Shown here in pieces: positions 1 to 43,918 of a stretch of DNA of 43,918 nucleotides; position 1 is the stretch's first letter; every line of letters begins with the position of its first letter. The stretch comes from Ruminococcus sp. (lineage in GTDB: Bacteria > Bacillota > Clostridia > Oscillospirales > Ruminococcaceae). The notes under the pieces were generated by a model. It made no database searches, was not told where the DNA came from, and saw only the letters and a program-made list of their open reading frames with translations. The stretch covers positions 1 to 43,918 of the forward strand of contig JAFUYP010000002.1 in NCBI GenBank assembly GCA_017470535.1. Reading direction: 5' to 3'. The position numbers were made by a program, and so were the translations under genes.

Positions 1-865
1 TGTCCTCAATTGATGCATAGTTTTTGTCAACGATGATGTCCACTGACTTTTCGGGATTTTCATATATCCACTCCTGTGCCTTGCGGTAGGCTCTGAGAAG
101 TGCTGCTACCTCTTCGGGATCATCATTCAAGACTTTTGAAGATGCATAAAGGAAGCAGCAGAAATGATCTTGAAAGTAAGGGTCTTTTCCAAGGTCGAAG
201 ATTATCTTCACATCGCCTGCCTTTTCGTGGATAGAGCCAAGCGGATCCCAAAGTGCCGCAACATCTATCTCGCCGTTTGCAAGCGCCTCAAATTCAAGGT
301 TTCCGTCCGAGTAAGGGAGGAATGTCACCTCGCCTGCGGAGGGGTCAGCGGATATGCCTGCATTTTCAAGCCAGAGCGATGCGACCTGATGCGGTGTGCC
401 GCCTATCTCGTCAACGCCTATCTTCTTGCCCTTCAGGTCATCGACCGTGCTTATGTCCGAATCGGGACGGACGGCAAATTTTATGCACCCCTCGTGCAGA
501 CCGTCAACTACCTTTACATCTATCCCGTTTTCGATAGAAGGAAAGAACTGAAAGTCGCCGTTCACTATCGGGATAGTGCCGTTATTGAGCCCTATCTTTC
601 TCGTTTCAAAATCAGCCGAGATAAGGTTGACATCAAAGCCCTCGTCTGCAAAATAACCGTTTTCATATGCGATATAGATAGGTGCGCCGCAAAGTGCGCC
701 GTCCTTGCCGGGAATGTCTATCTTGCCGTATTTGTATTCGGTTTTAGCATTGCCTGACGATACAGTGCTGTCACTACTGCCACTCTCGCTTACCGAGCAG
801 GCTGTTAAAAGGTTTGCACCTAAGACAAGTGCAAGTGTGAGTGATAATAGATTTTTCTTTTTCAT
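1..865 (-). CDS. ABC transporter substrate-binding lipoprotein, NitT/TauT (NMT1/SsuA) type, partial
   Basis: Reading the minus strand from ATG 865 gives 288 codons with no stop before the window edge, so the C-terminus is missing. The protein starts with a lysine-rich, hydrophobic signal peptide ending in a lipobox (LLTAC, Cys23) and a Ser/Gly-rich linker, as in Gram-positive solute-binding lipoproteins. The body has the layout of the NMT1/SsuA family: an early GAPIYIAYENGYF stretch (helix after the first strand), a DLKGKKIGV segment around residue 143, and an ALWDPLG segment near residue 207. This family binds nitrate, sulfonate, thiamine-precursor or similar small molecules outside the cell and passes them to an ABC permease; the ligand cannot be read here. 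A clear AAGGAGG lies 871-880. It is divergent from a LysR gene, which may control it. Confidence 0.88.
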   Translation of the reverse strand, partial: MKKKNLLSLTLALVLGANLLTACSVSESGSSDSTVSSGNAKTEYKYGKIDIPGKDGALCGAPIYIAYENGYFADEGFDVNLISADFETRKIGLNNGTIPIVNGDFQFFPSIENGIDVKVVDGLHEGCIKFAVRPDSDISTVDDLKGKKIGVDEIGGTPHQVASLWLENAGISADPSAGEVTFLPYSDGNLEFEALANGEIDVAALWDPLGSIHEKAGDVKIIFDLGKDPYFQDHFCCFLYASSKVLNDDPEEVAALLRAYRKAQEWIYENPEKSVDIIVDKNYASIED

Positions 866-885
866 TTTGTTTACCTCCTTGTTGT

Positions 886-951
886 GCAGATGTTTTATCT
901 GCGTTGATTTGAGTTTATACCAAAAATGCGTAAAGGTCAACAAAAATGCGT
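886..951 (-). promoter_or_regulatory. Promoter region, direct repeats and leader hairpin of the substrate-binding protein gene
   Basis: On the minus strand a TTGACC box is followed 17 bases later by TAAACT (or 15 bases later by TATAAA). The 11-mer CAAAAATGCGT (plus-strand reading) occurs twice, at 921-931 and 941-951, exactly 20 bases apart and flanking the -35 box, so it could be an operator. Between promoter and ribosome site, GCAGAT and ATCTGC (886-902) form a 6-bp hairpin with a 5-base loop. Regulatory function is inferred from position only. Confidence 0.45.
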
Positions 952-1222
952 GATAACGTTAGCAGAATAACCAGCAAGAAAATGCCTGTTTTACGGCTTT
1001 TTAGATAAAGCCTTTCAATAAAATTCTTTGACAGCAGTGATTTCAAGCCTAAATATGATAACGCTGTCCTCTCGCATTTACGCTGTTTGCGAGGGAAATC
1101 AGCCAATGCCGCCCCAAAAACGGCATGATCTATCGCTGTATATAAGAAATCGTTATCATATATACAGCTCTTTATAAAATTTATTTATATCTATCAATAA
1201 TGATTATATATATCACCACTTG

Positions 1223-1251
1223 TTGACAAAACAGCTTATATGTGGTATTAT
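1223..1251 (+). promoter_or_regulatory. Promoter of the LysR regulator gene
   Basis: TTGACA at 1223-1228 and TATTAT at 1246-1251 are separated by 17 bases; an overlapping TATAAT at 1249 is also possible. AAAGGAG follows before the ATG at 1284. The rest of the 418-base divergent region is AT-rich with no gene. Confidence 0.65.
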
Positions 1252-1283
1252 AATACTAAATCATAGTAAAGGAGTATGGATAT

Positions 1284-2210
1284 ATGACATTACAGCAGAT
1301 AAGCTATGCCGTTGCTATATCGGAGTGCGGTTCGATGAACAAGGCGGCAGAAAAGTGCGGCACATCTCAGCCTGCCTTGACAAGCGCTGTCAGGGAGCTT
1401 GAAAAGGAGCTTGCCTTTGAGGTCTTTATAAGAACACACAAGGGGGCAGTTCCCACAGCCGAGGGGCTTGAATTTTTACAAAACGCAGGTCAGCTGCTAA
1501 GACAGTATGAGCTTATAGAGAAAAAGTACATAAACCATGAAAAAAAGCGCCGATTTGGTGTATCGACGCAGCATTATTCATTTGCGGTGAGTGCATTTAT
1601 TCAGACGGTAAAGAAATACAACACACTTGAATTTGAATTCGCTGTGCGAGAAACACAAACGCTTGACGTTATCCGTGATGTTGCAAGTATGCGAAGTGAG
1701 ATAGGTGTGCTGTATATTTCAAACTTCAACCGAAAGCCGATAGAAAAGCAGCTTGAAGAAAACGAGCTTAGCTTTACCGAGCTTATCCGCTGCAAGGCTT
1801 ATGTATATCTGTGGAAGGAGCATCCGCTTGCAAATGAGTCCTCTATCAGCTTAGAGCAGCTTGAGCCCTACCCCTGCCTGTCATTTGAGCAAAACGGAAA
1901 GGACGGCTATCTTTATGCTGAGGAGATATTAAGCGAGAACATCTACCCCCGAATGATAAAAGCAACAGACCGTGCCGCCATGGGTGAGATGATGCAAGAG
2001 CTTGACGGTTATACCCTCTGCTCAGGGATACTCTGCAAGGAGCTTGGCGGCGATGATTACAGAGTCGTCCCATTCCGAGAGGACACCCACAACCCCAACA
2101 GCATTATGGAGATAGGCTATATCCGCAGGAAAAACGGCGCACTCAGCGAGATAGGAGAGGTATATATAGCCGAGCTTAAAAAGAGCCTTGAACAAAATGC
2201 AGGGCAGTAA
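1284..2210 (+). CDS. LysR family transcriptional regulator
   Basis: 308 residues, the normal LysR length. The N-terminal winged helix-turn-helix is clear: residues 1-60 contain SMNKAAEKCGTSQPALTSAV, the conserved recognition region, followed by the family's RELEKELAFEVFIRT wing. The remaining ~220 residues fit the two-lobed effector-binding domain. The ATG at 1284 is preceded by AAAGGAG and its own promoter. Such proteins usually bind the intergenic DNA shared with a divergent target and respond to a small molecule, so the divergent substrate-binding lipoprotein gene is the obvious candidate target. The effector is unknown. Confidence 0.93.
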   Translation: MTLQQISYAVAISECGSMNKAAEKCGTSQPALTSAVRELEKELAFEVFIRTHKGAVPTAEGLEFLQNAGQLLRQYELIEKKYINHEKKRRFGVSTQHYSFAVSAFIQTVKKYNTLEFEFAVRETQTLDVIRDVASMRSEIGVLYISNFNRKPIEKQLEENELSFTELIRCKAYVYLWKEHPLANESSISLEQLEPYPCLSFEQNGKDGYLYAEEILSENIYPRMIKATDRAAMGEMMQELDGYTLCSGILCKELGGDDYRVVPFREDTHNPNSIMEIGYIRRKNGALSEIGEVYIAELKKSLEQNAGQ

Positions 2211-2456
2211 GATACACTTCTTGGGTAAAGTTGTTTTATAGGGATCAATAGGTGCAGCATTTTTTAAGGCAACAGTGAACAACATAACCTTCACAGGCAA
2301 TCATTCAAACAAACAGGGCGGCGGAAAATCCGTTTCTGGATATATGCCTGCTCGCCGGAGGAGTCTTCCTTCGCCTCCCGACAGGGATCTATCTCTTGAA
2401 CTTACTGCCAAATTATGCTATAATAGTAGTATCACAACGAAAAGGCGGTGGACACA
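2211..2456. other. Intergenic region with a decayed repeat arm
   Basis: About 245 bases without a credible gene. An 11-base match to the dispersed palindromic repeat (TTAAGGCAACA, 2264-2274) is present without its partner arm. Further on, GCTATAAT around 2418 could be the -10 of the TetR gene promoter, with no convincing -35. Confidence 0.4.
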
Positions 2457-3011
2457 TTGAAGAGAAAGACCACAAAAGAGATACTTGCCGAGTCCTTTCA
2501 GGAGCTTGCAGCGCAGAAGCGTATCGACAAGATAACTATAACCGAGATAACAAACAACTGCGGAATGTCACAGCCCACTTTCTATAATCATTTCAAGGAC
2601 AAGTATGACCTGATCGTGTGGATATACATTCACGAGTCGGGTGAGATCATGTCGAAGATCGGCAGGGACTGTTATTCGTGGAGGGATACTTTGCTTGACG
2701 GCGCACGTTATTTCGCTGCAAACAGGGAGTACATCATCAATGCGCTCCGCCACACCAGCGGTCACGATTCGTTTATGCTGTATGTCCAAAAGGTCAACAG
2801 CGAGCTGATGCTGACCGAGGTCCGCAAAAAGCTGATGACCGAATATATCCCCGATGAAATATATGGTATGATAAAGGTCTATGTCTACGGCACTGTCAAC
2901 CATATGCTTGAATGGCTGATGAATGACAGAGATATGTCCCCCGAAAAGGTAGCCGGGATATGGGAGCATAGTCTGCCCGAACCGCTGAAACAATACTTAT
3001 ACGACCCATAA
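2457..3011 (+). CDS. TetR/AcrR family transcriptional regulator
   Basis: About 184 residues. The N-terminal TetR DNA-binding domain is visible as an ITITEI / GMSQPTFYNHFKDKYDL series, the helix-turn-helix with the family's FYNHF signature. The C-terminal part is helical and resembles the TetR_C type found in DhaS-like activators. Two starts are possible: GTG 2448, which would overlap the AAAGGCGGTG ribosome site, and TTG 2457, which lies 6-7 bases after it; TTG is chosen for that reason. It is followed by a strong terminator and then by the bacterioferritin-like gene, so it is probably transcribed alone. Target and ligand cannot be inferred with confidence. Confidence 0.85.
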   Translation: MKRKTTKEILAESFQELAAQKRIDKITITEITNNCGMSQPTFYNHFKDKYDLIVWIYIHESGEIMSKIGRDCYSWRDTLLDGARYFAANREYIINALRHTSGHDSFMLYVQKVNSELMLTEVRKKLMTEYIPDEIYGMIKVYVYGTVNHMLEWLMNDRDMSPEKVAGIWEHSLPEPLKQYLYDP

Positions 3012-3047
3012 TTTTGTAATTCCCGAAAAATACAAAATCATTTTGTA

Positions 3048-3085
3048 AACGGCTGAAATTCTAAATGGACTTTCAGCCGTTTTTC
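3048..3085 (+). terminator. Intrinsic terminator after the TetR gene
   Basis: AACGGCTGAAA (3048-3058) pairs with TTTCAGCCGTT (3071-3081), 11 perfect base pairs around a 12-base loop, followed by TTTT. The distal arm overlaps the promoter of the next gene. Confidence 0.85.
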
Positions 3086-3094
3086 TGTTACAAT
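3066..3094 (+). promoter_or_regulatory. Promoter of the ferritin-like / redox island
   Basis: TGGACT (3066-3071), 17-base spacer, TACAAT (3089-3094) with a TG two bases upstream of the -10. The -35 sits in the loop and the spacer in the distal arm of the preceding terminator, so the two elements are nested. Confidence 0.55.
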
Positions 3095-3127
3095 AGAATT
3101 ACCAAATAAATACAGGAGGTCATTCAA

Positions 3128-3586
3128 ATGGCAGATAACAAGAAAATACTCGAAGGATTACAGATCATCATAACAGATCTTGCACAGCAGGCAGACGGAC
3201 ACGCTATCCAGTCCAAGATATTCGCCGCTCAGGGCTTTTCCAAGCTGGGCGAAAAGTACGCTGAACACGCTGAGGAAGAGCATGGATATGTTGACAAGTG
3301 CATCGACCGTATACTTGACCTCGGCGGTGAGGTAAAGAACGGTGCTAAGAAGGAAGCCCCCGTTTACACCGATGTCATCGAGTGGATCAAGTACGATCTT
3401 CAGGTGTCTAAGGACGGTCTTGCATGGCTGAAAACACTGGTCGAGGAAGCAAGGGATGATTACACCACCTTTGATATGCTCAAAGAATACTATCAGGACG
3501 AGGAAGAGGATATGTACTGGGCAGAGCAGCAGCTTGAACTCATCGAGAAGATAGGCTTGCAGAACTGGCTCAACAGACAGGTGTGA
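3128..3586 (+). CDS. Bacterioferritin-like protein with an altered ferroxidase site
   Basis: 152 residues, close to bacterioferritin length. The end is very Bfr-like: DEEEDMYWAEQQLELIEKIG followed by LQNWLNRQV aligns with the family's DEEGHIDWLE...MGLQNYLQ pattern. A first ExxH (E49-H52) is kept, but the second metal-binding histidine is Asp (D128), the first-helix glutamate is not in the expected place, and the residue matching the heme-ligand Met is Glu. I therefore infer a four-helix ferritin-like protein that probably does not bind heme and may store or handle iron differently from classical Bfr. It has a strong AGGAGG and leads an island with flavin and rubredoxin proteins, which suggests a role in oxygen or iron stress in an anaerobe. 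Confidence 0.82.
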   Translation: MADNKKILEGLQIIITDLAQQADGHAIQSKIFAAQGFSKLGEKYAEHAEEEHGYVDKCIDRILDLGGEVKNGAKKEAPVYTDVIEWIKYDLQVSKDGLAWLKTLVEEARDDYTTFDMLKEYYQDEEEDMYWAEQQLELIEKIGLQNWLNRQV

Positions 3587-3596
3587 AGTAACAGCT

Positions 3597-3992
3597 ATGA
3601 TCCCTGATAACGTAAAAAAACTGCTGCATGAGCATCTTTGGTATATCGCCACATACGGTGATGAGCCGAATGTTGTTCCCGTGGGATTTAAGTGCGTATG
3701 CGATGACGGCAGGCTTGCAGTCGGTGCGGTGCTGCTTGAAACAACACTTGAAAATATCAAGGCGAATGGAAAAATTGCAGTTTCATGTGCCGATCCGCTG
3801 ACAGGTGAAGCGTATCAGATAAAAGGGACTGCCGAACTTGTCACCGAGGGCGAAGCATACGACCACTATCAAAAGCTGACCGAGGATACATTCAAGGGCG
3901 CAATGCCGCTGAAATGTGCTGTTATCATAACGCCCGAAAAGCTGATAAACTGCTCGCCGAATGAGCATAATAAGGAAGAAATACCACTTTGA
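3597..3992 (+). CDS. Pyridoxamine 5'-phosphate oxidase-like flavin-binding split-barrel protein
   Basis: 131 residues. The N-terminus (LWYIATYGDEPNVVPVGF) is the typical opening of the PNPOx-like split beta-barrel: strand, turn, then PNVVPV reading into the second strand. It continues with an ENIKANGKIAVSC helix-strand unit and a GEAYQIKGTAEL strand. Members of this fold bind FMN, F420 or heme and act as small oxidoreductases or flavin carriers; which cofactor is used cannot be read. The start is 10 bases after the ferritin-like gene's stop with only a weak ribosome site, so translational coupling is likely. Confidence 0.8.
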   Translation: MIPDNVKKLLHEHLWYIATYGDEPNVVPVGFKCVCDDGRLAVGAVLLETTLENIKANGKIAVSCADPLTGEAYQIKGTAELVTEGEAYDHYQKLTEDTFKGAMPLKCAVIITPEKLINCSPNEHNKEEIPL

Positions 3993-4005
3993 GGAGGTCA
4001 TTCAA

Positions 4006-4188
4006 ATGGCAGAAAAAGAACAGATACTTGACGCTATGAAAAAAGCTGGCGAGCCGCTGAACGCAGGCAAGATCGCCGAGCTGACAGGTCTTGACCGAAA
4101 GGTCGTTGACAAAACTATGGCGGCAATGAAGAAGGACGGTTCTATCGTTTCGCCCGTAAGGTGCAAATGGGAGCCTGCTGAAAAATAA
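4006..4188 (+). CDS. Small winged-helix DNA-binding protein
   Basis: 60 residues starting at ATG 4006, chosen because GAGGAGG lies 7 bases upstream; an upstream in-frame ATG at 3961 lies inside the preceding gene and has no ribosome site. The whole protein is one helix-turn-helix: EQILDAMKKAGEPLNAGKIA, then ELTGLDRKVVDKTMAAMKKD (recognition helix) and a short basic wing ending in VRCKWEP. Homologues are often annotated as MarR-like or hypothetical. Its place between two redox genes suggests local regulation, but it might equally be a DNA-binding accessory. The 22 bases from the ribosome site into codon 3 are identical to those of the ferritin-like gene. Confidence 0.72.
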   Translation: MAEKEQILDAMKKAGEPLNAGKIAELTGLDRKVVDKTMAAMKKDGSIVSPVRCKWEPAEK

Positions 4189-4198
4189 GTATAGAAAA

Positions 4199-4226
4199 AA
4201 GGCTGTCGGTGGACATCGGCAGCCTT
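4199..4226 (+). terminator. Hairpin between the winged-helix and MBL-rubredoxin genes
   Basis: GGCTGTCGGT (4201-4210) pairs with ATCGGCAGCC (4215-4224) over 10 pairs (two G-U), loop GGAC. It is followed by only TTTGCTG, so it is a weak terminator at best and may attenuate the downstream gene or stabilise RNA ends. Confidence 0.5.
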
Positions 4227-4246
4227 TGCTGTAAGGAGGAATATTC

Positions 4247-5188
4247 ATGGAAATAAAAGCAGTGAAATTCAGGCGTGACGGATTCTACGGTCAGCCATTT
4301 GTAATGGGCGGCGAGGAAGATGCGGACAAGTTTGACAAGAATATCCGCTATCGTGGAAGTCTGCAAAACTATCTTATCGACACAGGCGATGAGGTCATTC
4401 TCGTTGATACAGGTCTGCCGGCAGGCACACCCGAAGAAGCGCCCGATGAGAATAGTCCTGCATACACCGGCAAGGATATTTGCAGCTATATGGAGGCTTT
4501 TTCGGCTCTTGGCTACAAGCCAGAGCAGGTGACTAAGATACTTCTCACCCACAAGCACTCCGACCATTCAGGCGAATTAAAGTCCTTCCCCAATGCAAAG
4601 ATATATGTGAACGCTGATGAAACCTCCGCCGACGAATTGCAGGGACTCCAGAACATCGTTCCAGTGAAGTTCACAGACGGTGCATATCACAACTTCCCCG
4701 AAAGCCAGAAAATAGCCGACGGCATTTACTTTATCAAGGCAAAGGGACACACCAATGGTAACAGTCTTATCATAGCCGAAAGCGAGGGGCTTTTCTATAT
4801 GTTTGAGGGCGACATCACATATGTTGACGAAGCGCTTTACGAGAACAAGCTCTCTGTCGTTTTCGATGACCTTCCTGCCGCAAGAGAAACGCTTGACCGT
4901 GTGCGTGAATTTGTCCGCAACAATCCTACCGTTTACTGCGGCACTCACACTCCGCAGGGCTATGAGAACCTCGAAGCAAAGCGTGTTATGGATCTTGATG
5001 ACCCCGTACCCACTGTTCTTGCAGAGGTGGACTTTTCACAAATGCAGGCAAGCGGAAAGTACGTCTGCTCGATCTGCGGATATGTCTACGATCCTGCCGA
5101 GCATGACGGTGTTGCATTTGAAGATCTGCCTGACGACTGGAAATGCCCCAGATGCAAGCAGGGCAAGGATAAGTTCAATAAGGCATAA
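4247..5188 (+). CDS. Metallo-beta-lactamase fold hydrolase fused to a C-terminal rubredoxin
   Basis: 313 residues in two domains. Residues ~30-245 are a metallo-beta-lactamase fold with the metal motif THKHSDHSG (H102, H104, D106, H107), then H168 in GHTNGNS, D189 in EGDI and H234 in GTHT, so both metal sites look complete. Residues ~270-310 are a rubredoxin: CSICGY (C274, C277) and CPRC (C300, C303), with the usual YDP and DLPDDW between. The pairing of a metal-dependent hydrolase or flavodiiron-like fold with a one-electron iron carrier points to redox chemistry such as oxygen, peroxide, NO or sulfur-species detoxification, but no flavodoxin domain is present, so it is not a classical flavodiiron protein. 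AAGGAGG precedes ATG 4247. It fits the surrounding redox island. Confidence 0.9.
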
Positions 5189-5200
5189 AGGAGACTCGCT

Positions 5201-5365
5201 ATGAAGGACACGATCAGAACGATCATTGATATTTGCATCATCATGCTTGCGGTATTTCTTATAATTCACAGACGGGTATTCTCCGCACTGCTGACAGGCG
5301 CACCTATGCCAGAAGCTCCGGAATGGCACAAGAAGTGCTTTGGCTGCGGAAAGGAACAGAAATGA
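5201..5365 (+). CDS. Small membrane protein with a CxxC motif, truncated by a frameshift
   Basis: ATG 5201 follows the MBL-rubredoxin stop by 12 bases with an AAAGGAG site, so it belongs to the same operon. The 54-residue product has one membrane segment (about residues 5-20, rich in Ile, Leu and Val) followed by PEAPEWHKKCFGCGKEQK, giving a CFGC pair. The reading stops abruptly at TGA 5363. If one A of the run at 5360-5362 is removed, the frame continues for another 41 codons to TGA 5487. I therefore regard this as the first part of a protein of about 95 residues. Function unknown; a membrane-anchored metal- or redox-active protein is a guess from the cysteines and the context. Confidence 0.6.
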   Translation: MKDTIRTIIDICIIMLAVFLIIHRRVFSALLTGAPMPEAPEWHKKCFGCGKEQK

Positions 5366-5489
5366 CAGCAAGACCGACTGGCAGTGGACTATGTTTGATC
5401 CGGCAGCAAAGAAGGAACGTCATGACACTGTTTTCCCAAAGGAATGCAGAAGGGTCTATGAGATGAACGAAGCTATGTTTAAAGGGTGA
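5361..5489 (+). pseudogene. Displaced C-terminal part of the small membrane protein
   Basis: In the frame one base off from the preceding ORF the codons read NDSKTDWQWTMFDPAAKK and continue to EMNEAMFKG before a stop at 5487-5489. Codon use is like the neighbours and there is no start or ribosome site of its own, which is what the back half of a frameshifted gene looks like. It may be a real mutation, a programmed shift or an assembly error in the AAA run. Confidence 0.55.
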
Positions 5490-5548
5490 CAGTCTCGCAG
5501 ATGAATAATTGCAATTGCGCACTCTCTGAGATCTTTACAGCATACAAA

Positions 5549-5583
5549 AACAGACAAGGCACCCTGCCCTGTCTGTTTTGCTT
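5549..5583. terminator. Bidirectional terminator between convergent genes
   Basis: AACAGACA-GGCA and TGCC-TGTCTGTT pair over 13 positions with one A/C mismatch around a CCC loop. A-rich sequence lies on the left and TTTTGCTTTT on the right, so it can serve the redox island (plus) and the esterase gene (minus). Confidence 0.75.
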
Positions 5584-5587
5584 TTTA

Positions 5588-6274
5588 CTATCTCAAAACA
5601 TTCTCACAGCACCACGCAAAGCCCTTTGCTGTTCTTATCTCGGGCTCGGTGAAGTGGCTGCCCCCGTTCCATTCGAGTGTAGTGCTTATGCCGAGCGACG
5701 TAAGCATCTCATACTGTCTGCGGATATTATCCCCGACTGACGCCATAGCTTTGTTTCGAGACTTTTCCTCCTTTTTGCCAAGGCTCAGATATATGCTTTT
5801 TGCAAGGATCGATCTCTCAGTGATAAAGTCAAGCCAGCCCGAAAACCACACAGACGGCGACACAGCCGCAGCAGCCTGAGATCTCTCCGAGGTGTAAGCT
5901 GCCCACAAAGCAAACAGCCCTGCAAGAGAATATCCGCCGAGGATAACGGGAATGTCAGCACTTAAAGAATACTTGCTGATGATCTCGGGGATAAGCGATT
6001 TTTCAATAAAATAAAGCGTGTCCCCTGCCCCGCCGCCGAATGGCTCGTTACCAAAAACAGGCGGAGCGTTCCACGGCGAAAGCTCTTTGTTCCAGTCGGT
6101 TATTTCAAATGCCGCAAAAACAAACGGTGCAGCGGTCAGCGTTTTGATATGCCGGATCTCTCTGTCAAGCAATTCAAGCTCTCGGCTGTCGGCAGGCTGT
6201 ATCATAAGTATTTTCGGCTCAGGGTCGGAATATACCATGCAGGCTTTATTTGAAATCGAAATGGTTTCTTTCAT
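5588..6274 (-). CDS. Alpha/beta hydrolase, putative esterase
   Basis: 228 residues. A serine-nucleophile elbow GGYSLAG (Ser116) lies in the middle and a histidine at 207 (GGSHFTEP) close to the end, with VSPSVWFSGW following the elbow. That order matches the putative esterase (esterase D / IroE-like) group, which hydrolyses small esters or siderophore-like lactones. No signal peptide is seen, so it is probably cytoplasmic. It stands alone between convergent and divergent neighbours. The substrate cannot be told from the sequence. Confidence 0.8.
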   Translation of the reverse strand: MKETISISNKACMVYSDPEPKILMIQPADSRELELLDREIRHIKTLTAAPFVFAAFEITDWNKELSPWNAPPVFGNEPFGGGAGDTLYFIEKSLIPEIISKYSLSADIPVILGGYSLAGLFALWAAYTSERSQAAAAVSPSVWFSGWLDFITERSILAKSIYLSLGKKEEKSRNKAMASVGDNIRRQYEMLTSLGISTTLEWNGGSHFTEPEIRTAKGFAWCCENVLR

Positions 6275-6346
6275 GGCGGTGCTCCTTATGGTCGTATCGG
6301 TTTATTATTTATTATATCACATTCCGTCCATTGTTTCAACCGCATT

Positions 6347-6364
6347 TTAAGGCAACACCGCACG
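6347..6364 (+). repeat. Solitary arm of the dispersed palindromic repeat
   Basis: An exact 18-base copy of the arm TTAAGGCAACACCGCACG found in the complete element at 11686-11742. The sequence to the right does not contain the complementary arm, so this is a half element. Confidence 0.7.
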
Positions 6365-6455
6365 ACCACCGGCTCACGCCTTCGGTCAATACTGATACTG
6401 TCATATCCTGTTTTGCTATTCCTGACAAGAATAACGAGCTATAACATATAGGTAT

Positions 6456-6484
6456 TTTACATACCGGTTTATTTGTGTTATAAT
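6456..6484 (+). promoter_or_regulatory. Promoter of the cysteine-type alpha/beta hydrolase gene
   Basis: TTTACA (6456-6461), 17-base spacer, TATAAT (6479-6484), 45 bases before the ATG. Confidence 0.75.
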
Positions 6485-6528
6485 AAATAAAAAACTACAT
6501 TCTCAAGAAAAATGGAGGTAGATCTGAA

Positions 6529-7527
6529 ATGAAAGACGAAATACTCAACATGACAACTGAATGGGACAAGACCTTCCCGAAGTCCGACAAGGTCGATCAT
6601 AAGAAAGTGACATTCCACAACCGCTACGGTATCACTCTCGCTGCCGATATGTACACCCCGAAAAACGCAGGCGGAAAGCTCGCTGCTGTCGCTGTGTGCG
6701 GACCGTTCGGTGCAGTCAAGGAACAGTGCAGCGGTCTTTACGCACAGACACTTGCAGAGCGTGGATTTCTGACCATTGCATTCGATCCGTCCTTTACGGG
6801 TGAAAGTGGAGGGCAGCCGAGATATATGGCTTCTCCCGACATAAACACGGAGGACTTTATGGCAGCGGTGGACTTTCTCTCAGTACAGGAGAATGTTGAC
6901 CCCGAGCGTATCGGTATACTCGGTATATGCGGCTGGGGCGGCATGGCTCTCAACACTGCAACGCTTGACACCCGCATCAAGGCGACTGTTGCATCAACTA
7001 TGTACGATATGACAAGAGTGAACGCAAAGGGCTATTTCGATGCTGATGACAGCGAGGAAAAGCGCTATGCTATGAAACAGGCTCTCAATGCTCAGCGCAT
7101 AAAGGACTACAAGTCCGGCGAGTATGAGCTTGGCGGCGGTGTAGTCGATCCTCTGCCGGAGGACGCACCTTACTTTGTCAAGGATTACTACGATTATTAC
7201 AAGACCGAAAGAGGCTATCACGCACGTTCCTTAAACTCAAACGGCGGCTGGAACAAGATCGGCTGTATGTCGTTCATCAATATGCCTATTCTGCAATACA
7301 GCAACGAGATACGCTCTGCTGTCATGGTTATGCACGGCGACAAGGCGCACTCCTTCTACTTCGGCAAGGACGCTTATGAAAACGTGATAAAAGACAGCAA
7401 GTACACCGACAACAAGCAGCTTCTTGTGATAGAGGGCGCATCACACACAGACCTCTATGACGGCGGTAAGGATAAAGTCATTCCGTTTGACAAGCTCGAA
7501 GCGTTCTATAACGAGTATCTGAAATAA
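6529..7527 (+). CDS. Alpha/beta hydrolase with a cysteine nucleophile (dienelactone hydrolase-like)
   Basis: 332 residues. The elbow reads GICGWGG, placing Cys134 where most alpha/beta hydrolases have Ser; a cysteine there is the mark of dienelactone hydrolases and related YcjY-like proteins. A catalytic His is likely at 306 (EGASHTDLYD) and an acid in the HGDKAHS segment. The N-terminal GPFGAVKEQ and DPSFTGESGG segments match proteins annotated as hydrolases of the X-prolyl dipeptidyl peptidase-like superfamily. No signal peptide, so cytoplasmic. It has its own promoter and a GGAGG site and no partner gene. The substrate is not known. Confidence 0.83.
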   Translation: MKDEILNMTTEWDKTFPKSDKVDHKKVTFHNRYGITLAADMYTPKNAGGKLAAVAVCGPFGAVKEQCSGLYAQTLAERGFLTIAFDPSFTGESGGQPRYMASPDINTEDFMAAVDFLSVQENVDPERIGILGICGWGGMALNTATLDTRIKATVASTMYDMTRVNAKGYFDADDSEEKRYAMKQALNAQRIKDYKSGEYELGGGVVDPLPEDAPYFVKDYYDYYKTERGYHARSLNSNGGWNKIGCMSFINMPILQYSNEIRSAVMVMHGDKAHSFYFGKDAYENVIKDSKYTDNKQLLVIEGASHTDLYDGGKDKVIPFDKLEAFYNEYLK

Positions 7528-7754
7528 CACAGCTCGGCGCAGACAGCAACGGCGGCGGCATACTCCACGACATGGCTCACGGCGATATGAACTACTCACG
7601 CAACACATACCTTACCCTTCACGGTACTACCAGGATAGAAAACAACACCTCAGGCAAGGACTGCAAAGCAAGCTCTATCTACGAGAAGAAGAGCAAGGCT
7701 GACGTGAAAAAGGACAGCACCGTTTACATCGTACCCGGCTATCACATAGGCTGA
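7528..7754 (+). pseudogene. C-terminal remnant of a surface-type repeat protein
   Basis: Immediately after the hydrolase stop an open frame reads LGADSNGGGILHD, then TLHGTTRIENNTSGKD and a short Lys-rich tail to a TGA at 7752. Gly-Gly-Gly-Ile and RIENNTSG are typical of coils in parallel beta-helix or adhesin-type secreted proteins. There is no start with a ribosome site; the first ATG is at 7572 inside the segment. I read it as the surviving tail of a gene whose front has been deleted. Confidence 0.4.
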
Positions 7755-7793
7755 TAAAAACAGTAATAACGACCGAAAACGAATATCACCAAA

Positions 7794-7819
7794 AGAGGGA
7801 GGCGTAAAGCTCTCCCTCT
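7794..7819. terminator. Hairpin after the remnant gene
   Basis: AGAGGGAG (7794-7801) pairs with CTCCCTCT (7812-7819), 8 perfect pairs, loop of 10. No clear T-run on either side, so its terminator strength is uncertain. Confidence 0.45.
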
Positions 7820-7896
7820 CAGTCTGTCAACAGATCGTGACAACATATCCTTTACATAGATCAAAACTGACTGACAGCTCCTTGCTCTCACCTGCA

Positions 7897-8694
7897 TCAC
7901 TTGTGCAGACAGCTCGGCTTTTCACCAAAGCGCTTGACGTATGCCTTATAAAAAACCGAATAATCCTTAAAGCCGCAATTTTCTGCGGCCTTTTTTGCGC
8001 TTTCGCCGCCTTGCAGAAGCTCTCTCGCTCTTATCAGCCGCTTGGCAGCTATGTACGTCCACGGAGAAGCCCCCGTCGCTTTCCTGAAGATCCTTGAAAA
8101 CTGCGAGGTGCTTAAAAAGAAATGATCCGCCAGATGCCCGACGGTAATATCCTCAAACAGCACATCATTGACATACCGCACCAGCTGTTCTGACAGAGTC
8201 GGCTCGGCTGTCGGTCTGCGGTCTGAATGACGGCTCAGCTTGTTCATCACCTCGGCAAGTCTTGTGGTAAATAAAAGAGTTCTGCCGTAATCGTCGCCCT
8301 CATAGTAGGCAAGCTCATGCAGAGTGCCTTCAAGCTCGGGGAAATAATACAGATTGTGCTGACCTAACGGTCTGTCTGTAAAGGGGCGCATAAGCCGCTG
8401 CTTCGGATCAAAGCTGTCAAACAGGCTTATCGGGAAGTTCACCGCATAACGCTCATAGCTCTCACTGCTCAGAAAGCGGATACAGTGTGCTTCGCCCGGC
8501 CGCATTATAAGCAGACTGCCCCTTTCCAGCTGATAGACCGAGCCCTCCACAAGATACTGTGCATTTCCCGAAACAAAATAGAAAACCTCGCAAAGGTCAT
8601 GAATATGAAAAGCTACTTCCTTATTGTCGGGGCTATCATCTATTCCGTGACGGATATACAAGCCGTTCCTGTCAACTTCTCTGAGAAAACTCAT
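7897..8694 (-). CDS. AraC family transcriptional regulator with cupin sensor domain
   Basis: 265 residues. The N-terminal ~130 residues form a cupin-type sugar-binding domain (HIHDLCEVFYFVSGNAQYLV and RGSLLIMRPGEAHCI are the characteristic strands). The C-terminal ~100 residues are the double helix-turn-helix: HLADHFFLSTSQFSRIFRKA and the second motif AAENCGFKDYSVFYKAYVKR with the family's F.....FGEKP ending. It is divergent from the isomerase/dehydrogenase operon, the classic arrangement for a sugar-responsive activator. Its TTG/ATG region (ATG 8694) is preceded by GGGAGGTG. Confidence 0.92.
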   Translation of the reverse strand: MSFLREVDRNGLYIRHGIDDSPDNKEVAFHIHDLCEVFYFVSGNAQYLVEGSVYQLERGSLLIMRPGEAHCIRFLSSESYERYAVNFPISLFDSFDPKQRLMRPFTDRPLGQHNLYYFPELEGTLHELAYYEGDDYGRTLLFTTRLAEVMNKLSRHSDRRPTAEPTLSEQLVRYVNDVLFEDITVGHLADHFFLSTSQFSRIFRKATGASPWTYIAAKRLIRARELLQGGESAKKAAENCGFKDYSVFYKAYVKRFGEKPSCLHK

Positions 8695-8735
8695 TGCGCC
8701 ACCTCCCGAAATAATGATAACATATTATGCGTGAA

Positions 8736-8793
8736 ATTGCAATATATTTTGATAAATTTTGCAATTGTAATGCAATTCTATTTGTGCTATTAT
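8736..8793 (+). promoter_or_regulatory. AraC-type operator boxes and promoter of the isomerase operon
   Basis: Three GCAAT boxes lie at 8739, 8761 and 8772 (start of GCAAT), spaced 22 and 11 bases, so they face the same side of the helix. The last overlaps a likely -35 (TTGTAA, 8765-8770) followed 17 bases on by TATTAT (8788-8793) with an upstream TGC. This is how an AraC activator usually sits on its target promoter; binding is inferred. Confidence 0.6.
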
Positions 8794-8824
8794 TATCTCA
8801 ACAAAACAGCTTGGAGGTAAAGAT

Positions 8825-9646
8825 ATGAGATTCAGACTTGCAGCATTTGCAGACGAGGCAGCAGGTGACCTGACGGGTCAGATAGCTGCCATGAAGAAAA
8901 ACGGTATAGCGCTTGTGGAGATAAGGGGCGTTGACGGGGAAAACATCGCAGACATCAGCACAGCTAAGGCACATGAGATACACAGCAGGCTGAGCGCTGA
9001 GGGGATACAGGTATGGAGTATCGGCTCACCTTTCGGTAAGATAGGGATAGATGATGACTTTGCTCCTCACCTTGACAAATTCAGGCGCTGCCTTGAAACC
9101 GCTGATATTCTCGAGTGCAGGCACATTCGCCTGTTCAGCTTTTACGGCACCTCGGATACCAGTCCTGTACTGGAACGGCTGTGTGCTTTCATAGACGCCG
9201 CAAAAGGCTCTGACATAATTCTCTGCCACGAGAACGAAAAAGGCATTTACGGTGACACGGCAGCAAAATGTCTGGAGATACACAAGGCACTGCCGCAGCT
9301 CAGGGCTGTATTTGACCCTGCAAACTTTATCCAGTGCGGACAGGATACAAAAAGTGCGTGGGAGCTGCTTTGCCCGTATATTGAGTATATGCACATAAAA
9401 GACGCTCTTCCGGACGGCTCGGTAGTGCCTGCCGGCAAGGGTGCAGGCAAGCTGCCGTATCTTCTTTCGCAGTACAAGGGCGAGGTGCTTTCGATAGAGC
9501 CGCATCTGTCGGTGTTCGAGGGCTTTGACAGGCTCGAAAACGACGAAAAAACGAAAATGAATTACTGCTACCCCGACAGCCTTACGGCATTCACGGCAGC
9601 GGTCACGGCACTTTTGGAAATAACAGGAGGAGAGCATAATGGATAA
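8825..9646 (+). CDS. Sugar phosphate isomerase/epimerase (xylose isomerase-like TIM barrel)
   Basis: 273 residues with the AP endonuclease-2/xylose isomerase-like barrel pattern: a first strand MRFRLAAFADEA, GIALVEIRG in strand two, HENEKGIYGD and AVFDPANFIQCG in the metal-binding part, YMHIKDAL with the conserved HIKD, and a late LSIEPHL. The Glu, Asp, His and Glu in these segments are the usual divalent-metal ligands. Enzymes of this group isomerise or epimerise sugars, inosose or keto-acids. It starts the operon with AGGTAAAG before ATG 8825 and overlaps the dehydrogenase gene by 8 bases, so the two probably act on consecutive intermediates. Confidence 0.87.
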   Translation: MRFRLAAFADEAAGDLTGQIAAMKKNGIALVEIRGVDGENIADISTAKAHEIHSRLSAEGIQVWSIGSPFGKIGIDDDFAPHLDKFRRCLETADILECRHIRLFSFYGTSDTSPVLERLCAFIDAAKGSDIILCHENEKGIYGDTAAKCLEIHKALPQLRAVFDPANFIQCGQDTKSAWELLCPYIEYMHIKDALPDGSVVPAGKGAGKLPYLLSQYKGEVLSIEPHLSVFEGFDRLENDEKTKMNYCYPDSLTAFTAAVTALLEITGGEHNG

Positions 9647-10811
9647 GCTAAGACTTGGTATCATCGGTATGGGAAATATGGGCAGCGGACATCTCGGCTA
9701 CTATCTGAACGGAGAAAGCCCGAGGGTGGAGGTGACGGCTTTTGCAGACACTGACCCCGAAAAGCTAACAAGGGCAAAGAACAGGCTGCCCTCGGCTGCT
9801 GTCTTTGACAGCGCTGACGGGCTTATCGAAAGCGGTCTTGTTGACGCAGTGCTGATAGCTGTTCCACACTACGACCACCCGAGCATTGCTATAAAGGCAT
9901 TTGAACATGGTCTGCACGTCCTGACAGAGAAGCCTGCCGGGGTTTACACCCGTCAGGTAAGGGAGATGAACGATGCCGCAAAGCGCTCGGGCAAAGCATT
10001 CGGGATAATGTTCAACCAGCGCACAAACCCGATATATGCAAAAGCAAGAGAAATAGTAAAGAGCGGTCAGCTCGGCGATACAAAAAGGCTTGTGTGGATA
10101 GTCACGAACTGGTACCGCACTCAGGCTTATTATGATTCAGGCTCATGGCGTGCGACATGGAACGGCGAGGGCGGAGGAGTGCTTTTAAATCAGGCACCTC
10201 ATAATCTCGATCTGTGGCAGTGGATATTCGCAATGCCAAAGCGTGTGCGTGCATTCTGCACCGTCGGCAAATATCACGATATTGGCGTTGAAGACGATGT
10301 GACTATCTACGGCGAATACGAAAACGGCGCAACTGCTGCATTTATTACCACAACAGGTGAAGCCCCCGGCACAAACAGGCTCGAAATATCAGGCACTAAG
10401 GGAAAGATAGTCATTGAGGACGGAAAGCTCAAATGGTGGCGCTTAAAAGAGGACGAGCGCATCATCTGTGCTGAGTGCAAGGACGGCTTTGTCCAGCCTG
10501 AATGTGAGTATGAGGAGTACACTGCCCCGGCTCCTGACGGTCACCCGGAGATACTGAACGATTTTGCGGACCATATCCTTGACGGCACGCCGCTGCTTGC
10601 GCCGGGTGAGGAGGGGCTCAACTCGCTGTCGATCTCTAATGCGGCGTATATATCATCATGGACAGACGGCTGGGCGGAGATACCTGTGGCAGAGGATATT
10701 TTTGAGGAGCAGCTCGCCAAGCTCTGCCGTAATGAAAAGCAGACAAAAAAGCCGCCGCTCGTAAGTGAGCCTGCACAAAAGCTCTCCGAGCGCTGGAGGG
10801 TACACTGGTGA
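9639..10811 (+). CDS. Gfo/Idh/MocA family NAD(P)-dependent oxidoreductase
   Basis: 390 residues. The Rossmann start is LGIIGMGNMGSGHLGYYL with the GxGxxG nucleotide loop. VLIAVPHYDHPSIAIKAFEH and then LTEKPAG give the family's signature EKP lysine motif. GGVLLNQAPHNLDLWQWIF contains the catalytic HxxDL stretch. These enzymes oxidise or reduce cyclitols and sugars. The gene overlaps the isomerase by 8 bases and the transporter by 4, so a coupled three-gene operon is clear. AGGAGG lies inside the isomerase end. Pairing with an isomerase of the IolE/xylose isomerase class suggests inositol- or rare-sugar catabolism; the exact sugar is unknown. Confidence 0.93.
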   Translation: MDKLRLGIIGMGNMGSGHLGYYLNGESPRVEVTAFADTDPEKLTRAKNRLPSAAVFDSADGLIESGLVDAVLIAVPHYDHPSIAIKAFEHGLHVLTEKPAGVYTRQVREMNDAAKRSGKAFGIMFNQRTNPIYAKAREIVKSGQLGDTKRLVWIVTNWYRTQAYYDSGSWRATWNGEGGGVLLNQAPHNLDLWQWIFAMPKRVRAFCTVGKYHDIGVEDDVTIYGEYENGATAAFITTTGEAPGTNRLEISGTKGKIVIEDGKLKWWRLKEDERIICAECKDGFVQPECEYEEYTAPAPDGHPEILNDFADHILDGTPLLAPGEEGLNSLSISNAAYISSWTDGWAEIPVAEDIFEEQLAKLCRNEKQTKKPPLVSEPAQKLSERWRVHW

Positions 10812-11644
10812 ATGCTCTCACGCTCATGGCGGCTGTTACAGCCTGCTACACTATCAGTTCTCTGAGTGACAAATATGCTGCGGCAAAAGCAAAATTCGGG
10901 CAAAATGAGTTCACCTTTCTGATGTGCGCTTCGATGTCGGTATTTCTGGCATTTACGCTGCCGTTCCAGAATATAGCGTTTTCCCTGACATGGCAGGCTT
11001 TTGCAGGTGTTACACTTGTAGCACTGTGCAAGCTGCTCGAATTCAGCATGAGCGTGCTTGTGCTTAAAGAGATGTCGGCATTCGAGCTTAAAGCGTGGCT
11101 GGGTGTTACGCTGTTTGTGTCATATTTTGCAGATGTTTTCATGGGCGAAAAGCTGAAAGCGCCGAGGCTTATGTTTATATGCCTTGCGGCATTCGGTCTG
11201 CTTTTGATAGTGCGTTCAGAAAAGACCGAAAAGATACACTACGGGCGCATAGCACTGCCGCTGCTTTTGTATCTTGCGGCAAAGTTCGGCTATGGACTTG
11301 TGATACGCAGCTTTTCAGAGTACGCCTCACCGATAATGCTGCTCCTGCCGGGGCTTGTTATCGTGGCATTGATATGTCTGCCGAAGGTGCATTTCAGAGC
11401 CTATGCCGAAAAACCGAAGGGTACACTTAATGTGATACTTGCCCGTATCCCGAACACCGCCGGAATGCTCATAGAAAACGCAGTCATCGCCATAAGCCTT
11501 GCAAACTATTCAATGATACAGCCTATGATACTGGTGACGCTGTTTGTTATAAGTATCATCAGGCGTGAGACCTGTTCAAAGGCAAATGCGCTTGGCGGAG
11601 TGCTGACCGTTGTGGGAGTAATGGGGTTTGAGCTGTGCGGATAA
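10808..11644 (+). CDS. EamA/DMT-type membrane transporter
   Basis: 278 residues, strongly hydrophobic, with eight to ten membrane segments in two halves, the drug/metabolite transporter design; the first is NALTLMAAVTACYTI and the last ALGGVLTVVGVMGFEL. It begins at GTG 10808, overlapping the dehydrogenase stop by GTGA, with GGAGGG eight bases before. Co-translation with the isomerase and dehydrogenase suggests it imports the sugar or exports its product. No binding protein or ATPase is nearby. Confidence 0.85.
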   Translation: MNALTLMAAVTACYTISSLSDKYAAAKAKFGQNEFTFLMCASMSVFLAFTLPFQNIAFSLTWQAFAGVTLVALCKLLEFSMSVLVLKEMSAFELKAWLGVTLFVSYFADVFMGEKLKAPRLMFICLAAFGLLLIVRSEKTEKIHYGRIALPLLLYLAAKFGYGLVIRSFSEYASPIMLLLPGLVIVALICLPKVHFRAYAEKPKGTLNVILARIPNTAGMLIENAVIAISLANYSMIQPMILVTLFVISIIRRETCSKANALGGVLTVVGVMGFELCG

Positions 11645-11685
11645 AAAGACCTGAGATATTGTGACAGACTGAAACATCATAGATG

Positions 11686-11742
11686 TTAAGGCAACACCGC
11701 ACGGCGCATCTGACACACAATGATCGTGCGGTGTTGCCTTAA
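11686..11742. repeat. Complete palindromic repeat element (MITE- or REP-like)
   Basis: A perfect 18-base inverted repeat, TTAAGGCAACACCGCACG at 11686-11703 and its complement at 11725-11742, encloses a 21-base centre. Single arms or degenerate copies occur at 2264, 6347, 21460 and 36104. It lies in an intergenic space and encodes nothing. The perfect arms suggest either recent movement or selection for RNA structure. Confidence 0.8.
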
Positions 11743-11775
11743 AATGATCTGTAAGCCGGGAAAATAGTAAAAACA

Positions 11776-11817
11776 AAGCTGAGCCTGTGAGTATTCTCTC
11801 ACGGACTCAGCTTTTTT
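11776..11817. terminator. Bidirectional terminator between the EamA and ANTAR genes
   Basis: AAGCTGAGCCTGTGAG pairs with CTCACGGACTCAGCTT over 16 positions with one mismatch and one G-U; loop TATTCT. T-runs follow on both strands. The minus-strand stem begins in the stop codon of the ANTAR gene, so it ends the long glutamate synthase operon. Confidence 0.88.
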
Positions 11818-12388
11818 CAAGTATCTCTTCTGCCACAGCACGTTTTGTCATACATCTGTCCATAGCGGTCTTTTCAATGAGCCTGTGTGCCTGCTCCTCG
11901 GTCATTCCCTGCTGCGATATGAGCAGCCACTTCGCACGGTTGACTATTCGTATCTCCTGCATTTTCTCTTCAAGTGATACCGTCTTTTTCTTTGCTTTTT
12001 TGAGCCGCTCGTTCGCACTTTCGAGCCAGTCGAGCGCCTGCTCCATGCTCTGGCGTGACAAAGGCTTTGACAGTGTGAAAATACCGTTTTGGCACACACG
12101 GTCAAATATCTCACCGTAGTATTTTTCGGGTATTATCAACAGCACCGCCATAGTGCCCGAACCGCTGTGATCTATTGCTAAGCGTATGCCGTTCTCGTCA
12201 GGCAGAGGGGAATTGATTATCAGAAAATCAAAATTCCTGTCGCTGAGCCGTCTGCGTGCGCTGCTGACACTGCCCTCAAGCTCCATATCTATCCGCTGAC
12301 GCAGCGAGAGCAGCTTTGCGGTATCATCGTTGAATCTCGGCTGCGAAGAAACCACCAGTGCTGTGTACCTACGCATTTTAAGTTCCAC
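11807..12388 (-). CDS. ANTAR domain RNA-binding regulator with a degenerate receiver domain
   Basis: 193 residues. Residues ~8-120 are receiver-like, but the phosphate-accepting Asp is replaced: the strand reads FLIINSPLPD with Asn59 in that place, while the switch Lys108 in LSKPL remains. After a coiled segment (~120-150) the C-terminus is an ANTAR domain: the NRAKWLLISQQGMTEEQAHR stretch and the following helix KRAVAEEIL are the RNA-binding signature. ANTAR proteins stop transcription terminators from forming in leader RNAs. It is the last gene of the nitrogen operon, 11 bases after glnA, starting at GTG 12388 (AAGGGGGA six bases before). The operon's own leader has a strong terminator, its most likely target. 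Confidence 0.9.
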   Translation of the reverse strand: MELKMRRYTALVVSSQPRFNDDTAKLLSLRQRIDMELEGSVSSARRRLSDRNFDFLIINSPLPDENGIRLAIDHSGSGTMAVLLIIPEKYYGEIFDRVCQNGIFTLSKPLSRQSMEQALDWLESANERLKKAKKKTVSLEEKMQEIRIVNRAKWLLISQQGMTEEQAHRLIEKTAMDRCMTKRAVAEEILEKS

Positions 12389-12399
12389 AGTAGTCCCCC

Positions 12400-13608
12400 T
12401 TAGCCGCAGTAAATATCTATAAGACGCTTTGGCAGATGAGCCTTGATAAATTCGCTCTGCCTTGCTGCCTGCTTAGCTTCCTCTATGGTCGCAGGCAGCT
12501 TTTCGTATTTATCTGAAAGCTCCCTGCTGTCATCAGTCATATTGTCCTCCGATACAGGCGGCAGATACATACCGTTTTTGTACCCGTCAAGTCCTGCATA
12601 GATGAGCAGCGCAAATGCCAGATACGGATTAGCAGTCGGGTCGGGGGATCTCAGCTCTGCACGGCGGTATTCACCGCTTGCCGCAGGTATCCTTACAAGC
12701 TGCGAGCGGTTCTCGCTCGACCATGAGATGTACTTTGGCGCCTTGTGACTGCCAAGACGCTTATAGCTCTCATAGCATGGGTCAAGAAACACCGTCATCG
12801 CCCTAATATGTTTAAGTATCCCTGCTATCACCGACGGGAGGATAGTATGGTTCTTGTCGCACTTGACTGAAAGATTTATATGGTAGCCGCTGCCTGCCTT
12901 GTCAGCAAGCGGCTTCGGTGAAAAATCCGCATACAGCCCGGCTGCCCCTGCGACCGTCTTGACCACCGTTTTGAAAGACATCGCATCATCAGCCGCAGCA
13001 AGTGCATCGTCATAGTGGAAATCTATCTCGTTCTGCCCGGGACCTTCCTCGTGGTGCGAGCTTTCAGGGTGTATGCCCATCTGTTCAAGTGTCAGGCATA
13101 TCTGCCGCCTTACGTTCTCGCCCTTGTCGTCGGGGGCAATGTCCATATACCCTGCCTTGTCATAGGGGATATGCGTAGGCTCGCCGTACTCGTCGAGCTT
13201 GAAAAGATAAAACTCCAGCTCAGAGCCGAATGAAAATTCAAGCCCGGCTTCCTTTGCATCAGCTATCGCTCTGATGAGCAGACTGCGTGTGTCGCATTCA
13301 AAAGGGCTTCCGCCCGGCTTTTTAATGGAGCAGTACATTCTCACGACCCTCCCCTGCTCAGGCCGCCACGGCAGCACTGAGAGAGTATCGGGGTCGGGAA
13401 ACAGCAAAAGATCCGACCTTGCTTCGTTTGCAAAGCCCTTTACCGCCGATGCGTCAAAAGCTATCCCCTGCTCAAACGCACGTTTAAGCTCGCCCGGCAT
13501 AACGGAGATGTTCTTCTGCACCCCGAATGCGTCACAGAACGCAAGCCTGATAAACTTTACATCCTCTTCCCTTGCGTACTCGATTATCTCTTCAAAAGTG
13601 TAATTCAT
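12400..13608 (-). CDS. glnA: Glutamine synthetase, type I
   Basis: 402 residues, a short GSI. The N-terminal beta-grasp region (VKFIRLAFCDAFGVQKN) is followed by the catalytic domain with the FSFGSELEFYLF metal site, HHEEGPGQNEIDFHYD (ammonium/glutamate site), GSGYHINLSV (ATP binding, conserved His), and RIPAASGEYRRAELRSPDP containing the late arginines and Glu. It makes glutamine from glutamate, ammonium and ATP in the cytoplasm. It sits between the GXGXG subunit of glutamate synthase and the ANTAR regulator, so the GS/GOGAT cycle is encoded in one operon. The adenylylation-type Tyr loop of enteric GlnA is not evident. Start ATG 13608 with an AGGAGC-type site. Confidence 0.93.
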   Translation of the reverse strand: MNYTFEEIIEYAREEDVKFIRLAFCDAFGVQKNISVMPGELKRAFEQGIAFDASAVKGFANEARSDLLLFPDPDTLSVLPWRPEQGRVVRMYCSIKKPGGSPFECDTRSLLIRAIADAKEAGLEFSFGSELEFYLFKLDEYGEPTHIPYDKAGYMDIAPDDKGENVRRQICLTLEQMGIHPESSHHEEGPGQNEIDFHYDDALAAADDAMSFKTVVKTVAGAAGLYADFSPKPLADKAGSGYHINLSVKCDKNHTILPSVIAGILKHIRAMTVFLDPCYESYKRLGSHKAPKYISWSSENRSQLVRIPAASGEYRRAELRSPDPTANPYLAFALLIYAGLDGYKNGMYLPPVSEDNMTDDSRELSDKYEKLPATIEEAKQAARQSEFIKAHLPKRLIDIYCG

Positions 13609-13626
13609 AATACTGCTCCTGTCAAT

Positions 13627-14349
13627 TTAGTTTGCAACATACATCTGCCTGTACGGGTTGCCTGAATCGGGCACTACTGTTGTGAAAGGCGAATCGAGCA
13701 GCGCTTTAAGATCATGGCCGAAGTATGTGCAGAAGTGCCTTAAAAAATGCTCTATCTGCGCCATGTCCTCATCAGTTGACGGGTGGGTGTGTACCTGCTC
13801 GGGGAACCTTATCCCCTTGCAGTCTGATCTTAAAAACATCTTGCCGCCGTGCATACCGGTAGAGGGAAAGTTGCCCACTATCGGTCTGTCATCATCATAA
13901 AGCCCCAGCACTATGATAGTGCCGCCTGCCTGATACTCCCCGAGAAAGCTGCCTGCCTTGCCGCCTATGACGAGTGCCGGCTGCTTTTGCTCGTAGGCCT
14001 TCATATGTATGCCGGCTCTGTACCCGGCATTCCCCTGAACATAGATGTGTCCGCCCCTCATCGCATACCCGACAGCGTCGCCTACATTTCCGTGAATAAC
14101 TATCGCACCGTCGTTCATGGTGTCGCCTACTGCGTCCTGTGCATTGCCCATGACCTCTATGCGTGCGCCGTTTAAATATGCGCCCAGCGCATTTCCGGGG
14201 ATACCGCTTACGGTTATCTCACATTCCGAGATACCTGCTGCAAGAAACCTCTGCCCCAGGCAATCTGTTATGCTGCATTTTCCTCTGCCGGCTTTTCTCA
14301 GCGCTTCATTAAGCTCCTTATAGTCAAGTCCCGATGCGTTGATATTCAT
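13627..14349 (-). CDS. Glutamate synthase GXGXG (alpha subunit C-terminal) domain protein
   Basis: 240 residues, corresponding to only the last domain of a GltB large subunit. The right-handed beta-helix is obvious from regularly spaced Gly-rich repeats: GNALGAYLNG, GNAQDAVGDTMNDG, GNVGDAVGYAMRGG and GNAGYRAGIHMKA. In complete GltB this domain helps shape the ammonia tunnel. Here it is a separate gene, as in archaeal and many clostridial split glutamate synthases. It shares one base with the upstream FAD reductase gene (TAATG), and glnA follows 18 bases later. Confidence 0.9.
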   Translation of the reverse strand: MNINASGLDYKELNEALRKAGRGKCSITDCLGQRFLAAGISECEITVSGIPGNALGAYLNGARIEVMGNAQDAVGDTMNDGAIVIHGNVGDAVGYAMRGGHIYVQGNAGYRAGIHMKAYEQKQPALVIGGKAGSFLGEYQAGGTIIVLGLYDDDRPIVGNFPSTGMHGGKMFLRSDCKGIRFPEQVHTHPSTDEDMAQIEHFLRHFCTYFGHDLKALLDSPFTTVVPDSGNPYRQMYVAN

Positions 14350-15584
14350 TATACCACACCTCCGAGTTTTTTTCTACGAATTTCTTTTGAATAAATTGTG
14401 AGCGAAGGAGATATTTTCATTCTCCTGACATCAATTTCGTCAAGCGGAGTCTTTTCCCTTACAAGTGAAGTGTATATACCTGCACGGCTTACATCACCTA
14501 TGATGATGTAGCCTGCGAGCCTGCCGTCCTTGATAAAAAGCCTTCTTATGCTGTTTTTTTCCTTTTCCTCAAAGACCTCGCTCGTTTCCGGGCAGCTGCC
14601 TGCCGAAACGCAGTGCAGCCCGAAAAACCCGATGGAGTTCATAGGTATAGCATCATTTATCTCACTGCTGCCGCCTGCCATGTTGATACCGGCGCACCTG
14701 CCCTGCATATAGGCATTAGGGAGTATCGCCAGCACCCTGTTCTCACCGGTCGAGCTGTCAAAGCCCTGTGTGCAGTCGCCTGCGGCATATATGCCGTCTA
14801 TACTTGTTTTCATCGAGGTATCTATCATGATACCTCTGTCCGTATCGCACCCTGCGTCCTTTGCAAGCTGAGTGTTCGCCCTTACACCGACCGCCAGCAC
14901 AAGTACGTCAAATTCCGCCTTTTTGCCGCTTTTCATAACAGCATTATTCTTGTCAAACCTCTTTACCGTGTCACCAAGCATAAAGCTGATGCCGTTTTTT
15001 TCAAGATGCTTTTGCATGACCCCGGCACACTCATTATCAAGTATGCTCGAAAGCACTCTGTCAGCAAGATCGCATACCGTCACCGATGCCACACGCTTTG
15101 CAATGCCCTCAGCGCATTTTAGCCCTATAAGACCTGCGCCGACTATAAGCACACGGCTCTTTTTGCCAATAGCCTTTTCAAGAGCGAGCGTGTCGTCTAT
15201 CGTCATGAATGTAAATTTCTTCTCCACCGTGTCAAGCCCCTCGAATGGCGGCACGAACGGCTCGGACCCTGCCGCAATGCAGACAGCCTTGCAGCCTATC
15301 TTCTCACCATTATCAAGAGTGACCTCTTTTGCTTTCATGTCAGCAGATACGGCATTGCCGTAGATAACTGTCACCTTGTTTTTCTTGTAGAAATCCTTCG
15401 GGCGGTAGTTCATTTTTGAGATAGTCGTTTTGCCTTCAAGATAGTATGAGATGAGCGGTCTTGAATATACCTCGTGCTTTTCCTTTGAGATGACTGTAAT
15501 GGGCGTGTCACTATCGACCGACCTTATCCCCTCGATGCACCCTGCTGCCGCTACACCGTTGCCTATCAAAACATATCCGTTCAT
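14349..15584 (-). CDS. FAD/NAD(P)-dependent oxidoreductase (rubredoxin reductase-like)
   Basis: 411 residues. Two dinucleotide folds are seen: YVLIGNGVAAAGCIEGI for FAD at the N-terminus and VLIVGAGLIGLKCAEGI for NAD(P)H near residue 150. IYAAGDCTQG near residue 290 closes the FAD site. This is the pyridine nucleotide-disulfide reductase superfamily without the redox-active CxxxxC pair, like NADH:rubredoxin/ferredoxin reductases. In this operon it takes the place of the GltD small subunit and probably passes electrons from NAD(P)H through the adjacent ferredoxin to the synthase domain. The 4-base overlap with the ferredoxin gene supports a complex. Confidence 0.88.
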   Translation of the reverse strand: MNGYVLIGNGVAAAGCIEGIRSVDSDTPITVISKEKHEVYSRPLISYYLEGKTTISKMNYRPKDFYKKNKVTVIYGNAVSADMKAKEVTLDNGEKIGCKAVCIAAGSEPFVPPFEGLDTVEKKFTFMTIDDTLALEKAIGKKSRVLIVGAGLIGLKCAEGIAKRVASVTVCDLADRVLSSILDNECAGVMQKHLEKNGISFMLGDTVKRFDKNNAVMKSGKKAEFDVLVLAVGVRANTQLAKDAGCDTDRGIMIDTSMKTSIDGIYAAGDCTQGFDSSTGENRVLAILPNAYMQGRCAGINMAGGSSEINDAIPMNSIGFFGLHCVSAGSCPETSEVFEEKEKNSIRRLFIKDGRLAGYIIIGDVSRAGIYTSLVREKTPLDEIDVRRMKISPSLTIYSKEIRRKKLGGVV

Positions 15585-16021
15585 GCTCTTTCCTGCCTTT
15601 CCTCATAGACTATCGCTGCATTTGGGCAGCCCTTTACGCAGGCAGGCTCGCCGCAGGTGTTTTGCATACAAAGCTCACACTTGCTTGCCGCCCCGTCAGG
15701 TCCGGGCGCTACCGCACCATACGGGCATACCAGCACACAGGTAAGACAGCCGACGCATTTGCTTTTGTCTATCACGACAGTTCCGTCCTTTACCGAGATA
15801 GCGCCTGCGATACAGCTTTTTACGCATAAGGGATCCTTGCAGTGCCTGCACGATACAGCATAGGTAACACCGTCCGCCTCCTCGATATGTACATTCGGGA
15901 ATATCTGCTTGCCCTTGAGCGCCTTTACCATATCATCTACACCCGAATTTGCATAGGCACAGTTATATTCACACAGGTGACAGCCTAAGCACCACTGCTC
16001 GTTTACATATACTCTTTTCAT
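15581..16021 (-). CDS. Polyferredoxin-type 4Fe-4S protein of the glutamate synthase complex
   Basis: 146 residues with four cysteine groups: C11-C14-C17-C21 (CLGCHLCEYNC), CRHCKDPLCVKSC, CVGCLTCVLVCP and CELCMQNTCGEPACVKGCP. That is enough for four [4Fe-4S] clusters in the HycB/DmsB-like arrangement. It has no signal peptide or membrane part and would act as an electron wire in the cytoplasm. Its place between the synthase and the FAD reductase genes, with 4-base overlap to the latter, suggests it links the two. The start ATG 16021 follows AAGGAGGC. Confidence 0.9.
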   Translation of the reverse strand: MKRVYVNEQWCLGCHLCEYNCAYANSGVDDMVKALKGKQIFPNVHIEEADGVTYAVSCRHCKDPLCVKSCIAGAISVKDGTVVIDKSKCVGCLTCVLVCPYGAVAPGPDGAASKCELCMQNTCGEPACVKGCPNAAIVYEERQERA

Positions 16022-16033
16022 AGCTCTGCCTCC

Positions 16034-17539
16034 TTATTCGCCGGCGTGGGAGATGCCGAGTATCTCCAGCTCTTTTGTGTTTAGCCCCACGCCCCTGAGC
16101 ATAAGTCTGTTTCCACGCAGGCTCTCGATGGAGTTTATCCCCATGCCGCCCATAAGCTCCTTTATCTCATGCCGCCATGCAGTCATAAGATTTACAAGCC
16201 GCTGCGAGCCTATGTCGGGGTTGAGCCTTTTCACAAGGTCGGGATTCTGCGTTGCTATGCCCCAGTTGCATTTGCCGCTCTGACAGGTGCGGCACAGGTG
16301 ACAGCCGAGTGCAAGAAGTGCCGCTGTCGCAACATACACCGCATCTGCACCGAGCGCTACTGCCTTTACGACATCTGCCGCAGAGCGCACGCTGCCGCCG
16401 ATAACGAGGGATACGTTGTTTCTTATCCCCTCATCACGCAGCCGCTGATCGACTGATGCAAGTGCAAGCTCTATCGGTATGCCGACATTATCCCTTATGC
16501 GTGTAGGTGCTGCACCCGTGCCGCCGCGGAACCCGTCTATCGCTATGATGTCAGCGCCGCTCCTGGCGATACCGCTGGCGATAGCTGCGATATTATGCAC
16601 CGCTGCAACCTTGACGATGACAGGCTTTTTGTATTCCGTCGCTTCTTTGAGTGAATAAACAAGCTGCCTGAGATCCTCGATAGAATATATATCATGGTGC
16701 GGTGCAGGCGATATAGCGTCAGAGCCTTCCGGTATCATTCTTGTGCGTGATATGTCGCCTACTATCTTAGTACCCGGCAGATGTCCGCCGATACCGGGCT
16801 TTGCGCCCTGACCCATTTTTATCTCTACGGCGGCAGCCGCTTCAAGATAATCCTTATGCACGCCGAATCTTCCCGACGCTACCTGCACCACCGTGTTAGG
16901 TCCGTACACATAAAAATCCTCATGCAGACCGCCCTCACCGGTGTTGTAGCATATACCAAGCTCCGTCGCTGCCCTTGCAAGGGAAGCGTGTGCGTTGTAG
17001 CTTATAGAGCCGTAGCTCATCGCCGAGAACATCACAGGCATCGAAAGCTCGAGCTGCGGAGCTATCTCTGTTATGATATTGCCGTCCTCATCACGCTTTA
17101 TCCGCTCAGGCTTTTTGCCGAGGAATACCTTCGTTTCCATAGGCTCACGCAGAGGGTCGATAGGCGGATTTGTCACCTGGGAAGCATTTATAAGTATCTT
17201 GTCCCAGTATACCGGCAAAGGCTTAGGGTTGCCCATTGATGAGAGCAGCACGCCGCCGCTGTTTGCCTGCTTGTATATCTCCTTTATCGTGCTGTCAGAC
17301 CAGTTGGCGTTCTCACGCAGACGGCAGTCGCTCTTGACTATTTTGAGCGCCCTTGTCGGACATAATGACACACACCTCTGGCAGTTGACGCATTTGCTTT
17401 CATCAGACAGCATAACGCCCAGCTCTGCATCAAAGCGGTGTACTTCGTTGGCACACTGTCTTTCGCAGACCCTGCACGCTATACATCTTTCCTTGTTTCT
17501 TTCTACCTCAAAATCGGGATATATAAACTGCTCACGCAT
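16034..17539 (-). CDS. Glutamate synthase FMN domain with N-terminal ferredoxin (split GltB)
   Basis: 501 residues. Two N-terminal cluster motifs, CIACRVCERQC (C19-C29) and CVNCQRCVSLCP, form a ferredoxin-like head of about 75 residues. The rest is the FMN-binding synthase barrel of GltB: PVMFSAMSYGSIS, NTGEGGLHEDF, QGAKPGIGGHLPG, IAIDGFRGGTGAAPT and the late cysteine loop CHLCRTCQSGKCNWGIATQ, which carries the 3Fe-4S cluster in full-length GltB. It converts 2-oxoglutarate and ammonia to glutamate. The ammonia must come from the separately encoded glutaminase domain upstream, with which it shares one base. This is the archaeal/clostridial split type. Confidence 0.92.
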   Translation of the reverse strand: MREQFIYPDFEVERNKERCIACRVCERQCANEVHRFDAELGVMLSDESKCVNCQRCVSLCPTRALKIVKSDCRLRENANWSDSTIKEIYKQANSGGVLLSSMGNPKPLPVYWDKILINASQVTNPPIDPLREPMETKVFLGKKPERIKRDEDGNIITEIAPQLELSMPVMFSAMSYGSISYNAHASLARAATELGICYNTGEGGLHEDFYVYGPNTVVQVASGRFGVHKDYLEAAAAVEIKMGQGAKPGIGGHLPGTKIVGDISRTRMIPEGSDAISPAPHHDIYSIEDLRQLVYSLKEATEYKKPVIVKVAAVHNIAAIASGIARSGADIIAIDGFRGGTGAAPTRIRDNVGIPIELALASVDQRLRDEGIRNNVSLVIGGSVRSAADVVKAVALGADAVYVATAALLALGCHLCRTCQSGKCNWGIATQNPDLVKRLNPDIGSQRLVNLMTAWRHEIKELMGGMGINSIESLRGNRLMLRGVGLNTKELEILGISHAGE

Positions 17540-18630
17540 CAGAATTTACCCTCCTTGACTGTTACTATAACAGGCTCACCGCCTGCCGGCGCATAAAGGT
17601 CTTCGGCATCAGGCTCCATTACCCTGATAGCCGCCTCCTCGCTTGCGATATATACCTTGTCGTCCTTTTGCGCTGTGACCATTGATCTTAGCTTCAGCCT
17701 GTCATTGAGCGCCATAAGTCCTCCGTTCCAGCCGTACACTATCGAAAACGGTCCTGTGATGAGCAGGCTCGGGAAAACAGTCCTCAGATATGTGAGCCGC
17801 TCCTTTTCCTTTTCGGGCTTAGCATTTATCGTGCTCCAGAACGGTGCTGCGATGACAGATGCAGCTTCTTCGAGCGTCAGCCCCTGCCGCCTGATAAGAT
17901 AGTCAAGTATGTATGTGATGACCTCTGTATCTGTCTGTAAGGTGCATTTGTAGCCGAACATCTCGATAAATCTTCTGTTTGCGTCGTATGACGAGATCTC
18001 ACCGTTGTGAACTATCGAATTATCAAGCAGTGAGAACGGGTGCGCACCGCCCCACCAGCCGGGGGTGTTGGTCGGGTATCTTCCGTGTGCTGTCCATGAA
18101 TAGCCCTCGTATTCTTCAAGCCTGTAAAAAAGCCCTACGTCCTCGGGGTAGCCCACCGCCTTGAAGCAGCCCATGTTCTTGCCGCTTGAAAAGACATATG
18201 CGCCATTCATCTCGGTGTTTATCTTAACGACAGAGCGTGCGGCGAATTCCTTTTCGTCCACCTGCTCAGATTCCACCATAGACCTCAGCGGTGACAAGAA
18301 ATATCTGTATATCACCGGCTCGTCTGTTATCTCGGGTATCTTTCTTGTCGGGATAAGCTCGCCCTTTACGACCTCAAAGCGCTCCTTCAAGTACGCCTCG
18401 CACTCCTTGCGTGAGGTGCGGTCATCAAAGAAAATATGAAACGCATAAAAGTCCTTGTACTCAGGGTAGATGCCGTATGCCGCAAAGCCGCCGCCCAGAC
18501 CATTTGATCTGTCGTGCATAGGCTTCATCGAATTGTAGATGACATCGCCCGTAATGCCCTTGCCCTCTCTTGAAATAACAGCCGCTATCGCACAGCCCGA
18601 GGGTATCCTTACTTCTCCTTCTCTAACCAT
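17539..18630 (-). CDS. Class II glutamine amidotransferase subunit of split glutamate synthase
   Basis: 363 residues from ATG 18630, chosen because AAGGAGAG lies just upstream; an in-frame extension to 18726 runs through the leader terminator and is not credible. The Ntn-hydrolase pattern is complete: the probable nucleophile Cys13 in PSGCAIAAV, TAHGRYPTNTPGW (Arg loop), VHNGEISSY (oxyanion Asn-Gly) and LQTDTEVITYILDYL (Asp of the glutamine pocket). The nucleophile is not residue 2, so a 12-residue propeptide must be cut. It releases ammonia from glutamine for the next gene's synthase barrel. First gene of the operon; expression is probably gated by the leader terminator. Confidence 0.9.
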   Translation of the reverse strand: MVREGEVRIPSGCAIAAVISREGKGITGDVIYNSMKPMHDRSNGLGGGFAAYGIYPEYKDFYAFHIFFDDRTSRKECEAYLKERFEVVKGELIPTRKIPEITDEPVIYRYFLSPLRSMVESEQVDEKEFAARSVVKINTEMNGAYVFSSGKNMGCFKAVGYPEDVGLFYRLEEYEGYSWTAHGRYPTNTPGWWGGAHPFSLLDNSIVHNGEISSYDANRRFIEMFGYKCTLQTDTEVITYILDYLIRRQGLTLEEAASVIAAPFWSTINAKPEKEKERLTYLRTVFPSLLITGPFSIVYGWNGGLMALNDRLKLRSMVTAQKDDKVYIASEEAAIRVMEPDAEDLYAPAGGEPVIVTVKEGKF

Positions 18631-18645
18631 GAATGATCTCTCCTT

Positions 18646-18714
18646 ATAAAAAAATAAATGGCGCACTCTCCCACACCCCGGACAATTCCGGAGTATGGGA
18701 GAATGAACGCCATT
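18646..18714 (-). terminator. Strong leader terminator of the glutamate synthase operon
   Basis: Read on the minus strand, AATGGCG at the base pairs with CGCCATT, then after a small internal loop 15 further pairs (TCTCCCATACTCCGG with CCGGGGTGTGGGAGA, some G-U) close a 6-base loop AATTGT. Seven Ts follow directly. It lies between the promoter and the ribosome site of the first gene, so transcripts should stop unless prevented. An alternative small hairpin, GAG-AATG with CATTCTC, uses the 5' arm and would compete with it. Confidence 0.88.
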
Positions 18715-18728
18715 GCTCATTTGCAAGT

Positions 18729-18757
18729 ATTATACCGCAAAAATTCATTTTTGTCAA
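18729..18757 (-). promoter_or_regulatory. Promoter of the glutamate synthase operon
   Basis: On the minus strand TTGACA (18757-18752) and TATAAT (18734-18729) are separated by exactly 17 bases, a full consensus. Transcription would begin near 18722, just before the leader terminator. Confidence 0.85.
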
Positions 18758-18830
18758 TAGAATTATGCGAATTTGTGAGTTTTCTGCAAGTTTTAACATA
18801 TAATCCTGCGTTATTTTGTGATAATCGTGC

Positions 18831-18860
18831 TTGACAGATCTAAGCATTAAGATGTATACT
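18831..18860 (+). promoter_or_regulatory. Promoter of purF
   Basis: TTGACA (18831-18836) and TATACT (18855-18860) with an 18-base spacer, divergent from the glutamate synthase promoter. Confidence 0.7.
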
Positions 18861-18883
18861 AAATAATACAGGGGCAGCGTCGT

Positions 18884-18914
18884 CCCGGGAACACCCGGGG
18901 GCACTGTCTTTTTT
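18884..18914 (+). terminator. Possible attenuator in the purF leader
   Basis: CCCGGG AACA CCCGGG (18884-18899) is a perfect 6-bp, GC-only hairpin with a 4-base loop, and a run of six Ts begins 9 bases later. The leader is only about 65 bases, too short for a known purine or PRPP aptamer, so what would control it is unclear. Confidence 0.5.
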
Positions 18915-18934
18915 GTTATGGGAGGAATGTTTTT

Positions 18935-20353
18935 ATGAGCAGTCTGCACGAGGAATGCGGAGTTATAGGATTATGGTCGCCTGTCAGGGCGGCGCTTGCT
19001 GATACGGTCTACTACGGGCTTTATGCCTTGCAGCACCGTGGACAGGAGGGGTGCGGTATCGCCGTTTGTGATGACGGCGTTATCACAGCGCATAAGGACG
19101 TAGGTCTGGTGGGTGAGGTGTTTGACCATGCAGCACTGTCACAGCTGCCGGAGGGGAATATGGCGGTCGGTCATGTAAGGTACTCCACCACCGGCGGCAA
19201 TGAGCGGCGCAACTGTCAGCCGATAGTCGTAAATCATATGAAAGGCAGAATGGCACTCGCACATAACGGCAACCTGTCGAATGCCTATGCTCTAAGACGT
19301 GATCTTGAGCTGTCAGGGGCGATATTCCACACTACGTCCGACACGGAAACTATCGCCTACATCATAACAAAAAAGCGCCTTGTCACCCCCTCTATCGAGC
19401 AGGCGGTGCTTGCCGCTATGGATATCATCGAGGGGGCATACTCTCTGGTAGTGATGTCGCCTTCAAAACTCATCGCCGTAAGAGACCCCCACGGATTCAG
19501 ACCGCTGTGCTTCGGCAAGCTGCCGGACGGTGCATATGCTGTTGCATCAGAAAGCTGTGCGCTCACAGCGATAGGCGCTGAGTTTGTGCGTGACATTGAG
19601 CCGGGCGAGATGATAGTGTTTTCATCGGACGGTATAAAGAACGACACCTCCCACTGCGGCAAAACAGACAGGAGCATCTGTATTTTTGAGTACATATACT
19701 TTGCACGCCCTGACTCTGTTATAGACGGCGTATCTGTCCACAAGGCACGGCTGCGTGCAGGAGAGATACTTGCCATGAGCCGCCCTGCCGATGCGGATAT
19801 TGTTATAGGCGTACCTGATTCCGGGCTTGATGCAGCGCTCGGGTTTTCAAGGGCGTCGGGCATACCCTACGGCATAGGGCTTATAAAGAACAAATACATC
19901 GCCCGTACCTTTATCTCTCCCACTCAGTCGGGCAGAGCGGACAAGGTACGCATAAAGCTCTCAGCCGTCAGCGAAACTGTCAGGGGCAAACGTGTCATAC
20001 TGGTCGATGACTCGATAGTGCGTGGTACTACCGGCGGCAGGATAGTTTCGCTCCTGCGTGAGGCAGGTGCTAAGGAGATACATTTCCGTGTTTCCGCACC
20101 GCCTTTTGAGCACCCGTGCTACTATGGGACGGATATAGATTCCGAGGAAAACCTCATCGCCAGCCGACATACTCCCCAGGAGATAGCAGCACAGATGGGT
20201 GCAGACAGCTTAGGCTTCCTGCCGGTAGAAAGACTCGGCGAGCTTATCGGCAGCTCAGGCTGCTGCAAAGCCTGCTTTAACGGCAGCTACCCCACCGCCA
20301 GACCTGAAAACGCCTTCAAGGACAAATATGAGATGAAGATAAATGACGCCTGA
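18935..20353 (+). CDS. purF: Amidophosphoribosyltransferase
   Basis: 472 residues, the normal length. Class II glutaminase: the propeptide MSSLHEE precedes Cys8 in ECGVIGLW, then LQHRGQEGCGIAV, VGHVRYSTTG, LAHNGNLSN and TSDTETIAYII. The phosphoribosyltransferase half has the PRPP loop VILVDDSIVRGTT. Cysteines in ICIFEYIYFARPDS, HPCYYGTD and GCCKACFNG match the [4Fe-4S] ligands of the Bacillus-type enzyme. It catalyses the first step of de novo purine synthesis. It stands alone here, away from other pur genes, and is divergent from the glutamate synthase operon. Start ATG 18935 after GGGAGG. Confidence 0.95.
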   Translation: MSSLHEECGVIGLWSPVRAALADTVYYGLYALQHRGQEGCGIAVCDDGVITAHKDVGLVGEVFDHAALSQLPEGNMAVGHVRYSTTGGNERRNCQPIVVNHMKGRMALAHNGNLSNAYALRRDLELSGAIFHTTSDTETIAYIITKKRLVTPSIEQAVLAAMDIIEGAYSLVVMSPSKLIAVRDPHGFRPLCFGKLPDGAYAVASESCALTAIGAEFVRDIEPGEMIVFSSDGIKNDTSHCGKTDRSICIFEYIYFARPDSVIDGVSVHKARLRAGEILAMSRPADADIVIGVPDSGLDAALGFSRASGIPYGIGLIKNKYIARTFISPTQSGRADKVRIKLSAVSETVRGKRVILVDDSIVRGTTGGRIVSLLREAGAKEIHFRVSAPPFEHPCYYGTDIDSEENLIASRHTPQEIAAQMGADSLGFLPVERLGELIGSSGCCKACFNGSYPTARPENAFKDKYEMKINDA

Positions 20354-20371
20354 CCATGTGCAGACCTTCTG

Positions 20372-21394
20372 CTATCCCATATGACTTTTAAGATCAATAT
20401 CACAGGTAAGATAATGCTCGGTCATGTCAAGAAACTGCTGTATCCTGCGTGTATCGTCCTTGCATTCTTTAAGCTGTTCAAGGCAGCAGAACCAGAGCGG
20501 TTTGAGGCAGCGAAACAGCATGAGCGCATATTCCTTCTCCGCCTGTGAGAACTCATAATAGCGCTTTACGATGTCAATAGAAGCAAAGATCTTTTTAAGC
20601 GAATTTTCAGGACTGCCGTAATTCTCACGAAAAAGGTAGTTTAAAAACACCTCTCTGCCGCAGAGGTTAAAATCGAACACGCCCGCAAATCTCCCGTCCT
20701 TGTCAACAAGGATATTAGTTGAATTAAGGTCTGCCTGGAACACCGATGTCGGCAGCTCATGGTAGACTCTTTCAAGACAGCTGCGGTTTTCATTCCATAT
20801 ACGCCATATCCTGTCGGTCTGAGCCCTGAACATCTCAGGCAGGGTATCGGCGTATTTTTTCCATTCAAGTGCATTTTCAAGCACCTCATCTGTCTTGTCG
20901 CTTTCACAGAACCTCTCAAACAGACAATAGCCTGACGGGTACTGCGTGTAGTCAAAATGCTTTGCTGCTATCCGTGCGGTCATTTTCCATATGTCGTGGC
21001 GGTATTTGTCATAAAGTGCGTCGTTGTCCTCATCACTGTCATTACGCTGTTCAAGCGGCTCATACTCCGAATACTCCTCGGCGTATGCCACACACCTGTG
21101 GCCCTCATATTCTATATAGGGGAACTCTCCGGTCTTGTCTGCAAATATCCTCGGGCAGTAATAGCCAAGCGAGCGGTATTCATCTATCGTCCTCTGCCAC
21201 ATCTTTATCTTTTCGGGGAATGTAAAATCGTTGTCTGCGAGCTTTATCACCATACGCTTTCCTGTCGGCTGAGTTATGATGAATGTCTTTCTAATATCCT
21301 TTTCTCCCCTGCCGGTATCGACCAAGTAAAAAGAGCTTATACCGCCGTCAGAGAATCTTTTGAAAATATCTGCTATAATATCGTGTGTGTACAT
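20372..21394 (-). CDS. Aminoglycoside phosphotransferase-like (APH/choline kinase fold) protein
   Basis: 340 residues from ATG 21394, which has AAGGAG upstream; a longer frame to 21496 lacks a site. The kinase core is seen as KRMVIKLADND (the ATP lysine strand), FQADLNSTNILV (Asp222, Asn227) and FAGVFDFNLCG (Asp241 of the DFG-like motif). The family motif HxDxxxxN has Gln220 in place of His. Such proteins phosphorylate small alcohols, sugars or aminoglycosides, but here the substrate is unknown and no resistance role can be claimed. It ends 18 bases from purF, convergent, with no clear terminator between them. Confidence 0.75.
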   Translation of the reverse strand: MYTHDIIADIFKRFSDGGISSFYLVDTGRGEKDIRKTFIITQPTGKRMVIKLADNDFTFPEKIKMWQRTIDEYRSLGYYCPRIFADKTGEFPYIEYEGHRCVAYAEEYSEYEPLEQRNDSDEDNDALYDKYRHDIWKMTARIAAKHFDYTQYPSGYCLFERFCESDKTDEVLENALEWKKYADTLPEMFRAQTDRIWRIWNENRSCLERVYHELPTSVFQADLNSTNILVDKDGRFAGVFDFNLCGREVFLNYLFRENYGSPENSLKKIFASIDIVKRYYEFSQAEKEYALMLFRCLKPLWFCCLEQLKECKDDTRRIQQFLDMTEHYLTCDIDLKSHMG

Positions 21395-21459
21395 AATGTG
21401 TTCTCCTTGAAACTGTTTTATAGTATTATAACATAACGAATGAGCGCTTTCAAGTATAT

Positions 21460-21472
21460 AGGCAATACCGCA
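21460..21472. repeat. Degenerate arm of the dispersed palindromic repeat
   Basis: AGGCAATACCGCA matches the arm of the element at 11686 with one change (C to T). No partner arm nearby. Confidence 0.45.
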
Positions 21473-21497
21473 AAGAAAAAACTTTTTTAAAAGCATA

Positions 21498-21547
21498 TTG
21501 ACATAGTGTCAGAATAGTGCTATAATATGTATAGTGACACATTGTCA
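21498..21547 (+). promoter_or_regulatory. Promoter of the TetR operon with two palindromic operators
   Basis: TTGACA (21498-21503), 17-base spacer, TATAAT (21521-21526). Two 13-base palindromes of the form TGACA-N3-TGTCA lie at 21499-21511, covering the -35, and 21535-21547, just past the start site. Both are followed by GAATA. Their centres are 36 bases apart. This is a textbook layout for autorepression by the TetR protein encoded directly downstream. Confidence 0.85.
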
Positions 21548-21571
21548 GAATAAACATAAAGGGGAGATCAT

Positions 21572-22192
21572 ATGCCAAAGGGTTCACCGGAGCTGACGGC
21601 TTCACGCAGGGAGGAGATAGTCTGTGCCTGCGAAAAGCTCTATCAGACTATGAGCTTCAGGGATATAACGATAAAGGAGATAGGCGCTGCAACGTCCTTT
21701 ACAAGGACATCTATCTATAACTATTTTCACACTAAGGAGGAGATCTTCTTAGCACTTATGCAGCGTGAGTATGAAGACTGGGCAGGTCAGATGAACGCTC
21801 TTGCAGACAGCAATGAGAGCATGAGTGCAGAGAGTTTTGCAAAAAGCATAGCACATTCGCTTGAAAACCACAGGCAGCTTTTAAAGCTGCTTGCTATGAA
21901 TCACTATGATATGGAGGAAAACTCACGCCCCGAACGGCTCGCCGAATTCAAATGTGCATACGCAGCATCACTTGATGCGGTAAGGGCGTGCGTGAACAAG
22001 TTTTTCCCGGACACCGATACCGAGAGCTTTATATTTGTGTTCTTTCCGTTTCTGTTCGGGGTGTATCCGTATTCAGTTGCCACCGAAAAGCAGCTCGATG
22101 CTATGAGAGCGGCAAAAATGGATTTTAAGATGCACACTGTTTATGAGATAATTTATTCCTGCGTTATGCAGCTTTTGGGAGGTCAGTTATGA
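21572..22192 (+). CDS. TetR family repressor, probably autoregulated
   Basis: 206 residues. The N-terminal TetR domain reads SRREEIVCACEKLYQTMSF, then ITIKEIGAATSFTRTSIYNY for the helix-turn-helix with the FHTKEEIF tail. The C-terminal half is helical and aromatic-rich (FIFVFFPFLFGVYPYS), suitable for a ligand pocket; it resembles the TetR_C_21-like group linked to redox genes, which I state with caution. It overlaps the aldo-keto reductase gene by 4 bases (ATGA). The two matched palindromes at its promoter make autorepression and control of the whole three-gene operon very likely. AAGGGGAG precedes ATG 21572. Confidence 0.9.
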   Translation: MPKGSPELTASRREEIVCACEKLYQTMSFRDITIKEIGAATSFTRTSIYNYFHTKEEIFLALMQREYEDWAGQMNALADSNESMSAESFAKSIAHSLENHRQLLKLLAMNHYDMEENSRPERLAEFKCAYAASLDAVRACVNKFFPDTDTESFIFVFFPFLFGVYPYSVATEKQLDAMRAAKMDFKMHTVYEIIYSCVMQLLGGQL

Positions 22193-23226
22193 AATACACA
22201 AGCTTAGGAAACTCAGACCTTAAAGTTTCACGCATCTGTATGGGGTGCATGGGGTTCGGTGATGCAAAAAAAGGTCAGCATTCATGGACGATAGACGAGC
22301 AGCATTCAAGAGAAATAATAAAACGTGGGCTGGAGCTTGGCGTGAATTTCTTTGATACGGCTATCGCCTACCAGTCGGGCACGAGCGAGCAGTATCTTGG
22401 CAGAGCGCTAAGAGATCTTGCAAAGCGTGACGAGGTGGTCGTAGCTACGAAGTTCCTTCCCAGAACGCCTGCTGACATCGAGGCAGGCATAACAGGCCAG
22501 CAGCATATCGAAAGAATGATAAACAAAAGCCTTGAAAACTTAGGGCTTGACTATGTTGACCTGTACATCTATCATATGTGGGACTGGAACACCCCTGTGT
22601 ATGATATTCTTGACGGGCTGAATAGAGTCGTCAGGGCAGGCAAGGCACGCTGCATAGGCATATCCAACTGCTATGCGTGGCAGCTTGCAAAGGCAAACGC
22701 CCTTGCCGAAAAAGAGGGATTTGCAAAATTTGTATCCGTTCAGGGGCATTATAATCTTATCTTCCGTGAGGAGGAGCGTGAAATGGCGCTTCTTTGTCAT
22801 GAGGACAATATAGCTATGACTCCGTACAGCGCACTTGCAAGCGGCAGACTGTCAAGACTGCCGGGCGAGACCTCAAAGCGTGCTGAGGAGGACAGCTATG
22901 CAAAATTCAAATACGACGCCACAAAGGAGCAGGACGAGGTCATTATCAGGCGTGTGGCGCAGTTAGCCGAAAATCACGGCGTTTCCATGACAGAGGTATC
23001 CCTTGCATGGCTGCTCACAAAGGTCACATCTCCGGTAGTGGGCGCAACAAAGCTGCACCATATCGAGGGTGCTGCAAAGGCGGTGGAGCTTACGCTTACA
23101 AGCGAGGAGATCTCTTACCTTGAAGAGCCTTATGTCCCTCACGCACTTGCAGGTGTGATGGCGCAGAACAAGCCGGCAAACAAGGACGACGATCACGTCT
23201 GGAGCACAGGCAGCCAGAAGATATAG
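22189..23226 (+). CDS. Aldo/keto reductase
   Basis: 345 residues. The family's Asp-Tyr-Lys-His set is visible: FFDTAIAYQSG (Asp, Tyr), VVVATKF (Lys) and VDLYIYHMWD (His), with GISNCYAWQL and the late SPVVGATK for NADPH. The opening MKYTSLGNSDLKVSRICMGC is typical of the YajO/voltage-channel beta subunit-like branch. It reduces aldehydes or ketones with NADPH in the cytoplasm. It is translationally coupled to the TetR gene and followed 14 bases later by a cytochrome b-like membrane protein gene, suggesting an inducible response to a reactive carbonyl or quinone. Confidence 0.93.
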   Translation: MKYTSLGNSDLKVSRICMGCMGFGDAKKGQHSWTIDEQHSREIIKRGLELGVNFFDTAIAYQSGTSEQYLGRALRDLAKRDEVVVATKFLPRTPADIEAGITGQQHIERMINKSLENLGLDYVDLYIYHMWDWNTPVYDILDGLNRVVRAGKARCIGISNCYAWQLAKANALAEKEGFAKFVSVQGHYNLIFREEEREMALLCHEDNIAMTPYSALASGRLSRLPGETSKRAEEDSYAKFKYDATKEQDEVIIRRVAQLAENHGVSMTEVSLAWLLTKVTSPVVGATKLHHIEGAAKAVELTLTSEEISYLEEPYVPHALAGVMAQNKPANKDDDHVWSTGSQKI

Positions 23227-23240
23227 ACTAAGGAGAGCAT

Positions 23241-24134
23241 ATGCAGGCAAAAACTCACAACATGATAAAAAGGATAGTCGATGCTGTGCTTACGATACTG
23301 CTGCTGTTTTTAATGGCGTATCAGTTGACAGGCGATTCGCTTCACGAATGGCTGGGTATCGGCATGACAGTGACACTTATACTTCACCATATACTCAACC
23401 GCAAATGGTACAAGTCAGTATTTAAAGGGAAATACTCCCCCTACCGTATCGCAATGACGGCTGTAAATACTCTCATGCTAATATCCATTGCACTTACAGC
23501 GCTCAGCGGTATGGCTATGAGCGGTCATGCAGTACCGTTTATGTACGGCCTTATAAGTGTGATGACCGCACGCTCGCTGCATCTTGCGATGTCCTACTGG
23601 TCGTTCATACTTATGGGACTGCATATCGGTCTGCATATAAAAGCAATGACCGCAAAGCTGCCGGACAAGGGCAGAGCAGTATTTAATATCATCCTTACTG
23701 CGGCAGGCGGCGTGGGACTGTGGCTGTTTTTAAAGAGCGGTATTGTAAACTACATCTTTTTCAGGACACACTTTGCATTTTTTGACTTTTCAACCGCAAA
23801 ATGGCTCATAATACTGCAAAACCTTGCAATGCTTCTGTTCTTCGTCCTTGTAGGGCACACGCTGTCACAGCTCACACAAAAAAACAGGGACAAAAAATAT
23901 TCGGTAAAGCCTTTGATATGGCTATTGTGTGCTATATCCATAGGTATCATAATGCACCTGACTTTGACAGACAGCGGCAGCGGAAGCTTCGGACAGAGCC
24001 TGACTGCGATATATAAGCTCGCTCCCGATTCTTCGATAGGCGAAGGTCTGTCGGTGCATTATTACTCAGGCGATGAGACGCTTGCTGATGATATAAATGA
24101 CTGGCTGGGCAAAAACGGCATTAGCAAAAACTAA
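23241..24134 (+). CDS. DUF4405 / flavinylation-associated cytochrome-like membrane protein
   Basis: 297 residues with about seven membrane segments. The N-terminal part YQLTGDSLHEWLGIGMTVTL and ILHHILNRKWY is the DUF4405 signature. Histidines in HEW, LHHILN, SLHLAM and GLHIGLHIK lie in or near helices and are candidates for heme ligands, as proposed for flavinylation-associated cytochromes. The last ~60 residues after the seventh helix are soluble (GSGSFGQ to the C-terminus) and probably lie outside. It is the third gene of the TetR operon and directly precedes the riboflavin operon. It could move electrons across the membrane for the aldo-keto reductase pathway; this is inference. Confidence 0.75.
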   Translation: MQAKTHNMIKRIVDAVLTILLLFLMAYQLTGDSLHEWLGIGMTVTLILHHILNRKWYKSVFKGKYSPYRIAMTAVNTLMLISIALTALSGMAMSGHAVPFMYGLISVMTARSLHLAMSYWSFILMGLHIGLHIKAMTAKLPDKGRAVFNIILTAAGGVGLWLFLKSGIVNYIFFRTHFAFFDFSTAKWLIILQNLAMLLFFVLVGHTLSQLTQKNRDKKYSVKPLIWLLCAISIGIIMHLTLTDSGSGSFGQSLTAIYKLAPDSSIGEGLSVHYYSGDETLADDINDWLGKNGISKN

Positions 24135-24137
24135 CTA

Positions 24138-24166
24138 TTGACATAACAGAATATATATGGTATAAT
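24138..24166 (+). promoter_or_regulatory. Promoter of the riboflavin operon
   Basis: TTGACA (24138-24143), 17-base spacer, TATAAT (24161-24166), directly before the FMN riboswitch and only 4 bases after the stop of the upstream gene. Confidence 0.85.
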
Positions 24167-24170
24167 ATAA

Positions 24171-24332
24171 ATATCTTCAGGGCAGGGTGAGATTCCTGAC
24201 CGGCAGTTAAAGTCTGCGAGCCGCAAGGCTGACACGGTGAAACTCCGTGACCGACGGTCACCTGACGGGTGTTAGCCCCGACGGTGCGCTGTTGTCTTTG
24301 CAACAGCGATAGTCCGGATGAAAGAAGAGTAT
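24171..24332 (+). ncRNA. FMN riboswitch (RFN element)
   Basis: All conserved parts of the RFN element are visible: ATCTTCAGGGCAGGGTG at the 5' end, GATTCCTGACCGGCAG, GAGCCGCAAGGC, GGTGAAACTCCGTGACCGAC, GGTTAGCC-like gggtgttagccccgac, a variable hairpin with the GCTGTTG/CAACAGC stem, and the closing AGTCCGGATGAAAGAAGA. P1 closes between ATATCTTC and GAAGAGTAT. It binds FMN and shuts down the rib genes, here through the terminator immediately downstream. Confidence 0.97.
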
Positions 24333-24354
24333 TTTGTGATATGTATGCTTTATC

Positions 24355-24389
24355 ACGCCCCGGAGTTTTTCGGGGCGTTTTATTTTTTT
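24355..24389 (+). terminator. Riboswitch-controlled terminator
   Basis: ACGCCCCG (24355-24362) pairs with CGGGGCGT (24371-24378), loop of 8, followed by a T-rich run to 24389. It forms the expression platform of the FMN riboswitch. Confidence 0.93.
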
Positions 24390-24403
24390 AGAAGGTGACG
24401 ATC

Positions 24404-25525
24404 GTGGAAAAGAACAATGAGTATTTTATGAGCAAGGCGCTGACGCTTGCCAAAAAAGGCATGGGCTTTGCAAGCCCCAATCCCATGGTGGGCGCAGTCA
24501 TAGTGCGTGACAATGAAATAATAGGCTCGGGGTATCATCAGAGATACGGCTCTCTGCACGCCGAGCGAAATGCCTTTGCAGACTGCGACAGCAAGGGCAT
24601 CGACTGCACGGAGGCGGATATTTATGTCACGCTTGAGCCATGCTGTCACTACGGCAAGACACCGCCCTGCACCGAAGCGATAATAGAGCATGGTATCAAA
24701 AGGGTTTTTATAGGCTCATCAGACCCTAATCCGCTGGTAGCAGGCAAGGGCGCTAAGATGCTCAGAGAGCATGGCATAGAGGTGACACAGGGCGTGCTAA
24801 AAGACGAGTGCGACAGCTTAAATGAGATATTCTTCCACTTCATCACGGCAAAGACACCGTTTGTCACAATGAAATACGCCATGACCACTGACGGCAGGAT
24901 AGCCTGCAAAAACGGCAGATCAAAATGGATAACCGGCGAGGCTGCAAGACTTGATGTGCAAAAGCAGCGCCTTAAACACAGTGCGATAATGGCAGGCATA
25001 GGCACGGTACTTGCCGATAATCCTATGCTCAACTGCCGGCTCGAAGGCGGCAGAGATCCGTTAAGGGTGATATGCGACAGCACACTTAGGATACCACTGG
25101 AATCCAACATCGTAAAGACTGCAGGCAGTATCCCCACACTTATAGCGACAGCACAGCCTGATGCTGACAAGGCAGCAGCACTCAGAGGTGCGGATTGCAG
25201 GGTGTTCGTTGCAAAGGGCGCAGACGGCAGGGTCGATCTCAAGGCGCTCATGGAGTATCTCGGTGAGCAAATGAACATCGACAGCGTGCTTCTGGAGGGC
25301 GGCGCAGAGCTTAACTGGGCAGCACTCAAAAGCGGTATAGTAAACAAGGTGCGAGCATATATAGCGCCTAAGATATTCGGCGGCAGCGGCGCCAAAGCTC
25401 CTGTCGGCGGCGAGGGCGTTGATGAACCGTCAAAGGCATTTATGCTCACCGACAGCAGGGCAGAAACGATAGGCGACGATCTTGTTATAGAAAGCAGGGT
25501 GAGATATGTTCACGGGGATAGTTGA
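24404..25525 (+). CDS. ribD: Bifunctional riboflavin deaminase/reductase RibD
   Basis: 373 residues from GTG 24404, chosen because GAAGGTG sits six bases before it; a GTG at 24395 overlaps that site. The N-terminal deaminase has the zinc motif HAE (H52-E54) and PCCHYGKTPPC (C80, C89). The C-terminal reductase has PFVTMKYAMTTDGRIA, SKWITG, RDPLRVICDS and SVLLEGGAELN. It deaminates and then reduces the pyrimidine made from GTP. First gene after the FMN riboswitch. It overlaps ribE by 20 bases. Confidence 0.96.
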   Translation: MEKNNEYFMSKALTLAKKGMGFASPNPMVGAVIVRDNEIIGSGYHQRYGSLHAERNAFADCDSKGIDCTEADIYVTLEPCCHYGKTPPCTEAIIEHGIKRVFIGSSDPNPLVAGKGAKMLREHGIEVTQGVLKDECDSLNEIFFHFITAKTPFVTMKYAMTTDGRIACKNGRSKWITGEAARLDVQKQRLKHSAIMAGIGTVLADNPMLNCRLEGGRDPLRVICDSTLRIPLESNIVKTAGSIPTLIATAQPDADKAAALRGADCRVFVAKGADGRVDLKALMEYLGEQMNIDSVLLEGGAELNWAALKSGIVNKVRAYIAPKIFGGSGAKAPVGGEGVDEPSKAFMLTDSRAETIGDDLVIESRVRYVHGDS

Positions 25526-26150
25526 GGAAGTAGGAACGGTAAGTGCAGTCGTAAATACCGGCAGCTCTTCCGGTGTGAGGATAAATGCAAAGACCGTGCT
25601 TGAAGGCACAAAAACAGGTGACAGTATCGCTGTCAACGGCGTGTGCCTGACTGTCACGAAAATGGGCAGCGGCTGGTTTGAAGCAGACGTTATGAATGAA
25701 ACGCTCAGGCGGTCATCGCTTAGTTCTCTGTCACAGGGCAGCCCGGTAGACCTTGAAAGAGCTATGGCGGCAGGCGGCAGGTTCGGCGGTCATATCGTGT
25801 CGGGGCATATAGACGGCACAGGAAGTATCGTAAGCATGAAAAACGACGGCATAGCAGTATGGATAACGATAGCGGCGGACAGCAGGATACTTCGCTATAT
25901 CGTTGAAAAAGGCTCAGTGGCGATAGACGGCATAAGCCTTACGGTCGCAAAGGTGACTGACAAGGATCTCTGCGTATCGGTGATACCGCACACACTGAAA
26001 AATACAGTGCTTGGTTTCAAAAAAGCAGGCGACACCGTAAATCTTGAAAATGATATAATAGGCAAATATGTTGAAAAGCTGATGCAGCCGGCAGACAATG
26101 ACAAGGGCGGCATCACAGCAGGTTTTCTTATGGAAAACGGCTTTATGTAA
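25506..26150 (+). CDS. ribE: Riboflavin synthase alpha subunit
   Basis: 214 residues with two lumazine-binding repeats: the first opens [15 protein letters not shown] and contains [11 protein letters not shown], the second [15 protein letters not shown] and [13 protein letters not shown]. It joins two dimethyl-ribityllumazine molecules to give riboflavin and the pyrimidine substrate. Its start lies inside ribD (20-base overlap), and ribBA follows after 13 bases. The last ~15 residues ([14 protein letters not shown]) are the usual helical trimerisation end. Confidence 0.96.
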
Positions 26151-26163
26151 CGGAGGGATACAA

Positions 26164-27378
26164 ATGGAAGAATTTCAATACAACACAGTAGAGGAGGCAG
26201 CAGCGGCTCTCAGAAACGGCGAGGTGATACTTGTCACCGACGACGAGGACAGAGAGAATGAGGGCGATATGATCTGTGCCGCACAGTTTGCAACGACCGA
26301 GAATGTAAACTTCATGGCAGCGCACGCAAGAGGTCTTATCTGTATGCCCATGAGCCGTGAGCTTTGCGATAAGCTCCACCTGCCGCAAATGGTAGACTAC
26401 AATACCGACAATCACAGTACGGCTTTCACGGTATCTATTGACCATGTAAATACCACCACAGGCATCTCCGCCGAGGAGAGGGGGTATACTGCAAGAATGA
26501 CGGTGAGCGATGACGTCAGACCTGAGGATTTCAGAAGACCCGGGCATATGTTCCCGCTGACAGCCAGAAAAAACGGCGTGCTCGAACGTGAGGGGCATAC
26601 AGAAGCCACAGTCGATCTTATGCGTATAGCAGGGCTCAAAGAATGCGGTCTTTGCTGCGAGATAATGCGTGATGACGGCACAATGATGAGAGCGCCCGAG
26701 CTTCAGGAAATGTCAAAAAAATGGGGGCTTAAATTCATAACGATCCAGGCGCTCAAGGAATACAGAAAGGTCCATGACACACTTGTAGAGCGTGTCGCAA
26801 ACACCAAGCTGCCCACAAAGTACGGCGAGTTCAGGGCGATAGGATTTATAAACAAGCTCACGGGCGAGCATCATGTGGCACTTGTAAAGGGCGACATCGG
26901 CAACGGTGAGAATATCCTTTGCAGAGTACATTCGGAATGTCTTACAGGTGATGCGTTCGGCTCACTCAAATGCGACTGCGGTCAGCAGTTCGCCGCCGCC
27001 ATGACTATGATAGAGAAAGAGGGCAAGGGCATACTTCTCTATATGCGTCAGGAGGGCATAGGCATCGGACTTATAAACAAGCTGCGTGCGTATGAATTGC
27101 AGGATCAGGGCATGGACACGCTCGATGCGAACCTCGCTCTGGGCTTCCCCGGCGATATGCGTGAATACTACATCGGCGCACAGATACTAAGGGAGCTTGG
27201 CTGCAAGACGTTAAGGCTGCTTACCAACAACCCCGACAAGGTCTACGGGCTCAGCGGCTTCGGCATGGAGATAACAGAGCGTGTGCCAATACAAATGGAC
27301 GCTACGGCGTATGATCTTTTCTACTTAAAGACAAAGCAGAAAAGAATGGGACATATACTTGACTACGATAATAAATAG
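26164..27378 (+). CDS. ribBA: Bifunctional 3,4-dihydroxy-2-butanone-4-phosphate synthase / GTP cyclohydrolase II
   Basis: 404 residues from ATG 26164 (CGGAGGG nine bases before; a longer frame runs into ribE). Residues 1-200 are the butanone phosphate synthase: [17 protein letters not shown] and the [14 protein letters not shown] segment. Residues ~205-400 are GTP cyclohydrolase [22 protein letters not shown] carries the three zinc cysteines, and [20 protein letters not shown] and [11 protein letters not shown] the GTP site. It makes both starting materials of riboflavin. Confidence 0.97.
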
Positions 27379-27404
27379 GACACTGCCTAAGATAACAGTT
27401 ATGG

Positions 27405-27421
27405 TGTCGGCTGCGCCGGCA
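27405..27421 (+). other. Small hairpin between ribBA and ribH
   Basis: TGTCGGC pairs with GCCGGCA (one G-U), loop TGC. No T-run, so not a terminator; perhaps an RNA stability or processing element in the 78-base gap. Confidence 0.4.
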
Positions 27422-27456
27422 TATTTAAAAATACATTTATAAAGGAGAAATACATC

Positions 27457-27933
27457 ATGAAAACATTTGAAGGAAAGCTTATACCTGTATCAGCAGAGGG
27501 CGCTAAAATAGGTATCATCGTTGCAAGGTTCAACGAGTTCATAACATCAAAGCTGCTCGGCGGCGCTGTCGATACATTAAAGCGTCACGGCATAAATGAT
27601 GACAACATCGACATCGCATGGGTGCCTGGTGCATTCGAGATACCGCTCATAGCATCAAAAATGGCAAGCTCCGGCAAGTACGACGCTGTTATATGCCTGG
27701 GTGCTGTCATCAGGGGCAGCACATCGCACTATGACCTTGTGTGCAACGAGGCTGCAAAGGGCATCGCACAGGTGTCACTGCAAAGCAGCATACCCGTGAT
27801 GTTCGGCGTTATCACTACCGAGAACATCGAGCAGGCTATCGAACGTGCAGGCTCAAAGGCAGGCAACAAGGGCAGCGAGTGCGCCGAGGGTGCGATAGAG
27901 ATGATAAACCTTATCAGAGAGATAGAGGCTTAA
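27457..27933 (+). CDS. ribH: 6,7-dimethyl-8-ribityllumazine synthase
   Basis: 158 residues, normal length. [20 protein letters not shown] opens the fold, [12 protein letters not shown] and [15 protein letters not shown] (active-site His) are diagnostic, and [13 protein letters not shown] ends it. It condenses the ribitylamino-pyrimidine with the butanone phosphate. AAAGGAG precedes ATG 27457. Its stop is directly followed by the ATG of a HAD phosphatase. Confidence 0.97.
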
Positions 27934-28593
27934 ATGACAAACCTTATCTTTGATTACGACGGCACTATCCACAATTCCATGAAGACGTATGCCCCGGCAT
28001 TCCGCACCACCATGAAGTGGCTCGAGCGTGAGGGGTACGCAGAGCACAAGGAATACAAGGACGAAGAGATAAGCTGCTGGCTTGGCTTTAACTCCACCGA
28101 TATGTGGTCGCAGTTCATGCCGCAGCTCCCTGCCGACATAAAGGAGCAGGCAAGAAAAATGCTCGGCGAGGATATGGCACGCAGGGTCGATGCAGGCGAG
28201 GGCGAGCTTTACGAAGGCACGGAGCAGACGCTCAAAACGCTCAAAGACAAAGGCTACCGGCTGATATTTTTAAGCAACTGCCGGGTGCATTACTTAGAGC
28301 GCCACAGACGTGTATTCGGACTTGGTCGTTTCTTTGATGCGTTCTACTGCTGCGAGGAGTATGACTTTATCCCGAAGTATGAGATATTCAAAAAGATTTC
28401 CCCAAAGCATGACGGCGAGTTCATCGTCATAGGCGACAGGTTTCACGACATAGAAACGGCTGTAAAAAACGGTCTTCGGTCGATAGGCTGCGCCTACGGC
28501 TTTGGCAGCAGGCAGGAGCTTGAAAGCGCCGACATCATCGTTGACAGCATTTACGAGCTTCCCGACGCTGTGGATAAGCTCACTGCAAAATAA
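27934..28593 (+). CDS. HAD family phosphatase in the riboflavin operon
   Basis: 219 residues. HAD motif I is FDYDGTIHNS (nucleophile and acid Asp), motif II LSNC, motif III the Lys in IPKYEIFKK, and motif IV GDRFHDIETA. The cap is of the helical C1 type (residues ~18-85). It begins with no gap after the ribH stop (TAA then ATG), so it is co-translated with riboflavin genes. The pathway needs a phosphatase acting on the ribitylamino-uracil phosphate between the RibD and RibH steps, and in other bacteria that step is done by HAD enzymes; this gene is a natural candidate. It could alternatively be a general or FMN phosphatase. Confidence 0.85.
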   Translation: MTNLIFDYDGTIHNSMKTYAPAFRTTMKWLEREGYAEHKEYKDEEISCWLGFNSTDMWSQFMPQLPADIKEQARKMLGEDMARRVDAGEGELYEGTEQTLKTLKDKGYRLIFLSNCRVHYLERHRRVFGLGRFFDAFYCCEEYDFIPKYEIFKKISPKHDGEFIVIGDRFHDIETAVKNGLRSIGCAYGFGSRQELESADIIVDSIYELPDAVDKLTAK

Positions 28594-28751
28594 AAGCACA
28601 GCGGTGCGGCTTTAATGATGCAGGGTATTTCAGTACGGTGTTCCGCAGACACGAGGGCTGCTCCCCTGCCGCCTTTCGACGTGAGTACAAATAATACCGT
28701 AAAAAGCAATAAGTAAGAGTAAAAAATTAATATTTTTGTTACATATCACTA

Positions 28752-28780
28752 TTGTAATATTTTCCATTCTATGATATAAT
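28752..28780 (+). promoter_or_regulatory. Promoter of the diguanylate cyclase gene
   Basis: TTGTAA (28752-28757), 17 bases, TATAAT (28775-28780), in an AT-rich 220-base gap after the HAD gene. AGGAGG follows before ATG 28816. The front of the gap (28594-28700) holds nothing recognisable. Confidence 0.7.
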
Positions 28781-28815
28781 TGTTACAAATAAATTATGTG
28801 AGGAGGTATCGTCCG

Positions 28816-30144
28816 ATGAGAAAATACAGGCGTGAACCACTGACATTTGTCAATCTTGCGCTCGCACTTGCAAACGACTACGTTCAGCTTTATGTGATAG
28901 ATGCTGAAAACGACAGCTATGTCGAGTATTCCCATAAAGACGATACCGACACTATCGAGCAGGTGGCAGTCGGCGAGAATTTCTTTGAAGATGTCCCCCA
29001 CAATGCCCGTGAACAGGTGTATGAAGAGGATCTCGAACAGTTTCTTGCAGCCTTCCGCAAGGAGGTCATAACGGCAGCGCTCAATAACGGCAGATCGTTT
29101 TCCATGACATACAGACTTGTAATAAACGGCACGCCACGCTATTTCTTTTTAAAGACTATCCGTGCAACAGACAGAAGCATCGTAATAGGCGTCCAGGATA
29201 TAGACGAGCAGAAAAGGCGTGAGCTTGAAGCCGAGGCTGAGAGCAGAGCATACTCTGAGATAGCACAGTCGCTTGCAAGTCTTTTTGAGGTCATCTATCA
29301 TGTGGATATTTCCACTAGCCACTATACCGAGTACAGCTCGAGCGAGAGCTATGCAAGGCTCGGGCTGAATAACAAGGGCGACGATTTCTTCATAAAGGCA
29401 AGACAGGATATCGACCTTGTCATACACCCCGATGACAGAAACCGTGTCATTGCGCAGCTTGAACGTGAAACTATGCTTGATTCTCTTGAAAAGAACGGTG
29501 TCCTTCAGATGACATACAGACAGATACTTGATGACAAGATACAGTATGTCGAGCTGCTGGCGTTTTTCAAGCAGGGCGACAGCGACAGTATCGTGATAGG
29601 TGTCAGGAACATCGATGCCCAGAAACGCCGTGAGCAGTCAATGGAAAAGAAGACACAGACGTTTATCGACATGGCTAACCGTGACGCTCTCACCGCAGTA
29701 AAGAACAAGCGTGCATACGCACAGGCTGAAACAGAGCTTGATAAGAAGATCTCCGACAATACGATAGAAGATTTCGCAATAGTCATCTGTGATATAAACG
29801 GTCTTAAAACTATCAACGACACAATGGGTCATAACGCAGGAGATGAATTTATCAAAAACGGCTGTAAGGATATATGCGATATTTTCCAGCACAGCCCCGT
29901 GTTCAGGATAGGCGGCGATGAGTTCGCAGTCATAGTCGCAGGGAACGATTATAATATGCGTGACGAGCTTATGGACAGATTCAGTGATATACAAACAGAG
30001 CATAAAACAAACGGCGGCGTGACTATCGCCTGCGGCATATCCGATTTTGACCGAAAAAAGGATATGTGTGTGCAGGACGTTTTTGAGCGTGCAGATGCGT
30101 TTATGTATAACAATAAAAAGCTGTTCAAGGATAACAAGATATAA
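28816..30144 (+). CDS. Diguanylate cyclase (GGDEF) with two tandem PAS-like sensor modules
   Basis: 442 residues from ATG 28816. The C-terminal GGDEF domain (~280-440) has DALTAVKNKRAYAQAE, VICDINGLKTINDTMGHNAG and the intact active loop RIGGDEFAVI, so it should make cyclic di-GMP from GTP. There is no RxxD inhibitory site in front of it. The N-terminal 270 residues contain two similar modules: each ends in a near-identical element, IVIGVQDIDEQKRRE and IVIGVRNIDAQKRRE, the usual PAS end and linker helix. No membrane segment, so it senses a cytoplasmic signal. It stands alone with its own promoter and terminator. Confidence 0.9.
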   Translation: MRKYRREPLTFVNLALALANDYVQLYVIDAENDSYVEYSHKDDTDTIEQVAVGENFFEDVPHNAREQVYEEDLEQFLAAFRKEVITAALNNGRSFSMTYRLVINGTPRYFFLKTIRATDRSIVIGVQDIDEQKRRELEAEAESRAYSEIAQSLASLFEVIYHVDISTSHYTEYSSSESYARLGLNNKGDDFFIKARQDIDLVIHPDDRNRVIAQLERETMLDSLEKNGVLQMTYRQILDDKIQYVELLAFFKQGDSDSIVIGVRNIDAQKRREQSMEKKTQTFIDMANRDALTAVKNKRAYAQAETELDKKISDNTIEDFAIVICDINGLKTINDTMGHNAGDEFIKNGCKDICDIFQHSPVFRIGGDEFAVIVAGNDYNMRDELMDRFSDIQTEHKTNGGVTIACGISDFDRKKDMCVQDVFERADAFMYNNKKLFKDNKI

Positions 30145-30175
30145 AGCAGAAGAGGTGTCACCCTCTTCTGCTTTT
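30143..30175. terminator. Bidirectional terminator between GGDEF and dockerin genes
   Basis: AAAGCAGAAGAGG pairs with CCTCTTCTGCTTT (13 bp) around a 7-base loop; TTTTAGTTTT on the plus strand and a TTTATAT run on the other. Confidence 0.88.
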
Positions 30176-30182
30176 AGTTTTA

Positions 30183-31964
30183 TCAGAATAACGTTACATC
30201 CCAGCCGGCTATCTTCTGCTGTGCGAGCAGGACATCATTTATGTTTATCCTGCCGTCGCCGTTTGCGTCAGCGCCGTAATAGTCTACCTTTACGTCCCAG
30301 CCGGCGATGTACTGCTGTGTGATAAGCACATCATTTATATTGAGCTTTCCGCTGTTGTCAGCATCACCGGATATTCTTGTTTCAGGCTCTGCTGCCATGT
30401 CTTTGGACTGCGCAAGCTCTGATGCCTTGCTGCCCTGTGACGCATAAACAGTCATGGTCTTCTCGCACCCGGCAAATGCATTGCTGCCGATAGTTCCAAC
30501 ACTGTCAGGAACGACCAGCTTGCTTATTTTCTTGCTCTGCCCGAAAGCATAGTCGCCTATCATTTTTACATTTTCGTGCAGCTTTACCCATTCAAGCGAT
30601 CCACAGTTGTAAAACGCCCCCATTCCTATCTCGGTAACACTCTCAGGCAGACTGATTATCTTTATGTTTTTGTTGTTGAAGAAAGCAGTGTCACTTATCC
30701 TTGTGACTGTGTCAGGTATTTCTATCTCACTTGCAGCAGGTGCAGAAATGAGCGTCGTGTATCCCTTGTCATAGAACGCCCCGTCCTTGTATACGAATGC
30801 ACAGCCGTCAGGCACTGTTACATCTTTGAGCATATAGTCTTTGGCGAACACATACTGCTCTATCGTTTCAAGCGACGCCGGGAGGTTTATCTTTTCAAGA
30901 TCAGAGCAGGAGCCAAACGCACTTTCACATATCTTCTTAACACTATCAGGGAGAACTATCTCCTTTATGCCGCTTTCAGACGATACAAAGCTCTCACCTA
31001 TGCTGACTACCGGTACGCCGTCTATCTCGTCCGGAACAACGAGCTTTTCCGGATTCTCCTCGCCGTCATACTGATATACCTCTTTGCCGCCGAGCGTGGA
31101 ATTCGTCCTGTACGAAAACAGCGTTTTTCTCTCCCTCACAGAATACATTCTCGGCGCCGTGCCGCTGTACCCTGCCTCGACCTCGTAGTATGTACCGTCA
31201 GAGGTCTTTACCATAGCGTTCATATGCCCCGAGCCTGCACCAATGTCACGGTTGCCGTTTCTTGACCATGCTTTGAGCCCCAGCTTTTCACAAAACTGTA
31301 TTATCAGGTCTGTGCTTGCCCAGCAGTCGCCGCCCTTTGCCACTATCATATATGTCGCACTTGAACCGCTTGCCGAGTAGTCGTAGCCCGCCGCCATTTT
31401 AGCAGCCTCGGTTATTTTTTCCTTGTCGGTCATGCCGCTCGTGATATGCCCGGCTATGTAGTCATCAAGCACCTCCTCGGCGTATATCTTTTCATATCCT
31501 GTAACGGTGACATCCACATACATCACCGTCCCGTCCGCCGTGACCTTTATCTTGCTCTGCCCGGTGATAAGGTCAGTCGATACCTTGATAGGCTCCTGCC
31601 CCTCCTGCGGTGAAGAATACCCTATCATATACATACCGCCCGTGCTGTACCAGTAGGTCTTTTTGTAGTTAGGCTCTACAAGCCCGGTGTCACTGACAGT
31701 GACCGAATTTCCGCTGTAAACACTGTATGTGACATCGCTCGCCCCTGTGACCTTTATCTGGTGAGCCTCCTTGCCAGCCGGAACGCTGATAAACTTCTGT
31801 GACCAGTCAGATAAAGCATAAATAGTGGCACTTTCTGCATTCACAGCAGGCGCTGCTGCGATAACGCCCGGCATACCAAGCGCCGTATCCGCACCCTGCG
31901 GCAGCATAGCCGCCGACCCGAACACCATTGAAAACGCCAGTGCATATGATATTATCTTTTTCAT
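30183..31964 (-). CDS. Secreted transglutaminase-like / leucine-rich repeat protein with C-terminal dockerin
   Basis: 593 residues from ATG 31964, preceded by AAAGGA; an in-frame ATG 18 bases upstream contains the ribosome site itself. A signal peptide covers ~1-30. A transglutaminase-like domain has Cys214 (GGDCWAST), His247 (GSGHMNAM) and an acid at 263. From ~320 to 520 come BspA-type leucine-rich repeats (IKEIVLPDSVKKI, LEKINLPASLETI, SLPESVTEIGMGAFYNCGSL). The last 66 residues are a type I dockerin: two calcium loops, GDADNSGKLNINDVL and ADANGDGRININDVL, each followed by QQ.IAGWD. The dockerin should attach it to a cohesin scaffold outside the cell. It is probably a surface or cellulosome accessory protein rather than an enzyme for cellulose. 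Confidence 0.9.
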   Translation of the reverse strand: MKKIISYALAFSMVFGSAAMLPQGADTALGMPGVIAAAPAVNAESATIYALSDWSQKFISVPAGKEAHQIKVTGASDVTYSVYSGNSVTVSDTGLVEPNYKKTYWYSTGGMYMIGYSSPQEGQEPIKVSTDLITGQSKIKVTADGTVMYVDVTVTGYEKIYAEEVLDDYIAGHITSGMTDKEKITEAAKMAAGYDYSASGSSATYMIVAKGGDCWASTDLIIQFCEKLGLKAWSRNGNRDIGAGSGHMNAMVKTSDGTYYEVEAGYSGTAPRMYSVRERKTLFSYRTNSTLGGKEVYQYDGEENPEKLVVPDEIDGVPVVSIGESFVSSESGIKEIVLPDSVKKICESAFGSCSDLEKINLPASLETIEQYVFAKDYMLKDVTVPDGCAFVYKDGAFYDKGYTTLISAPAASEIEIPDTVTRISDTAFFNNKNIKIISLPESVTEIGMGAFYNCGSLEWVKLHENVKMIGDYAFGQSKKISKLVVPDSVGTIGSNAFAGCEKTMTVYASQGSKASELAQSKDMAAEPETRISGDADNSGKLNINDVLITQQYIAGWDVKVDYYGADANGDGRININDVLLAQQKIAGWDVTLF

Positions 31965-32008
31965 TTCTATCTGTCCTTTCATTTTTCAATGCACAATTCA
32001 TCGAAAAC

Positions 32009-32037
32009 ATTTTACCACATTTTGCCGTATTTGTCAA
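32009..32037 (-). promoter_or_regulatory. Promoter of the dockerin protein gene
   Basis: On the minus strand TTGACA (32037-32032), 17-base spacer, TAAAAT (32014-32009). Confidence 0.75.
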
Positions 32038-32088
32038 TATATTCCGCTTATGTCAAAAACTTTTGTGCAAAATGCCTGTACTTGTTTT

Positions 32089-32116
32089 TTGACAAGAAAT
32101 GTGCTATAATTATAGT
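32089..32116 (+). promoter_or_regulatory. Promoter of tex
   Basis: TTGACA (32089-32094) with TATAGT at 32111-32116 (16-base spacer); a TATAAT at 32105 pairs less well with TTGTTT upstream. Divergent from the dockerin promoter. Confidence 0.65.
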
Positions 32117-32139
32117 ATTCTTAAAAAAGGAGATACCGC

Positions 32140-34290
32140 ATGGAAATAAACAAGATAATAGCAGCTGAACTTGGTATCACACAGCAGCAGGTGGATAACG
32201 CCGTGGCGCTGCTTGATGATGACAAAACTATACCGTTTATCGCAAGGTACAGAAAAGAGCTTACAGGCTCTCTTGACGACACACAGCTTCGTGCGCTGTC
32301 CGACAGGCTGAGTTACCTCAGGAACCTTGAAAAGCGCAAAGAGGAGATAACGAACTCTATCACCGAGCAGGGCAAGATGACTGACGAGATAGCCGCAGCG
32401 ATAGAAAAGGCAGTTACGCTCGTAGAGGTCGAGGATATATACCTCCCCTACAAGCAAAAGCGCAAGACAAGAGCATCTGTGGCAAGGGAAAAGGGTCTTG
32501 AACCGCTTGCAGAGCTTATACTCGCACAGGCAGATGATACCGACCCTGAAAAGGAAGCCGAGAGCTTTATCGACGCCGAAAAGGAGCTTGCCGATACAGC
32601 TCAGTGCCTGCAAGGTGCTATGGATATAATCGCTGAGGATATATCCGATAACGCAGAGCTTAGAAAATATTTAAGAAAGCTCTTTACCGATATGGGTATG
32701 GTGGTTTCAGCAGCTGCCGATGAAACACTCAAAAGCGTTTACGAAAACTACTACGAGTTTTCCGAAAGCGTTTCAAAGATAGCAGGTCACAGAGTGCTTG
32801 CGATAGACAGGGGCGAAAAGGAAGACTTCTTAAAGGTAAGCATCACTCTCCCCGAGGGTGTCGGTGAGCGTGCAGTCACTTCACGCTTTGTGACCGGTGA
32901 TAATAAATGCTCCTCCCTCGTTGAAGCAGCGGCACTTGACAGCTATAAGCGTCTTATCTTCCCGTCAATGGAGCGTGAGATAAGAAATATGCTCTCCGAA
33001 GCCGCTCAGGAAAACGCTATAAAAGTATTTTCATCAAACCTGCGTCAGCTTCTCATGCAGCCGCCGATAAAGGGCAAGGTCACGCTCGGTCTTGACCCGG
33101 GGTATGCTCACGGCTGCAAGTGCGCTGTCGTTGACGATACGGGAAAGGTGCTTGATACAGCGATAATCTATATCACTCCCCCAAGAAAGGATCTTGTAAG
33201 GGCAGAGCGTATCATCACCACAATGATACAAAAGCACGGCGTTACCGCAATAGCTATCGGCAACGGAACTGCGAGCCGTGAAACTGAGCAGTTTGCAGCA
33301 TCACTTATCGGTAAGATAGGGGGCGGCGTGTCCTATATGGTCGTATCGGAGGCAGGTGCGTCGGTATACTCAGCATCAAAGCTCGCAGCGGAGGAATTTC
33401 CCGAGTACGATGCGTCACTCAGATCGGCTGTGTCTATCGCAAGGCGCTTGCAGGATCCTCTTGCAGAGCTTGTCAAGATAGACCCAAAGGCAATAGGTGT
33501 CGGTCAGTACCAGCATGATATGCCAAAGGCAAGAATGGACGAAGCCCTCTCGGGTGTAGTCGAGGACTGCGTCAACTCCGTCGGCGTTGACCTTAATACG
33601 GCATCATATTCTCTGCTTTCATATATCGCAGGCATCAGCAAAACGGTCGCTAAGAATATAGTCGCTTACCGTGAGGAGAACGGCTCGTTCACAAACCGTA
33701 AGCAGCTTTTAAAGGTCAGCAAGTTAGGACCAAAGGCATATGAACAGTGTGCAGGCTTCCTGCGGGTGCGTGACGGCAGCGATCCGCTCGATAATACAGG
33801 CGTTCACCCCGAGAGCTATGACGCTGCAAAGGCACTTCTTGAAAGCTGCGGTTTTTCGCTCGGCGACAGCAGTGTTGTTTCCGAGCTGCCTAAAAAGGCA
33901 AAGAAGATAGGGCTCAAAAACCTCTCCGAGAAAACAGGTGCAGGCATACCTACACTTGAAGATATAATCAAAGAGCTTGTAAAGCCCGGGCGTGACCCGA
34001 GAGATGAGCTGCCCCCTCCGCTTATGAGGAGCGCAGACGTTATGGAGCTTAAAGACCTCAAAGAGGGCATGGAGCTTGTAGGCACAGTCAGGAACGTCAT
34101 CGACTTCGGCGCATTTGTGGATATAGGCGTGCATGAAGACGGGCTTGTGCATATATCACAGCTTGCCGATAAGTATGTCAAGCATCCTCTCGATGTGGTA
34201 AAGGTAGGGCAGATAGTAAAGGTCAAGGTACTGTCGGTCGATGTGCAAAAGGGCAGGATCTCGCTGACAATGAAAGGCGTGCCACAGTAA
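32140..34290 (+). CDS. tex: Tex family RNA-binding transcription accessory protein
   Basis: 716 residues, usual for Tex. The N-terminal helical part contains TIPFIARYRKELTGSLDDTQ, the family's fixed opening, and VEDIYLPYKQKRKTRA. A YqgF-like nuclease fold follows (GLDPGYAHGCKCAVVD), then a helix-hairpin-helix pair (LLSYIAGISKTVAKNIVAYR), and the last ~70 residues are an S1 RNA-binding domain (VGTVRNVIDFGAFVDIG ... GLVHISQLADKYV). Tex is a conserved cytoplasmic RNA-binding protein that affects transcription and RNA turnover. AAAAGGAG precedes ATG 32140. Confidence 0.95.
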   Translation: MEINKIIAAELGITQQQVDNAVALLDDDKTIPFIARYRKELTGSLDDTQLRALSDRLSYLRNLEKRKEEITNSITEQGKMTDEIAAAIEKAVTLVEVEDIYLPYKQKRKTRASVAREKGLEPLAELILAQADDTDPEKEAESFIDAEKELADTAQCLQGAMDIIAEDISDNAELRKYLRKLFTDMGMVVSAAADETLKSVYENYYEFSESVSKIAGHRVLAIDRGEKEDFLKVSITLPEGVGERAVTSRFVTGDNKCSSLVEAAALDSYKRLIFPSMEREIRNMLSEAAQENAIKVFSSNLRQLLMQPPIKGKVTLGLDPGYAHGCKCAVVDDTGKVLDTAIIYITPPRKDLVRAERIITTMIQKHGVTAIAIGNGTASRETEQFAASLIGKIGGGVSYMVVSEAGASVYSASKLAAEEFPEYDASLRSAVSIARRLQDPLAELVKIDPKAIGVGQYQHDMPKARMDEALSGVVEDCVNSVGVDLNTASYSLLSYIAGISKTVAKNIVAYREENGSFTNRKQLLKVSKLGPKAYEQCAGFLRVRDGSDPLDNTGVHPESYDAAKALLESCGFSLGDSSVVSELPKKAKKIGLKNLSEKTGAGIPTLEDIIKELVKPGRDPRDELPPPLMRSADVMELKDLKEGMELVGTVRNVIDFGAFVDIGVHEDGLVHISQLADKYVKHPLDVVKVGQIVKVKVLSVDVQKGRISLTMKGVPQ

Positions 34291-34335
34291 CAATGCAGGG
34301 TGTCTGGTCATGCAAAGGCAAAAAGGTTTTCCGCC

Positions 34336-34386
34336 AAGCCCTTTTCCTCAAAAAGGGCTTGCAGGGGTACGGGGGCAGAGCCCCCG
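34336..34386. repeat. Double-hairpin intergenic element
   Basis: AAGCCCTTTT / AAAAGGGCTT (10 bp, loop CCTCA, 34336-34360) is followed 9 bases later by CGGGGGC / GCCCCCG (7 bp, loop AGA, 34370-34386). GC-rich and unlike the surrounding sequence; no T-run follows the second stem. The pair resembles REP-type elements common in clostridial intergenic DNA, but no second copy is seen in this window. Confidence 0.55.
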
Positions 34387-34473
34387 CCCACGGTAACGAA
34401 GCGTAAGATTTTCAAATCGTGCCGACGACCACTTCATAATAATATCAATAATAAACGTAAGGAGATTTTAAAA

Positions 34474-34725
34474 ATGGCAGAATTAAAGTATGAGATCACA
34501 AAGGAGCTTGGTATCCTTTCCGAGAACGCAAAGGGCTGGACAAAGGAGCTTAATATGGTAAGCTGGAACGACCGTGAGCCTAAGTATGACCTCAGAGAAT
34601 GGAGCCCCGACCATACAAGAATGGGTAAGGGCGTTACCCTCTCGGAGGAGGAGATAGAAAGACTCAGGGCTATCCTTAACGGCGAAGAGATAGAGGACGA
34701 TATTGATGAGGCAAACTTCGTCTGA
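34474..34725 (+). CDS. YdbC/PC4-like single-stranded DNA-binding protein
   Basis: 83 residues from ATG 34474 (AAGGAG upstream). The pattern IL-ENAKGWTKELNMVSWN, REPKYDLREWSPDHTRMGKG and VTLSEEEIERLRAIL is that of the YdbC family, the bacterial relatives of PC4: a four-strand sheet with a basic and aromatic face and a C-terminal helix. It probably binds single-stranded DNA or RNA and may modulate transcription. The acidic tail (EEIEDDIDEANF) is unusual in charge but common in length. It lies downstream of tex, another nucleic-acid protein, after the double-hairpin element. Confidence 0.85.
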   Translation: MAELKYEITKELGILSENAKGWTKELNMVSWNDREPKYDLREWSPDHTRMGKGVTLSEEEIERLRAILNGEEIEDDIDEANFV

Positions 34726-34857
34726 GACTATATGTGTATAAATGGTAAACATTAATTAAACAATTATTTATACTTAAATATGTTCATACTGTTGTAATAA
34801 ATATTTGTTATACTTTTTACTTGAAAGCAATTGCTATGCAGGGAGGTATGACGTTTT

Positions 34858-36087
34858 ATGGAGCAGCATGGTATCAGCAAGCTCGATCTTAAACGAAGAA
34901 ACAGGATGCAGGTCCTCAAAATATTAAAGCAGAGGGGTCCTACGTCAAGAATAGATATTGCCGGCACACTGGAGCTTACAAGGGCGGCTGTAACTATCAT
35001 AACAAATGAGATGATAGAGCAGGGCATAATCGCCGAGATAGGTGAGTATAAGCATACCACCGAAAAAGCACCCAGGGGCAGGAAGAAGATACTTATAGAC
35101 ATCAATCACCACTATAAGTTCGCACTCGGTATCGCTATCGAGGAGGACGTTATAAGCGTCGGTCTGTCAACACTTTCAGGCGCTGTGCTGGATAAGAGGA
35201 ATCTTCCGATAGATGCGTCTACCACAAAGGACGATATTGTCGAGTATATCAGAGTGTCTATACAGGAAGTGCTTACAGATAACTGCCTGAATCAGGATAA
35301 TATCTTAGGTCTTGGCTTCGGCGTGTTCCCGACTATGAACGCAAGGCTCGGCGTTGATATGTCAAGCGGTCAGCCCGACTATACAAAGGTGATAGAGCTT
35401 ATAAGAAACTACACCAATTTGCCGATAGTTATAGATAACTCTGTCAAGGGTACGTCTATGGCGAATATCGACTTCCAGAAGTCCAAAGACCCCGACAGAC
35501 ATAATATAGCGTTTTTGCAGTACGGCTCAAATCTCAACTTTGTCGTTACTAACTTAAACGACCCTATCGTGTCGTATGATAACAGAACAGACTTCGTTGA
35601 TAAGATAATCATTGACCCGCAGTCAGCAGAGATCTGCAAGTGCGGCAGACGTGGCTGTGCTGAAAATGAGATAACACCTCACGCGATCCTGAATAAGGTG
35701 AGAAAGGTGTTCTCAAAGGAAAAGACACCCGTGCTTTATGAGATGTGCGGCGGCGATCCGGCTAAGATGACATTTGATGATGTGGTAGAGGCTAACCGCC
35801 AGGGCGATAAAGGCGTCGGTGCAATATATGACTCAGTTACAGATCTTACTGCGGTACTGCTCAATAACCTTTTCTTCTCGACTAATCCCCAGAAGCTGGT
35901 GCTGCATAAGTTCAATATCTCAGAGGGCGAATTTGAGCATCTCAGAGAGAGCATCAGGAAGATAGCAGGCGAGAGCGTCGCATCTAAGATAGAGCTTTCT
36001 ATAATAGAGGACAAGCATCGCTTCCTGTCAGGCTGCGCTCTTGCAATAAGAGAGCTGTTCTTTAACCGTGGCGGCTTTGATGCGTAG
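34858..36087 (+). CDS. ROK family transcriptional regulator with degenerate kinase loops
   Basis: 409 residues. An N-terminal winged helix (RRNRMQVLKILKQRGPTSRI, then LTRAAVTIITNEMIEQGII) is joined to an ROK domain. The ROK zinc motif is intact: ICKCGRRGCAENE. However, the places where ROK sugar kinases have Gly-rich phosphate loops read LGFGVFPTMNA and FLQYGSNLNFVV, missing the usual glycines, so sugar binding rather than phosphorylation is expected, as in NagC/XylR repressors. GGGAGG lies 11 bases before ATG 34858. No sugar operon is next to it, so the target is unknown. Confidence 0.87.
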   Translation: MEQHGISKLDLKRRNRMQVLKILKQRGPTSRIDIAGTLELTRAAVTIITNEMIEQGIIAEIGEYKHTTEKAPRGRKKILIDINHHYKFALGIAIEEDVISVGLSTLSGAVLDKRNLPIDASTTKDDIVEYIRVSIQEVLTDNCLNQDNILGLGFGVFPTMNARLGVDMSSGQPDYTKVIELIRNYTNLPIVIDNSVKGTSMANIDFQKSKDPDRHNIAFLQYGSNLNFVVTNLNDPIVSYDNRTDFVDKIIIDPQSAEICKCGRRGCAENEITPHAILNKVRKVFSKEKTPVLYEMCGGDPAKMTFDDVVEANRQGDKGVGAIYDSVTDLTAVLLNNLFFSTNPQKLVLHKFNISEGEFEHLRESIRKIAGESVASKIELSIIEDKHRFLSGCALAIRELFFNRGGFDA

Positions 36088-36103
36088 TTTTAAGTAAATA
36101 TCA

Positions 36104-36137
36104 AGGCAATGCCGTACAGTTTTGTGCGGCGTTGCCT
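36104..36137. repeat. Degenerate copy of the palindromic repeat
   Basis: AGGCAATGCCGTACA pairs with TGTGCGGCGTTGCCT over 15 positions if two G-U pairs are allowed; loop GTTT. Compared with the element at 11686 the centre is shorter and both differences still allow pairing, as if RNA pairing were kept. Confidence 0.65.
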
Positions 36138-36140
36138 ATA

Positions 36141-36174
36141 AAAAAGTCCGCTCCTGCGTGGAGCGGACTTTTTT
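36141..36174. terminator. Bidirectional terminator between ROK and carboxypeptidase genes
   Basis: AAAAAGTCCGCTCC pairs with GGAGCGGACTTTTT, 14 perfect pairs, loop TGCGT, Ts on both strands. Confidence 0.92.
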
Positions 36175-36188
36175 GCTGTTTTATCGGT

Positions 36189-37352
36189 TCAGGCTGCGTC
36201 GTCTTTTTCTTCGTCAGTCTTTTTGTCGTCTGACTTTTTTTCGTCAGACTTTTCTTCTTTGTCTTCCTTCTCTTCCTTGTCTGCCTTTTCAAGAGCCTTT
36301 ACTACATATGTGTGGTAGAGGTACTCATTGTCAAGAACAGCATCGCCCTGTGTAAGACCCTTTGCGGTAACTGCAATGTATGTCTTGCCGTTCTTTTTAG
36401 GGTATTCAAGATAGGTTGCAAGAAGTGTGCCTGCTTCATCAGTGTAGCCTGTCTTGCCGCCGCCTATCTCAAAGTCAGGGTCCTGACCGTACTCATATAT
36501 GTTCTTGAATACAAAGCTGTAAAGCTCCATGCCGTCGGGGTGCTGCTTTGTCTTGCCGGTGTTGTATTTCTCTGTCGATATTATCTTCTTGCAGGTCTTG
36601 TTATCAAGCACCGCCTTCATAAGAGCAGCCATATCCTGACATGAGGATATATGATTCTTGTTGTAAAGACCGCTTGTGTTTACAAAGTGTGTGTTCTCCA
36701 TACCAAGCTCTTCAGCCTTCTGGTTCATAAGCTCAACAAATGCTTTTTCCGAGCCGGATACGAGATTTGCAAGACCTACTGTCGCATCAGCGCCGCTGCA
36801 AAGGATAGTGCCGTAAAGCATATCCTTGACAGTTACCTTTTCGCCGACCTCAAAGCCTACACGGGAAGCGTCCTGCTCTATCAGCGGGTCAATGTCCTTG
36901 CTCCTGAACTTGTATGTAGCCTTCATATCATCAAGATTCTCAACAGCCACCAGAAGAGTCATCAGCTTTGTGAGAGATGCAGGGTACATCTTCTTGTCAT
37001 ACCCTGTACCTGCGATCATCTCGTTTGTATCAGCGTCAACTATAACGCAGTATTTGCTTGCTATCTTTTTAGCGTTTACGTCCTTGTAATCCTCAGCCTG
37101 TACAGGGAGCAGAGTTTCCGGCTCAGGCTCAGGCTCCGGCTCGGGGATAGGCTCGGGTTCTTTTATCGAGCTTTCCTCTTCCTTTGAGCTGCTCTCAGTC
37201 GTTATCTTGATAGCGTCGATGCTGCCGGACTTGTTTATACTGCCGTTGTCCATTACCACCAATACAGCAGTGCCCACCGCCAGGATAAGTATCACCAGCA
37301 GCAGAGCGACAACTCCTGCGCCGCCTTTTTCATTGCGTCTGAACTTGTTCAT
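36189..37352 (-). CDS. D-alanyl-D-alanine carboxypeptidase (S11 family)
   Basis: 387 residues from ATG 37352; an ATG two codons earlier touches the AAAGGAGA site, so the second is preferred. One N-terminal membrane anchor (~11-34), a Pro-Glu-rich spacer (EPEPIPEPEPEPEPE), then the S11 peptidase: SLTK (S126, K129), an SGA triad where the family usually has SxN, and KTG in GGGKTGYTDEAG near 300. It trims peptidoglycan stem peptides outside the membrane. The last ~30 residues are a run of Lys, Glu, Asp and Ser after the enzyme domain, where many DacA proteins have an anchor; it may bind the wall by charge. Last gene of a three-gene operon. Confidence 0.9.
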   Translation of the reverse strand: MNKFRRNEKGGAGVVALLLVILILAVGTAVLVVMDNGSINKSGSIDAIKITTESSSKEEESSIKEPEPIPEPEPEPEPETLLPVQAEDYKDVNAKKIASKYCVIVDADTNEMIAGTGYDKKMYPASLTKLMTLLVAVENLDDMKATYKFRSKDIDPLIEQDASRVGFEVGEKVTVKDMLYGTILCSGADATVGLANLVSGSEKAFVELMNQKAEELGMENTHFVNTSGLYNKNHISSCQDMAALMKAVLDNKTCKKIISTEKYNTGKTKQHPDGMELYSFVFKNIYEYGQDPDFEIGGGKTGYTDEAGTLLATYLEYPKKNGKTYIAVTAKGLTQGDAVLDNEYLYHTYVVKALEKADKEEKEDKEEKSDEKKSDDKKTDEEKDDAA

Positions 37353-37797
37353 ATTCATTCTCCTTTATTTTACCAAGCTCTACCGCCTTGCGGTAGTCGG
37401 ATATTGTATTATAGCAATACTGTAAAATATCACGTCTTGTGATTATACCGCTGAAAACGTTCCTGTCATCTATGACGGGAACAAAATTCTGCTCCATAGA
37501 AAGCAGTATCAGCTCGTCCATTCCCGATGTTATATACACAGGTCTGTTCTTGCCCCTTATATCTATATCTGTAATGGGGACACGCTCCATGTCTTTAAGG
37601 TCGAGAATATCATTTTTGAGCATATACCTGAGTATATCCCCCTCTGTGACAGTGGTCACATATCTGCCGTCACGGTCAATGACCGGTATGGCTGTATAGC
37701 CGTGATTTTTGAGCCGTTCAAGCACCTGCCTTACCGAGTTGTCGGTGTAGGCAAAATCAAGCAGTGCCTTCGGCTTTAACAGGGATAGCATATTCAT
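37330..37797 (-). CDS. CBS-domain pair protein
   Basis: 155 residues. Two CBS motifs: SVRQVLERLKNHGYTAIPVI with GRYVTTVTEGDIL, and MDELILLSMEQNFVPVIDD with FSGIITRRDIL. Such proteins bind adenine nucleotides and act as energy or second-messenger sensors; Thr/Arg-Asp ends are the usual nucleotide contacts. It has no other domain. It overlaps the upstream lipoprotein gene by 4 bases and the carboxypeptidase by about 20, so all three are translated together. Function in this operon is unknown. Confidence 0.88.
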   Translation of the reverse strand: MNMLSLLKPKALLDFAYTDNSVRQVLERLKNHGYTAIPVIDRDGRYVTTVTEGDILRYMLKNDILDLKDMERVPITDIDIRGKNRPVYITSGMDELILLSMEQNFVPVIDDRNVFSGIITRRDILQYCYNTISDYRKAVELGKIKENEYEQVQTQ

Positions 37798-38696
37798 TGC
37801 TTCTTTGCCGCCCCGCTTTCTGACGAATATCTGTAAACAAGCCCCAGAAAATCACTGTAACCGATCTTCCTGAAGCTCTCTGAGGTCATGCCGTTTGAAA
37901 CGAGCATCTGCTCGGTGATACCAAAGCGTGTGCAGATGTCAGAGCAGTAAGTCTTTCTGTCAGCCTGCGAGAACGCCGAAAAATTAGTGAGCGTCGTAAC
38001 GAACGATGCCTCAAAAACACTCTCGTCCCCGACTGATGAGGTAAGCTCATCGACAGTCCTGCTCTCTATCACATCATCATTGCCCTCTACCGAATACGTT
38101 GCCGTATAGCGGACAAGTGAATCATCCTTTTCATTGAAATAGAAATCATAAACGGTTATAAAAGTATCCCCCATATAGGTGTACTCCTCAGCCGTTTCGC
38201 CCTTCTTGGCGTCGATGTGCGATGACGACTGAACAAGATTCTCATCGACCACGCTCTCGATAATATCCGGCAGCACCTTGCCCTCATCGGTATACGAATA
38301 AGTCAGGTAGTCAAACTCATAGACCTTCTCGCCGTCTGCCAGAAAGCCACGCTTGCCCTTATCAGTCTGCTGCGACTGATAGAGCTTGCTGCCGCTTTTA
38401 TAGCGCTCTATCTGCACCTTGTCATCGTTTTCATTCGACAAAAGCGTGCATTTGAAAGAATATTTATCGCTTTTAAAATTATCATAGACCGCACGCAACT
38501 TCTGCCCTATGTGGTCCTCCTGCTCCTGCGGCTGCGGTTCAGGCTCACTTGATGACTCCTGCGCTGCCACGGGCGGCTTTACTGTTGATTTAGGCTTCTG
38601 CTCCTCAGAGCTTGCGGTCTTGCTCTTGCATGACGCAAGGGAAAGGCACATAAGCGCTGCGATGAGCATTGCCGGTATTTTATTTATATGATACAT
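37794..38696 (-). CDS. Lipoprotein of unknown function
   Basis: 300 residues. A signal peptide ends in the lipobox SLASC (Cys23), then a Ser/Glu/Pro/Gln-rich linker (SSSEPEPQPQEQEDHIGQ) spaces the domain from the membrane. The folded part (~65-290) has many alternating polar and aromatic strands (YKSGSKLYQSQQTDKGKRGF, TFITVYDFYFNEKDDSLVRY) like LolA/LppX-type or outer-surface lipoprotein folds, but I do not recognise the family. AGGAGAT precedes ATG 38696 and a consensus promoter lies upstream. It leads the operon with a CBS protein and a cell-wall carboxypeptidase, which suggests an envelope role. Confidence 0.75.
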   Translation of the reverse strand: MYHINKIPAMLIAALMCLSLASCKSKTASSEEQKPKSTVKPPVAAQESSSEPEPQPQEQEDHIGQKLRAVYDNFKSDKYSFKCTLLSNENDDKVQIERYKSGSKLYQSQQTDKGKRGFLADGEKVYEFDYLTYSYTDEGKVLPDIIESVVDENLVQSSSHIDAKKGETAEEYTYMGDTFITVYDFYFNEKDDSLVRYTATYSVEGNDDVIESRTVDELTSSVGDESVFEASFVTTLTNFSAFSQADRKTYCSDICTRFGITEQMLVSNGMTSESFRKIGYSDFLGLVYRYSSESGAAKKQ

Positions 38697-38773
38697 CTGA
38701 AAATTATCTCCTCAGCATATGAGCATTATGCACAAACTGCACCGCACCTGTCATCAGCCGCTGTGCAACTATA

Positions 38774-38802
38774 ATTATACAATGTTTTGTACAGTTTGTC
38801 AA
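38774..38802 (-). promoter_or_regulatory. Promoter of the lipoprotein / CBS / carboxypeptidase operon
   Basis: On the minus strand TTGACA (38802-38797), 17 bases, TATAAT (38779-38774). Confidence 0.85.
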
Positions 38803-38972
38803 GGGCTTAAATGTGTGATTTATAAAAAAACGGTGAGAAAATAGTATAAAACAGGTAAAGATCTGCCCTCGGGCAGCCGGAAAGCGGCGGCATATATCCG
38901 CAAAAGGGCAAAAATTATGCACCTTGACCAATTAAAGCCCTTTCAAACGCCGTAAAATTTACTGTAAACCCC
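38803..38972. other. Intergenic space between divergent promoters
   Basis: 170 bases with no gene. Only a short CTGCCC-TC-GGGCAG palindrome near 38868 stands out. An open minus frame across it has no ribosome site. Confidence 0.5.
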
Positions 38973-39001
38973 TTGCAAAACCTTTAAAAATATGATATAA
39001 T
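38973..39001 (+). promoter_or_regulatory. Promoter of rpsT
   Basis: TTGCAA (38973-38978), 17 bases, TATAAT (38996-39001). Confidence 0.8.
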
Positions 39002-39030
39002 ATATCCAATACTTGTTTAGTGAGATAAAA

Positions 39031-39099
39031 TTGTACGTTCCCTCTCAGTCGTACAACGAAAGTCTATCTGAATAAGTCAGATCAATGATGAGGGAGGTG
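39031..39099 (+). promoter_or_regulatory. Structured rpsT leader with possible ribosome-site pseudoknot
   Basis: TTGTACG (39031-39037) pairs with CGTACAA (39050-39056), loop of 12. The loop contains TCCCTC (39039-39044), complementary to GAGGGA (39090-39095) in the ribosome binding site, a pseudoknot that would hide it. A second hairpin, ATCTGA / TCAGAT (39066-39082), lies between. Ribosomal protein leaders often work like this; autoregulation by S20 is inferred. Confidence 0.6.
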
Positions 39100-39105
39100 T
39101 TCGCA

Positions 39106-39357
39106 GTGCCGAACATTAAGTCAGCTAAGAAAAGAGTTAAGGTAATAGCTGCAAAGACTGCAAGGAACAAGGCTATCAAGAGCGATCTCAAAACAGCTCT
39201 CAAAAAAGCAGACGCAGCAGTAGCTCAGAACGCAGATAACAAGGTAGAGGTCGTAAGAACAGCTATCAAGAAGGTAGACATGGCAGCTTCCAAGGGTATC
39301 ATGCACAAGAACAAGGCTGCAAGAAAGAAGTCGCAGCTCGCATTAAAGCTCAACTAA
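39106..39357 (+). CDS. rpsT: 30S ribosomal protein S20
   Basis: 83 residues from GTG 39106, which follows GGGAGGTG by 7 bases; an upstream frame from ATG 39085 includes the ribosome site and is rejected. [12 protein letters not shown] opens the protein as in all S20, and the rest is a basic three-helix bundle ending [20 protein letters not shown]. It binds 16S rRNA in the small subunit. A GTG start is common for S20 and may lower translation. A terminator follows within 10 bases, so it is monocistronic. Confidence 0.97.
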
Positions 39358-39364
39358 AACATTT

Positions 39365-39414
39365 AAAGACTGTCGCTGAGTGCGGCAGTCTTTTTTTGTG
39401 CGGCAGTCTTTTTT
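39365..39414 (+). terminator. rpsT terminator with duplicated distal arm
   Basis: AAAGACTGTCGC pairs with GCGGCAGTCTTT (one G-U), followed by seven Ts. The 16-mer TGCGGCAGTCTTTTTT then occurs again 18 bases downstream (39399-39414), a tandem copy of the distal arm and T-run. Confidence 0.9.
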
Positions 39415-39470
39415 GCAGCACTGCCTTGTTGACGAGTGCCTGCCGGCACAAAATATTCTGATACATACCG

Positions 39471-39506
39471 AAGGCTGCGCAAAAAACACTCTGCGCAGCC
39501 TTTTTT
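39471..39506 (+). terminator. Second terminator between rpsT and the permease gene
   Basis: AAGGCTGCGCA pairs with TGCGCAGCCTT, 11 perfect pairs, loop of 10, then TTTTTT on the plus strand. A minor GTGCC / GGCAC hairpin lies at 39436-39449. Confidence 0.85.
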
Positions 39507-39511
39507 ACATA

Positions 39512-42472
39512 TCAGTCCTCACCCAGCTTGAGTGCCTTGCTGATGTTTATGCCTGCTATAAGTCTGCCGAGGACTATAAAGCAGAACAGCAGCATCGAGC
39601 CCATCGCCGCATAGATCTTCAAGTAATCAGACCTTGACGGTATCACTGCAAATTCAGGATAAGCGCCTGTCTGCATAAACGACTGGAACAGCGGCACGAA
39701 CAAGTCACTTGCAAGTGACCCTACCACGAACGCCAGTATTATCGCCACACCTGAAACAAGTATCTGCTCGGTGATGAGCATTACGACTATCTCCCTGAAC
39801 TTCATGCCCATAGCCCTGAGTATGCCGAACTGCAACGTCCTTGACCTGATAGAGAGTATCCAGTAGATAAGGAAGCCTATAATGCACATTATCATTATGA
39901 TGATGAATCCAAGCGTCAGCGCACCGTTCATGCCTTGCAGCATAGGGTCGTTTTTCTTCTGCACTATCTGCTGACTTGCGACTTCAAGCGTCTGACATTC
40001 TATCTTGCTCTTTTCGAGCGAATCGTAGAAATCCTCCACCTTCGTGTCATCATCAAGGTCTATCCATACCTCATACGGCTCTACATTCGTAGCGACTCTG
40101 ACGTAGTCAAAGTTCATTATCGCAAAATCCCTGTACTCGCCCGTTTCCGTTTTGGCATACGGCTGTATCGACGGCCAGCACTTTACAAACGCCAGTACAG
40201 TCGCTGTAAACTCACTGTTGCTGCCCCAGCTGACATTCACCGTGTCGCCGAGCTTCAAGCCGTATGTATCACGGAAGGATTCCGACAGTATCACGCCCGA
40301 GTTGTAATCACTAAGCGCATTGAGATAATTATTTATGTGCGTAGGCAGCAGCCTCGGTGTCGTCCATACAACATTTGCAAACTCTCCCGGCTGCACCGTC
40401 ATAAGCGTTACGTCCTTGGTCGAATTAGATGTGGAGCCATCCTCCATATTCATAAAGTCTTCCCTGTCACGTCCCTTTTTGTCCTTGTAGGTAGTCTTCT
40501 TCGGCACCTTCATGCGGTCTGAATTGATCGTCACACCATTCTTGGTGAACACCTTCGCCGCAGCCTTCACGCCCTCTAACTTCTCGTACCTTGTGAAGTC
40601 CGGCTCCTCGTAGCTGAGCGTCGATGCGTCGGTCTCCTCTTCCTCCTCGTCACCGGGGTTGTTGTACCCTGCAAGCCCGAACGTTCCCGTCGCCTGCGAT
40701 GACGATGATGACGAGGTCTTGTTGCTCTTCCACTCCTCCGACAGCCGTACATCAGCGCCGACTGCGTAGTTTATCTGGTCGGTCGCCGAGCGGTTCAATG
40801 CCCTTGCGGTGTTTGCAAAGAATAACCCCAGCGATACGGTCAAAACTAAAAACAGTATCAGGAATTTCTCCCTGCCGGTAGACGAGCGCCCGATGTTATT
40901 TAGCGAAACGTGTACCGACGGCGGCCAGAAGCGCTTTCCTGCAAATGCTATCAGCCTTATCACAAACGGATACAGCCTGATTATCAGAAGCCCTGCACCC
41001 AGTATGAACGCTGTCGATGCCACGAACAGCATGGGGTTTACCGTTGCGGAAATATCCGTAAGCCCCTCGCTTATGAGCTGCTCCTGCTCACGCTTGTAGA
41101 AAAACAGCCAGGCACACGAGCCGCCCAAGAATATGATGTCAAGCCCCGTTTTCTCCCACAGAGAGAGCTTTCTCTTTTTCGCCTTTGACTGCTTGTGCCC
41201 GACTATCGTAGTCTTTGTCGCCGGGAATATCGGCAGCATGGTCGTCACAAAGAACACCGCCGATGCCGCAAAGGAATAAATAAATGCTTCAAGTGACAGC
41301 CTTGCCGGTATCGCCGAGCGGTTGACAAATTCAAGGAAGCCGTTTGATGCACCGAGTATGCGGCACAAAAGCAGCCCTGCAAACGGCGCAGCCGCCGCAG
41401 AAACAACAGCTATAAGCAGCGATTCGAGCGCATACATAAGTATGACCTGCCCCCTGCTCGCACCACGGGATTTGAAGACCGCTATCTCATTTTTCTCCTG
41501 CTCTACATTAAGCTCTGCCACCATGAACAGGTAGAACAGTATCATAAGCATTATCGGTATCTGTAAAAGCCATAGCACGAGCCGCAGCTGTACAGCACGC
41601 TCTGCATAGTCCTCCAGGATCTCCTTTGCCGGGAGCGTGAACTGTATCTTAACTTCCTTGTAGGCGTTGACCTGCTCGTTTATCTTCTCAATAAAAGAGT
41701 CGAGCCTTGACATATCGAGCTTTTTGTAGTCTATCGCATAGTTGCTCACAAACTGTGAAAGGTGCAAAGCCCCTGTGTCGAGCATCTCACCGAGCAGCGT
41801 GTCATAGTCAACGAATACCGAGCTTACATAATCATCAAGCCCCTCAGCCCAGTATTCCTCGTTGCCCTCCTTAGGCTCAAATACGCCTACTATCTCAACT
41901 CTTACCGACCCTGCCGAGTCGTCAAAGATATTCGCCAGCTCATATGTCTGCCCCACGGCGATGCCTGTGACCTTCATAGCACGTTCTGTCGTTATCGCTT
42001 CGTAAGCGCCGTCACTGTTCTTGCCCGGCTCAAACATACGCCCCTGCGTGATGTCCACATTGTCAGGCAGGTCTGTCATAGCGCCTAAGTGCATTTTCAG
42101 CGTGTCGCCGCCTGCTTCGGTCGTGAAATTCGCTGCATATAAGTAATCATCACTGATAAACTTCTTGTTCGTCGCCGAAACGCCCAGCTGGTCAAAGCTC
42201 TCGTCCACCGACTTGTCGGCAGTCTCTATAAGCTCACGCTGACCGTCAGCGTTTATTGACATATTCAAAGAGTATTTGGTATTGTACATACCCGGGTATA
42301 TCTCATAATCCTCCTGGAAGGCCTGCAAGTCCTTGACAAGCATACGCTGTAAGGACGCATTCATGTATATAGGGATAGTCGCCATCATAGCACACGCCAT
42401 TATGCACCCTATCAGCAGACAGAACACCATCCATTTGGTGTTGCGCATCTTGCGCAGCAGCAGTGTAAACAT
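39512..42472 (-). CDS. Large FtsX/MacB-type ABC transporter permease
   Basis: 986 residues with about ten membrane segments. One helix lies at the N-terminus (~14-37), a first block of helices at ~300-550 (LVLWLLQIPIMLMILFYLF, VILMYALESLLIAVVSAAAA and others), and three at the end (GFIIIMIMCIIGFLIYWILS, ITEQILVSGVAIILAFVVGS, MGSMLLFCFIVLGRLIAGIN). Two large extracellular parts separate them; the second has a Ser-rich stretch (TSSSSSSQATG) and many acidic residues. Such duplicated FtsX permeases act with an ATPase and often an HlyD adaptor to move lipids, peptides or lipoproteins. The adaptor gene is directly upstream, but no ATPase is present in this window. Confidence 0.9.
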   Translation of the reverse strand: MFTLLLRKMRNTKWMVFCLLIGCIMACAMMATIPIYMNASLQRMLVKDLQAFQEDYEIYPGMYNTKYSLNMSINADGQRELIETADKSVDESFDQLGVSATNKKFISDDYLYAANFTTEAGGDTLKMHLGAMTDLPDNVDITQGRMFEPGKNSDGAYEAITTERAMKVTGIAVGQTYELANIFDDSAGSVRVEIVGVFEPKEGNEEYWAEGLDDYVSSVFVDYDTLLGEMLDTGALHLSQFVSNYAIDYKKLDMSRLDSFIEKINEQVNAYKEVKIQFTLPAKEILEDYAERAVQLRLVLWLLQIPIMLMILFYLFMVAELNVEQEKNEIAVFKSRGASRGQVILMYALESLLIAVVSAAAAPFAGLLLCRILGASNGFLEFVNRSAIPARLSLEAFIYSFAASAVFFVTTMLPIFPATKTTIVGHKQSKAKKRKLSLWEKTGLDIIFLGGSCAWLFFYKREQEQLISEGLTDISATVNPMLFVASTAFILGAGLLIIRLYPFVIRLIAFAGKRFWPPSVHVSLNNIGRSSTGREKFLILFLVLTVSLGLFFANTARALNRSATDQINYAVGADVRLSEEWKSNKTSSSSSSQATGTFGLAGYNNPGDEEEEETDASTLSYEEPDFTRYEKLEGVKAAAKVFTKNGVTINSDRMKVPKKTTYKDKKGRDREDFMNMEDGSTSNSTKDVTLMTVQPGEFANVVWTTPRLLPTHINNYLNALSDYNSGVILSESFRDTYGLKLGDTVNVSWGSNSEFTATVLAFVKCWPSIQPYAKTETGEYRDFAIMNFDYVRVATNVEPYEVWIDLDDDTKVEDFYDSLEKSKIECQTLEVASQQIVQKKNDPMLQGMNGALTLGFIIIMIMCIIGFLIYWILSIRSRTLQFGILRAMGMKFREIVVMLITEQILVSGVAIILAFVVGSLASDLFVPLFQSFMQTGAYPEFAVIPSRSDYLKIYAAMGSMLLFCFIVLGRLIAGINISKALKLGED

Positions 42473-42490
42473 AAACTTGCTTCTCCTTTA

Positions 42491-43564
42491 TCAGCGTATT
42501 ATAAGCTCGTCGCCCTCGCTGAGCCCCGACTTTATCTCTGCCTGCGAGCCTGTCTGCAAGCCCACCTCAACTGCAACGGCGGTCTTTTCGCCGTTTTTGA
42601 GTACATAGACCACCTGCTCACCGTCTACTGTCTTTATAAGATTGTTCGATATTATTATAGCGTCCTCCACCTTGTCAAGCAAAAGCGTCACATCACCCAG
42701 CTGCCCCACAGCAGATGCCGGTGACTTCTTTCCGGAAAAGCGCACATACACAGCGTCCGCCTGATAATCTATCTTGTCCGTTATCTCTTCCTTGCTCTTT
42801 TTTTGCTCCTCACGGTACTTGGTAAGAGCCTTCGGCGTCATGAATACAGTACCCTTGTACTGCTCATCGCCCACACGGATAGTGACCTTCTGATCCATCT
42901 TGTATTCCTTGGCGTCATTGTTTTTCGGCTTTATCTCAATGTATAGCGCATCGGTGTCAAGTATAGTCACTATCGTTTCACCCGGCTGGGCGCTGTCACC
43001 GGCACGCTTTGAGGTAAGATAGGTTATAGTCCCGTCCGCCTCAGCCCTGAGGGTAGCGCCGTCTTTAAGATCATACAGCTTGTCGAGCTTTTTCTCTATA
43101 AGCTCTTCCTCAACGCCTGCACGGTCGATCTCCGCCTGAGAGCCTTTGTTGTTCTTTATCACCTGAGTATCGAGCTGAGCCTTTTTAAGATACAGCTCCT
43201 GCTCAGCTATCTGATAATCTATCTCTGTGGTGTCGAGCGAGCATATCTTGTCGCCCTTCTTGACAACATCACCCGTGTTGACGTAGAATTTCTTTATAAC
43301 ACCGCTGTTGTCAGCATACGACTGAACGTACTGGTTCTCACTTGTCACAACGCCCGAGCTGACGATCTTTTTTTCAAGTGTTTTCTTTTCAGCAGTAACA
43401 GTGGTATACTTGACGTCTGAAGTCTTTACCGACGGAGCGGAAAGCACCTCCTCCTCATCAGGGAGAAAGACGCAGCCTGACGCACTCATCATAAGTGCCG
43501 AACAGACCGCAAGCGCCGACAGCTTCAAAGAGATATTCGATTTCATATTTTTATATTCACGCAT
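42491..43564 (-). CDS. HlyD/MacA-type efflux adaptor lipoprotein
   Basis: 357 residues. The signal peptide ends in a lipobox (SASGC, Cys31). A biotinyl-lipoyl-like half domain (IVSSGVVTSENQYVQSYADN, KKGDKICSLDTTEIDYQ), a coiled-coil hairpin of ~60 residues (AEQELYLKKAQLDTQVI to EELIEKKLDKLYDL), the second half (ATLRAEADGTITYLTS) and a beta-barrel (ITDKIDYQADAVYVRFSG) follow in the order of MacA/HlyD. The final part is the membrane-proximal domain (VVYVLKNGEKTAVAVEVGL). GGAGGG precedes ATG 43564. It is 18 bases upstream of the permease gene, so the two are one export system. Confidence 0.92.
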   Translation of the reverse strand: MREYKNMKSNISLKLSALAVCSALMMSASGCVFLPDEEEVLSAPSVKTSDVKYTTVTAEKKTLEKKIVSSGVVTSENQYVQSYADNSGVIKKFYVNTGDVVKKGDKICSLDTTEIDYQIAEQELYLKKAQLDTQVIKNNKGSQAEIDRAGVEEELIEKKLDKLYDLKDGATLRAEADGTITYLTSKRAGDSAQPGETIVTILDTDALYIEIKPKNNDAKEYKMDQKVTIRVGDEQYKGTVFMTPKALTKYREEQKKSKEEITDKIDYQADAVYVRFSGKKSPASAVGQLGDVTLLLDKVEDAIIISNNLIKTVDGEQVVYVLKNGEKTAVAVEVGLQTGSQAEIKSGLSEGDELIIR

Positions 43565-43918
43565 ATAAGCTCAGCCCTCCTGCAACATAGATACACAACT
43601 ATACATCTTATATTATAACATAATACTCATATACTTTTCTATATACGATATAACAAAATTATCATAGAAATTTTGGCATAATGCACAATTCACAATACGC
43701 AATTGATAACAAAGGGTCAGTGACCACAATTTGAAGCCGCAGTCATATAAATCTTTTGACAAACGGCGTTTTATATGATATTAAAACACCCAAATCGTCT
43801 ATCGTAAACAAACGTTCTATAATGCGCCTCAAACATCGTAAAACGACCAATCTAAGCAAATATGCTTAATGCGCAATTTGTTCGACTTTGGACAACTTCA
43901 TATATCTTAGTTGACCAA
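43565..43918. other. AT-rich right-edge intergenic region
   Basis: About 350 bases with no credible gene. It contains a good plus-strand promoter, TTGACA (43756-43761) with TATTAA (43779-43784) after 17 bases, so a transcript running off the right edge, coding or not, is possible. GGTCAGTGACC (43715-43725 approx.) is a short palindrome. Confidence 0.45.

Follow-up and report, generated by a model that had tools for sequence, protein, structure and literature searches.

An operon whose last gene encodes a putative RNA-binding regulator raises the question of whether that regulator controls the operon itself, and by what means. We have explored this question in a 43,918-nucleotide stretch of Ruminococcus sp. 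DNA (contig JAFUYP010000002.1, hereafter the window). By Pfam, the genes on its minus strand encode, in order, the class-II glutamine amidotransferase subunit of a split glutamate synthase (17539..18630, GATase_2, start codon ATG at 18630), a ferredoxin-type glutamate synthase FMN domain with N-terminal 4Fe-4S (16034..17539, Glu_synthase at 469 bits, with Fer4), a 4Fe-4S protein (15581..16021, Fer4 families), a pyridine nucleotide-disulphide oxidoreductase (14349..15584, Pyr_redox_2), the GXGXG subunit of the split enzyme (13627..14349, GXGXG), a GlnA-like protein of 402 amino acids (12400..13608, Gln-synt N and C) and finally an ANTAR antiterminator with a pseudo-receiver (11807..12388), the last gene being an ANTAR gene in the initial annotation too. 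Our investigations indicate that the leader of this operon is probably an ANTAR-controlled transcription attenuator with one hexaloop, and that the same switch would serve a regulon in trans.

The initial annotation had also placed a consensus promoter and a 22-bp terminator (18646-18714) ahead of the first gene. The promoter is as described: TTGACA-17-TATAAT, of the sigma-70 type, at 18729..18757 (-), matches the consensus at 12 of 12 positions, and nearly all aligned relatives have a promoter at the equivalent place. A strong terminator is present as well, with dimensions close to those given: 26 pairs between 18714 and 18657 (-), arranged as 7 + 19 pairs around a 2-nt bulge and followed by UAUUUUU, with the U-rich tail reaching 18650. 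Folding of the leader RNA, which had been proposed as a check, gave -45.7 kcal/mol for 18724-18650 (z -9.24), and 0 of 200 dinucleotide shuffles folded as well. The key element that had been missed is a competing hairpin at 18721-18702 (-), with a 7-bp stem (AAUGAGC/GUUCAUU) and the hexaloop AAUGGC at 18714-18709, which carries A1 and G4 as the ANTAR recognition rule describes, on a stem above the minimum of 3 bp. The base of this hairpin lies about 7 nt past the -10, that is, at about +1, and on its own it folds with -3.5 kcal/mol (18724-18704). The 5' arm of the terminator starts inside the hexaloop and the terminator base can refold into the 7-bp hairpin, the two structures being mutually exclusive. 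In searches with Rfam, an FMN riboswitch alone reached the gathering score in the window, and the gltS leader itself gave chance-like matches only.

The reading offered by the initial annotation depended on homologous leaders keeping the hairpin, which they do. The hexaloop motif was found by pattern in 93 of 99 homologous leaders and 3 further leaders have variant hexaloops, identified post hoc; no convincing hexaloop is present in L014, L016 and L081, even though ANTAR genes occur in genomes G012 and G059. When pairing is not required, AANGRY occurs no more than 45 nt after the promoter in 93/100 gltS leaders and 21/30 GSIII leaders. The loop starts 13-15 nt past the -10 in 71 of the 93 gltS leaders, and therefore the hairpin starts at about +1. 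Stem pairs 1-4 are paired at 95.7% in the gltS leaders (27-66% with one arm slid) and at 94.0% in the GSIII leaders (4-67%), and between the two classes the letters of the stem change (pair 4 GC vs CG, pair 5 UA vs AU) while the loop is unchanged. In 93 of 100 leaders the hairpin shares sequence with the 5' arm of an intrinsic terminator; among shuffles the figure is 12.5%. In the comparison for covariation that had been called for, the terminator has 58 cells altered on both sides among 77 leaders (shuffled mean 17.8); the antiterminator hairpin shows little covariation within the gltS leaders (9 such cells).

Known targets of ANTAR antitermination are described with two hexaloops (PMC3369931, PMC3369936), and EutV is reported to require the first of these, P1, for antitermination (PMC8934654). 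In our leaders, a second A1-G4 hexaloop was seen downstream of the first in 8 of 88 (8.5 expected, thus chance level) and upstream in 4 of 88 (5.2 expected). A degenerate second element could be missed, since our dual-hexaloop detector recovered pairs in only 1 of the 4 eut loci where ANTAR matches in full. Among all 10 eut loci used as a positive control, dual hexaloops were found in L312 only, and 1 of 20 shuffled strands also scored; a first, narrower eut scan had given one weak pair of no evident meaning. Dual-hexaloop eut leaders beside an ANTAR gene hold loops similar to ours (C-AATGAT-G, C-AAAGAT-G and C-AATGAA-G). The leader would be, with good probability, a reduced kind of ANTAR attenuator that has only the antiterminator hairpin, P2, and no upstream recruitment hairpin P1. 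Such a single-hexaloop ANTAR leader was not found in our searches of an open-licence library.

It is unlikely, in our estimate, that P1 is provided to the other half of the ANTAR dimer by a non-canonical second hairpin, be it at the terminator apex, far downstream, or on another transcript such as the purF leader. The need of EutV for both loops (as reported in PMC8934654) would favor such an arrangement, as would the two tandem promoter-leader copies of R. albus 8 and the extra loops, at least 65 nt apart, in two GSIII leaders; yet second loops do not rise above chance, the apical loops have neither a constant length nor a constant sequence, and most leaders are single copies. The same alternative draws on the divergent purF leader of the window, absent from the initial annotation, which puts two hexaloop leaders back to back, gltS (-) and purF (+). 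Here a promoter (TTGACA-18-TATACT, 11/12, 18831-18860) and an attenuator occupy 18831..18908 (+) (fold z -4.0), with the hexaloop AGCGTC (A1, G4) at 18876-18881, ahead of the amidophosphoribosyltransferase gene purF (18935..20353 (+), TIGR01134 at 510.7 bits, above the cut-off). Only the window and L231 have purF leaders with the loop; directly upstream of 14 other purF genes (at least 55% identity) there is no such leader and other sequence precedes them, apparently pyrG in some.

We give little credence to the possibility that another RNA-binding factor, a ligand or translation of the leader controls the terminator while the ANTAR gene regulates something else. Three of the 75 leader-positive genomes are without an ANTAR match, and AUGAGCAAAGGCGUUCAU is readable as a start codon, but a hexaloop with A1 and G4 is what the published ANTAR rule describes, the leader brings no Rfam family to its gathering score, and the AUG, which the GSIII class lacks, sits at the extreme 5' end, where there is no room for a ribosome-binding site. 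It is very improbable that the inverted repeat at +1 serves a repressor as its DNA operator, with the terminator as a separate constitutive attenuator. Operators classically lie just past the -10, and many letters are conserved, but G-T is found at pair 2 in 76 of 93 gltS leaders, as fits a wobble in RNA and not a palindrome in DNA, the conserved center AANGRY is asymmetrical, the stem letters differ between gene classes while pairing stays, and the loop doubles as the 5' arm of the terminator.

We return to the single-hexaloop attenuator and to the protein that would act on it. The C-terminal domain of the last gene product matches ANTAR (PF03861) with 61.1 bits (cut-off 27.3); the protein has no match in NCBIfam or to the Pfam receiver at E 0.001. 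The initial annotation had pointed to Asn59 in place of the phosphate-accepting Asp and had concluded that the signal is probably not phosphorylation, and both points agree with the family: in 78 aligned ANTAR proteins, position 59 is N in 73, S in 4, C in 1 and D in none, and the usual acidic pair is missing (Ser14-Ser15 in the window protein), while Lys108 is kept in 75. From these residues, the receiver appears incapable of being phosphorylated in the usual way. When the RNA-contact residues of EutV, as defined in PMC8934654, were mapped by our own alignment, the equivalents of Lys149, Glu160 and Met172 were kept (K153, E164, M176), Tyr164 corresponded to H168 and Lys143/147 to R147 and R151, and those of Arg142 and Arg168 were not kept.

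The neighboring GlnA-like protein has the fold of a glutamine synthetase (best solved relative at E 4e-103) and scores 340.6 bits with the GlnA equivalog profile, below its cut-off of 429.15. Most active-site residues are kept (E132 in 56/56, E187 in 55/56, H243 in 53/56, R306 and R320 each in 54/56; E130 and E194, less kept, each in 50/56). The catalytic flap Glu is replaced by Lys289 in the window, and at this position relatives have Lys in 51 of 54, Arg in 2 and Asn in 1; the position aligned with Arg62 of glutamine synthetase is Asn61. The loss of the flap Glu makes this protein, beside the regulator, a concrete candidate for the sensor.

The initial annotation had described a self-contained loop, and this part does not hold. 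The same leader type precedes GSIII elsewhere in the window genome and, in relatives, similar leaders precede glnA-ANTAR, fused gltB, GDH, pyrG, carA, asnB and purine genes. The loop thus belongs to a regulon and is not closed on itself; the regulon members GSIII, GDH, AsnB, PyrG and CarA are coherent. In some relatives glnA-ANTAR is under its own leader, and two R. albus genomes carry the gltS operon on one contig and the ANTAR gene on another. Positive feedback in cis is plausible, because the interval between GXGXG and glnA is free of a second leader of this type in all 54 colinear loci. Across genomes, an ANTAR gene was found in 72 of 75 leader-positive and 145 of 222 leader-negative genomes (Fisher p 2e-8), an association that is partly linkage, as the ANTAR gene is often in the same operon, and that comes from related genomes; in leader-positive G065, G082, G109 and G324 no ANTAR gene was found. 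From the R1 model matches we took 70 loci, some sites twice, of which 65 have core and promoter by pattern; L162 and L181 joined them under a relaxed pattern that demanded pairing, whereas L197, L199 and L205 did not. A looser pattern gave 18 matches in the window genome against 12 in the reversed control, and stems of at least 5 pairs were limited to two of them, the window leader and the GSIII leader. A second match of the window genome to the gltS loop pattern, inside the EF-G gene, was discarded as chance. A match in a coding region of G052, a genome without an ANTAR match, was also set aside. Contig 13 of G042 has two pattern matches.

The anatomy and conservation of the leader, its exclusive structures, the lack of a second loop above chance, the sharing of leaders among genes and the association with ANTAR genes, all read from sequence, support an ANTAR-type antiterminator that competes with the leader terminator; the hairpin probably lets the regulator of the same operon cancel its built-in terminator. 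RNA polymerase would initiate at the consensus promoter, and the first ~20 nt of RNA would form the hairpin with the hexaloop AANGRY. Active ANTAR protein, which we infer to bind the loop and thereby give read-through, would make the hairpin persist and hold back the 5' arm of the terminator, so that the split GOGAT, the GlnA-like protein and ANTAR itself are made; without it, the far more stable terminator would form. The same switch would act in trans on a regulon of ammonia-assimilating and glutamine-using genes. The signal would be nitrogen shortage, relayed to ANTAR not by phosphorylation but by another protein, perhaps the GlnA-like one. A wider proposal, which we put forward only tentatively, is that Clostridia run a nitrogen regulon on P1-less ANTAR antitermination, in which one hexaloop at the 5' end suffices, the ANTAR protein is gated by a co-encoded flap-Glu-to-Lys paralogue of glutamine synthetase as a pseudo-enzyme sensor, and GSIII is the working synthetase. 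Single-hexaloop leaders would explain how bacteria that abound in the rumen and gut could regulate GSIII, GOGAT, GDH and glutamine-using genes jointly.

ANTAR antitermination of GS/GOGAT genes is already published for Clostridium (PMC6316151, PMC4676874). NitR of C. saccharobutylicum and C. acetobutylicum is encoded with glnA (glnA-nitR), like the ANTAR protein of the window, and GS/GOGAT genes are reported to be induced there on nitrogen limitation by antitermination; the antisense RNA described in that system is a difference from the window (PMC6316151). The C. thermocellum cluster Clo1313_2030-2036 is annotated with an amidotransferase, Fd-GOGAT, a 4Fe-4S protein, two further gogat genes, glnA and ANTAR, as in the window (PMC4676874, PMC9888227). 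An antiterminator role was already suggested in PMC4676874, where the leader is not described; in its arrays the GSIII gene Clo1313_2303 moves with the gltS genes (Table 2), whereas GDH did not follow the cluster and glnA Clo1313_2031 is given as unchanged in one sentence. In the Gram-positive GS-GlnR circuit the regulator is also encoded with glnA, and GS is reported to sense glutamine via Glu304 and Arg62 (PMC9249791). GlnR, however, is a DNA-binding repressor, unlike ANTAR, and with Lys at the flap Glu and Asn61 at the Arg62 position, sensing by the GlnA-like protein would differ. The closest parallels to the leader itself are the dual-hexaloop leaders of EutV/eut, NasR/nasF and AmiR/amiE, which share with it the A1-G4 hexaloop on a short stem (PMC3369931, PMC3369936), a loop hairpin that shares sequence with the terminator's 5' arm (the terminator being intrinsic), an ANTAR gene in the genome and a nitrogen theme; a pseudo-receiver without a phospho-acceptor is shared with AmiR. 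The window leader differs in having one hexaloop, in a hairpin that starts at about +1 and leaves no transcript for P1. The structural study of EutV is reported to have redefined the binding motif as one hexaloop, with P1 still needed as a recruitment hairpin for antitermination, and to accept sites with a single hexaloop only in settings where a moving polymerase imposes no time limit (PMC8934654). Leaders with one hexaloop at about +1, kept over many genera, offer a direct test of that requirement.

The leader of the split glutamate synthase (gltS) operon is one of a family in which a hexaloop hairpin of the kind recognised by ANTAR proteins lies just 3' of the promoter. Across 99 leaders upstream of homologous first genes (one partial locus, L022, was left out), the near-invariant consensus at this place, AAUGAGC-AANGRY-GUUCAUU, forms a 7-bp hairpin whose hexaloop has A first and G fourth; the ANTAR recognition rule is A at base 1 and G at base 4 (PMC3369931). 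Since the loop and 3' arm of this hairpin (18721-18702 in the window) form the 5' arm of the terminator (18714-18657), the two structures are mutually exclusive. The strict pattern matches 88 leaders, and 5 more with a GGGC stem; hexaloop variants were recognised post hoc in L010, L012 and L020, and among the 99 leaders L014, L016 and L081 fit neither pattern nor variants.

The same structure was recovered without the pattern. A scan asking for an A1-G4 hexaloop on 4 or more stem pairs, together with a terminator overlapping it, was positive in 93/100 leaders (a total including the second piece of L022) vs 12.5% of mononucleotide shuffles. When only a promoter followed by AANGRY within 45 nt was demanded, with no stem pairing, 93/100 gltS leaders and 21/30 leaders of type III glutamine synthetase (GSIII) genes were positive, and in these sets stem pairs 1-4 were paired in 95.7% and 94.0%, respectively, falling to 27-66% and 4-67% when the 3' arm was slid by -2 to +3. 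Between the two groups the loop is identical, stem pairs 4 and 5 are reversed, and stem pair 2 is mostly a G-U wobble in gltS leaders and G-C in GSIII leaders. The initial annotation had proposed a terminator before the first gene, to be checked by covariation among homologous leaders, and the comparison bears it out: in 77 aligned leaders the terminator is 91.9% paired with 58 double-change cells vs 17.8 in shuffles, and for the hairpin pairing is 95.7% and double changes are few (9 cells), counts that are not independent events because the leader sequences are related.

In the window, the promoter (18757-18729, minus strand) matches the consensus at 12/12 positions, and the leader directly 3' of it is predicted to form a hairpin of 26 pairs followed by a U-rich tail. 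The genes that follow (18630 to 11807) encode an amidotransferase, a ferredoxin-type glutamate synthase domain, a 4Fe-4S protein, a pyridine-nucleotide oxidoreductase, a GXGXG protein, a GlnA-like protein and an ANTAR protein. The host genome is Ruminococcus-like and incomplete (2.1 Mb, 76% complete); the nearest named relatives of the first protein come from Ruminococcus MAGs and R. albus strains (88-91% protein identity). By eye, the conserved Cys of the amidotransferase (17539-18630, minus) is at position 13 (PSGCAI) rather than N-terminal, which suggests a cleaved propeptide. The window also holds an FMN riboswitch (24169-24333, plus; 87 bits vs a gathering score of 66.2).

The leaders appear to carry a single hexaloop. 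The loop starts 13-15 nt past the -10 element in 71/93 gltS leaders, a distance from which the transcription start would lie at about the base of the hairpin. Leaders with a further A1-G4 hexaloop hairpin were no more frequent than in shuffles, whether it lay downstream (8/88 leaders vs 8.5) or upstream (4/88 vs 5.2). Of four eut loci with an ANTAR gene, one (L312) gave two textbook pairs with a detector for the published dual motif and the other three gave none, so the sensitivity of this detector is limited. In R. albus 8, a tandem promoter-plus-leader pair precedes the gltS operon (L040, 8680-8985), with a hexaloop and a terminator-like hairpin in each.

The leader family extends to other genes of nitrogen metabolism. 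A covariance model of the leader (R1) matched in 75/297 family genomes; ANTAR genes were found in 72/75 of these vs 145/222 of the remainder (Fisher p 2e-8), a co-occurrence to be read with caution for linkage, the ANTAR gene often lying within the same operon. Ten genomes that we picked gave an R1 match at E 0.1 in 10/10 and an ANTAR match in 9/10; G324 (3.7 Mb assembly, the genome of L034) has no ANTAR match despite leader and gene order being present. R1 matches with a hexaloop precede glnA-ANTAR (L188, L198, L201, L202), glnA alone (L163, L175, the gltS operon of the same genome having its own copy), long fused glutamate synthases called by homology and length (L195, L206, and L181 by a relaxed pattern), carA (L183), pyrG (L196), asnB (L200) and, with purC and purB read by eye, purC-purB-glnA-ANTAR (L136). 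Outside the R1 matches, pattern hits lie 5' of glnA-ANTAR (L135, genome G030) and of an ABC transporter (L134, genome G014). When pairing was required, divergent leaders could be recognised post hoc ahead of GSIII, GDH (a tandem pair) and pyrG-purF. The GSIII gene of the window's own genome (L264) has a promoter, a hexaloop (AAAGGC) and a terminator, and 20/30 GSIII genes of relatives, selected by protein match only, have a hexaloop with an overlapping terminator vs 9.3% of shuffles. The divergent purF of the window (18935..20353, plus) is preceded by a promoter and an attenuator of its own, whose hexaloop reads AGCGTC. In R. albus KH2T6 (L229), a weak R1 match (E 0.012) precedes citrate synthase, an enzyme feeding 2-oxoglutarate. 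On contig 41 of the window's own genome (L253, ~1140-1230, minus), a strong promoter, a loop AAAGGT whose stem is 3 bp, and a terminator-like hairpin rich in T could be a further leader site; the downstream product resembles an AraC-type response regulator. The regulon reading is consistent with expression in C. thermocellum, where Clo1313_2303, typed as GSIII (PMC9888227), moves with the gltS genes (PMC4676874 Table 2); GDH, by contrast, is unchanged there.

The ANTAR protein (11807..12388) was said in the initial annotation to carry Asn59 instead of the phospho-accepting Asp, and its relatives agree: Asn in 73/78 aligned proteins, Asp in none. At E 0.001 it has no match to the Pfam receiver domain, although its alignment to the mycobacterial antiterminator (PDB 1s8n) spans part of the receiver region. 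Gating by a partner or ligand is expected by analogy with AmiR. In our mapping of EutV contacts (PMC8934654), equivalents of Lys149, Glu160 and Met172 are retained, His replaces Tyr164, as it does in the aligned AmiR, Arg replaces Lys143 and Lys147, and neither Arg142 nor Arg168 is retained. A second ANTAR protein of the same genome (L002, 1477-2049, contig 62), encoded upstream of a fructose-bisphosphate aldolase gene, shares the IINSPL pseudo-receiver motif.

An attractive candidate sensor is the GlnA-like protein (12400..13608), whose gene is on the same strand as that of ANTAR and within 120 nt in 45/51 loci holding both (267-519 nt in the other 6). It can be aligned to type I glutamine synthetases. 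The flap Glu of 'GYEAP', Glu304 in B. subtilis, pairs with Arg62 in the glutamine-inhibited enzyme (PMC9249791); in 54 GlnA-like proteins its position holds Lys (51), Arg (2) or Asn (1), and Asn61 of the window protein aligns with the Arg62 position. The flap is also one residue shorter and ~12 residues are deleted. With all these changes, ordinary synthetase activity is doubtful and a sensing role attractive. Countering a strict rule, six ANTAR-linked GlnA of another clade keep the flap Glu (L135, L136, L142, L143, L188, L197). In R. albus KH2T6 and AR67 (L238, L239), the gene 5' of ANTAR encodes a GlnA-like protein with Arg in place of the flap Glu; in R. albus 8 (L235), a fructose-bisphosphate aldolase gene is also nearby.

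That the regulator is made only by overcoming its own terminator, as the initial annotation had it, fits the colinear operons: no leader of this type lies between the GXGXG gene and glnA in 54 loci, or before ANTAR in those of the 54 where this could be checked. ANTAR supply would thus depend on read-through of its own terminator, unless weaker internal promoters contribute.

ANTAR control of GS/GOGAT is already in print for NitR (PMC6316151), and an antiterminator role has been suggested for Clo1313_2030 (PMC4676874). By annotations in PMC4676874 and PMC9888227, C. thermocellum Clo1313_2036-2030 has the same gene order as the window operon. In searches of the open-licence literature we found neither a single-hexaloop ANTAR attenuator nor the gltS leader itself, and such a leader may be new. 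The EutV structure paper (PMC8934654) presents a single hexaloop as the binding unit, yet deems the upstream recruitment hairpin P1 necessary. The antitermination targets described for ANTAR proteins in PMC3369936, PMC3369931 and PMC8164766 carry two hexaloops, whereas the leader of the window type carries one.
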